DNA from: Vulcanimicrobiota bacterium
Lineage (GTDB): Bacteria; Vulcanimicrobiota; Vulcanimicrobiia; Vulcanimicrobiales; Vulcanimicrobiaceae
DNA: 35,828 nucleotides
Reading direction: 5' to 3'
NCBI GenBank assembly: GCA_027306785.1
Contig: DAHUZB010000020.1
Span: 1-35,828, forward strand
Shown: positions 1-35,828 of the stretch, piece by piece
How positions within the stretch are numbered: position 1 is the first letter of the stretch
Layout of the letters: each line of letters opens with the position of its first letter
Notes under the pieces: model-generated
Told to the model about the DNA's origin: nothing
Database searches by the model: none
What the model saw: the letters and a program-made list of their open reading frames with translations, nothing else
Translations under genes and position numbers: made by a program

Positions 1-599
1 AGCGCTTCGGGCGGCATCGCCGCCACCATCTCGGTGCCGATAAAGCCGGGCGCGACCACGTTCGCGGTGATGCCTTTGTTCGCGGTTTCGAGCGCGAGGC
101 TCTTGGTGAATCCGAAGAGGCCCGCTTTCGACGCGGCGTAATTGGCTTGGCCGATGTTGCCCGTCGAGCCGATCACCGAGCTGATGTTGATCACGCGTCC
201 GCTTCCGCGTTCGATCATGTGCTCGAGCACGGCCTTCGTCATGTTGAACGCGCCGGAGAGATTGACGTTGATGACGTTGCACCAATCCTCGCTCGTCATC
301 TTGCGCAGCGTCTTATCGAGCGTGATGCCCGCGTTGTTGACGAGAAAATCCACGCGCCCGTATTCGTTGAGGACTTCGTCGAACACGCGTCGGCAATCGT
401 CGAAATCGTCCACGCGCCCTTGGTGCAGCGAGATCGATCCGCCGCTCGCACGCAACGTTTGCGCGCATGTCTCGGCGGCCTCTTTGCCCTTGCTGTAGCC
501 CGCCGCAACGTGTGCGCCCGCACGCGCGAGCGCGGCGGTGATCGCCGCGCCGATGCCGCGCGTTCCGCCCGTGACGATGGCAACCCGACCAGTGAACAT
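1..599 (-). CDS. fabG: 3-oxoacyl-ACP reductase FabG (C-terminus outside window)
   Basis: This short-chain dehydrogenase/reductase reduces 3-oxoacyl-ACP with NADPH in type II fatty acid synthesis in the cytoplasm. Read from the minus strand, the protein opens with a beta strand and the cofactor loop TGGTRGIG (residues 10-17). NNAG follows at 88-91, then the catalytic Asn in INVNL, Ser in ISSVIG and the YAASK Tyr/Lys pair, and the typical VVAPGFIGTEM segment. About 199 residues are present, so roughly 45 of the usual 245 lie beyond base 1. The ATG at 599 has a good GGAGGT ribosome site 6-7 bases upstream. A pseudopilin gene lies 77 bases upstream on the same strand, an unusual partner. FabG is favoured over other SDRs because of the short, compact fold and the GTEM loop, but the substrate is inferred. 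Confidence 0.9.
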   Translation of the reverse strand, partial: MFTGRVAIVTGGTRGIGAAITAALARAGAHVAAGYSKGKEAAETCAQTLRASGGSISLHQGRVDDFDDCRRVFDEVLNEYGRVDFLVNNAGITLDKTLRKMTSEDWCNVINVNLSGAFNMTKAVLEHMIERGSGRVINISSVIGSTGNIGQANYAASKAGLFGFTKSLALETANKGITANVVAPGFIGTEMVAAMPPEA

Positions 600-676
600 T
601 CACACCTCCAGCAAACCCGGTAGTGCACTCCTGGTGCGCGTGCGTTGCGGTATTCTCCCGCGTGGTCTACGCAGCA

Positions 677-1387
677 CTACGGCGTTGCCGTGGGTGCGGC
701 GGTGAGCGTGGGTAACGGCGCGGGAGCGGTCGGCGTCGGCGCGGGCGAGGGCGTGTAGGCGATCACCACCGTGAATGCGGTAGGTGCCGATCCGCTCGCG
801 AGCACGTCGTCGCGTTCCACGCCCGCGGCGCGCAGGTGCAGCAACACCACCCCGTTGCCGCCGCGCGCGATCGGCAGAGCGGTAAACGCATGCGCGACGT
901 CGGGGGCGTGCACGCCTGCGAAGAGCGGATCGTATGCCGGGCTCGCGGGATCGGCGAGCGCGCTTGCCGGATATGCGACGGCGGAGACCGCATCGTAGCC
1001 GCCGAGCAAATCGGTCTCCACCGCTGCGCGCCCCGGTGCGTAGGCATAGCGCGCCAAGGTGTGCGTCGCGGCGTCGTAACGATACGCGAAGGCGTAGGCG
1101 CGATGCCCCGCGTCCTCGCCGAAGAGATCCAGTTCGTGTCCGTCGGCGTTGCTCGCACCCGTCACGTCGGTCGGCGGAACGAAGATCGCCCATGCGCTCG
1201 CCGCCTCGCTCGCGAGCCGCTCGCTCAACCGGTCGGCACGAGCTTGCGCGTCGCCGCGTGCCGCGAGGAGTCGCGCGCTTGCCGCGGTGCGCGCCGCGAA
1301 CGCGACGAGACTCCACATCACGACCGCGGCGATCGCCGCGCCGATCGTTACCTCGATCAGCGTGAACCCGCGTTCGGAGGCGTTCAT
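677..1387 (-). CDS. type II/IV pseudopilin-like protein with prepilin leader
   Basis: A 236-residue protein beginning MNASERGFTLIEV. The short basic leader, the Gly at -1, Phe at +1 and Glu at +5 of the mature form, followed by about 20 hydrophobic residues, are the classic type IV prepilin/pseudopilin signature recognised by a PilD-type peptidase. The rest is a globular domain with no obvious partner family, ending in a Pro/Thr/Ala-rich tail. It could be a minor pseudopilin of a secretion or DNA-uptake system, or a stand-alone prepilin-like protein, since no other pilus gene is in view. I chose the ATG at 1387 because it gives a normal six-residue leader before the cleavage Gly. A GTG at 1426 would add 13 residues and run into the inverted repeat of the divergent promoter. 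Neither start has a clear ribosome site. Confidence 0.8.
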   Translation of the reverse strand: MNASERGFTLIEVTIGAAIAAVVMWSLVAFAARTAASARLLAARGDAQARADRLSERLASEAASAWAIFVPPTDVTGASNADGHELDLFGEDAGHRAYAFAYRYDAATHTLARYAYAPGRAAVETDLLGGYDAVSAVAYPASALADPASPAYDPLFAGVHAPDVAHAFTALPIARGGNGVVLLHLRAAGVERDDVLASGSAPTAFTVVIAYTPSPAPTPTAPAPLPTLTAAPTATP

Positions 1388-1409
1388 CACGGCCGTCGGT
1401 GCCCGGTAT

Positions 1410-1445
1410 TTGCGAGACGGGGACACTTTGTGCTACAAAGTAGTC
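1410..1445 (+). promoter_or_regulatory. Predicted promoter overlapped by inverted-repeat operator
   Basis: A candidate promoter TTGCGA (1410-1415), 18-base spacer, TACAAA (1434-1439) precedes the membrane protein/regulator pair. A perfect 7-base inverted repeat, ACTTTGT-GCT-ACAAAGT (1425-1441), covers the -10 region. GAC/GTC extends it on both sides with one bulged base (to 1445). The ATG follows within about 10 bases of the expected transcription start, and no convincing ribosome site is present, so the mRNA may be almost leaderless. The symmetry and position fit a repressor site, most simply for the winged-helix protein encoded in the same operon. This is inference from position and symmetry. 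Confidence 0.55.
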
Positions 1446-1449
1446 AGGC

Positions 1450-2055
1450 ATGACCGATTTGGAGCGGGCGCTGCTCGATATCGCCGAGGTGCGCGAGCGC
1501 CTGGCGGAGACGCAGCAATTCAAAGGCTACTCGGGCGTCGCGGCGATCGCGTCGGGCCTCTTTGCGCTCGTCGCGGGCGCGGTGCAGGCGGTGCTCGTAC
1601 CGGCGCCGCAGGGCGCGCATGAGAACCGGCTCTACTTCGCGATCTGGCTCACCTGTTGCGCCGCCGCCGCGATCGTGAACTACGGTGCGATCGCGCACTG
1701 GTTCGTCAGCGACGCGAGCGCACGCGATCGCTGGCAGACGCGTACCGTCGGGCTTGCGATTCTGCCCGCGCTCGTGCTCGGCGCCGCGCTCTCGTTCGCG
1801 CTGCTCGTGCACGATCATGTGAGCGATCTGCCGAGCATTTGGTACGGCTGTTACGGCGTGGGACTCTTCGCTTCGCGCACGATGGTGCCGCGCGGCGTCG
1901 TCGCGATCGCGACGCTCTTTCTCGCGGCGAGCATCGTGCTGATGTTCGTGCCGCCGGCGATGGCGCTCGCATGGTGGGTGCCGCCCGCCGGATTCGGACT
2001 CGGACAGATCGCGATCGGCGCGCTCGTGCTGCGCGATCGGGCGGTGCACGCATGA
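1450..2055 (+). CDS. polytopic membrane protein partnered with winged-helix regulator
   Basis: A 201-residue integral membrane protein. A charged N-terminal helix (residues 1-27, rich in Glu/Arg) is followed by about five to six hydrophobic segments, roughly at 28-50, 64-88, 102-120, 128-145, 150-170 and 176-194. I do not recognise a named family or catalytic motif. The stop overlaps the start of the regulator gene (ATGA), so the two are translationally coupled. Membrane proteins of this size are often co-encoded with small winged-helix regulators, where the regulator usually controls the pair. The upstream inverted repeat supports that arrangement here. A role in sensing or transport cannot be decided from sequence. 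Confidence 0.75.
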   Translation: MTDLERALLDIAEVRERLAETQQFKGYSGVAAIASGLFALVAGAVQAVLVPAPQGAHENRLYFAIWLTCCAAAAIVNYGAIAHWFVSDASARDRWQTRTVGLAILPALVLGAALSFALLVHDHVSDLPSIWYGCYGVGLFASRTMVPRGVVAIATLFLAASIVLMFVPPAMALAWWVPPAGFGLGQIAIGALVLRDRAVHA

Positions 2056-2408
2056 GCGCGACCGATCTCGACCGCGTCTTTCACGAACGCGGACGTCTCG
2101 CGATCTGCTCCACGCTCGTGGCGAATCCCGGCGGCGTCTCGTTCACGCAGTTGCAGGATGCCTGCGCGCTTACCGACGGCAATCTGAACCGCCATCTGCA
2201 CGCGCTCGCGGAAGAAGGCATCGTCGCGACCGAACGTATTACGGGGCGCGGCCGTCCGCAGACGATCGTGCGCATTACCGACGCGGGGCGCGCCCGCTTT
2301 CTCGCCTATATCGATGCGCTCGAAGCGATCGTGCGCGAGGTTCAGCGCTCCACCACCGCGAGCGAATCGCCGATGCGCGCCGTACCCGCGCGCAGCACGT
2401 CGCAGTAG
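2052..2408 (+). CDS. small winged-helix (MarR/ArsR-like, HTH_34 type) regulator
   Basis: A 118-residue cytoplasmic DNA-binding protein. The segment LAICSTLVANPGGVSFTQLQ, the recognition helix around DGNLNRHLHALAEEGIV, and the wing ERITGRGRPQTIVRITDAGR make a typical winged helix of the type that lacks an N-terminal extension. A C-terminal helix (about 80-95) probably dimerises. The start overlaps the preceding membrane gene by four bases. The last 22 residues are polar and are read through the 3' end of the convergent MOSC gene, a 67-base antisense overlap, so the tail may be a recent extension. It is the likely ligand of the inverted repeat at 1425-1441. The signal it senses is unknown. Confidence 0.85.
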   Translation: MSATDLDRVFHERGRLAICSTLVANPGGVSFTQLQDACALTDGNLNRHLHALAEEGIVATERITGRGRPQTIVRITDAGRARFLAYIDALEAIVREVQRSTTASESPMRAVPARSTSQ

Positions 2409-2977
2409 ATCCCCATCCACGTTCCGCGCGCCTGCGCGACGTAGCGTAGAATCTCGGGCTCGCTCTCGCCGGTCGTCTGATCGTAGGTCGTCGTCACGCA
2501 GCGCTCGATCGGATAGCGCACGCGCAAGCGCACCTCGCCGAGCGCGAGCTCGCGGCCGGTAAGGTCGTCCTCGCGCAGCTTTATCCCGTCCTCGGCGTGC
2601 ACGTAGAAATTGGGGCGAAAGCGCTCGGGCTCCACCTCGAAGCCGACGTGCGCGCGCAGCCCGTCGAGCCACCGATCCAGAATCAGCGAGAGCGGCGCAT
2701 CGTCGAAGTAGTGCGGCTGCGCGTCGAGCATCTCGAGCGTCACGCCGCGTTCGTGCGCCGCCGCGATCGCGTGCGCGGGATCGGCAGTGAGGTGCAGTCG
2801 CTCGTCTTCCTTGCCGCGGTAGGTCTTGCCCGAGCGCGCGTGGCCGCCGAGCACCGCGAGTGCGCGCGCCCGATCGCCCTCGATGCCCTCGGGCCCGATC
2901 GGCGCGCTCTCCAGCGTCTCGCCGCGCAGGCTCTTTACCGGGTAGCGCCAGATGCGCGCGAGTCGTCCGATCTGCAT
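2342..2977 (-). CDS. MOSC domain protein (mARC/molybdenum cofactor binding type)
   Basis: A 211-residue protein with an N-terminal MOSC beta-barrel segment (IGRLARIWRYPVKSLRGE; GPEGIEGDRARAL) followed by the MOSC domain. FRPNFYVHAED and the YPIERCVTTTYDQTTGE stretch contain the conserved Cys and Thr near the cofactor. By family knowledge, MOSC proteins bind sulfurated molybdenum cofactor and act in N-oxide reduction or cofactor sulfur transfer. The substrate is not inferable here, and no other molybdenum gene is in the window. The ATG at 2977 is preceded by GAAGGA five bases upstream. The reading frame stays open far upstream, but that extension is a shadow of the next gene. The 3' end overlaps the convergent regulator by 67 bases. 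Confidence 0.85.
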   Translation of the reverse strand: MQIGRLARIWRYPVKSLRGETLESAPIGPEGIEGDRARALAVLGGHARSGKTYRGKEDERLHLTADPAHAIAAAHERGVTLEMLDAQPHYFDDAPLSLILDRWLDGLRAHVGFEVEPERFRPNFYVHAEDGIKLREDDLTGRELALGEVRLRVRYPIERCVTTTYDQTTGESEPEILRYVAQARGTWMGIYCDVLRAGTARIGDSLAVVER

Positions 2978-3028
2978 AGGTCCTTCGTACCGTAGGAAGG
3001 GTGATGAATTCTCAAGAAGCGCGGCGCC

Positions 3029-3958
3029 ATGGAGGCTACGCCGTCGTTCCCGCTGCGCGCGCTCTCGATCGGTGAGATCTTCGATCGCGCCGTTACGATC
3101 TATGTGCGCTACTTCGCGGTCTTCACCGCGATGATCTTCTCGCTGCTCGCGCCGTTTTCGGTGCTGCAGTATCTCATCGCGCCGTCGCAGGGCGATCTCG
3201 CGCAGGTCTTCACGCAGGCGGGGAAGACGACGACGCAGACGCAGATGCTCAGCGGTGCGCAGCTCGGCGAATTCCTGGTGCTCGCGCTCGTGCTCATGCT
3301 CCTCTCGCCGTTCGTGAACAACGCGGTCGCGGTCGGCGTGGCCGATCTCTACAGCGGCCGCACGCCGAATTTCGGCGCGGCGTTCGCCGCGGTATTTCGG
3401 CGCTGGGCGCCGCTGCTCGGCACGGCCCTGCTCGCCGGTTTGATGATCGCGGCGATCTACGGCGGCGGGGCGCTCGTGCTCGGGATCGTGCTCGGCATCG
3501 GGATCGTGCTCGTGAAGCCGCTGCTGCCGCTCGCGATCTTTGTCTTCATCCTCACCGGCATCGGGCTCTTGGCGCTGATCCTGGCGCTCGTGGTGCTGCT
3601 GCTCGTCTTTGCGTTCGCCACCTACGGCTCGACCCTCGAGCAGCTCGGCGCCGGCCAAGCGATCGCGTCGGCGTATCGGCGTATCTTCGCGGGCGGCGAG
3701 CTGCGGAAAGCGACGCTCATCGCGCTTGCGTACATCGCGCTGCAGTTCGGATCGCTCACGGTGAGCTCGGTCGTCGCGATCGTCGTGCGCTTGCTCACCA
3801 AGCTTCCCGTGCTCGAGATCGCCGTCAGTGCCGTCGCGAGCTCGGTACTCACCGCATTCCTCACGATCCTCATCGCCGTCTACTACTACGACGTGCGCAC
3901 CCGCGCCGAAGGGTTGGATCTCGAAGTCGATCTCTCGCGTCTGACGGCTACACCGTGA
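3029..3958 (+). CDS. polytopic membrane protein, first gene of MoxR/DUF58 cluster
   Basis: A 309-residue, Ala/Leu/Val-rich protein with about six to seven transmembrane segments. The N-terminus LRALSIGEIFDRAVTIYVRY is typical of the glycerophosphodiesterase-membrane-domain-like or YIP1-like families, where this short amphipathic stretch precedes the first membrane helix. The hydrophobic blocks lie near 30-52, 83-107, 132-200 (several helices) and 225-295. No catalytic residues are evident. Its stop overlaps the start of the DUF4129 gene (GTGA), so it belongs to the same operon. In other phyla similar clusters carry a multi-pass protein of this kind, presumably a membrane scaffold. The exact function is unknown. 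It starts 51 bases from the divergent MOSC gene. Confidence 0.8.
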   Translation: MEATPSFPLRALSIGEIFDRAVTIYVRYFAVFTAMIFSLLAPFSVLQYLIAPSQGDLAQVFTQAGKTTTQTQMLSGAQLGEFLVLALVLMLLSPFVNNAVAVGVADLYSGRTPNFGAAFAAVFRRWAPLLGTALLAGLMIAAIYGGGALVLGIVLGIGIVLVKPLLPLAIFVFILTGIGLLALILALVVLLLVFAFATYGSTLEQLGAGQAIASAYRRIFAGGELRKATLIALAYIALQFGSLTVSSVVAIVVRLLTKLPVLEIAVSAVASSVLTAFLTILIAVYYYDVRTRAEGLDLEVDLSRLTATP

Positions 3959-4587
3959 CCCCCGTTCCGCCGCACGATATCGTGCGCGCGGTGCGCGCCG
4001 AGCTCGCGGTGCCCGGTCGCTATCAGCTCCACGTCGCCGTACGTCGGCCGAGCCTCCTTGAAGTGCTCGCCGACTGGCTCGGCGATCGCTATCGCGCGTT
4101 CGAGCGCGCGCTCGCGGCGCACGTGCACGTGACGCCCGCGGCAAAGACGGCGTTCGGCGATCTGATCGTCGTTGCGGCGGTACTCGCGGTGGCGATCGTC
4201 GCGGCGCGGCTGCTCGCACAGGCGCAGATCGATGCCGCGCAGCGCGGCGACGCACATTCGCTCTCCCCCGCACGCAGCGCGCACGTGCTGAGCGTCCGCG
4301 CCGCCGCCGCCGCCGCGGAGGGCGACTACGCGCGCGCGGTGCGCACGCTCTTCGCCGCCGCCGTGACGCTGCTCGATCTGCGCGGCGTGGTGCGCGACGA
4401 CGAGAGCGCCACCGTGAACGATCTGCGGCGCGCGCTGCACGAGCGCGACGGCCGCGTGGAGGCGCCCTTCATCGAGCTCGCACGCATCTACACGAGCGTC
4501 GCGTATGCCGAAGCGCCGACCGGTGCCGATGCCTGGGAGCGTGCGCAGCGCGCCTACGGCGACCTCTCGCGGAGCGCGAGCGTATGA
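3955..4587 (+). CDS. DUF4129 domain membrane-anchored protein
   Basis: A 210-residue protein with a single membrane anchor around residues 64-85. The C-terminal DUF4129-like helical domain shows EGDYARAVRTLFAAAVTLLD, then VNDLRRALHE and IYTSVAYAEAP. DUF4129 proteins are regularly encoded beside DUF4350, MoxR and DUF58 genes and in transglutaminase-like membrane proteins; their biochemical role is not established. The GTG start overlaps the upstream stop, and its own stop overlaps the next ATG, so translation is coupled on both sides. The N-terminal 60 residues before the membrane helix are basic and probably cytoplasmic, but topology is a guess. Confidence 0.82.
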   Translation: MTPVPPHDIVRAVRAELAVPGRYQLHVAVRRPSLLEVLADWLGDRYRAFERALAAHVHVTPAAKTAFGDLIVVAAVLAVAIVAARLLAQAQIDAAQRGDAHSLSPARSAHVLSVRAAAAAAEGDYARAVRTLFAAAVTLLDLRGVVRDDESATVNDLRRALHERDGRVEAPFIELARIYTSVAYAEAPTGADAWERAQRAYGDLSRSASV

Positions 4588-5441
4588 AGATGCGTCCGCT
4601 CGAGGCCGCCATCGTGCTCATCGGCATCGCGGCGATCGTCTGGGTGGCGATCGCGAGCGGTACCGCGGGCATCGCGTCGGTGCCCTCCACCTACGATACC
4701 GGACCGCGCGGCTACGAAGCGCTCTACAACGTTCTGCAGCGCGAGGAGGTGCCGGTGGCGCGCCTGCGCGCCCCGCTCGGCCGTCTGCCGAAGACGGCGC
4801 GCGTGCTCGTCACCGCGATTTCGCCGCAGGCCGGCTCGCTCGCAGCGGTCTACGGAGCGCAGGATCTCAAGCGTATCGAACGCTTCGTGCGCGGCGGCGG
4901 GACCGTGGTCGCGTTTCTTCCGCCCAAGAGCACGCTGCCGAAGGCGTTCGCGCATCTGCCGAAGACGCGCGTGCATCGCTTTGACGTGACGCAGTACGAC
5001 AATGCGGCGCTCGATGCGCATCCGGGGCGCGCGCGCGATGCCTATGCCACGATCGCCGAGCGCGGTGTCGCCTACTTCGATGAGTATCCGTACGGCTACG
5101 ACGATACGCGTTCGCTCTGGTCGGTGCTGCCGGAGCCGGTGCGCGCGGCGTTCTGGGTGACGGTCGCGCTGCTCGTACTGCTGCTGATCGATGCCAACGT
5201 GCCCTTCGTGCCGCCGATGCCGCTCGATCCGCCGCAGGACCGCGATTCGGCGGCGTACATTACCTCGATGGCCGCGCTGTTGCGGCGCGCGCGCGCGGGA
5301 CGCGCCGCGATCGCACGCTTCGCCCACACCTATCCGAACGATTCCGACCTGCAACGCCTCGCGAGCCTGGCGCAGCCGAGCGACGCCGTGCTGCTGCACG
5401 CCGCGAAGCTCACCGCCTCACGACGAAAGGACCCCGTGTGA
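4584..5441 (+). CDS. DUF4350 domain membrane protein
   Basis: A 285-residue protein with a membrane helix at about 8-28 and a second at about 190-210. Between them lies a DUF4350-type soluble domain recognisable by PSTYDTGPRGYEALYNVLQ, RVLVTAISPQAG and the FVRGGGTVVAFLPP strand-turn. These domains resemble class I glutamine amidotransferase-like/ThuA-like folds and are presumed non-catalytic; no Cys nucleophile is visible. The C-terminal part (215-285) is an Ala/Arg-rich helical region that is probably cytoplasmic. The gene is coupled to its neighbours by ATGA and GTGA overlaps. In DUF4350-MoxR-DUF58 clusters it is thought to be part of a membrane assembly served by the MoxR ATPase. Confidence 0.82.
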   Translation: MKMRPLEAAIVLIGIAAIVWVAIASGTAGIASVPSTYDTGPRGYEALYNVLQREEVPVARLRAPLGRLPKTARVLVTAISPQAGSLAAVYGAQDLKRIERFVRGGGTVVAFLPPKSTLPKAFAHLPKTRVHRFDVTQYDNAALDAHPGRARDAYATIAERGVAYFDEYPYGYDDTRSLWSVLPEPVRAAFWVTVALLVLLLIDANVPFVPPMPLDPPQDRDSAAYITSMAALLRRARAGRAAIARFAHTYPNDSDLQRLASLAQPSDAVLLHAAKLTASRRKDPV

Positions 5442-6403
5442 ACGATACCCCCGTCTCCGTCCGCGATCTCGCCGGACGTCTCCGCGATGCGCTCGCACGC
5501 GCGATCGTCGACGGCGACCGCACCGCATTCGGCTTGCTCGTCGCGCTGCTCACGCGCGGCCACGTGCTGATCGAAGGCGTACCGGGCACCGGTAAAACGC
5601 TCGCGGTGCGCGCCTTCGCCGCGGCGCTCGGGCTCGAGTTTCGCCGCATTCAGTTCACGCCGGATCTGATGCCCGCCGACGTGATCGGCACCACGGTTTT
5701 CAATCCGCAGAGCGCGCAGTTCAGCGTACGCCCCGGGCCGCTGGTCGCGCATGTCGTGCTCGCCGACGAGATCAATCGCACGCCGCCGAAGACGCAAGCC
5801 GCGCTGCTCGAAGCGATGGAAGAAGCGCGCGTGACGATCGACGGAACGCCGCTCTCGCTGCCGCAGCCCTTCATCGTCTGCGCCACGCAGAATCCGATCG
5901 AGTACGAAGGCACCTATCCGCTGCCCGAAGCGCAACTCGACCGCTTCATGGTCAAGATCCAGACCGGCTATCCCGCGCAGGCGCAGGAACTCGATCTGCT
6001 CGCGCGCGTGGCGCAGGGATTCGACGCCCGCGCGCTCGATGTCGGCGGCATCACCGCGGTCACCGATGCCGAGGCTATCGTCGCCGCGCAGCGCGCGGTA
6101 CGCGCGGTGCATCTGGCCGACGACGTGCGCGGCTACATCTACGCGTTGATCGCCGCCACGCGCGCGAACGCGCGCCTCGCGCTCGGTGCCTCGCCGCGCG
6201 CGGGCGTGGCGCTGCTGCTCGCCGCGCAGGCGGCGGCCGCGATCGACGGACGTGACTACGTGACGCCCGACGACGTGAAAGACGTCGCGCCGCTCGTCAT
6301 CGCCCATCGTGTGATCGTGCAGCCCGATGCCGAGATCGAGGGTGCCACGGGAGCCTCGGTGCTCGCCGATATTCTCGCGAGCGTGCCCGTGCCGCGTGCG
6401 TAA
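5438..6403 (+). CDS. MoxR family AAA+ ATPase
   Basis: A 321-residue AAA+ ATPase. Walker A is GVPGTGKT (47-54), Walker B is HVVLADEIN (Asp110, Glu111) and sensor 1 is ATQNPIEYEGTYPLPEAQLDRF (Asn152). The C-terminal helical lid contains GASPRAGVALL and an Arg-containing sensor 2. MoxR ATPases act as chaperone-like activators of von Willebrand A or DUF58 partners, and the partner gene follows immediately with an eight-base overlap. The length is standard. The GTG start overlaps the preceding stop. The function is known at family level only; the substrate complex is probably the surrounding membrane proteins. Confidence 0.93.
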   Translation: MNDTPVSVRDLAGRLRDALARAIVDGDRTAFGLLVALLTRGHVLIEGVPGTGKTLAVRAFAAALGLEFRRIQFTPDLMPADVIGTTVFNPQSAQFSVRPGPLVAHVVLADEINRTPPKTQAALLEAMEEARVTIDGTPLSLPQPFIVCATQNPIEYEGTYPLPEAQLDRFMVKIQTGYPAQAQELDLLARVAQGFDARALDVGGITAVTDAEAIVAAQRAVRAVHLADDVRGYIYALIAATRANARLALGASPRAGVALLLAAQAAAAIDGRDYVTPDDVKDVAPLVIAHRVIVQPDAEIEGATGASVLADILASVPVPRA

Positions 6404-7730
6404 ACGCTACCTGCCGCTCGCGCCGACCGTGCGGCTACGCTGGGCGCTCGGCGCTATCGCGTTTCTGCTCGCCGCTTCGCCGGGCGTGCACCTCTTCGTG
6501 CCGCTCGCGCAAGCGGCGGGCGCGGTGCTCGCGCTTGCCGTCGTGGTCGATCTCGCGCTCGGGCCGCCGCTACGCGCGTTGCATCTCGAGCGCAGGCTGC
6601 CCGCGCATCTTGCGCTTCGCGCGCGCGCGTCGATCCGCTATACGATCGAGAACGCGTCGCGTCGCGCCGTGCGCGTGGGTATCGCCGAAGCGCCGCTACG
6701 CACGCTGCGCTTCGACGCGCGCGAATGCGTGACGCTCGTACCGGGCGGCGCGGGCACGGTCGCGCATGCGACCGCGATGCCCACGGAGCGAGGGCGCGAT
6801 GCCTTCGAACGGCTCTACGTGTGGTACGAGAGCGTGACGATCGGCCTCGTTCGGCGGCGGGCGATCCTCGATGCGCCGCAGGAGTTCCGCGTCTATCCCG
6901 ATCTCTCGGCCGTCGAGCGCTACGGCTCGCTCCACGCGCGCAACCGCCTCATCGAAGCGGGGCTTCGACGCATGCGGATGCGCGGTGAGGGAACCGCCTT
7001 CGAGAGCCTGCGCGAATATGCCGACGGCGATGCGTTCCGCGCGATCGATTGGAAGGCGACGGCGCGTCGCGGCAAGCTGATGGTGATGCAGCGCGAGGTC
7101 GAACGCAGCCAGGACGTGATGCTGCTGCTCGACTGCGGACGCTTGATGCATCCGCGCATCGGTGATCAGCGCAAGCTCGATCATGCGATCACCGCCGCGC
7201 TCTCGGTCGCGTCGATCGCGTCGCTCGCGAGCGATCGGGTGGGCGTGGTCGCGTTCGCGCAGCGTATTCTGCTCGCGCGCGCGCCGCGCTCGACCGCCGC
7301 CTCGATCGGCGCGCTCGCCGATGCGCTCTGCGACGTGGAGCCGCGGTTCGAAGAGTCGGACTATGCGCGGGCCTTTCGCTACGTGGGCGCGCATCTGCAT
7401 CGGCGCAGCTTGGTGGTGCTCTTTACCGACGTGATCGATCCGGTCGCGCAGAGCATGGTGCTCGCCGAACTGCGCTCGCTCGCGCGTCGCCACGTGGTGC
7501 TCTGCGTCTTCATGAACGACGCCGCGGTGCAGACGGTGCTGGCCGAGACGCCGGCGAGCGTGGACGACGCCTACCGGCTCGACGTGGCACTCGGCCTGCT
7601 CGCCGAGCGCGGCATCGCGACGCGCACGCTCGAACGAAGCGGCGCGATCGTGCTCGATGTGCCCGCCGCCAAACTCAGCGTGGCCGCGATCGACGAGTAT
7701 CTGCGGATCAAGAGTCGCGCGCTGCTGTAG
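6396..7730 (+). CDS. DUF58 (VWA-like) protein, MoxR partner
   Basis: A 444-residue protein with two hydrophobic helices near the N-terminus (14-50), a beta-rich middle and the DUF58 signature (about 197-228: GEGTAFESLREYADGDAFR, then AIDWKATARRGKLMV). A VWA-like Rossmann domain follows, starting at VMLLLDCGRLM, where the canonical DxSxS metal site is replaced by Asp-Cys-Gly-Arg-Leu as is common in this family. I placed the start at GTG 6396, which gives MRKRYLPLAP and overlaps moxR by eight bases. An upstream ATG in the same frame is a shadow within moxR. The 3' end overlaps the convergent SpoIIM gene by 23 bases. It presumably works with the MoxR ATPase at the membrane. Confidence 0.9.
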   Translation: MRKRYLPLAPTVRLRWALGAIAFLLAASPGVHLFVPLAQAAGAVLALAVVVDLALGPPLRALHLERRLPAHLALRARASIRYTIENASRRAVRVGIAEAPLRTLRFDARECVTLVPGGAGTVAHATAMPTERGRDAFERLYVWYESVTIGLVRRRAILDAPQEFRVYPDLSAVERYGSLHARNRLIEAGLRRMRMRGEGTAFESLREYADGDAFRAIDWKATARRGKLMVMQREVERSQDVMLLLDCGRLMHPRIGDQRKLDHAITAALSVASIASLASDRVGVVAFAQRILLARAPRSTAASIGALADALCDVEPRFEESDYARAFRYVGAHLHRRSLVVLFTDVIDPVAQSMVLAELRSLARRHVVLCVFMNDAAVQTVLAETPASVDDAYRLDVALGLLAERGIATRTLERSGAIVLDVPAAKLSVAAIDEYLRIKSRALL

Positions 7731-8691
7731 CGCGCGAGCGTCCCGCGAAGCCGAAGTAGAGCAAGAGCAGCACCGCGGTCACCGCGCCGACCGCTACGCG
7801 CGGGCCGGGCGGCAGCCGCAGCGGCGAGAAAAAGCCCTCGATCGTTCCCGCCACCACGAGCATGGAGGCGACGCCCGCGATCAGCACGCCCGCGCGCTGC
7901 GCGCCGATGCGAATCGCGTCGCGACGGCGCAGTCGGCCGGGCGCGATGATACCGAGACTGATCAGCAGGCCCGCGGCCCCGGAGATTTGGATCGCGGTGA
8001 GTTCGATCACGCCGTGCGGCGCGACCGTCACCCAGAAGTCGCCGCCGAATCCGGCGTTCGTGAAGAGCGCGCCCACGCCGCCGAGCATCAGCCCGTTCTG
8101 CGCGATGACGAGCAGCGTGAAATAGCCGAGCGTCACGCAGCCCGCAAAGGCCAGGATCGCCACGCGTATGTTGTTCGTGATGATCTCGGTCGACATGAGC
8201 GGCGATGCTTGTGGATCGAATGCGAAATTCGAGTCGTGCAGACTCTTTTTGATCTGATCGGGGATCAGCTGCTGCGGCAGGAGCGAGTACGCATCGCCCG
8301 GATGCGTGCGGATCAAGACGTACGCGACGATCGCGGTCACAATCGTGATCGCGGTGCAGAGTGCGAAAAGCGCGAACGAGCGACGAAACTCCTGCGGAAA
8401 GGTGTGCGTGTAGAAGCGTACGATGCGCTCCCGGCCGGTGGTGGCGGAGGCGCCGTACACGTAGGCATGCGCGCGCGCGACGAGACGGTTCAGGTAGCCG
8501 AGCAGTCGCGCGTCGTAGGCACGTCCGGTCGCATAGGCGAGATCGCTCGTCGCCGCGCGGTACAACCGGCCGATCTCTTTGATCTCCTCGGGTTCGAGTC
8601 GGCGCAGCCCTCGCTTCGCGGCGCGCCCGAGGAGCGCGTCGAGCGATTCCCATGCGCCGGAACGGCGTTCGACGAAGGTAGCCTGCGTCAT
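7708..8691 (-). CDS. stage II sporulation protein M family membrane protein
   Basis: A 327-residue SpoIIM/DUF95-like protein. The N-terminal cytoplasmic helices include FVERRSGAWESLDALLGRAA and LYRAATSDLAYATGR, and YTHTFPQEFRRSF precedes the first membrane helix. About five transmembrane segments follow. The sequence VAPHGVIELTAIQISGAAGL contains the HGxxE motif typical of this family. SpoIIM helps engulfment in endospore formers, but homologues in non-sporulating phyla sit beside RDD, MoxR and DUF58 genes with an unknown role. No sporulation gene is otherwise visible. The ATG at 8691 lies only 21 bases from the divergent RDD gene. Confidence 0.88.
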   Translation of the reverse strand: MTQATFVERRSGAWESLDALLGRAAKRGLRRLEPEEIKEIGRLYRAATSDLAYATGRAYDARLLGYLNRLVARAHAYVYGASATTGRERIVRFYTHTFPQEFRRSFALFALCTAITIVTAIVAYVLIRTHPGDAYSLLPQQLIPDQIKKSLHDSNFAFDPQASPLMSTEIITNNIRVAILAFAGCVTLGYFTLLVIAQNGLMLGGVGALFTNAGFGGDFWVTVAPHGVIELTAIQISGAAGLLISLGIIAPGRLRRRDAIRIGAQRAGVLIAGVASMLVVAGTIEGFFSPLRLPPGPRVAVGAVTAVLLLLYFGFAGRSRATAARDS

Positions 8692-8712
8692 CGCGTCCCA
8701 CTACTAGAGACG

Positions 8713-9441
8713 ATGGACCGAACCCTAGAAGTGCGTACGCCCGAATCGATCGCGTTCTCCTACGAGCTCGCGGGCCTCGGTTCGCGCTTTCTGGCGATTA
8801 CGATCGATCTCTGCATCCAGGTCGCGGTCATCGTCGCGATCAGCGTCGGGATCGCCGAGATCGGAAACCATCTGCCCAAGGGCGGACATGCGAAGGACGA
8901 TCTCGCGACGAATCTCGCGACCGCGTTCATTATCGTCGTGCTCTTCCTCGTCTTTTTCGGCTATTACATCGCGTTCGAAGCGCTCTGGAACGGGCAGACG
9001 CCGGGCAAACGCGCGCTCGGCATTCGGGTGGTCCGCGACGGCGGCTATCCGATCGATTTCGGCGCCTCGCTCATCCGTAATCTGATTCGGGTCGGCGAGT
9101 TCGGCTTCGGCTTCTACGCGATCTCGATGATCGTCGCGCTGCTCTCGCCCGAGAACAAGCGACTCGGCGACATGGCGGCGGGTACGATCGTGGTGCGCGA
9201 CCGCCGGATGGACGTGGCGATCGACGATCTGCGCAAGCTCCCGAGCGAGCCGGTCTATGCCGCCACCGCGTTCGTAAGCGGCGAGGAGCGCGCGCTCATC
9301 AAACGTTTTCTGGATCGACGCGACACGCTCAATCTCGAACGCCGCCGCGCGCTTGCCGCATCGATCGCGGAGCGCATTCGTCCGCGTCTGCCGAGCGATC
9401 TGCAGCGCCTCGACGACGAAGATCTGCTCGAACGCCTCTAA
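8713..9441 (+). CDS. RDD family membrane protein
   Basis: A 242-residue protein with the RDD signature: TPESIAFSYELAGLGSRFLA, where Arg25 and Asp32 in the first helix form the Arg-Asp pair, then GQTPGKRALGIRVV after the second helix. About four hydrophobic segments are present (28-50, 70-92, 130-150 and a short one), followed by a long charged cytoplasmic tail (155-242). RDD proteins are small membrane proteins of unclear function, some linked to ion or solute transport. Location next to SpoIIM, DUF58 and MoxR genes is a recurrent arrangement. The ATG at 8713 starts right at the conserved DRTLEVRTPE sequence. A longer open frame to 7657 is antisense shadow. Confidence 0.88.
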   Translation: MDRTLEVRTPESIAFSYELAGLGSRFLAITIDLCIQVAVIVAISVGIAEIGNHLPKGGHAKDDLATNLATAFIIVVLFLVFFGYYIAFEALWNGQTPGKRALGIRVVRDGGYPIDFGASLIRNLIRVGEFGFGFYAISMIVALLSPENKRLGDMAAGTIVVRDRRMDVAIDDLRKLPSEPVYAATAFVSGEERALIKRFLDRRDTLNLERRRALAASIAERIRPRLPSDLQRLDDEDLLERL

Positions 9442-9464
9442 CCATCGGGAGAGAAACGCACGCC

Positions 9465-9842
9465 ATGGCCGACCCCGCCGCCCTGAGCAATCGATTGCAC
9501 CTCTTCGCGCGTCCGTCGCACCGCGACGCGATGCGCGTCTTCTTCACCGAAGTGCTCGATTGCACGTACGACGAAGTCGACGGCGGACTCGAACACCCGG
9601 TCGCGATCGTGCGCGCCGCGCGCGGTGCCTTCAGCATCGAGTATCGCGACGATGCCTATGCCGCCGACGAGACCTGGCGCGGCGCCTGGATCGAGTTTGC
9701 GGTCGACGATCGTGAAGCGATGCAGCAGCGTCTGCGCGAGGCGGGCGTTCCCGAATTCCGCCATCCCGGCAGCGCCCAGCTCTACTACCGTATGCCGAAC
9801 GGCCAAGTCTTCCGCGTGATTCCGAACGCGGTGCTGCGCTAA
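9465..9842 (+). CDS. VOC-fold (glyoxalase/bleomycin resistance-like) protein
   Basis: A 125-residue single VOC module pair. LHLFARPSHRDAMRVFFTEVL opens the first beta-alpha-beta unit, while WIEFAVDDREAMQQRLREAG and YYRMPNGQVFRVIPN close the second. Candidate metal ligands are His17 or His20 and Glu/Asp residues, but the ligand set is not obviously complete, so enzymatic activity is uncertain. It starts 23 bases after the RDD gene and ends with a four-base overlap against the convergent sigma factor gene. Together with the VOC gene at 10806 it brackets that sigma factor, which hints at a shared regulon. Confidence 0.8.
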   Translation: MADPAALSNRLHLFARPSHRDAMRVFFTEVLDCTYDEVDGGLEHPVAIVRAARGAFSIEYRDDAYAADETWRGAWIEFAVDDREAMQQRLREAGVPEFRHPGSAQLYYRMPNGQVFRVIPNAVLR

Positions 9843-10753
9843 CGCTCGACTTCGATCCGCGCGAGCACGGCGGGATCGGCAACCAGTTCGATCGCCGTGA
9901 TGCGGTCGTCGGCGACGCCGAAGCGGAATGCGACGCGGACGGCTCCCTCGTGCATCCAGACCGCACCGGGCGTACCGTCGATGAGCGCGGCGATCGCCGC
10001 GCGTGCGCGGCCGGCGAAGATGCGGGCCACCGTATCCGCCCCGCGGATGCCCGTCTCGAGATCTCCGCTCTGCCAGTACTGCGCGCCGCCCATCGCGAGG
10101 ACGGCCGCATCGGCGCGCAGCGTCGCGCCGGGATCGAGCAGCGCGATGAGCGCGGGAAAATTCGCCGAACGCGCGGCGTGAAGGAAGGCGCGCACCAGCT
10201 CGTCGTGCCGCTGCGTCGCCGCATGACGATGCACCGCCGTACCGCGCACCCGCCTGCGGGCGCGACTCGCGAGCTGGCGCGCCGCATCGACCGAGCGGCC
10301 CAGGACGATGCCGATCTGCTCGAACGGCACGTCGAAGAGGTCGTGAAGCACGAATGCCACGCGTTCCGCGGGAGCGAGCGCATCGAGCAGCACGCGCAGC
10401 GCGGTGCCCACGGAGTCGCGAAGGAGCGCTTCGTCCTCGGGATGCTCGCCGGGCGCGTGCGCGGCGGCCTCGCGGCGCGGATCGTCGGGCGTGAGCTCCT
10501 CGCGCCGCCGGGCGCGCCGTTCGAGCGCATCGTAGCAGGCGCGGGCCGTGATCGTCGTGAGCCAGGCATCGAGGTTGGACACGTGCGCGATCTCGGCACG
10601 GCTCGCGCGCAGCCACGCTTCCTGCAGCGCATCGTCGGCTTCGGCCGCGGAACCGAGGATGCGTGCGGCGACGCGACGCAGGCGCGGACGCGCCGGCTCG
10701 AAGCACGCGACGAGACGCTGCGCGTCTCCGGTCATCGCCGTTCCGTCGAGCAT
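9839..10753 (-). CDS. ECF41/SigJ-like sigma factor with C-terminal SnoaL-like domain
   Basis: A 304-residue sigma factor of the ECF type. Region 2 contains AARILGSAAEADDALQEAW (29-47) and the NLDAWLTTITARACYDAL helix; region 4 is LAPAERVAFVLHDLFDVPFE (126-145) with recognition helix SVDAARQLASRARRRVRG. The C-terminal 130 residues form a SnoaL-like domain, from DELVRAFLHAARSANFPAL to RITAIELVADPAVLARI, the hallmark of ECF41. In this group the fused domain acts like a built-in regulator in place of a separate anti-sigma factor. The terminal ADPAVLAR resembles a degenerate version of the family's NPDKL motif. The start is uncertain: ATG 10753, or ATG 10735 six codons later. The gene is divergent from a VOC gene that may be its target. 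Confidence 0.88.
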   Translation of the reverse strand: MLDGTAMTGDAQRLVACFEPARPRLRRVAARILGSAAEADDALQEAWLRASRAEIAHVSNLDAWLTTITARACYDALERRARRREELTPDDPRREAAAHAPGEHPEDEALLRDSVGTALRVLLDALAPAERVAFVLHDLFDVPFEQIGIVLGRSVDAARQLASRARRRVRGTAVHRHAATQRHDELVRAFLHAARSANFPALIALLDPGATLRADAAVLAMGGAQYWQSGDLETGIRGADTVARIFAGRARAAIAALIDGTPGAVWMHEGAVRVAFRFGVADDRITAIELVADPAVLARIEVER

Positions 10754-10780
10754 GTCACGTTTCCGCGCGCTCGACCTGTC
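10753..10780 (+). promoter_or_regulatory. Candidate ECF41-type promoter for VOC gene
   Basis: TGTCACG (10753-10759) followed after 17 bases by TGTC (10777-10780) resembles the TGTCACA / CGTC promoter described for ECF41 sigma factors. It faces the VOC gene, with 25 bases from the -10-like element to the start codon. The first element matches well, but the second is imperfect and the spacer is one base long. It overlaps the upstream start codon of the sigma gene, which would fit better if translation begins at 10735. Confidence 0.35.
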
Positions 10781-10805
10781 ATCGTGGTGAAAGGAGCACA
10801 CATCA

Positions 10806-11147
10806 GTGCACAACGTTTCTCTCTTGGTCTATTCGGCATCGGATCTCGCCACGGCTAAGCCGTTCTTTCGCGAGCTCATCGGAGGCGACCCCTACGTCGA
10901 GAGCGCGCAGTACGTCGGCTACAAGCAAGGCGCGACGGAGATCGGTCTCGTTCCGAGTTCCGACGGGCGCGAAGGTGCGCTCGCGTATTGGGACGTCGAC
11001 GATATCGCGGAGCGCGTACGCGCGCTCGTCGCCGCGGGCGGCATCGTGGCGCAGGAGGTCACCGACGTGGGCTACGGCCTGCTGGTCGCGAGCGTAAAGC
11101 ACCCGAGCGGCGCGATCGTCGGGTTGCGTCAACAACCGCGCGGGTAA
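10806..11147 (+). CDS. VOC-fold glyoxalase-like protein
   Basis: A 113-residue VOC superfamily protein. The first half-module is VSLLVYSASDLATAKPFFRE followed by the VGYKQGATEIGLVP strand, and the second is LAYWDVDDIAERVRALVAAG ending in HPSGAIVGLRQQ. Family members include glyoxalases, dioxygenases and metal-independent binding proteins. The usual His and Glu metal ligands are not evident at the first strand, so it may be a binding or antibiotic-sequestration type. A strong AAAGGAG site lies nine bases before the GTG start. It is divergent from the ECF41-like sigma gene, the position in which ECF41 targets are often found. Confidence 0.82.
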   Translation: MHNVSLLVYSASDLATAKPFFRELIGGDPYVESAQYVGYKQGATEIGLVPSSDGREGALAYWDVDDIAERVRALVAAGGIVAQEVTDVGYGLLVASVKHPSGAIVGLRQQPRG

Positions 11148-11156
11148 GGCGATGTT

Positions 11157-12155
11157 CTAACGCCCGCCGCGTTTGAAGCGGGAGACGATGTCGCGCGCGA
11201 AGCGCATGGCATCGTCTTTCGTGCGGTCATACACTTGCGCGGCTTGGCCCTTGCTCATGTGCTGTCCGTGTTCGAGGAAGAACGTGACGCCCTCGCCGAC
11301 CACGATCGTTCCCGCATAGGCGATCGCGCCTTTGATCGCGATGCCGGCGACCGGCACGAAGCCGACGAGTTCTCGTGCGAGCGTACGCCAGCCGAAGCCG
11401 CCGCCGATTACGGGCAGCAACTGCCACATGCGCTGCACGTCGGGATCGCGCCCGTACGCGGCCTGAATGTGGAGTAAGAGCATCATCTGGATGCCGGTGA
11501 TCGCAACCATGTCTCCCGCCGACGCAAAGGCGCCGAGCACGATGCCGACGACGGGAATGTGATCCACGACGGCGCTCGCGAGCGCGACTTTGAGCGCATT
11601 GTTCGCGGCGTCGCGCGTGAGCTTCGCGGCGACGCTCTCGCGCAGCGGCGGAAGGCGGCGACCGACCGCGATCTCCACGCCCTTTGACGCATCGACGATA
11701 TGCGGGAAGACGCGTCCGCGCAGTACCTCGCGCGTGAGCGCCGGGACGACGTACTCGCCCACCGTTCCGGCGGTCGGCAACGCCGAGGGGCCGCCGAGCG
11801 CGGCGCCGGGGTCGAGCGTGATCGCGAGGATCGGCACGCGCAGCGTCTTGAGCGGTTCGAGATCGGCGCTGCTCGCGTCGCCGCGATGGCCGAGAAAGAG
11901 CACGACGCGCACTTCGCTCGTCACGATCGGCAGCGGACGCCGCGGATCGATCGTCTCGAGACACGATGCCGCGTCGATCGGAACCGTGTCGTCGTCGTGC
12001 CCCGAGAGCAGCAGCGCGCGCATCTCCGCGATCAGCGCGAGATCGCCGCAGAGCAGAAAACGGAACGGCTTGCGCACGTTCGCGTGCACGGCGTTGACGT
12101 CGATGCCTTTGCGAACGAGACGAAAGAGATCGCGCGCGCCGAGTGCGGAGGCCAT
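11157..12155 (-). CDS. DUF697 (YcjF-like) membrane protein with degenerate GTPase-like N-domain
   Basis: A 332-residue protein. Residues about 30-130 alternate hydrophobic strands and helices (RFLLCGDLALIAEMRALLL; VRVVLFLGHRGD; VPILAITLD) like a GTPase or receiver fold, but there is no GxxxxGKS P-loop. Residues about 180-320 are a DUF697-like domain: DAANNALKVALASAVVDHIP, VVGIVLGAFASAGDMVAIT, the hydrophobic hairpins near IPVVGIVLGAF and FVPVAGIAIKGAI, and a basic C-terminal helix. DUF697 is usually fused to or encoded beside Era-like GTPases and associates with membranes. A strong GGGGAG/AAGG ribosome site precedes the ATG. It begins 14 bases after the M48 protease gene stops, so the two are probably one operon. 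Confidence 0.8.
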   Translation of the reverse strand: MASALGARDLFRLVRKGIDVNAVHANVRKPFRFLLCGDLALIAEMRALLLSGHDDDTVPIDAASCLETIDPRRPLPIVTSEVRVVLFLGHRGDASSADLEPLKTLRVPILAITLDPGAALGGPSALPTAGTVGEYVVPALTREVLRGRVFPHIVDASKGVEIAVGRRLPPLRESVAAKLTRDAANNALKVALASAVVDHIPVVGIVLGAFASAGDMVAITGIQMMLLLHIQAAYGRDPDVQRMWQLLPVIGGGFGWRTLARELVGFVPVAGIAIKGAIAYAGTIVVGEGVTFFLEHGQHMSKGQAAQVYDRTKDDAMRFARDIVSRFKRGGR

Positions 12156-12169
12156 GCCTTCTCCCCGAT

Positions 12170-14182
12170 TCAGGTGGTTTGCAGTTCCTTGTGCGGATCG
12201 TCGGTGTAGTCGAGATAGATCAATCCGGTGAAGATCTCGAGCGGCCAGGCGTGCATACCGTGTTCGTCGGCCACGTCGACCGGGGACTTCTTGGTGCGCA
12301 CCACTTCGTCGACGATCTCCTCGGGCGTCGATTTGATATCGGCCGCGAGGATCGTCGCCACGGTCACGTCACCCGGCGTGAGCCCGTCGTGCAGCATCTC
12401 GCGGTACGGGATGCCGTTCATGCCGAAGCGCTTCTTCAGTGCGTACTGCAGCGTGCTGTAGCGCTGCGGCGAGGTGCCGAGTCCGAGCAGCGTGATGCGG
12501 GCCGAGAGCTGGCGCGTGCGGGCCATGTTGTAGAGTTGGCTCGCCTGCGATGCGGCGGTGGCGGCGGTGTTGAAGCTCGCCGAGAGCTTCTGCACCTCGG
12601 GCGCGAGTCGGTCGTACTCCGCCTGCGAGATATCGCCGCGGAAGTCCAAGTGCGAATCGTTCAGCTCTTTGAAGAACTCGTCGAGGTCGCCGAGCGATTG
12701 ATCCATCAGCGTGAGCGCGGCGCGCGCGCCGTCGATCGAGCGGATCATGTCGCTATCGGCATCGCGCAACTCGGTGAACATGCTCGGGTACGACGGCATG
12801 ACGCTCAGCGAGTCCGTCGGAATCGGCGAGGTGTCGAGCGGGGCCTGCATCTCGTGCAGAATATCCTCGCTCTCGCGCAGCAGCCCGGATTCCTTGTTCT
12901 TCTCGAGCGAGCCGACGCCGGTGATCGAGCTGCCCGCGTCGCCGAGCGCGCTGTTGATCGATCGTGACATCGAGTTGAGATTCTTCAAGACCGTATCGAG
13001 CCGCGAACCGGGCTGCGGGTTGATGCCGTTGAAATTCGGCACCTCGTACTGCAGCGCGTCGAGCCGCGCGTTGATCTGCTTGAGCTGATCCAGACCTTCG
13101 TCGCGCCGCGCCGCGATCTGCGTGTTGGCATTCGATTGCGCCGCTTGCGCGTCGGCGAGCAGTCCGCGTAACTGACCGAGATCGGGCTGGGTGAGATCGA
13201 CGCGCTGCGCCTCCATCTGCTGCAGCGCCGCGATGCGTTCGTCGGCAAGGCTGCGCGTGGCGGGCGAGCCCAACTGCGCGGCCTCCGCGAGCGTCTGCTG
13301 GCTCTTGCTCGGGAAGCCCAGCGCGAGCTGATCCTGGCCGAGTCCGAGCAACGCCTCCGCGTTGTGCGGATCCATCTTCAGAATCTTGCGGAACTTGATC
13401 GATGAGTATTCGTAGCGCGCGCGCTCTTCGTCGCTGAGCGCCTGCACGAGCAGCTGCTGCTCGGTCACGTGCTTCGGATCGAGTTCGGGATAGCCGAGGA
13501 GATGGTTCACGCGGGCGCCGGGATCGGGATGGTCCTGGAGATACTTCGTTACCAAGTCGCTGTGCGCGTTGCCGAGCGCCGTCAGATGCGCGAGCATCGT
13601 CTCCATCGCATCGGGATCGTAGCCCGCGCGCGACATCAGCTGCAATCCGGTGCGATCGGCTTGGAGTTCGTCGGCACGCGAGATCTTCGCGAGGGCGCCC
13701 GCCTCCATCAGGTTGCCGAACTGGTAGAGGATCGGCGAGAAGAGCGAGGCCACGCCGAAGAGCAGGTTGAGCGCCTGCGCCTTCGACTGCATCGTGAGCA
13801 CGTGGCGACGTTCGATATGGCCGGTCTCGTGGCCGATCACGCCCGCGAGCTCGTCGTCGGACTGCACGAAGTCGATCAGGCCTTCGTTGATGTAGACGTA
13901 GCCGCCGAGGGTCGCGAACGAGTTGACCTCGCGATCCTTGATGATCTTGATGTTATAGGGAACGTCCTTACGCGCGACCTCGCGCCAAACGTTGTTCGCG
14001 ATCTTCTGGACGTAGGCGTTGAGCAGCGGATCGGTTTCGATCACGTTCGTCTCGACGATCTGCTGATCGCTCGCGCGACCCATCTCGATCTCGGTCTGCG
14101 TCGACGTGGCGCGCGCCGGTGACGGGCATATGGCACCGACGATCGAGAGAATGACGGCAAGGGGAATGATGCGACGGAACAT
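12170..14182 (-). CDS. M48 family metalloprotease with long helical C-terminal region
   Basis: A 670-residue exported protein. Residues 1-25 look like a signal peptide ending in PARA. The M48 catalytic domain follows, with SFATLGGYVYINEGLI, the zinc motif HETGH (His118, Glu119, His122) and the third ligand in ELQADRTG (Glu172). Residues about 230-330 resemble TPR-like helices (LLGLGQDQLALGFPSKSQQT), as in BepA-type proteases that act on outer-membrane assembly. The last 340 residues are Gln/Ser/Asp-rich helices ending in a short conserved-looking block (EIVDEVVRTKKSPVDVADEH). BepA-like enzymes are about 490 residues, so this tail is extra. AAAGGTAGG precedes the ATG. It shares a divergent promoter region with minC and runs into the DUF697 gene. 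Confidence 0.88.
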   Translation of the reverse strand: MFRRIIPLAVILSIVGAICPSPARATSTQTEIEMGRASDQQIVETNVIETDPLLNAYVQKIANNVWREVARKDVPYNIKIIKDREVNSFATLGGYVYINEGLIDFVQSDDELAGVIGHETGHIERRHVLTMQSKAQALNLLFGVASLFSPILYQFGNLMEAGALAKISRADELQADRTGLQLMSRAGYDPDAMETMLAHLTALGNAHSDLVTKYLQDHPDPGARVNHLLGYPELDPKHVTEQQLLVQALSDEERARYEYSSIKFRKILKMDPHNAEALLGLGQDQLALGFPSKSQQTLAEAAQLGSPATRSLADERIAALQQMEAQRVDLTQPDLGQLRGLLADAQAAQSNANTQIAARRDEGLDQLKQINARLDALQYEVPNFNGINPQPGSRLDTVLKNLNSMSRSINSALGDAGSSITGVGSLEKNKESGLLRESEDILHEMQAPLDTSPIPTDSLSVMPSYPSMFTELRDADSDMIRSIDGARAALTLMDQSLGDLDEFFKELNDSHLDFRGDISQAEYDRLAPEVQKLSASFNTAATAASQASQLYNMARTRQLSARITLLGLGTSPQRYSTLQYALKKRFGMNGIPYREMLHDGLTPGDVTVATILAADIKSTPEEIVDEVVRTKKSPVDVADEHGMHAWPLEIFTGLIYLDYTDDPHKELQTT

Positions 14183-14216
14183 GGGAACGCCTACCTTTAC
14201 TGCTGCACTCGCCCTA

Positions 14217-14246
14217 ATGTTACGACCCGGACCCGGACTAGTCCAA
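14217..14246 (-). promoter_or_regulatory. Candidate promoter for M48 gene with palindrome
   Basis: On the minus strand, TTGGAC (14246-14241) and TAACAT (14222-14217) are separated by 18 bases, a plausible but weak sigma-70-like pair 35 bases before the M48 ATG. The perfect 10-base palindrome GGACTAGTCC (14235-14244) overlaps the -35-like element and could be an operator. Both calls are pattern-based only. Confidence 0.3.
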
Positions 14247-14295
14247 CGCTCGACCGGACTCGGACGTTACAACGGCTCTCTGTGTATTGCATGTG

Positions 14296-14301
14296 GATAA
14301 T
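14296..14301 (+). promoter_or_regulatory. Candidate -10 element for minC operon
   Basis: GATAAT matches the TATAAT consensus at five of six positions and lies 69 bases before the minC ATG in the only non-coding stretch ahead of the min operon. No good -35 hexamer is found at the normal distance (cggctc at 17 bases), so the element may need an activator or be spurious. Confidence 0.3.
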
Positions 14302-14370
14302 AGGAAGAACTTGCGAGTCCCTGTGGATGCATGGAGGCCGTGCCCCCGGGGGTTCGAAGTTCGCACCCCA

Positions 14371-15162
14371 ATGACGCTGATCCGTGGCCGGGGCCGAGGC
14401 CTCGAGTTGATGTTGGCCGACCGCGAGTTCGACGGGGCGCTCTCCGAGCTGCAAGCTCGGCTTACCGAGCGACCCGAGTTTTATCGCGGCACGTCGGCCA
14501 CCGCCATCGTCGGCGATCCGTCGCCGAGCACGGCCCAGCTCGACGCCCTGCGCGCGCTCCTGGAGACCCATGGGATCGCACTCGGCGGCGTCGAGCAGGC
14601 GGCCGCGGGCGAAGAGCTGGCGCGCCGTCGAGCGCTGCGGCCGAAGGGCGAGCTGAAGCTCTCCGAATCGGCGCGCTCGCTCGTCGCCGACTTCGCGGGC
14701 GCGCGCTCCGACATCGCACAGCGCCGCCGCAGCGGCCAAACCAGCGTGCGCCGGGCCGCCGTGCCCGCCGCGCCCGCGCCGGTTGCGGTACCGCTGCACG
14801 TCGCGCCACCGCCGCCGGGCACGCTCTATCATGTCGGCACGCTGCGCGGCGGGCAAGCGCTGCATCACGTCGGCAACATCGTCGTGGTCGGCGACGTGAA
14901 TCCGGGGACCGAGCTCGTCGCGAGCGGCGACGTGGTGGTCTTCGGGCGGTTGCTCGGCGTCGCGCACGCGGGTGCGCAGGGCGACGACCGAGCGCGCGTC
15001 TACGCGCTGCACCTGCAAGCGACGCAGCTGCGCATCGCGACGACGATCGCGGTCGACGAGGAAACGCGGCGTGATTCCTCGGAACCGGAGGTTGCATTCG
15101 TGCGCGATGGCCGCATCGTCATCGCGCCGTTTTCCAAGATTGGGGAGGTACGCGCAGAGTGA
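14371..15162 (+). CDS. minC: septum site-determining protein MinC
   Basis: A 263-residue MinC, the FtsZ-ring inhibitor recruited to the membrane by MinD. The N-terminal domain starts at MTLIRGRGRGLELML and holds ALSELQARLTERPEFY. A Pro/Ala-rich linker (about 125-155) leads to the C-terminal beta-helix, recognisable by GTLRGGQALHHVGNIVVVGD, NPGTELVASGDVVVFGRLLG and the terminal IAPF strand. I chose ATG 14371 because it begins exactly at the first conserved strand. In-frame TTG 14287 and GTG 14293 would add a basic, non-conserved leader. No clear ribosome site precedes any of them. The stop overlaps the minD start (GTGA), and minD has its own GGGGAGG site. Confidence 0.93.
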   Translation: MTLIRGRGRGLELMLADREFDGALSELQARLTERPEFYRGTSATAIVGDPSPSTAQLDALRALLETHGIALGGVEQAAAGEELARRRALRPKGELKLSESARSLVADFAGARSDIAQRRRSGQTSVRRAAVPAAPAPVAVPLHVAPPPPGTLYHVGTLRGGQALHHVGNIVVVGDVNPGTELVASGDVVVFGRLLGVAHAGAQGDDRARVYALHLQATQLRIATTIAVDEETRRDSSEPEVAFVRDGRIVIAPFSKIGEVRAE

Positions 15163-15950
15163 GCGGACGACGCATCGTCATCACGTCGGGTAAAGGCGGG
15201 GTCGGCAAGACGACGACCACGGCGAATCTCGGTGCCGCGCTCGCGAAGCGCGGCGCACGGGTGATTCTCGTCGACGCCGATATCGGCTTGCGCAATCTCG
15301 ATCTCGTGCTCGGGCTCGAGAAGCGCATCGTCTTCGACGTGGTCGAGGTCGCCGAAGGCCGCTGCCAACTGCGCCAAGCGCTCATCAAAGACAAGCGTTT
15401 CGAATCGCTCTCCATTCTGCCCGCCGCGCAGACGCGCGACAAAGATGCGATCACCGAGCAGCAGTTCGCGGCGATCGTCGAGCAGGCCGCGGAGCAGGCG
15501 GATTTCGTGCTGATCGATTGCCCGGCGGGGATCGAGGCCGGCTTTCGCAACGCGATCGCGGGCGCGCAGGAGGCGATCGTCGTCACCACGCCCGAGGTCA
15601 GCGCGATTCGCGACGCCGATCGCGTGGTCGGCAAACTCAACGAGAAGAAGATTCCGATTCGACTGATCGTCAATCGTTTGCGTCCGGCGATGGTGCGTTC
15701 GGGCGATATGCTCTCGGTCGATGACGTGTGCGAGATCCTTTCGGTCGAGCTGCTCGGCATCGTACCCGACGACGAGGAGATCATCGACACGACCAATCGC
15801 GGCGAGCCGATCGTGCTCGACGAGTCGGCGAAGCTGCGTACGATCTACGACAAGATCGCGCGCCGCATGGAAGGCGAGGTCGTGGCGTTCACCAATTTCG
15901 ATGCGCAAGGCTTGTTCGGGCGTCTTTTCGGCGCTCTGAAAGCGGGGTAA
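15159..15950 (+). CDS. minD: septum site-determining ATPase MinD (copy 1)
   Basis: A 263-residue MinD/ParA-type ATPase that binds membranes when dimerised by ATP and carries MinC. The deviant Walker A KGGVGKT (12-18) includes the signature Lys12. The VDADIGLRNLDLVLGLE switch, the LIDCPAGIEAGF Walker B region and the INRLRP-like VNRLRPAMV loop are all present. The C-terminus ends in an amphipathic helix (FDAQGLFGRLFGALKAG), the membrane-targeting sequence. Every expected catalytic feature is intact. It starts with GTG inside the minC stop, and GGGGAGG lies about ten bases upstream. A second MinD gene follows after two bases, so this operon carries two intact copies. Confidence 0.95.
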   Translation: MSGRRIVITSGKGGVGKTTTTANLGAALAKRGARVILVDADIGLRNLDLVLGLEKRIVFDVVEVAEGRCQLRQALIKDKRFESLSILPAAQTRDKDAITEQQFAAIVEQAAEQADFVLIDCPAGIEAGFRNAIAGAQEAIVVTTPEVSAIRDADRVVGKLNEKKIPIRLIVNRLRPAMVRSGDMLSVDDVCEILSVELLGIVPDDEEIIDTTNRGEPIVLDESAKLRTIYDKIARRMEGEVVAFTNFDAQGLFGRLFGALKAG

Positions 15951-15952
15951 TC

Positions 15953-16801
15953 ATGCACGAACTCCAACCGATGCACGACGAATCGCCGGCGGCCGCGCCG
16001 GTGAAGCTCGGACGCGCGATCGTCGTCACCTCGGGGAAGGGCGGCGTGGGCAAGACGACCACGACGGCGAACCTCGGCCATGCGCTCGCCAGGCGCGGGG
16101 CGCGCGTGGCGCTGGTCGACGCCGATGTCGGCCTGCGCAATCTCGATATCGTGCTCGGCCTCGAGAGCCGCGTGAAGTATCACGTGCTCGACGTGCTCGA
16201 AGAGCAGGTTACGCTCGATGAGGCGCTGGTGCCGGACAAGCATAGCGAGCACCTGATGCTGCTCGCCGCGGCGCAGACGCGCGAAAAAGACGATGTCGAT
16301 ACCGACAAGATGCGCGCGCTCATTCTGCAGCTGCGCGAACGCTTCGACTACGTGCTCATCGATTGTCCGGCGGGCATCGAGATGGGGTTCAAAAACGCGG
16401 TCGCGGGCGCCGAAGAGGCGATCGTGGTCTGCACGCCCGAGGTGTCGGCGGTGCGCGACGTGGATCGCGTCGTGGGGTTGCTCGGCAACAAGTTCAAGCC
16501 GCAACTGGTGATCAACCGGCTGCGTCCGCAACTCGTGAAGAAAGGCAAGATGCTCTCGGTCGAGGACGTGAACGCGATCCTGCGCCTGCCGCTGCTCGGC
16601 GTGATCGCCGACGAGCCCGAGATCATCGTCACCACCAACAAGGGTGAACCGCTCGCGCTCCGTGAGGAAGGCGCAACCGCTGGTGCCTATCACGCGATCG
16701 CCGCGCGCATTGCGGGCGAAGACGTGCCCGCACCGACGGTCGAGAGCAAGGAGTCGTTCTTCGACAAGCTCGGCGCGTTCTTCGGAGGGCGTCGCCCATG
16801 A
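15953..16801 (+). CDS. minD: second MinD paralogue (copy 2)
   Basis: A 282-residue MinD. A roughly 20-residue N-terminal extension (MHELQPMHDESPAAAPVKLG) precedes the conserved core, which has Walker A GKGGVGKT (28-35), the VDADVGLRNLDIVLGLE switch and LIDCPAGIEMGF. It aligns with copy 1 along its whole length, with more than half of the positions alike by eye. Copies differ most in the 60-95 region and at the C-terminus, which here is ESFFDKLGAFFGGRRP, also amphipathic and probably membrane-binding. Both copies look catalytically intact, so hetero-dimers or divided roles (MinC versus MinE binding) are possible. The ATG at 15953 follows copy 1 by two bases, and its stop overlaps minE. Confidence 0.93.
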   Translation: MHELQPMHDESPAAAPVKLGRAIVVTSGKGGVGKTTTTANLGHALARRGARVALVDADVGLRNLDIVLGLESRVKYHVLDVLEEQVTLDEALVPDKHSEHLMLLAAAQTREKDDVDTDKMRALILQLRERFDYVLIDCPAGIEMGFKNAVAGAEEAIVVCTPEVSAVRDVDRVVGLLGNKFKPQLVINRLRPQLVKKGKMLSVEDVNAILRLPLLGVIADEPEIIVTTNKGEPLALREEGATAGAYHAIAARIAGEDVPAPTVESKESFFDKLGAFFGGRRP

Positions 16802-17220
16802 TCGAGTGGCTGAAGAAGATGCTCGGCACGCAGCCGTCGAGCAACACGGCCAAGGAGCGGCTGCGCCTGGTGCTGATGACCGATCACCTCGCGCTCGCGC
16901 CCGAGATTATCGAGAACATGAAGCGCGATCTGGTCGACGTGATCTCTCGCTACGTGGAAGTGGATCGCCAGAAGGTGGAGATCGATTTCGAGCGCGAGGA
17001 CCGCGCGCTCGCGATGATGGCGAGCATTCCGATCATCGCGGTGAATCGTCCCGGCGGCGGCACGCCCGCCGACGAGGCGGAGCCCACGCCCGCCGCCGAG
17101 GCACCGCCCGCAGCGCAGGCGACCGCCTCGCCGAGCGTCGCGGCAACGCCGACCGCGGGCGATCCCGCCAAGCGAAAGCGGCGCAAGAAGCCGTCGGCGA
17201 ATCCGGCGACGGCCCACTGA
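16798..17220 (+). CDS. minE: MinE topological specificity factor with Pro/Ala-rich tail
   Basis: A 140-residue MinE. The N-terminal amphipathic membrane helix is MIEWLKKMLG, followed by the anti-MinCD helix (AKERLRLVLMTDHLALAPEI) and the dimerisation domain (ENMKRDLVDVISRYVEVDRQ, KVEIDFEREDRALAMMASIP). The core ends near residue 85. About 55 residues of Pro/Ala/Thr and a Lys/Arg cluster (KRKRRKK) follow, which standard 80-90 residue MinE proteins lack. MinE stimulates MinD ATPase and drives pole-to-pole oscillation. The ATG overlaps the second minD stop. With two MinD copies present, its binding specificity is an open question. Confidence 0.92.
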   Translation: MIEWLKKMLGTQPSSNTAKERLRLVLMTDHLALAPEIIENMKRDLVDVISRYVEVDRQKVEIDFEREDRALAMMASIPIIAVNRPGGGTPADEAEPTPAAEAPPAAQATASPSVAATPTAGDPAKRKRRKKPSANPATAH

Positions 17221-17228
17221 GAAACCTG

Positions 17229-17807
17229 TTGCCGCGCGACGGAGAGGCCCTCTACGTCGCGCGGTTTCTTTCCGAGGACGAATCGCGCGCCGCGTTCGCG
17301 GAGCTGCGGGCGAGCCTCGCCTGGGAGCAACCGCGGCTCGTGCTCTTCGGCCGCCCGGTGGACGCGCCGCGCCTGGAGGCGTGGTACGGCGACGCGGGAG
17401 CGGGCTACCGGTACTCCGGGCTCGCCCACGATCCGCTGCCGTGGACGCCGCTGCTCGCCGCCCTGCGCGATCGCGTCGCCGCCGTTGCGGGCTGCACGTT
17501 CAATAGCGTGCTTGCGAATCTGTACCGCGACGGACGCGATTCCAACGGCTGGCATGCCGACGACGAGCGTGAGCTCGGGCGCGAGCCGACGATCGCCTCG
17601 CTCTCCTTGGGAGCACCCCGTCGCTTCCGCTTTCGGCGCAAAGACGATCGTCGCGAGACGGTCGACGCGCTGCTGCTCGACGGCAGCCTGGTGCTGATGC
17701 GGGGGCGTTCGCAGGAGTGTTGGCAGCATACGGTCCCGAAAGAGCGCGACGTGCACGCTCCGCGGATCAATCTCACGTTCCGAACCGTTGCGGCGCGCAA
17801 GATCTGA
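17229..17807 (+). CDS. AlkB-like 2OG-Fe(II) dioxygenase
   Basis: A 192-residue 2-oxoglutarate/iron oxygenase of the short AlkB/ALKBH2-like class, which oxidatively removes alkyl groups from nucleic acid bases. The motif LYRDGRDSNGWHADDE supplies HxD (His109, Asp111). WQHTVPK supplies the distal His167, and PRINLTFR (Arg179, Arg185) binds 2-oxoglutarate and substrate. IASLSLGAPRRFRFR is also typical. The start is inferred as TTG 17229, because the longer frame upstream is a shadow of minE and no ATG or GTG lies between minE and the conserved region. It sits eight bases after minE and three bases before rodA, an odd DNA-repair gene inside a division/shape cluster. Confidence 0.88.
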   Translation: MPRDGEALYVARFLSEDESRAAFAELRASLAWEQPRLVLFGRPVDAPRLEAWYGDAGAGYRYSGLAHDPLPWTPLLAALRDRVAAVAGCTFNSVLANLYRDGRDSNGWHADDERELGREPTIASLSLGAPRRFRFRRKDDRRETVDALLLDGSLVLMRGRSQECWQHTVPKERDVHAPRINLTFRTVAARKI

Positions 17808-17810
17808 ACG

Positions 17811-18944
17811 ATGGCAGTATTGACGCTCGGCACCGACGTGCGACGACACGTCCGCAACTTCAACTGGATGCTCGCGATCGCGACCGTGCTGATCTCGGTT
17901 ATCGGCATCGTCTGCATTCAATCGGCCGATCTGCACGGCTCCGATCCCACCGCGGAGATGCGCAAGCAGATCCTCTACGTCGTGCTCGGCGTTCCGCTGA
18001 TGATCGGCTTCTCGTTCGTCGACTACCGCAATTTTCAGCGGTGGGCGCCCGCGCTCTACGTGATAAACCTGCTGCTGCTGCTCTATATCTTGCGGGGCGG
18101 GCACTCGGCGCTCGGCGCGCAGCGCTGGATCTCGCTCGGGCCGCTCGGCACCTTTCAGCCCTCGGAACCCGCGAAGCTGATCCTCGCGATCTCGATCGCC
18201 TGGGTGCTCTGTAGAAGCACCTACGATCGCGTGCAGGATCTGTGGAAGCCGCTCGTCGCGGTCGCGATACCGGCGCTCCTGATTCTCAAGCAGCCCGATC
18301 TCGGCACCTCGCTCGTCGTCCTCGCGATCCTGAGCGCACAGCTCTTCTTCGGCCTACCCAAGCTCGGCGATTTTGCGATCTACGCGATGGGCGTGCTTAC
18401 CGCCGGTGCGCTCGCCGTCGGCACCAACGTGATTCTCAAACCCTTCCAGCGCGCACGGCTCTTCGTGTTCTTGAATCCGAAAGCCGATCCCGAAGGCGCG
18501 GGGTACAACCTCAACCAGTCGAAGATCGCGGTCGGCAACGGCGGCTGGTTCGGCCGCGGCTTGCATCACGGCACGCAGACGCAGTTGAATTTCGTCCCCG
18601 AACACTCGCGCGATTTCATCTTCACCGTGCTCGCCGAGGAGTTCGGGTTCATCGGTGCGGGCGTGCTGATCGTACTCTACGGCCTCGTGCTCGTCGGCGG
18701 CGTGCAGGCGATGATCGCCGCGCGCGACCGCTTCGGCTTTCTGCTCGCGAGCGGCATCGTGGCGATGCTCTTCTTTCACCTGCTCGTCAACATCGGCATG
18801 ACGGTCGGCATCATGCCGATTACCGGCATTCCGCTGCCCTTCATGTCCTACGGCGGATCCGCGATCCTCACCAACTTCGCCGCCGTCGGCGTGTTGCTCA
18901 ACATTTACTCGCAGAAAGACCGCGACGTCTTAGGGAACGCGTAG
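17811..18944 (+). CDS. rodA: peptidoglycan glycosyltransferase RodA
   Basis: A 377-residue SEDS-family protein with about ten membrane helices. Family features are ALGAQRWISLG and TFQPSEPAKL, QPDLGTSLV, the extracellular loop YNLNQSKIAVGNGGWFGRGL with the catalytic region, then NFVPEHSRDFIFTVLAEE, and PITGIPLPFMSYGGSAILTN near the end. SEDS proteins polymerise lipid II; RodA does so in the elongasome with a class B PBP. The shortness and lack of a long N-terminal extension favour RodA over FtsW. No PBP2 or mre genes are in the window. The ATG starts three bases after the AlkB stop. The last 15 bases overlap the OsmC gene on the other strand. Confidence 0.93.
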   Translation: MAVLTLGTDVRRHVRNFNWMLAIATVLISVIGIVCIQSADLHGSDPTAEMRKQILYVVLGVPLMIGFSFVDYRNFQRWAPALYVINLLLLLYILRGGHSALGAQRWISLGPLGTFQPSEPAKLILAISIAWVLCRSTYDRVQDLWKPLVAVAIPALLILKQPDLGTSLVVLAILSAQLFFGLPKLGDFAIYAMGVLTAGALAVGTNVILKPFQRARLFVFLNPKADPEGAGYNLNQSKIAVGNGGWFGRGLHHGTQTQLNFVPEHSRDFIFTVLAEEFGFIGAGVLIVLYGLVLVGGVQAMIAARDRFGFLLASGIVAMLFFHLLVNIGMTVGIMPITGIPLPFMSYGGSAILTNFAAVGVLLNIYSQKDRDVLGNA

Positions 18945-19376
18945 CGCGACCTCGACGGGGATACCGGCGCGCACGCTTTCGGTGACGGTGCAATACTCCT
19001 CGAAGAGCGTGCGGCAGCGTTTGAAGCGCTCGCGCTGATCGTCCGGCACGCGCGCGTCGAAGGCGACCTCGACCGATCCGATCCGCAGTCGCCCGCGCTC
19101 GTTGCGCGCCTTTTGCACGCGCACGCTGCCGGTGAGCGCCTCGACGGTCACGTGCGCCTTCTGCACGCAGAAGAGCAGACTCGACGCGAGACACGTGGCG
19201 AGCGCCGCGCCGAGGAGTTCGTCCGGAGCGGGATTTCCGGCGGGGCCGAGCGGCGGTCCCTCACCGGTCGTATACGCATGGGCGTTCGCGCCCTCGACGC
19301 GCACCGTGAATTCGTAGGGCGCCCGCATCTCGATCGTCAGCGCGGTTGCCGCGGGTTCGTGCGATGGACTGCTCAT
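18930..19376 (-). CDS. OsmC/Ohr family peroxiredoxin
   Basis: A 148-residue OsmC-fold protein. These are small thiol peroxidases that reduce organic hydroperoxides with two cysteines. Cys62 (ATCLASSLLF) and Cys129 (FEEYCTVTESV) match the reactive and resolving cysteines, and the N-terminal GNPAPDELLGAALATC is the typical catalytic helix. Size is normal. It follows the P-type ATPase gene with an ATGA overlap, so translation is coupled, and its end overlaps rodA by 15 bases. It is closer to the general OsmC/YhfA branch than to Ohr by motif, and the electron donor is unknown. Confidence 0.88.
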   Translation of the reverse strand: MSSPSHEPAATALTIEMRAPYEFTVRVEGANAHAYTTGEGPPLGPAGNPAPDELLGAALATCLASSLLFCVQKAHVTVEALTGSVRVQKARNERGRLRIGSVEVAFDARVPDDQRERFKRCRTLFEEYCTVTESVRAGIPVEVALRVP

Positions 19377-21631
19377 CGGTCGATCGTACGCCTCGGTATC
19401 GAAAATGCAAAGAAGAGCGCGGCGGCGAGTGCGGCGAGCAACCCGGTAACGGCCGCGACGAGCGTCGCGGGGAGCGCCGCGGCGACGGTGCCGGTGAGGA
19501 CCATCGCGCATGCGGCGACGACCGCCGCCGCCGTGGAGAGTGCGAGCGGTCGCGAGGGCGCAACGAGCGGCGTACCCGGTCGTCGGCGTACGACGTAGAC
19601 CGAGAGCTGACCCATCACGGCGATCGCGAGAAAGACGACGCTGTGCAGTTGGGCGAGATCGAGACGCCACGCATGCGTTGCAAGAAGTATCGCAGCGGTG
19701 ACCGCGAGCGTGGTGCCGAGCGCGGGGGCGAGCGCTCCGCGCAGCAACGCGCCCGCCGACCAGACCGATTGGTGCTGCACGGGCGCAACGTTGTCGGTGG
19801 AGAGCGAGAGCGTGACACCGTCGTTGAAGACGAGCAGCGCGACCATCAGTTCGGGCGTCAACAGGAAGATGCGCGTCAGCAAAAAGCCCACGCTCAGAAT
19901 GCCGACGATCTCGAGATACTTCACGAGCTTCATCAGCGTGTAGGTGGTCATGCGATAGAAGATCGTTCGACTGGTCTCGATCGCGGTCACGATGTCGGCG
20001 AGTCCGGGTGCGGTGAGGATGATCCCCGCCGCGGATTTCGCGACGTCGGTCGCGTTGGCGACGGCGATACCCACGCTCGCGGCGCGCAGCGCGGGCGCGT
20101 CGTTGATACCGTCGCCCGTCATCCCGACCACGTGCCCGGCGGCCTGCAGGCGCGTGATGATCTCCATCTTTCCGTCGGGAAAGATCGAGGCGTGCACGGC
20201 ATCGTCGGCGATGCCGACCTCGCGCGCGACGTGCAGCGCGGTCGCGGCCGTGTCGCCGGTTACGAGCGCGACCCGCACCCCCATCGCGTGCATCTGCGCG
20301 ATCAGCGGCCGTGCATCGTCGCGCGGCGGATCCGCGATCGCGAGCAATCCCACGATCGCGGTGTTCTCACCGCGCGTCACGGCGACCGCGATCGCGCGCC
20401 CCTCGGCCGAAAGCTCGCGCAGGCGATCGTCGAAGCCCGTGGGCAGCGCCGTCGCCGCGGCGCGCAGCACGTCGGGCGATCCTTTGGAGGCACGGGCCGG
20501 TTCGTCGTGCCACACGATCTCCGCCGCACTGCGCTTGACGGCGGGATCGAACGGCGCGAGCGAGCGGCGAACCGGCGCCGCGGCGCCGCGCGCGGCTGCG
20601 AAACGCAGCACGGCGGCATCGAGCGGATCCTCGCCGGCTTCGTCGGATGACGCCGCCGCGAGCGCGGCGACGGTGGTCTCGTCGAAGGGAGCGAATGCGG
20701 CGCACGCGACGACGGTCATGCGGTTGGCGGTGAGGGTGCCGGTCTTGTCGGTGCAGAGCGTATCCATCGACGCCGCGTCTTCCAGCGCCGAAAGACGGGT
20801 CACGAGCGCACCGCGCCGCGAGAGGTCGAGCGAGCCGAGCGTCGTTGCGAGCGTGAAGGCCGCGGGCAGTGCGATCGGTACCGACGCGAGCAGGATCATC
20901 ACGGCGAAGAGCGCGAGATCGGTGCCGCCCTCACCTTCGCGTAGCGCGACGAGGGTGACGATCGCCACGAGTACGACGCTGATCGCGCTTAACATCGTCA
21001 CGAGCCGCAGCACGAAGCGTTCCAGCTCCCCGCGCGTACGCGTCGTGCGAAAGAGTTCGACCGTCTTGCCGAATTTCGTCTGCGTACCGATCGCGGTGAT
21101 CACGGCATCGGCATCACCGCGCACCACGGTGCTCCCGGCGAACGCGCCCTCGCCGCACGCGGCCGTGCGCGGGAGCGATTCGCCGGTCAGCGTCGATTCA
21201 TCGAGCGCGATCGTGCCGCGCACCGTGCGCGCGTCGGCCGGAACGATCGCTCCGACCGTGAGATGAATGAGATCGCCGGGCACCAGCTGCTCGCTTGCGA
21301 GACTGCACCACGTTCCGTCGCGCCGCACGCGCGCGCTCACCGTCACCTTTGCACGCAGTAGCTCGACCGCATCGTGCGCGCGACCTTCCTGAATCGTCGC
21401 GACGATCGCGTTGAAGAGCAGGAGGATGCCGATCGCGATGCTGTCGGCGTAGCGCGCCGTGACGAGCGTCAGCACGAGCGTTGCCTCGAGCAGCCACGGC
21501 ACCGGTCCCCACAAGCGTCCGGCGAGCGCGAGCAGCGGATGGCGTCGCTCGGCCGGGATCGCATTCGCACCGTACCGCGCGCGCAATTCCCGCGCGTGAA
21601 GCGTCGTCAGTCCGTCGTTCGTCGCGTCCAC
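19373..21631 (-). CDS. P-type ATPase, P3A (plasma-membrane H+-ATPase-like)
   Basis: A 752-residue cation-transporting ATPase. The actuator loop is ALDESTLTGES (T149 G150 E151 S152). The phosphorylation motif is CTDKTGT with Asp295, the nucleotide domain includes KGSPDVL, and GDGINDAP (506-513) is the hinge. PIALPAAFT (252-260) in M4 and VFNDGVTLSLSTDNV (601-615) in M6 match P3A proton pumps, where the NDG Asp is the proton site; here NDGVTLSLSTDNV replaces the usual NDGTIMTISKDRV. About ten membrane helices are present and no C-terminal regulatory domain. The GTG at 21631 is the likely start. The next gene on this strand (methyltransferase) ends nine bases upstream. Proton transport is inferred. 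Confidence 0.9.
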   Translation of the reverse strand: MDATNDGLTTLHARELRARYGANAIPAERRHPLLALAGRLWGPVPWLLEATLVLTLVTARYADSIAIGILLLFNAIVATIQEGRAHDAVELLRAKVTVSARVRRDGTWCSLASEQLVPGDLIHLTVGAIVPADARTVRGTIALDESTLTGESLPRTAACGEGAFAGSTVVRGDADAVITAIGTQTKFGKTVELFRTTRTRGELERFVLRLVTMLSAISVVLVAIVTLVALREGEGGTDLALFAVMILLASVPIALPAAFTLATTLGSLDLSRRGALVTRLSALEDAASMDTLCTDKTGTLTANRMTVVACAAFAPFDETTVAALAAASSDEAGEDPLDAAVLRFAAARGAAAPVRRSLAPFDPAVKRSAAEIVWHDEPARASKGSPDVLRAAATALPTGFDDRLRELSAEGRAIAVAVTRGENTAIVGLLAIADPPRDDARPLIAQMHAMGVRVALVTGDTAATALHVAREVGIADDAVHASIFPDGKMEIITRLQAAGHVVGMTGDGINDAPALRAASVGIAVANATDVAKSAAGIILTAPGLADIVTAIETSRTIFYRMTTYTLMKLVKYLEIVGILSVGFLLTRIFLLTPELMVALLVFNDGVTLSLSTDNVAPVQHQSVWSAGALLRGALAPALGTTLAVTAAILLATHAWRLDLAQLHSVVFLAIAVMGQLSVYVVRRRPGTPLVAPSRPLALSTAAAVVAACAMVLTGTVAAALPATLVAAVTGLLAALAAALFFAFSIPRRTIDR

Positions 21632-21639
21632 GGCGTCGG

Positions 21640-22257
21640 TTAGCCGCCGGGTGCCGCCGCGCGGGCGACGAGACCGAAGCGCTCTTCGGCGACGACGACG
21701 ATGTCATCGTACGCGTCGAGTTCCGCGCGTTCGACCGGCGTATGGTAGAGGATCCACGTTTCGCCCGCGCGCCGACGCCCGCGGATGCTCGCGAGCGCGG
21801 CGCGCAGCGCTTCGGCATCGAACGGATTGAAGAGAAAGACGACCAGATCGCCGGGCGGATACGTCCAAATACGCGCATCGGCGCGCACCGGGCGCAGGTC
21901 GTTGCAGCGCCGCCGTAGCGGCCGCGCGCTTGCGAGATTCTCCTTTGCGACCTCGTAGAGGCTCGGCGAGACCTCGACTCCGCAGACCTGACGAAACGGA
22001 TATTCGCTCGCGAGCAGCATCGCGCGCCCCATGCCCGCACCGATATCGACGAAGGTGGAGCGAGCGACGATGTCCGGCGGAACGTGCGCGAGCAATGCGT
22101 GGAACTCGGCGACGGGCACCGCTTCGTAGTGCGTGGCATGCGCGCCCGCGTCGCCCACCGCCTCGGGTTCGAGATCGGTGAGGAAGAGCACGGCGTGCGT
22201 GGTAACACCGTAGTCGTGATCGAATCGTCGGCCGCTCGACCGCTCGGAGTTGGGCAC
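21640..22257 (-). CDS. class I SAM-dependent methyltransferase
   Basis: A 205-residue methyltransferase. Motif I is FVDIGAGMGRAMLLA (69-83), with the acidic residue of motif II in VCGVEVSP (Glu95). The FLFNPFD stretch (142-148) takes the place of the catalytic-side motif IV and suggests a histone-methyltransferase-like or DUF-type family rather than a DNA or rRNA methylase. The substrate is unknown. I chose GTG 22257, because the protein then begins close to the N-terminal YGVTTHAVLFL block. That start is two bases away from the divergent LRR gene. The alternative ATG 22290 would overlap that gene by 31 bases. It lies nine bases upstream of the ATPase gene, so all three genes here may form one transcript. 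Confidence 0.82.
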   Translation of the reverse strand: MPNSERSSGRRFDHDYGVTTHAVLFLTDLEPEAVGDAGAHATHYEAVPVAEFHALLAHVPPDIVARSTFVDIGAGMGRAMLLASEYPFRQVCGVEVSPSLYEVAKENLASARPLRRRCNDLRPVRADARIWTYPPGDLVVFLFNPFDAEALRAALASIRGRRRAGETWILYHTPVERAELDAYDDIVVVAEERFGLVARAAAPGG

Positions 22258-22259
22258 GG

Positions 22260-23339
22260 ATGAAGCTTCCCTATCGCGTCGGCGACTCATTTGCGCTGCC
22301 GCTCGGCGATGGTCGCACGGCGAACGCGCGCATCGTCGGACACGCGCATCACCTCGTGGAGATCGCGATTGCCGGACCGGATGAGCGCGATGCCTTCCGG
22401 CTGCGCACCACGGATCGCGCGCTCGTCTTGCAGCGTTGGCGAAAGACGGGGCATGGCGACGCCGCCGTCGATCCCTCGCTGCCGCGCGCGGAGCGAATCG
22501 TCGGCCCGGCGTTGGCGGAGCGCCTTGCAGCCGAACGCTTCGGCATTCTCGCCGCAACCGATGCACGGGTACGGGTGCGCGCGCTGCACGCGCACGACGA
22601 CGCCGCCGCGGTGCTGACGGAACTCCCCGACGACGCCTGCGTAACGCTCCTCGATCGCCTCGAACCGCGCGCGCTCGCACAGCTTTGCGCCTGGTTTGCC
22701 GATCGTCCGCGTGCGACGCTGCGCCTCGACGACGGCGCCGCCGCGCACCTCGCCGAGATCGCGGCATGGCCGCTCGCACGCCTGGCGCTCGCCGGCAACT
22801 GCGTGCTCGAGGGCATCGTCGCGCCCGCGGTGCGCCGGCTCGACGTGCAGGCGCCGCTTACGACGACGGCGATAGCACGCGCGTTTCCGTCGCTCCGAGC
22901 GCTGCGCATCGGCGCGCTCCGCGCCGAGGTCGATATCGCCGCGCTCGCCGCGTGCGGCGCGCTCGAGTTGCTCGACTGCTCGCACGTGCGCCTGCGCAAC
23001 GCCGATGCGGTGCCCGCGTGCACGCAGCTGCGCGCGCTACGCCTCGCGCATACGAGCTCGCCGCCGAACGCGGCGACGATCGCGCGGCTTCCGCTGCGCG
23101 CACTCGCGCTCGAGGCGCAGAGCACGCTCGGCGATCTCGCGCCGCTCGCGCGCATCGCGTCGCTCGAGCAGCTCGAACTGCGCGAGCTCTGGCAGTACGA
23201 CATCGAGGATGTCGCGTTCGTGCACGCGATGCCCGCGCTGCTCCGCGCGGAGATCGATATCGGCGGACGGCGCAAGAACGTCGAGCTGTACCGCCGCGCC
23301 GCGTGGGCGTATCCGTGGCCCGTGCGCGTGCTCGACTAG
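22260..23339 (+). CDS. Imm26-like N-domain plus leucine-rich repeat protein
   Basis: A 359-residue cytoplasmic protein. Residues 1-40 (MKLPYRVGDSFALPLGDGRT, then ANARIVGHAHHLVEIAI) resemble the opening strand of Imm26-type immunity proteins. From about 110 to 340 lies a run of leucine-rich repeats with the pattern LxxLxLxxL (RALRIGALRAEVDIAALAAC; LELLDCSHVRLRNADAVPAC; LRALRLAHTSSPPNAATIA; LEQLELRELWQYDIEDVAFV). There is no signal peptide or membrane helix. The function is unknown. LRR with an Imm26 element may mean protein binding or immunity to a contact toxin, but no toxin gene is in view. The ATG starts two bases from the divergent methyltransferase, and the stop overlaps the PilZ gene. 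Confidence 0.75.
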   Translation: MKLPYRVGDSFALPLGDGRTANARIVGHAHHLVEIAIAGPDERDAFRLRTTDRALVLQRWRKTGHGDAAVDPSLPRAERIVGPALAERLAAERFGILAATDARVRVRALHAHDDAAAVLTELPDDACVTLLDRLEPRALAQLCAWFADRPRATLRLDDGAAAHLAEIAAWPLARLALAGNCVLEGIVAPAVRRLDVQAPLTTTAIARAFPSLRALRIGALRAEVDIAALAACGALELLDCSHVRLRNADAVPACTQLRALRLAHTSSPPNAATIARLPLRALALEAQSTLGDLAPLARIASLEQLELRELWQYDIEDVAFVHAMPALLRAEIDIGGRRKNVELYRRAAWAYPWPVRVLD

Positions 23340-24091
23340 CCGCGCCGCATCGTGGCGAGGCGCATGTGCTGCACGAAGCGATCGATCTCGTCGGTAAAAC
23401 GCGGATCGGGATTCGCCCAGGCGAGGCTGTGCACGTAGCGCCCGCGCAGCGTCTTGACGCCTGGTAGCGGGCGCGCGTTCGCGCGCAGCTCGGCGTTCGA
23501 GTCGCCGTTCGGTAGGTTGAAGCGCACGAGCACGTTCCACTCCTGGCGCAACACGCGGTCGGTGATGATGCGCGCGCCGCCCGTGCTCAGATCGAGGGCG
23601 GTGCCGACCAGGATGCCGTTCGTATCGGGCACCGAGTATCGCACCGGAATGTTGACCTCGATGCGACGCTCGGCGCGCATCTGCTGCGGGCGTGTGGGCG
23701 CGGCGGGCGCACGCTCGAGCTCTTCACCGCGCGCGGCGGCGATGTTGCGGCGCTGTTCGTGACTGATGAAGCGCAGCAGCTCGTCGTGCACGTCGTCGGC
23801 CGTCGCCTCGAACGACATCGCGTACCGAAAGGTGCGGTCGCTCGGCACGTAGTTCACTTTGACCAGCCGACCGTTGAGGCGCAGCGGCGGCGCATCGGGG
23901 CGCGGCAGGACGAACTCCACCTGCGTGTGCGCCTTGAGCATGGTCCGGGCGACCAGCGCGCAGCCGCCGCCCGAGAGATCGACGACCGTCGCGGGGATGG
24001 GGACACGGAAGCCCGCGACCCGTAGGTCGACGCGCACGAACATCGGCTGTCGATAGAACAGCCGGCGGTTTGACGTTGCGGGAGCAGCCAA
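23336..24091 (-). CDS. double PilZ domain protein (c-di-GMP receptor)
   Basis: A 251-residue protein with two PilZ domains in tandem. The first has RLFYR (Arg10, Arg14) and DLSGGG (38-43), and the second has RAERR (139-143) and DLSTGG (167-172). Both keep the RxxxR and D/NxSxxG cyclic-di-GMP binding motifs. An amphipathic helix with HEQRR (111-115) and a Pro-rich linker separate them. Soluble, no signal peptide. It probably reads out c-di-GMP for motility, pilus or surface functions. The TTG start is supported by a GGAGG site eight bases upstream, and ATG 24110 is out of frame. The stop overlaps the LRR gene by four bases. Confidence 0.88.
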   Translation of the reverse strand: MAAPATSNRRLFYRQPMFVRVDLRVAGFRVPIPATVVDLSGGGCALVARTMLKAHTQVEFVLPRPDAPPLRLNGRLVKVNYVPSDRTFRYAMSFEATADDVHDELLRFISHEQRRNIAAARGEELERAPAAPTRPQQMRAERRIEVNIPVRYSVPDTNGILVGTALDLSTGGARIITDRVLRQEWNVLVRFNLPNGDSNAELRANARPLPGVKTLRGRYVHSLAWANPDPRFTDEIDRFVQHMRLATMRRG

Positions 24092-24420
24092 AGGATGTCC
24101 CTCCTGCCATTAAAAGTTCTGTCTGGTACCCGCACTTCTAAGCATCGGGACCGGGCGCGCGCGTGTCCAGGGACCTTTGGCCCGACTTGTGTTCAGTTTT
24201 GTGTAAAGCGCGGCTTCGGACGTTTCGTGCAGGTCCGACGCGACGGGGTCCGGAATCGAACCCGCGTTTTAAGATTTTCCGTAGGGAGCGGCAGTGGCAG
24301 CCCGCGCGTCCCGCAGACGAGAAAGCGATCCCGAGGCAGCCGTCTCGCAGGGTCGCGGTCGCGAAGTGCGTTCGAAGGCCGGTATCCGCGCCGTCGCCCC
24401 TCACAACAATTGAGGACAAT
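24092..24420. other. Intergenic leader of RNase E/G gene, no gene seen
   Basis: This 329-base gap separates the divergent PilZ and RNase E/G genes. A frame open from 24163 continues into the RNase gene without a stop, but its product is basic, low in conserved pattern and lacks homology signs, so I read it as leader. It has an AT-rich patch (TTTTAAGATTTT, 24267-24278), and TTGAGGAC ends just before the TTG start. No terminator, tRNA or known riboswitch is recognisable. Confidence 0.6.
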
Positions 24421-27219
24421 TTGTCGACCGAGATTCTGATCTCGAGCGACCCGTGGGAGAACCGGGTCGCCATTCTCGAGGACGGCGCACTCGCCGAACT
24501 CTACATCGAACGCGAAGAGCGCGTCATCGGGTCGATCTACAAGGGCAAGGTGCAGAACGTGCTCCCGGGTATGGGAGCGGCGTTCGTCGACATCGGCCTC
24601 GGGCGTAACGCCTTCCTGTACGTCGACGACATCAACAAGCAGCCGCTGAACATCGGCGACGTGGAGATCACCCACGGTCACTCGGGCTTCACCATCAACG
24701 AGAAGGTGAAGAAGGGCGACGACGTGCTGGTGCAGATCGTCAAGGAGCCGCGCGGCCTCAAGGGCGCGCGCATCTCCACCAATATATCGCTGCCCGGCCG
24801 CTATCTGATCCTGATGCCCACCGGCAAGTACTCGGGCGTCTCGCGCAAGATCGACTCGGCCGACGAACGCAACCGCCTCAAGGGCGTGATGAAGCGCATC
24901 CGACCCGAGGGCATGGCGACCGTGGTGCGTACCGCCGCGGCGGGCGTGAGCGAGGCGGAGCTGATCGCCGATCTCGGCGTGTTGATCCGCATGTGGCACG
25001 GCATTTTGGAGACGTTCAAGCGCGCGGCCTCGCCGTCGCTGCTTCACCGTGACATGAACCTCGTCTACAAGGCGGCGCGCGACTTCGTCACCGCCGACGT
25101 CGACCGCGTGCTGATCGACGACGAGGAAGAGTACCGCAAGGTTCGCGAGTTCCTGCAGTTGCTCGGGCCGCAGCACCTCGAACGCGTGCAGCATTACAAT
25201 CACGGCCGCAAGCTCTTTGCCGATTACAAGATCGACGAAGAGATCTCGCGTCTGATGAAGCCGAAGGTGAATCTGCCCTCGGGCGGATCGATCGTCATCG
25301 AGACCACCGAAGCGCTCACCGTGATCGACGTAAACTCCGGTAAATTCACGGGCGGCCGCAACCTCGAAGATACGATCGTCAAGACCAACATCGAGGCGGC
25401 GCGCGAAATCGCCCGCCAGGTGCGTCTGCGCGATATCGGCGGCATCATCGTCGTCGACTTCATCGATATGTCGTCGGAGAGCGCGCGCAATAAGGTCGTC
25501 ACCGCGCTCGAAGACGGGCTGCGCCGCGATCGCACGCGCGCCACGATCCAATCGTTCTCGAATCTCGGGCTGCTCGAATTCACGCGCAAGCGCATCGGCA
25601 AGGATCTCTCCGGTCAGTTGCGCGGCGCGTGTCCCACGTGCAGCGGCCTCGGCAGCGTGCTCTCGCCGCAGTCGGTCGCGATCGAGACGATGCGTAGCGT
25701 GCGCGATCATGCCGCGCAGGCGCACGGTGCACATCAGGAGCTCTTCGTCGAGGTCGCACCGACGGTCGCCTCGCAACTCGAGTTCTGGTACGAAGACGAA
25801 GTTGCCGAACTCGCGGGTCGTCTCGGTGAGAAGATCCACGTGCGCGTCGATCCGTTGCTCCATCCGGAGCGCGCGCGTGTCGATCACGCACCGCACGTGA
25901 GCCGCGACGGCGTCGCGGTGCGCGTCGGCGACGAGCACGACGTGGAATTGCTGCCCGGACGTCTTCCGAACGCCGGCTCCGCGGCCGCCGTCATCGGCGG
26001 ACACATCGTCGAGGTGGAGAACGCGGCGAACAACGCGGGCAACAGCGCGAAGATTCGCATCATCGACGTGGACGACGAGAACGACTACGTGCTCGCCGAG
26101 CTCGTCACCGCCGCCGTTGCCGCCGCGAAGAAGCGGCGCAAGCGCGGCAAGCGCAAGGGCCCGGTCACCGCGGCCGAGGAGGCGCAGCAGCTGCGCGAAC
26201 TCGCCGAAGAGGCGGCACAGCAGCACCAGGCGCGTCCGCCGATCGGGATCACCACCGTCACCGAAGAGGAAGAAGCGCAGGACAAGACGCTCGTCGCCGA
26301 GGCGAGGGGCGAACAGGCTCCCGACGCGATCATCATAGGCGAAGAGGGCGGCGACGAAGAGGGGCGCGGAAAGCGCAAGCGCCGTCGCCGTCGCGGCGGA
26401 CGCGGACGCGGACGCAACGGCGAGCAGCGCATGGATGCCGCGATGCAGGTCGGCATCTCGCCGCAGAGCGCCGCCGCACAAGCCGCGCCCGAAGAAGACG
26501 AAGAGGACGAGGACGAGGAGAGCGTCGCAGGGCAGCAGCCGCAGCCCGGCGCCGCGCAGGGCGAGGGCGGCCGTCGCCGTCGCCGCCGTCGTCGTCGCCG
26601 CGGACGTGGCGGCAGCGGTGCCGAGGGCGGTCAGCCCGGCACGCGTGAAGGCACGGAGCCGCTCACGGGCTCGCTGCCGATGAGCCCCACCGTTCCGGAT
26701 CGCCACGTCTTCCGCGTCGACGGCGCGGGTAAGGCGCAGCCGACCGGTATGACGGCCCCGCGCGAGCCCTCGCGGGCGATCGCTCCGGTGCGCTCGGCGC
26801 ATCCGGCGGTCGAGCCGCCGCCGCCGCATCTCACCCTGCCCGACGAAGACGTCCGCACGGCGAAGCCGACGCGACGCCGTCGTCGTACCGCGGCGCCGGC
26901 CGGGATCGCGGGGGAGCTGGAGTCGAAGCGCATGCCCGCTCTGCCACCGCCCGAGCCCGTCGTCGAGGCCAAGCCCAAGCGCACCACGCGCAAGAAGGCC
27001 GCCGAGGCTCCGGCCGCGGCGCCGGTCGCCGAAGCGAAGCCGAAACGCGTAGCGCGCAAGAAAGCCGAGCCCGCCGCGAAGCCCGCGGTCGAGGTGAAGC
27101 CGAAGCGCACCGCGACGCGCAAGAAGGCCGCGCCCGCGGCGAAGGCGCCCGCGGCCAAGAAGACCGCGACGCGTAAGAAGTCGAGCACGACGGCGAGCGC
27201 GCGCAAGAAGAAATCGTGA
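24421..27219 (+). CDS. rne: ribonuclease E/G with Arg-rich and histone-H1-like C-terminal tail
   Basis: A 932-residue single-strand endoribonuclease that initiates mRNA decay and rRNA maturation. Residues 1-125 hold the S1 domain (GSIYKGKVQNVLPGMGAAFV). The DNase I-like part carries IDVNSGKF, with Asp303 and Asn305, and VVDFIDM, with Asp346. CPTCSG (404-409) is the zinc-link. These match the numbering of the catalytic and Zn-link residues of E. coli RNase E, which supports TTG 24421 with its GAGG site. From about 560 the tail is unstructured: Lys/Arg clusters (570-579, 651-658), an acidic run (691-700), ten arginines (718-727), then from 851 repeated KPKRTxRKKA units as in histone H1. The tail probably binds RNA or partner proteins. 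The last base overlaps the HAD start. Confidence 0.92.
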   Translation: MSTEILISSDPWENRVAILEDGALAELYIEREERVIGSIYKGKVQNVLPGMGAAFVDIGLGRNAFLYVDDINKQPLNIGDVEITHGHSGFTINEKVKKGDDVLVQIVKEPRGLKGARISTNISLPGRYLILMPTGKYSGVSRKIDSADERNRLKGVMKRIRPEGMATVVRTAAAGVSEAELIADLGVLIRMWHGILETFKRAASPSLLHRDMNLVYKAARDFVTADVDRVLIDDEEEYRKVREFLQLLGPQHLERVQHYNHGRKLFADYKIDEEISRLMKPKVNLPSGGSIVIETTEALTVIDVNSGKFTGGRNLEDTIVKTNIEAAREIARQVRLRDIGGIIVVDFIDMSSESARNKVVTALEDGLRRDRTRATIQSFSNLGLLEFTRKRIGKDLSGQLRGACPTCSGLGSVLSPQSVAIETMRSVRDHAAQAHGAHQELFVEVAPTVASQLEFWYEDEVAELAGRLGEKIHVRVDPLLHPERARVDHAPHVSRDGVAVRVGDEHDVELLPGRLPNAGSAAAVIGGHIVEVENAANNAGNSAKIRIIDVDDENDYVLAELVTAAVAAAKKRRKRGKRKGPVTAAEEAQQLRELAEEAAQQHQARPPIGITTVTEEEEAQDKTLVAEARGEQAPDAIIIGEEGGDEEGRGKRKRRRRRGGRGRGRNGEQRMDAAMQVGISPQSAAAQAAPEEDEEDEDEESVAGQQPQPGAAQGEGGRRRRRRRRRRGRGGSGAEGGQPGTREGTEPLTGSLPMSPTVPDRHVFRVDGAGKAQPTGMTAPREPSRAIAPVRSAHPAVEPPPPHLTLPDEDVRTAKPTRRRRRTAAPAGIAGELESKRMPALPPPEPVVEAKPKRTTRKKAAEAPAAAPVAEAKPKRVARKKAEPAAKPAVEVKPKRTATRKKAAPAAKAPAAKKTATRKKSSTTASARKKKS

Positions 27220-27878
27220 TCGCGGATCGTGCCGTCTTCGTCGATTTCGACGGCACGATCACCGATCTCGACACCTTCGACGTGCTGGTGCGCACCTACG
27301 CGGGTGCGCATCTCTGGGACGAACTCGAAGCGCGTTTGGAAGCGGGGAGCATGTCGTTACGCGACGTGCTCTCCGCACAAGCGGCGCACATCCGCGTCTC
27401 CCTCGATGAAGCCGATACGCTGCTCGCGGCGCGCACGCGCTTCGATCCCGCCTTCGCGGCCTTCGTCCGCGCATGCGAGGCGCACGCGATTCCGGTAACG
27501 GTGCTCTCGTCGGGCATTCAGCCGCTCATCGAGCGCGCCTTCGCGCGCAACGATCTCGCGCACGTGCGCGTGCTCGCGAACGAGATCGTGCCCGCCGCCG
27601 ACGGTTGGCGCTTTCTCTTTCGCGACGATTCCGATAACGGGCACGACAAAGCGGCCGCGGTGGCGCGTGCGCGCGACGCCGGTGCGAAGACGATCTTCGT
27701 CGGCGACGGCCCCTCGGATTACGATGCGGCGCTCATCGCCGATCGCCGCTTTGCAAAAACGGGACGCGGGCTCGAGCGTTTCCTGCGCGAGCGCGGCGTC
27801 CCGTTCACGGCCTTCGCATCGTTCACCACGGTGACCGACGCGCTCGGATTATTTCCAAACCGAACCGTCGGAAAATAG
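27216..27878 (+). CDS. HAD-superfamily phosphatase (MtnX-like, HAD-IB)
   Basis: A 220-residue HAD hydrolase. Motif I is FVDFDGTIT (nucleophile Asp10, Asp12), motif II is VLSSG (96-100), motif III has Lys145 in GHDKAAA, and motif IV is FVGDGPSDYDAA with Asp164 and Asp168. The helical C1 cap between motifs I and II makes it an HAD-IB type such as MtnX (methionine salvage) or phosphoserine phosphatase. The substrate cannot be fixed, because no salvage partner gene is nearby. The GTG start overlaps the RNase E/G stop by four bases. Its last 30 bases overlap, antisense, the remains of the secreted-protein gene. Confidence 0.88.
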   Translation: MIADRAVFVDFDGTITDLDTFDVLVRTYAGAHLWDELEARLEAGSMSLRDVLSAQAAHIRVSLDEADTLLAARTRFDPAFAAFVRACEAHAIPVTVLSSGIQPLIERAFARNDLAHVRVLANEIVPAADGWRFLFRDDSDNGHDKAAAVARARDAGAKTIFVGDGPSDYDAALIADRRFAKTGRGLERFLRERGVPFTAFASFTTVTDALGLFPNRTVGK

Positions 27879-28188
27879 GACGCGCCGAACCGAGCAGATC
27901 AGCGTCGAGAAACCGGGCCACTCGTCTTCGCCGTCCCAATGCCGGTTTTCGATCGGTACGCCGGGCGAAAATGTCCCGCTCGCCTGCGTGCTCACGCGGC
28001 CGAGCCGAGACGGGTTTCGTCGACGTATTTTTAAAGCTCACCGAGAGATGCAAGGTGTCCGAACTCGTCCCCCACACCCCCGCGGCATGACCCGTTCCCG
28101 AGGTGCATGCGGTGATCCGAATCGGCGATCCCGGCTGCGAACGAAGCCGCGGTTCATAACCATGTGCGTCACCACCGTGTGCCCGCAC
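27849..28188 (-). pseudogene. Frameshifted remnant of a small secreted protein gene
   Basis: Two pieces of one protein lie in different frames on the minus strand. The first (about 28122-28003) reads IRITACTSGTGHAAGVWGTS, then SDTLHLSVSFKNTSTKPVSA, with a Cys and the alternating-strand pattern of a beta-sandwich domain. The second (27995-27849) reads GTFSPGVPIENRHWDGEDEW, then STLICSVRRVLFSDGSVWK and a stop, with the second Cys. Removing a single base near 28000 joins them. The segment between strand pattern and GTFSPG is short, and no signal peptide or ribosome site lies upstream. The call of pseudogene is therefore favoured over a programmed shift or a sequencing error. It belongs to a family of small exported proteins with a terminal F-S/A-D-G-S/T-x-W. 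The end overlaps the HAD gene. Confidence 0.6.
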
Positions 28189-28218
28189 GCTCGCCGAATC
28201 CGCCGATTCGTCCCAGCG

Positions 28219-28253
28219 AAAAAAAGAGCCGCGCTCGTGAAGAACGCGGCTCT
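28219..28253 (-). terminator. Rho-independent terminator after S41 protease gene
   Basis: On the minus strand a perfect 9-base stem, AGAGCCGCG paired with CGCGGCTCT, flanks an 11-base loop and is followed by a run of T (seven A on the plus strand at 28219-28225). It lies 24 bases beyond the stop of the S41 gene and closes the ftsEX-to-ctp transcription unit. No other terminator as clear exists in the window. Confidence 0.9.
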
Positions 28254-28277
28254 CGGGACTGACCGATCCGACTCGGA

Positions 28278-29651
28278 TTAACGCTTCGAGCCTGACCCGG
28301 CGCCGGTAACCGGCGCCGATGTGGCGTTCAGGTGCGCGAGTCGGTCGTTGATGTACTGGATCGCGCGGTCGAGCTGCGCGTCATCCTTGGGATCACCGAA
28401 GCGCGGCTTCTTGTTTTCGCTGACCGTGATATCGGGCGTGATGCCGCGATGGTTGATGTCGCGGTTGAGCGGCGTCAGGTAGCGCGCGGTCGTGATCTTG
28501 ACCGCCGAGCCGTCGCCGAGCGGATAGATCGTCTGCACGACGCCTTTACCGAACGTCTTGGTGCCGATGATCGTGCCGACGCCGCTGTCTTGAATCGCGC
28601 CCGAGGTGATCTCCGACGCCGATGCGGTGTACCCGTTCACGAGCACCGCGAGCGGTACCGGCGCGATCGCCGTGTCGTTGGCTTCGAGCGTGGTGATGTT
28701 CGACGCGCGCGACTCGACCGAGACGATCGGACCCGAAGCGATGAACTTCGAGCTCACGCCGACCGCGGCTTCGAGATAGCCGCCGCCGTTGTTGCGCAGA
28801 TCCATGATGTACGCTTTCGCGCCGCGCTGGTGCAGGCGATCGAGCGCGGTCGCGAGTTCGTCGGCGGTATCCTTGCCGAAGACGCTGAGCGCCACGTAGC
28901 CGATATCGCCGGGTAACATCTTCTCGAAGACGCTGATCTGATGGATTTTGGCGCGCGTAAGGGTGATCGGCGCGAGCATCTTGCGATCGCGCTCGATCGT
29001 GATCGTCACCTTCGTGCCCTCTTTGCCGCGCAGATGCGCGCTCGCGCGATCGATCGACCAGCCCTTGGTCGAGGCGCCGTCGATCGCGGTGATCAGATCG
29101 TCCTGCTGGATGCCCGCCCTATCGGCAGGCCCGTCCGGAACGACATTGCTCACGGCGATGTACTTGGTCGCCTGATCCTCTTGGATGACGATGCCGGTGC
29201 CGCCGAAATCCGATCCGTCGAGACCCTGATTGAGCTCGGCATACTCCTTCGGCGTGAGGAAGACCGTCCAACGGTCGTGCACGGAGTTCATGATGCCGGC
29301 GATCGCCGCGTAGGTGAGATCGACCGGTTTGACCTTCTTGCCCGCGAGGCGGCCCGCGCTCTCGACCGCGAGATCGATCTCGCGGATGTTCGCGGCGCTC
29401 GTCGTGCCCGCGTGCAGCGGACGCAGCGCGCCCTTGACGTTCTCGTGCTTCAAGAGCGTCTGCAGCGAGGAGCGCACCGAATCGAGCACGCGCTGCTCGT
29501 CGACCTTCTTGTAGAACTGCGTGGTGAGGTCGTTGTAGCTCGTCGCGATCTCGCTCGCGTTCGAGGCGGGCAGCGCGGCGGCGGCGACGGGCAGATGCAG
29601 CAGCGCCGCGCCGAGGATGCCGGTGAGGATGAGAGCTGAGAGTCGCTTCAT
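28278..29651 (-). CDS. S41 C-terminal processing peptidase (copy 2, secreted)
   Basis: A 457-residue CtpA-type serine protease that cuts exported proteins at their C-terminus. A Sec signal peptide (residues 1-26, ending near VAAAA) is followed by a PDZ domain (about 145-225: DGSDFGGTGIVIQEDQATK, PDGPADRAGIQQDDLITAID). The S41 core follows, with YIMDLRNNGGG, VNGYTASASEI (catalytic Ser344), GTKTFGKGVVQ (Lys369) and a terminal SENKKPRFGD region. The 25-residue spacing of Ser to Lys matches Tsp/CtpA. An ATG (29651) preceded by AAGAAG is chosen over a longer start. It begins ten bases after the first S41 gene, whose architecture it copies, and is followed by the terminator. Confidence 0.92.
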   Translation of the reverse strand: MKRLSALILTGILGAALLHLPVAAAALPASNASEIATSYNDLTTQFYKKVDEQRVLDSVRSSLQTLLKHENVKGALRPLHAGTTSAANIREIDLAVESAGRLAGKKVKPVDLTYAAIAGIMNSVHDRWTVFLTPKEYAELNQGLDGSDFGGTGIVIQEDQATKYIAVSNVVPDGPADRAGIQQDDLITAIDGASTKGWSIDRASAHLRGKEGTKVTITIERDRKMLAPITLTRAKIHQISVFEKMLPGDIGYVALSVFGKDTADELATALDRLHQRGAKAYIMDLRNNGGGYLEAAVGVSSKFIASGPIVSVESRASNITTLEANDTAIAPVPLAVLVNGYTASASEITSGAIQDSGVGTIIGTKTFGKGVVQTIYPLGDGSAVKITTARYLTPLNRDINHRGITPDITVSENKKPRFGDPKDDAQLDRAIQYINDRLAHLNATSAPVTGAGSGSKR

Positions 29652-29661
29652 GGTTCTTCTT

Positions 29662-31080
29662 TTAACGGCGGAGGGCTTCAAGTTGTGCCTTGGCAGCGGC
29701 GAGCTGCTTGTCGGCGGGGGTGTCGATGAGGGCGGGATCGACCGCCTGATTCACCACAACGTCGGGCATGATGCCCTTGTGTTGGATGTCGCGGCCGAGC
29801 GGCGTTACGTAGCGCGCGGTCGTGATCTTCAGGGCGCCGCCGTCCGGCGTGCCGTAGATGCTCTGCACGACGCCCTTGCCGAACGTCTTGGTGCCGATGA
29901 TCTTGGCGAGATGATAATCCTGTAACGCGCCCGCCGTAATCTCGGATGCGCTCGCGGTGTACTTGTTCACCAAGACGACGAGCGGCTGCAAGCCGCCGAT
30001 CGCGGTGCCGAGCGCTTCCTGCACGTCGCGGTTGCCGTGACGATCGATCGTCGAAACGATCGTGCCTTGTGGGATGAACAGGCTCGAGATGCGCACCGCC
30101 GCGGTCAGCAAACCGCCGCCGTTGTCGCGCAGATCGAGAATATATCCCTTCGCGTTATGCGCTTTGCCCGAGAGCAGCGCCTTCTTCACTTCGTCGGCCG
30201 AGGTCGAGCCGAAGTCGGAGAGGCGAATGTATTCGTAGCCGTCCTCCATCTTCGCGCGGACGGTCGGCACGTGAATGATCTCGCGCGTGATGCTGTAGCT
30301 GTGCTCGCCTTTGCCCTTATACGGGTGCACGCCGATGCGCACGATCGAACCCGCGCTGCCGCGAATCAATTGCTCTACGCGATCGAGGGTGAGCCCGCGG
30401 ATCGACGCGCCGTTCACGGTGTCGATCACGTCGCCCGGCTTCACGCCCGCGCGCGCGGCGGGCATCCCGTCGATCGGCTGCACCACCACGGTGCCGTCTT
30501 TGAGCTGATAGATGTAGACGCCGATGCCGCCGAAGTCGCCGCCGTCGAGCGATTCTTGCAGTCCTTCGTTCTCTTTCGGCGAGAGATAGACGGTGTAGGG
30601 ATCGTGCACCGATGCGAGCATGCCGCGCAGCGCCGCTTCGGTGAGCGCGGTGTTCGCGTCGGGTCCGAGCTTGGCGGCATAGTGCTGCTGCGCGTACGCG
30701 AGCACCGTTGCGAGCGCATCGGCATCCTTGGCTTGATCGCCGGACGCGGTTTCGTGCGGCAGCGCGCCCGCGACGTGTTTGCTCTTGAGCAGCGCATCGA
30801 TCCCTTCGGCCTCGCCGTTCAGCGGCAGCTGCGGGCTGAAGGGCTTGTAGTAGACCGCATCCATCTTGGTCAACGCGAGATCGAGCAACGCGGCGTCGTC
30901 CTGTCCGCCGCCGAGCAGCGAACGAACGTCGCCGGTCGTGGCGACGTCGAGTCCTTGCGAGCCGTGCACGCTCGCCACGCCGCTGCGATAGCCCACGAAG
31001 AGCGCACCGGCCACGGCCACCACGATGACGACGAGCGCGGCCAAAAGCGCGCGAGATTTTGCGGTCATGGGATCGATCAT
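29662..31080 (-). CDS. S41 C-terminal processing peptidase (copy 1, membrane-anchored)
   Basis: A 472-residue CtpA-type protease. Residues 11-31 (ALLAALVVIVVAVAGALFVG) form an N-terminal membrane anchor rather than a cleavable signal, as there is no clear cleavage site. The PDZ domain spans about 175-255 (DGGDFGGIGVYIYQL; DGMPAARAGVKPGDVIDTVN). The core includes YILDLRDNGGG, VNKYTASASEI (Ser377) and GTKTFGKGVVQ (Lys402), again 25 residues apart. Start ATG 31080 has GGAAGG five bases upstream; the second Met (31068) lacks one. The gene lies 66 bases after the M23 hydrolase. CtpA/CtpB proteins tune peptidoglycan hydrolases in several bacteria, so a target in this operon is plausible, though inferred. 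Confidence 0.92.
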   Translation of the reverse strand: MIDPMTAKSRALLAALVVIVVAVAGALFVGYRSGVASVHGSQGLDVATTGDVRSLLGGGQDDAALLDLALTKMDAVYYKPFSPQLPLNGEAEGIDALLKSKHVAGALPHETASGDQAKDADALATVLAYAQQHYAAKLGPDANTALTEAALRGMLASVHDPYTVYLSPKENEGLQESLDGGDFGGIGVYIYQLKDGTVVVQPIDGMPAARAGVKPGDVIDTVNGASIRGLTLDRVEQLIRGSAGSIVRIGVHPYKGKGEHSYSITREIIHVPTVRAKMEDGYEYIRLSDFGSTSADEVKKALLSGKAHNAKGYILDLRDNGGGLLTAAVRISSLFIPQGTIVSTIDRHGNRDVQEALGTAIGGLQPLVVLVNKYTASASEITAGALQDYHLAKIIGTKTFGKGVVQSIYGTPDGGALKITTARYVTPLGRDIQHKGIMPDVVVNQAVDPALIDTPADKQLAAAKAQLEALRR

Positions 31081-31146
31081 ACCCGCCTTCCTTAACGACC
31101 GATGAGCCGAAGTCCGTTTCGGAGGCGGACGAAAAACGACGATGCC

Positions 31147-32334
31147 TTAATGCAGGCGCGGTGCCGGATCGATCGGTTTGCCGTGAAAGCGCACTTCGAA
31201 GTGCAGGTGCGGACCGGTCGACTGCCCGGTCGAACCGACGGCGCCGATCGCCTGCCCGCGTTGAACGTGCTGCCCGACCGAGACGTAGATCGCCGAGAGA
31301 TGGCCGTAGCCGGTAGAGTACCCGCCGCCGTTATCGAGCAGAATGTAGTTGCCGTAGCCGCCGTACCACTGCGCGAGCAGAACGGTACCCGTCGCCGCCG
31401 CGGTGACCGTCGTTCCCGTCGGTGCCGCGATGTCCAAGCCTTGATGGAACTCCGGGCTGCCGCCGAAGGGATTGGAACGCCACCCGAACGGCGAGGTGAT
31501 CGTGCCGGTGATGGGCCACGAGAAGGTGCCGGTGCCGCTCGCGGGCTCGGCCGTTCCGGCGATACCCGCCGCTTTGCGCTGCGCTTCGATCTCGCGCTGC
31601 CGCTCCTGGATCAGTTGCTCCAGCTGCGCCTCCTCGGAGGCCGAGATATCTTCCATCTGGGCGACCTGGGCGGCGACGTGGCGCCGCTCCTGATCGGCGA
31701 GGACGACGAGATTGCGACGTTCGTCGGCGAGCGAGGCGAGCTGCGTGCGCGCACGCTGCTGCGCCTGGGCCTCGTTCTGCAACGCGAGCTGCGTCCGTTC
31801 GAGATTCCGCTCGACCGATGCGACGTGCGATTCGGCGGCCTTGCGCTCGCGCACGGCCTGCTCGTTCGCGTCGATAAGCAGTCGGAGATCTTCCCAACGC
31901 TCCACGAAATCGGTGAAGCTGTGCGCGGAGAGCAGCACCGCGGCGTAGCTCAGATTGCCGTTTTCGTAGATGTCGACGAGGCGGCGGCGCAGCGCGGCGT
32001 CGTGGAGCGCGAGCGAGCGTTTTGCCGCATCGAGTTGAATCGTGTTCCAAGCGATGCGGTGCTCGAGCCCGCGTCGACGCACGTCGAGAGCGCCGAGTTG
32101 TGCGTTCACCGCGCCGATCGCGCGATTCGTCTCGTCGAGCTGCGCTTTGAGGCCCTGCACCTTGACGGTCGCCGTACCGAGCTCGAGCTTCTTCCGATGC
32201 AGGCGCGCATGGAGCGTCTCGCTCTTGCGCCGTTCGGCTTCGATGCGCTGCTGCAGCGTTTGCGCGCGCAGCGGCAGCACGCTCGGCGCGAGCGCGAGAA
32301 TGCAGAGGGCGGCGGCGAAACGGGCGAGCTTCAC
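31147..32334 (-). CDS. EnvC/PcsB-like murein hydrolase activator with LytM (M23) domain
   Basis: A 395-residue exported protein. Residues 1-24 are a signal peptide (KLARFAAALCILALAPSVLP). Residues 26-255 form long coiled coils that fold back as in EnvC and PcsB, and interact with FtsX. The LytM/M23 domain spans 270-395: FHQGLDIAAP (His297, Asp301), YGHLS (His345) and GPHLHFE (His376, His378). These zinc ligands are intact, so this could be an active endopeptidase rather than the inactive LytM of EnvC. GTG 32334 overlaps the response-regulator stop. Its position in an ftsEX operon fits a hydrolase or activator under FtsEX control. Direct enzymatic activity is predicted from ligands only. Confidence 0.9.
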   Translation of the reverse strand: MKLARFAAALCILALAPSVLPLRAQTLQQRIEAERRKSETLHARLHRKKLELGTATVKVQGLKAQLDETNRAIGAVNAQLGALDVRRRGLEHRIAWNTIQLDAAKRSLALHDAALRRRLVDIYENGNLSYAAVLLSAHSFTDFVERWEDLRLLIDANEQAVRERKAAESHVASVERNLERTQLALQNEAQAQQRARTQLASLADERRNLVVLADQERRHVAAQVAQMEDISASEEAQLEQLIQERQREIEAQRKAAGIAGTAEPASGTGTFSWPITGTITSPFGWRSNPFGGSPEFHQGLDIAAPTGTTVTAAATGTVLLAQWYGGYGNYILLDNGGGYSTGYGHLSAIYVSVGQHVQRGQAIGAVGSTGQSTGPHLHFEVRFHGKPIDPAPRLH

Positions 32335-33284
32335 GGGCGGCGCTTGTCCTTCACGAAGACGGAGCCGGCGATCGACTTCGCGTAGCGCTTGAGCTCCGCG
32401 GCCGCCTCGCCGATTTGGGCGTAGTTGGTGAGCTGATCGCGGTCGTTCATCACGATCGCGATCGAGAGCGACATGATCGGAAAGCGATTGAGCGCGCCGC
32501 GTCGGTCGCGCGTCTCGATGTACCCGGCGTGCAGATCCTTCGCGGTGTAGAGGTTGCGGATGTCGCGATCGAAGTCGGCGATGATCTCGCGCGCGATCTC
32601 CTCGGCGCGATCCGGCTGCGTGACGACGATCAGGTCGTCGCCGCCGATATGCCCGACGAAATCGCGCGCGGTTCCGCGCCGACGCACCGCTTCGACCGCG
32701 CTGCGCGCTTCGAGCTGTATCGCCTCGTCGCCGTGCGTGAAGCCGTATACGTCATTGAATGCCTTGAAGTTATCGAGATCGAGGTAAAGCACCGCGAACG
32801 GCTCGCGCTTTTCCAGGCGACGGCGCAGGTCGCTTTCGATCGCGAGGTTGCCGGGCAGACGCGTGAGCGGCGAGAGCGACGAGTCGGTCTCGACGCGACG
32901 AATCTTCGCGCGTACCCGTGCGAGCAGTTCTTGGGGGCCGAACGGCTTCGTGATGTAGTCGTCGGCACCGGCCTCGAAGCCGCGCAGTTTGTCCTCGGTC
33001 TCGCTTTTGGCGGTGAGGATGATGATCGGCACGTTGGCGACGAGCGGGTTGGCATGCCCGCGAATATGCTGCGCCACTTCGTAGCCGTCCATGTGCGGCA
33101 TCATCAGGTCGAGCAGCACGACGTCGGGCTCGTATTCGTCGATGAGCGCGAGGGCCTCGCGGCCGTCGGCCGCCGTTTGCACGCTGAATCCGGCGAGCTC
33201 GAGATTGGTCGAGATGATCTTGCGCAGGTTGCGGTCGTCGTCGACGACGAGGACGCGATGCTCGGTGGTCTCGACGTTTCTCAT
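32331..33284 (-). CDS. response regulator: REC plus degenerate GGDEF domain
   Basis: A 317-residue protein. The receiver domain (10-125) has the acidic pair Asp15/Asp16, phospho-acceptor Asp59 (VVLLDLMMP), Thr91 and Lys113 (TKPFG). The output domain (about 135-310) is GGDEF-like, with LTRLPGNLAIE, LYLDLDNFKAFND and HGDEAI, but the signature reads GGDDL (214-218) in place of GG[D/E]EF. No RxxD inhibitory site is visible upstream. The altered motif may reduce or abolish diguanylate cyclase activity, or switch it to another nucleotide product. The start ATG overlaps the kinase stop, and the stop overlaps the M23 gene, so this protein is translated in step with both. Confidence 0.9.
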   Translation of the reverse strand: MRNVETTEHRVLVVDDDRNLRKIISTNLELAGFSVQTAADGREALALIDEYEPDVVLLDLMMPHMDGYEVAQHIRGHANPLVANVPIIILTAKSETEDKLRGFEAGADDYITKPFGPQELLARVRAKIRRVETDSSLSPLTRLPGNLAIESDLRRRLEKREPFAVLYLDLDNFKAFNDVYGFTHGDEAIQLEARSAVEAVRRRGTARDFVGHIGGDDLIVVTQPDRAEEIAREIIADFDRDIRNLYTAKDLHAGYIETRDRRGALNRFPIMSLSIAIVMNDRDQLTNYAQIGEAAAELKRYAKSIAGSVFVKDKRRP

Positions 33285-34279
33285 CGGCGCTCCGGGAGTC
33301 GAATGGTAAAGGTGGAGCCCGCGTGCGGGGCGCTCGCGACCTCGAGCGTTCCGCCGTGCGCCCGCGCGATCTCGCGCGCGACGAAGAGCCCGAGGCCGTA
33401 GCCGCTCGTGGACGCGCTGAGCGAGCGTTCGGAGCGGTAGAAGCGTTCGAAGATGTACGGCAGATGCTCGGCCGCAATACCGATGCCGTGGTCGCGGATG
33501 CGAATCTCGATCGTTCCCGCGTCGGTCGCGGCGGCGAGTTCGACCGTCGAATCCTCGGCCGAGTACTTCAACGCGTTATCGACGAGATTCGCGATCGCCT
33601 CGGCGAGCAGCTCGGGATCGACGTTCACCTCGATCTCCTCGACCCGGCGCTCGATGCGTGCAAGGGCGTGCGCGGGTACGCGCGCGAGCGCGCGATCGAT
33701 CAGCGCGGCCAGGCGCACGCGCTCGCGTCGGGCGAGCAGGTGCTCGGGCTCCACGCGTGCGGCCGAGAGGAGTTGCTCGACCGCGACGGTGAGGCGGTCG
33801 GCTTCGTGCTCGATCGTCGCCAGATACTCCGCGCGCTGTGCGGCCGTATTCTCGGGATTCTCGCGCAGCGTGGTTGCGAAGGCTTTGATCGAAGCGATCG
33901 GGGTTTTGAGTTCGTGCGAGACGGAAGAGACGATCTCGCGTTTGAGGCGATCGATCGCGTCGAAGCGCTGCTGCGCGCCGAACGAGAGTAGCCAGCCGCC
34001 GTCGACCGAGAGCACGGTTGCATGCAGCGTGCGCCGGCGTTCGTCGTTGGTCCAGCAGCGCAGCACGCTCGGCACCACGGCGAATCCGAGCGGCGGATCG
34101 ACGTGCGCGAAGAGCTCGTCGAGCGTGCGCTCGAGCGCGTCGGCGCGCGCGATGCCGGTCACGTCGGCCGCGGCGGCGCTCCACGCCGAGACGCGTCCCT
34201 CGGGCGTGAGCGTGACGATCGCGTCCGAGATGCAGCGCTCGAGCGCATCGAAATCGACGTCGACGCGCAGACGCGTCAC
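33281..34279 (-). CDS. cytoplasmic PAS-containing sensor histidine kinase
   Basis: A 332-residue histidine kinase without membrane helices. Residues 1-100 form a PAS fold (LERCISDAIVTLTPEGRVSA). The dimerisation helix holds the phospho-acceptor His122 in SSVSHELKTPIAS. The ATP-binding domain follows, with N-box NLVDNALKYS (Asn235), G1 RDHGIGI (Asp263), F-box YIFERFYRSERS and G2 SGYGLGLFVA. All parts are intact. I placed the start at GTG 34279, overlapping the ftsX stop, because upstream codons in this frame are antisense or shadow. Its partner is almost surely the REC/GGDEF protein that follows. As a soluble kinase it must read a cytoplasmic signal or an interaction with FtsE/FtsX. Confidence 0.9.
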   Translation of the reverse strand: MTRLRVDVDFDALERCISDAIVTLTPEGRVSAWSAAAADVTGIARADALERTLDELFAHVDPPLGFAVVPSVLRCWTNDERRRTLHATVLSVDGGWLLSFGAQQRFDAIDRLKREIVSSVSHELKTPIASIKAFATTLRENPENTAAQRAEYLATIEHEADRLTVAVEQLLSAARVEPEHLLARRERVRLAALIDRALARVPAHALARIERRVEEIEVNVDPELLAEAIANLVDNALKYSAEDSTVELAAATDAGTIEIRIRDHGIGIAAEHLPYIFERFYRSERSLSASTSGYGLGLFVAREIARAHGGTLEVASAPHAGSTFTIRLPERR

Positions 34280-35157
34280 GTCCGCAGGTGTCGCCCGACG
34301 GAGATCCACGACGCGACCGCGCCGATCGCGGCTCCGGTGAGGAAGAGTTCGAGCAGCATCATCGGTCCGTCGATGTGCGCGGTGTTCAACTGCACCCACG
34401 GCAGCGCGAGCACGAGCTTCGGCCAGAGCCACAGCCGCGCCGAGACGAGCACGACGACCGCGATGAATGAACCCGCGATGCCGTCGAGCATGCCCTCGAA
34501 GATGAACGGCGCGCGGATGTACATGTTGGTCGCGCCGACCAGCTGCATGATCGAGATCTCACGGCGTCGCGCGAAGACGGTAAGGCGGATCGTATTCGAG
34601 ATGATGATTCCGGCGACCAGGAAGAACGTGACGATCACGCCGATGCCGACCTTGCGCAGCACGCCGCCGAGCGCGAGCAGCCGCGCCACCACCGTCTGCG
34701 GAAAGACCACGTTCGCCACGGCGTCCATCTTTTTCAGCGATGCGGCGACCGCGGGAACGGAATCGGGGTCGACCACCTTCACGCGCAGCTTGTCGGGCAG
34801 CGGGTTCTCGGTGAGCAGCGAGGTATCGATGATGCCCTGCGTGCGCGCGCGCAACTCCGCGAGCCCCTGTTTCTTCGAGACGAATGCGACCGAGGCGATG
34901 CGCGGATCGTGCGCGAGCGCGGTACGCACCGCGTCCTCTTGATGCGGGCTCGCATCGTTCGTGAAGTAGACCGAGATCTCGATCTGACTCAGGATGTCGT
35001 TGCCCAGACCCGCGAGCGTGGAACGAACGAAGAGAAAGGCACCGAGGAGGATGATGGTGAGAGCGACCGTGCCGATCGCGGTCGCTTGCATGCCGGCGTT
35101 GCGCGTGAAGTTGCGCAGCACCTCACCCAGAAAGAATTTGACCTTGCCCCAGTCCAA
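34276..35157 (-). CDS. ftsX: cell division permease FtsX
   Basis: A 293-residue protein with the FtsX layout: a short cytoplasmic N-terminus (KVKFFLGEVLRNFTRN), TM1 at about 24-46, an external domain (47-165) and three further membrane helices (about 170-192, 217-240, 262-284). FtsX transmits ATP hydrolysis by FtsE to extracellular murein hydrolases. The external domain should contact the coiled-coil M23 protein encoded downstream. The TTG at 35157 begins exactly where the family's first conserved helix begins and overlaps ftsE by 35 bases; no ATG or GTG fits. Its stop overlaps the kinase start (GTGA), so the two are translationally coupled. Confidence 0.93.
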   Translation of the reverse strand: MDWGKVKFFLGEVLRNFTRNAGMQATAIGTVALTIILLGAFLFVRSTLAGLGNDILSQIEISVYFTNDASPHQEDAVRTALAHDPRIASVAFVSKKQGLAELRARTQGIIDTSLLTENPLPDKLRVKVVDPDSVPAVAASLKKMDAVANVVFPQTVVARLLALGGVLRKVGIGVIVTFFLVAGIIISNTIRLTVFARRREISIMQLVGATNMYIRAPFIFEGMLDGIAGSFIAVVVLVSARLWLWPKLVLALPWVQLNTAHIDGPMMLLELFLTGAAIGAVASWISVGRHLRT

Positions 35158-35828
35158 GATAGTAATAGCCCCGTTCTTCGTCGGTAACGACCTTGCCGTC
35201 TTCCAGGCGCACCACGCGGCGGCGCATACGGTCGACGACGGCCTGATTGTGGGTGGCGACGAGCACCGTCGTGCCCTTGAGGTTGATGCGTAGCAGCAGC
35301 TCCATGATCTCGGTCGTGTTGGCCGGATCGAGGTTGCCGGTCGGCTCGTCGCAGAGAAGGATCTTCGGATTGTTCACGAGCGCGCGCGCGATCGCGGTGC
35401 GCTGCTGCTCGCCGCCCGAGAGCTCGCTCGGAAACATGCGGCTCTTGTGCGCGAGCCCGACCAGGTCGAGCGCGCGCGGCACCTGCCGCATCACGTCTTT
35501 GGTGTGCGAGCCGGTCACCTGCATCGCGAAGGCCACGTTCTCCCACACGGTTTTGTCCGAGAGCAGCTTGAAGTCTTGGAAGACGACGCCGAGGTGACGG
35601 CGCAGCGCGGGGACGCGCCCGCGCGCCAGACGGTCGACGCGAATGCCGTCGACCGTGATCTCGCCGGAGGTCGGCAGCTGCTCGCGGTAGAGCAAGCGGA
35701 GCAAGCTCGATTTGCCCGTTCCGGAATGGCCGACGAGGAAGACGAAGTCGCCTTTGGCGATCTCGAGGCTCACGCCGTCGAGGGCGCGCACGCCATTGGG
35801 ATAGATCAGCGATACGCCGCGCAGAGAA
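35123..35828 (-). CDS. ftsE: cell division ATPase FtsE (first one or two residues outside window)
   Basis: An ABC-type ATPase of about 235 residues, with nearly the entire protein inside the window. The visible N-terminus reads SLRGVSLIYPNGVRALDGVS, so only about one or two residues are missing. Walker A is GHSGTGKSS, the Q-loop is VVFQDFKLL, the signature is LSGGEQQR, Walker B is ILLCDEPTGNLD and the H-loop is VATHNQ. The body matches FtsE rather than a transport ATPase in size and in its linkage to ftsX. FtsE drives septal wall hydrolysis through FtsX. The gene is the first of the ftsEX-kinase-regulator-hydrolase-protease operon seen here, but more genes may precede it beyond 35828. Confidence 0.93.
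   Translation of the reverse strand, partial: SLRGVSLIYPNGVRALDGVSLEIAKGDFVFLVGHSGTGKSSLLRLLYREQLPTSGEITVDGIRVDRLARGRVPALRRHLGVVFQDFKLLSDKTVWENVAFAMQVTGSHTKDVMRQVPRALDLVGLAHKSRMFPSELSGGEQQRTAIARALVNNPKILLCDEPTGNLDPANTTEIMELLLRINLKGTTVLVATHNQAVVDRMRRRVVRLEDGKVVTDEERGYYYLGLGQGQILSG

Follow-up and report, generated by a model that had tools for sequence, protein, structure and literature searches.

The window, i.e., the whole stretch of 35,828 nucleotides that we analyzed, is one contig of a host genome of 3.14 Mb that is 96% complete. Among named relatives, metagenome assemblies of Candidatus Eremiobacterota are the nearest. On its minus strand it carries a gene for an ECF sigma factor that has no adjoining anti-sigma gene, and divergent from it, on the plus strand, a gene for a VOC-fold protein (10806-11147). 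Two ordinary ECF genes are also present in the host genome. The features of the locus are as follows.

9465-9842, plus strand: second VOC-like gene, in tail-to-tail arrangement with the sigma gene and with a 4-nt overlap of the two stops
9839-10735, minus strand: ECF sigma gene (open reading frame and Pfam), with the ATG at 10735 as the chosen start and 10754 and 10813 also open; domain order sigma2, a long linker that lacks WLPEP, sigma4, and a SnoaL/NTF2-like C-terminal domain that lacks NPDK
10753-10759, plus strand: predicted -35 box TGTCACG, with GTCACG invariant in 15 family sites and the leading T variable
10760-10776, plus strand: 17-bp spacer, its sequence conserved among family orthologues (mean majority frequency 0.85)
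10777-10780, plus strand: predicted -10 box TGTC (mostly CGTC in the orthologues), with AT(A) after it
10791-10796, plus strand: ribosome-binding site AAGGAG preceding the VOC start codon, at the same position in orthologues
10806-11147, plus strand: VOC-fold protein gene, putative target, 113 aa, GTG start

The initial annotation had placed the sigma factor between two VOC-fold genes. Pfam agrees, with matches to Glyoxalase for the gene at 10806 (E=0.002) and to Glyoxalase_6 for the one at 9465 (E=0.0035), both below the Pfam cut-offs. The idea that both flanking genes matter did not survive the comparison with other loci: among 115 of them, a gene of the 9465 type lies beside no other sigma relative (E<=1e-4). 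Hence, we rejected it as a part of the system and regard it as an unrelated neighbor.

The predicted structure of the 10806 product (AlphaFold, pLDDT 89.0, pTM 0.73) has the paired beta-alpha-beta-beta-beta fold. Among solved structures, 2r6u matches it best (Z 14.5, rmsd 2.1 over 110 residues), followed by glyoxalase I, methylmalonyl-CoA epimerase, and the mitomycin-binding Mrd, and the sequence identity of the product to solved VOC structures is about 11-22%. Metal-dependent VOC enzymes have conserved His/Glu metal ligands. Among 20 members of the VOC family, none of the invariant or nearly invariant columns holds a histidine, and a classical metal centre is therefore unlikely. The VOC genes of the listed clade I orthologues (L007-L018) start with TTG, and that of the window with GTG. 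The conserved TTG perhaps keeps the expression of the VOC gene low.

In the sigma factor, Pfam recognizes sigma-70 regions 2 and 4 of ECF type. A SnoaL-like C-terminal extension had also been described from the sequence. Pfam gives no match to such a domain in the window protein at E<=0.1; the domain scores just above the gathering score in the relative L024 and below threshold in the orthologue L008. The predicted structure (pLDDT 85.8) has an NTF2/ketosteroid-isomerase-like domain at residues ~170-292, with fold matches over residues 169-293 (Z about 9-11), in line with a SnoaL-like extension at the level of the modeled fold. The linker, around residues 77-110, is modeled with low confidence.

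The same annotation had called the sigma factor ECF41-like. In Wecke et al. 2012 (PMC3426412), WLPEP is a mark of ECF41, and in a second study NPDKL contacts the linker (PMC7730460). Both WLPEP and NP[DE]K are found in 10 of 103 distinct sigma relatives, WLPEP only in 2, and neither in 91; the window sigma and its whole clade are among the latter, and the window protein reads ADPAVL in place of NPDK near the C-terminus. The WLPEP sigmas form one side of a highly supported branch of the tree, and the WLPEP-bearing relatives (30-36% identity) are separate paralogues. With the model of the SigJ subfamily (NCBIfam NF007214, cut-off 271), the window sigma scores 192.8 bits, below the cut-off; five other relatives without WLPEP score 201-262 and three WLPEP relatives 301-350. 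The likeness to ECF41 thus holds for the domains and the promoter, but WLPEP and NPDK are absent and the SigJ cut-off is not reached.

The putative target also differs. Wecke et al. 2012 (PMC3426412) give TGTCACA-N16+-1-CGTC as the consensus for ECF41 and COE genes as the sole targets, the partners named there being carboxymuconolactone decarboxylase, oxidoreductase, and epimerase. VOC proteins are not among these partners (PMC3426412), in agreement with the initial view of a VOC protein as an unusual ECF41 output. The window sigma has no adjacent COE gene, its neighbors being VOC genes instead, and COE genes are found beside relatives of the same clade. We found no description of a VOC protein as an ECF41 target in the literature searched, an absence of little weight as most subscription papers lay outside the search. 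The work retrieved on extracytoplasmic function together with vicinal oxygen chelate, and that on Eremiobacterota and sigma factors, is apparently unrelated, as judged by titles and the start of abstracts.

The element previously noticed in the divergent gap, TGTCACG-N17-TGTC, lies at 10753-10780 on the plus strand. It had been likened to the ECF41 promoter and indeed has the same form, with differences in the window at the last base of the -35 and the first base of the -10. Family orthologues mostly read CGTCACG...CGTCAT, and the -10 of the window reads TGTCAT. As the base 5' of GTCACG is mostly C in the orthologues, the leading T of TGTCACG is incidental. Hence, of the boxes first delineated, the GTCACG core stands, and the first T and the TGTC at -10 are peculiarities of the window.

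The frequency of the motif is uninformative. The heptamer TGTCACG occurs 4 times in the window vs 4.88 expected, as if at random, which had been named as a result that would speak against the element. The genome-wide search for the -35/-10 pair proposed with it gave 3 matches to TGTCACG-N16..18-TGTC in the 3.14 Mb vs 0 for the reversed control. We thus rejected any claim of significance by motif counts alone, since neither the heptamer nor the bipartite pattern exceeds chance in the window or the genome. In the 3.14-Mb genome, the VOC site is the only exact match to the 29-bp pattern, and no site has one mismatch. Two mismatches are found at 13 sites, 12 of them inside long open frames, and on these numbers we rejected a larger regulon in the host genome.

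The conservation of the element is more telling. We compared, column by column and anchored on the motif, 15 family loci (window included) whose sigma orthologues have at least 61% identity. GTCACG is unchanged in all 15 sites. The majority base of a column has a mean frequency of 0.97 across both core boxes, 0.85 across the spacer, and 0.68 across the leader. The value drops to 0.60 for the first codons and to 0.53 for the upstream 45 bp, so that the 29-bp block is conserved far above its flanks. It is because of this conservation across orthologues, and not because of counts, that the element is more than chance. A fortuitous match in GC-rich DNA, which would fit the counts in the window and the genome, is already refuted by this footprint. 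The enrichment above scrambled patterns described below also speaks against it, and its probability is negligible.

We searched 103 genomes of the order for the linkage between VOC and sigma genes. In these genomes, 17 VOC genes adjoin a sigma of the window type, and the motif lies directly upstream of the VOC gene in 16 of them. In the remaining locus (L025), the sigma and VOC genes form a tight pair, in that order, with the motif upstream of the sigma gene. Four loci have both genes in the same direction (L017, L022, L023, L026), and there too the motif lies at the start of the VOC gene. In G024, the partner of the sigma is a carboxymuconolactone decarboxylase gene (CMD by Pfam) bearing the motif, and a VOC copy unlinked to the sigma also bears it. 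The same is true of a second VOC copy in G006, followed by a DUF1801 gene and divergent from a contig-cut sigma. The earlier reading that the element points at the VOC gene at 10806 is thus borne out by comparison, as the motif stays with the VOC gene. No same-direction motif was found upstream of the sigma gene in the 15 family orthologues, and autoregulation of the sigma was rejected on this ground; several Actinomycetota relatives do have such a motif.

The VOC gene is not indispensable, since the promoter outlives it in three genomes where it is lost or a remnant: the promoter now precedes a DUF1801 gene in G009 and G010, and another gene in G026. A DUF1801 gene is often found directly after the VOC gene (L116, 1144-1476 and 749-1147; L012, L022, L025, L015, L020). 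Together with its position after the promoter itself where VOC was lost (G009, G010), this suggests that a VOC-DUF1801 operon is ancestral. The window has no DUF1801 gene.

Across the 103 genomes, the search for VOC genes gave 31 copies in 30 genomes. The motif is present in 20 of the 21 copies with an ECF41-type sigma found in the genome vs 2 of the 10 where none was found (Fisher p 4.7e-5), the categories having been set after the loci were seen. The first count includes L025, by virtue of the promoter upstream of the sigma, and takes G015, whose WLPEP-type sigma is elsewhere in the genome, as sigma-positive; its single miss is G051, with GGTC at -10. If L025 is scored as a miss, the count becomes 19/21 (p 2e-4). 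The comparison is confounded by the sigma-less VOCs being partly more distant. Among the 25 closest copies in the VOC tree, the motif accompanies 19/19 with a sigma vs 2/6 without (p 0.0012), or 18/19 with L025 as a miss (p 0.0055). Some of the genomes are incomplete (G013 68%, G019 85%, G084 85%, G047 86%), hence a sigma that was not found is not necessarily absent, and a more distant sigma match in G019 (E 2.5e-21, without WLPEP) was left out of the sigma count.

These data bear on whether the element instead serves the sigma gene, as its promoter or operator, or is recognized by a different sigma factor or regulator, with the VOC gene merely adjacent. It is found 18-45 bp ahead of the likely start of the sigma gene, and the unusual conservation of its spacer might befit an operator. 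The two ordinary ECF genes of the host genome could provide another reader, and G012 keeps the motif before its VOC gene with no ECF41-type sigma found in the genome. However, the orientation and distance to the VOC gene are kept in the four loci where the sigma is reversed, and in G024 the motif is kept at a VOC gene with the sigma elsewhere in the genome. The element also has the form of an ECF41 promoter, and 8 of the 10 VOC copies without a found sigma lack it. We therefore consider this explanation improbable, and the assignment of the predicted promoter to the VOC gene has strong comparative evidence.

Three loci show other states of the pairing. In G019 (L170, 1902-1970), a sigma remnant of ~23 codons lies beside an intact VOC gene with its promoter. 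In G059 (L175, 1-110), the VOC gene is kept, no such sigma was found, and the -35 has decayed with the spacer and -10 intact; this VOC promoter is a natural loss-of-function control. In G051 (L182, 1-974), the genes of a contig-cut ECF41 sigma of WLPEP type and of a VOC relative are divergent, and GTCACA-N16-GGTC lies in the gap. From this locus, the VOC pairing may reach canonical ECF41 too.

To place the element among wider relatives, we scored 105 sigma relatives of the 113 loci, 8 having been dropped beforehand (the window's second copy, the genome's two ordinary ECFs, and duplicate or near-duplicate contigs). We looked for the pattern GTCAC[AG]-N15..17-[CT]GTC at most 350 bp upstream. It is divergent in 33 loci and has the same direction in 15, and eight scrambled patterns gave 0-5 matches. 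The divergent targets are 12 VOC genes in Eremiobacterota, 3 in Actinomycetota (L043, L071, L092), 4 genes of CMD type, 5 epimerase-like genes, 5 other single genes, and 4 cases without a called gene. Among these, CMD is confirmed by Pfam only in L024, with L041, L080, and L083 in its BLAST cluster, and the neighbor names epimerase-like, YceI-like, SRPBCC-like, and ABC transporter were assigned by eye. In Actinomycetota relatives, the same motif precedes the classic ECF41 targets, i.e., carboxymuconolactone decarboxylase and epimerase-like genes. The presence of these outputs along with VOC genes among the 33 targets indicates that they are alternatives behind one promoter type.

A stricter family pattern, GTCACGTT-N14..16-YGTCAT, is found in 25 places in the 103 genomes vs 1 for the reversed control. 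Twelve are at the sigma/VOC locus (that of G010 with VOC lost), one is at the second VOC copy of G006, and one is before an MFS gene in G078. The other 11 are mostly in long open frames, and their number exceeds the single control match. The G078 case is a near-identical copy of the promoter, spacer included, before an MFS transporter gene (L131, 1501-1529 and 1607-2848), and the sigma-VOC locus is present in this genome as well. This transporter gene is a possible second target.

Two sigma groups of the order bear VOC. A single clade for the 20 VOC-linked sigmas is rejected (p-AU 2.9e-5), this group having been named after the tree was seen; for the 19 rows that make up the two sigma groups of Eremiobacterota, a single clade is not rejected (p 0.10). 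With the proviso of this post hoc naming, we discarded the idea that the VOC pairing of the sampled sigmas arose only once. In L021, the VOC protein encoded beside a group II sigma falls with the group I VOC proteins in the VOC tree, and the promoter spacer resembles that of group I. Hence, it seems that promoter and VOC gene moved together as a cassette.

Taken together, our results suggest that this soil bacterium very probably uses a sigma factor with a built-in sensor-like domain to switch on one neighboring VOC gene. As judged from comparative sequence data, this sigma factor likely acts as a one-component switch and has essentially a single target, the VOC gene at 10806, with a predicted promoter GTCACG-N17-YGTC. 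The SnoaL-like domain would bind a small molecule and hold or release the sigma2-sigma4 core. The active sigma would direct RNA polymerase to the predicted promoter at 10754-10780, assigned by conservation, from which the VOC gene would be transcribed with a short leader. The VOC product, whose fold serves to bind or modify small molecules, might then capture or transform this compound or a related one. As the sigma gene lacks such a promoter in the clade, one would expect control to be exerted through protein conformation. Such a switch would work like ECF41 but without the WLPEP-NPDK latch, and the usual output enzyme (decarboxylase, oxidoreductase, or epimerase) would be replaced by a VOC protein without conserved histidine.

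Another reading makes the VOC protein part of the sensing itself: it would remove or present the ligand of the SnoaL-like domain, and the pair would form a feedback loop. The VOC and NTF2 folds both bind small molecules, and the tight, repeated pairing of these sigmas with small-molecule proteins of different folds would suit such a loop. However, within one sigma clade VOC, CMD, and epimerase-like partners can stand in for one another, and some sigmas have no VOC (G009, G010, G026), which makes this reading unlikely. We favor the one-component switch with the VOC gene as its output.

ECF41-type sigmas are widespread one-component switches, and the proposed system has implications for their evolution. 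We would tentatively, and with some doubt, describe the 91 of 103 sampled relatives as a widespread sister branch of ECF41 that lost both halves of the latch, kept the SnoaL-like domain and the promoter, and switches by another intramolecular contact. In Eremiobacterota, the VOC gene would be a portable output cassette (promoter and VOC, sometimes with DUF1801) exchanged between sigma lineages. The joint absence of WLPEP and NPDK provides an evolutionary test of the proposed latch, and the latch-less sigmas are natural proteins in which to seek another one. As the clade keeps promoter and sensor domain while swapping its output (decarboxylase, epimerase-like, VOC), a trait shared by these outputs would point to the inducing small molecule.

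Among known systems, the closest are those of ECF41, such as Ecf41Bli, Ecf41Rsp, RpoE9 of S. meliloti, and SigJ of M. tuberculosis. The likeness lies in the sigma2-sigma4 core with a SnoaL-like extension, the lack of an anti-sigma gene, and a GTCAC-N16/17-YGTC promoter before an adjoining small enzyme gene that is apparently the one target. In contrast to them, the window sigma lacks the WLPEP linker and NPDK and scores below the SigJ family cut-off, its promoter spacer of 17 is at the upper edge of 16+-1, and its putative target is a VOC instead of a COE gene. The window sigma also resembles SigG1 of ECF56 (PDB 7qh5) in having a SnoaL_2 extension, and SigG1 likewise lacks NPDKL (PMC7730460). 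This structure is its second-ranked fold match, with Z 10.9 but an rmsd of 11.4, and unlike the window sigma SigG1 works with an anti-sigma protein, RsfG. ECF205, ECF294, and ECF295 are further groups with a SnoaL_2 extension, the one trait compared. The VOC product, for its part, resembles in fold (1kmz, Z 12.3) and length the VOC proteins without a metal site, such as those of Mrd or bleomycin-resistance type. On sequence grounds, it is the combination of a VOC output with a latch-less sigma that sets the predicted system apart from the described ECF41.
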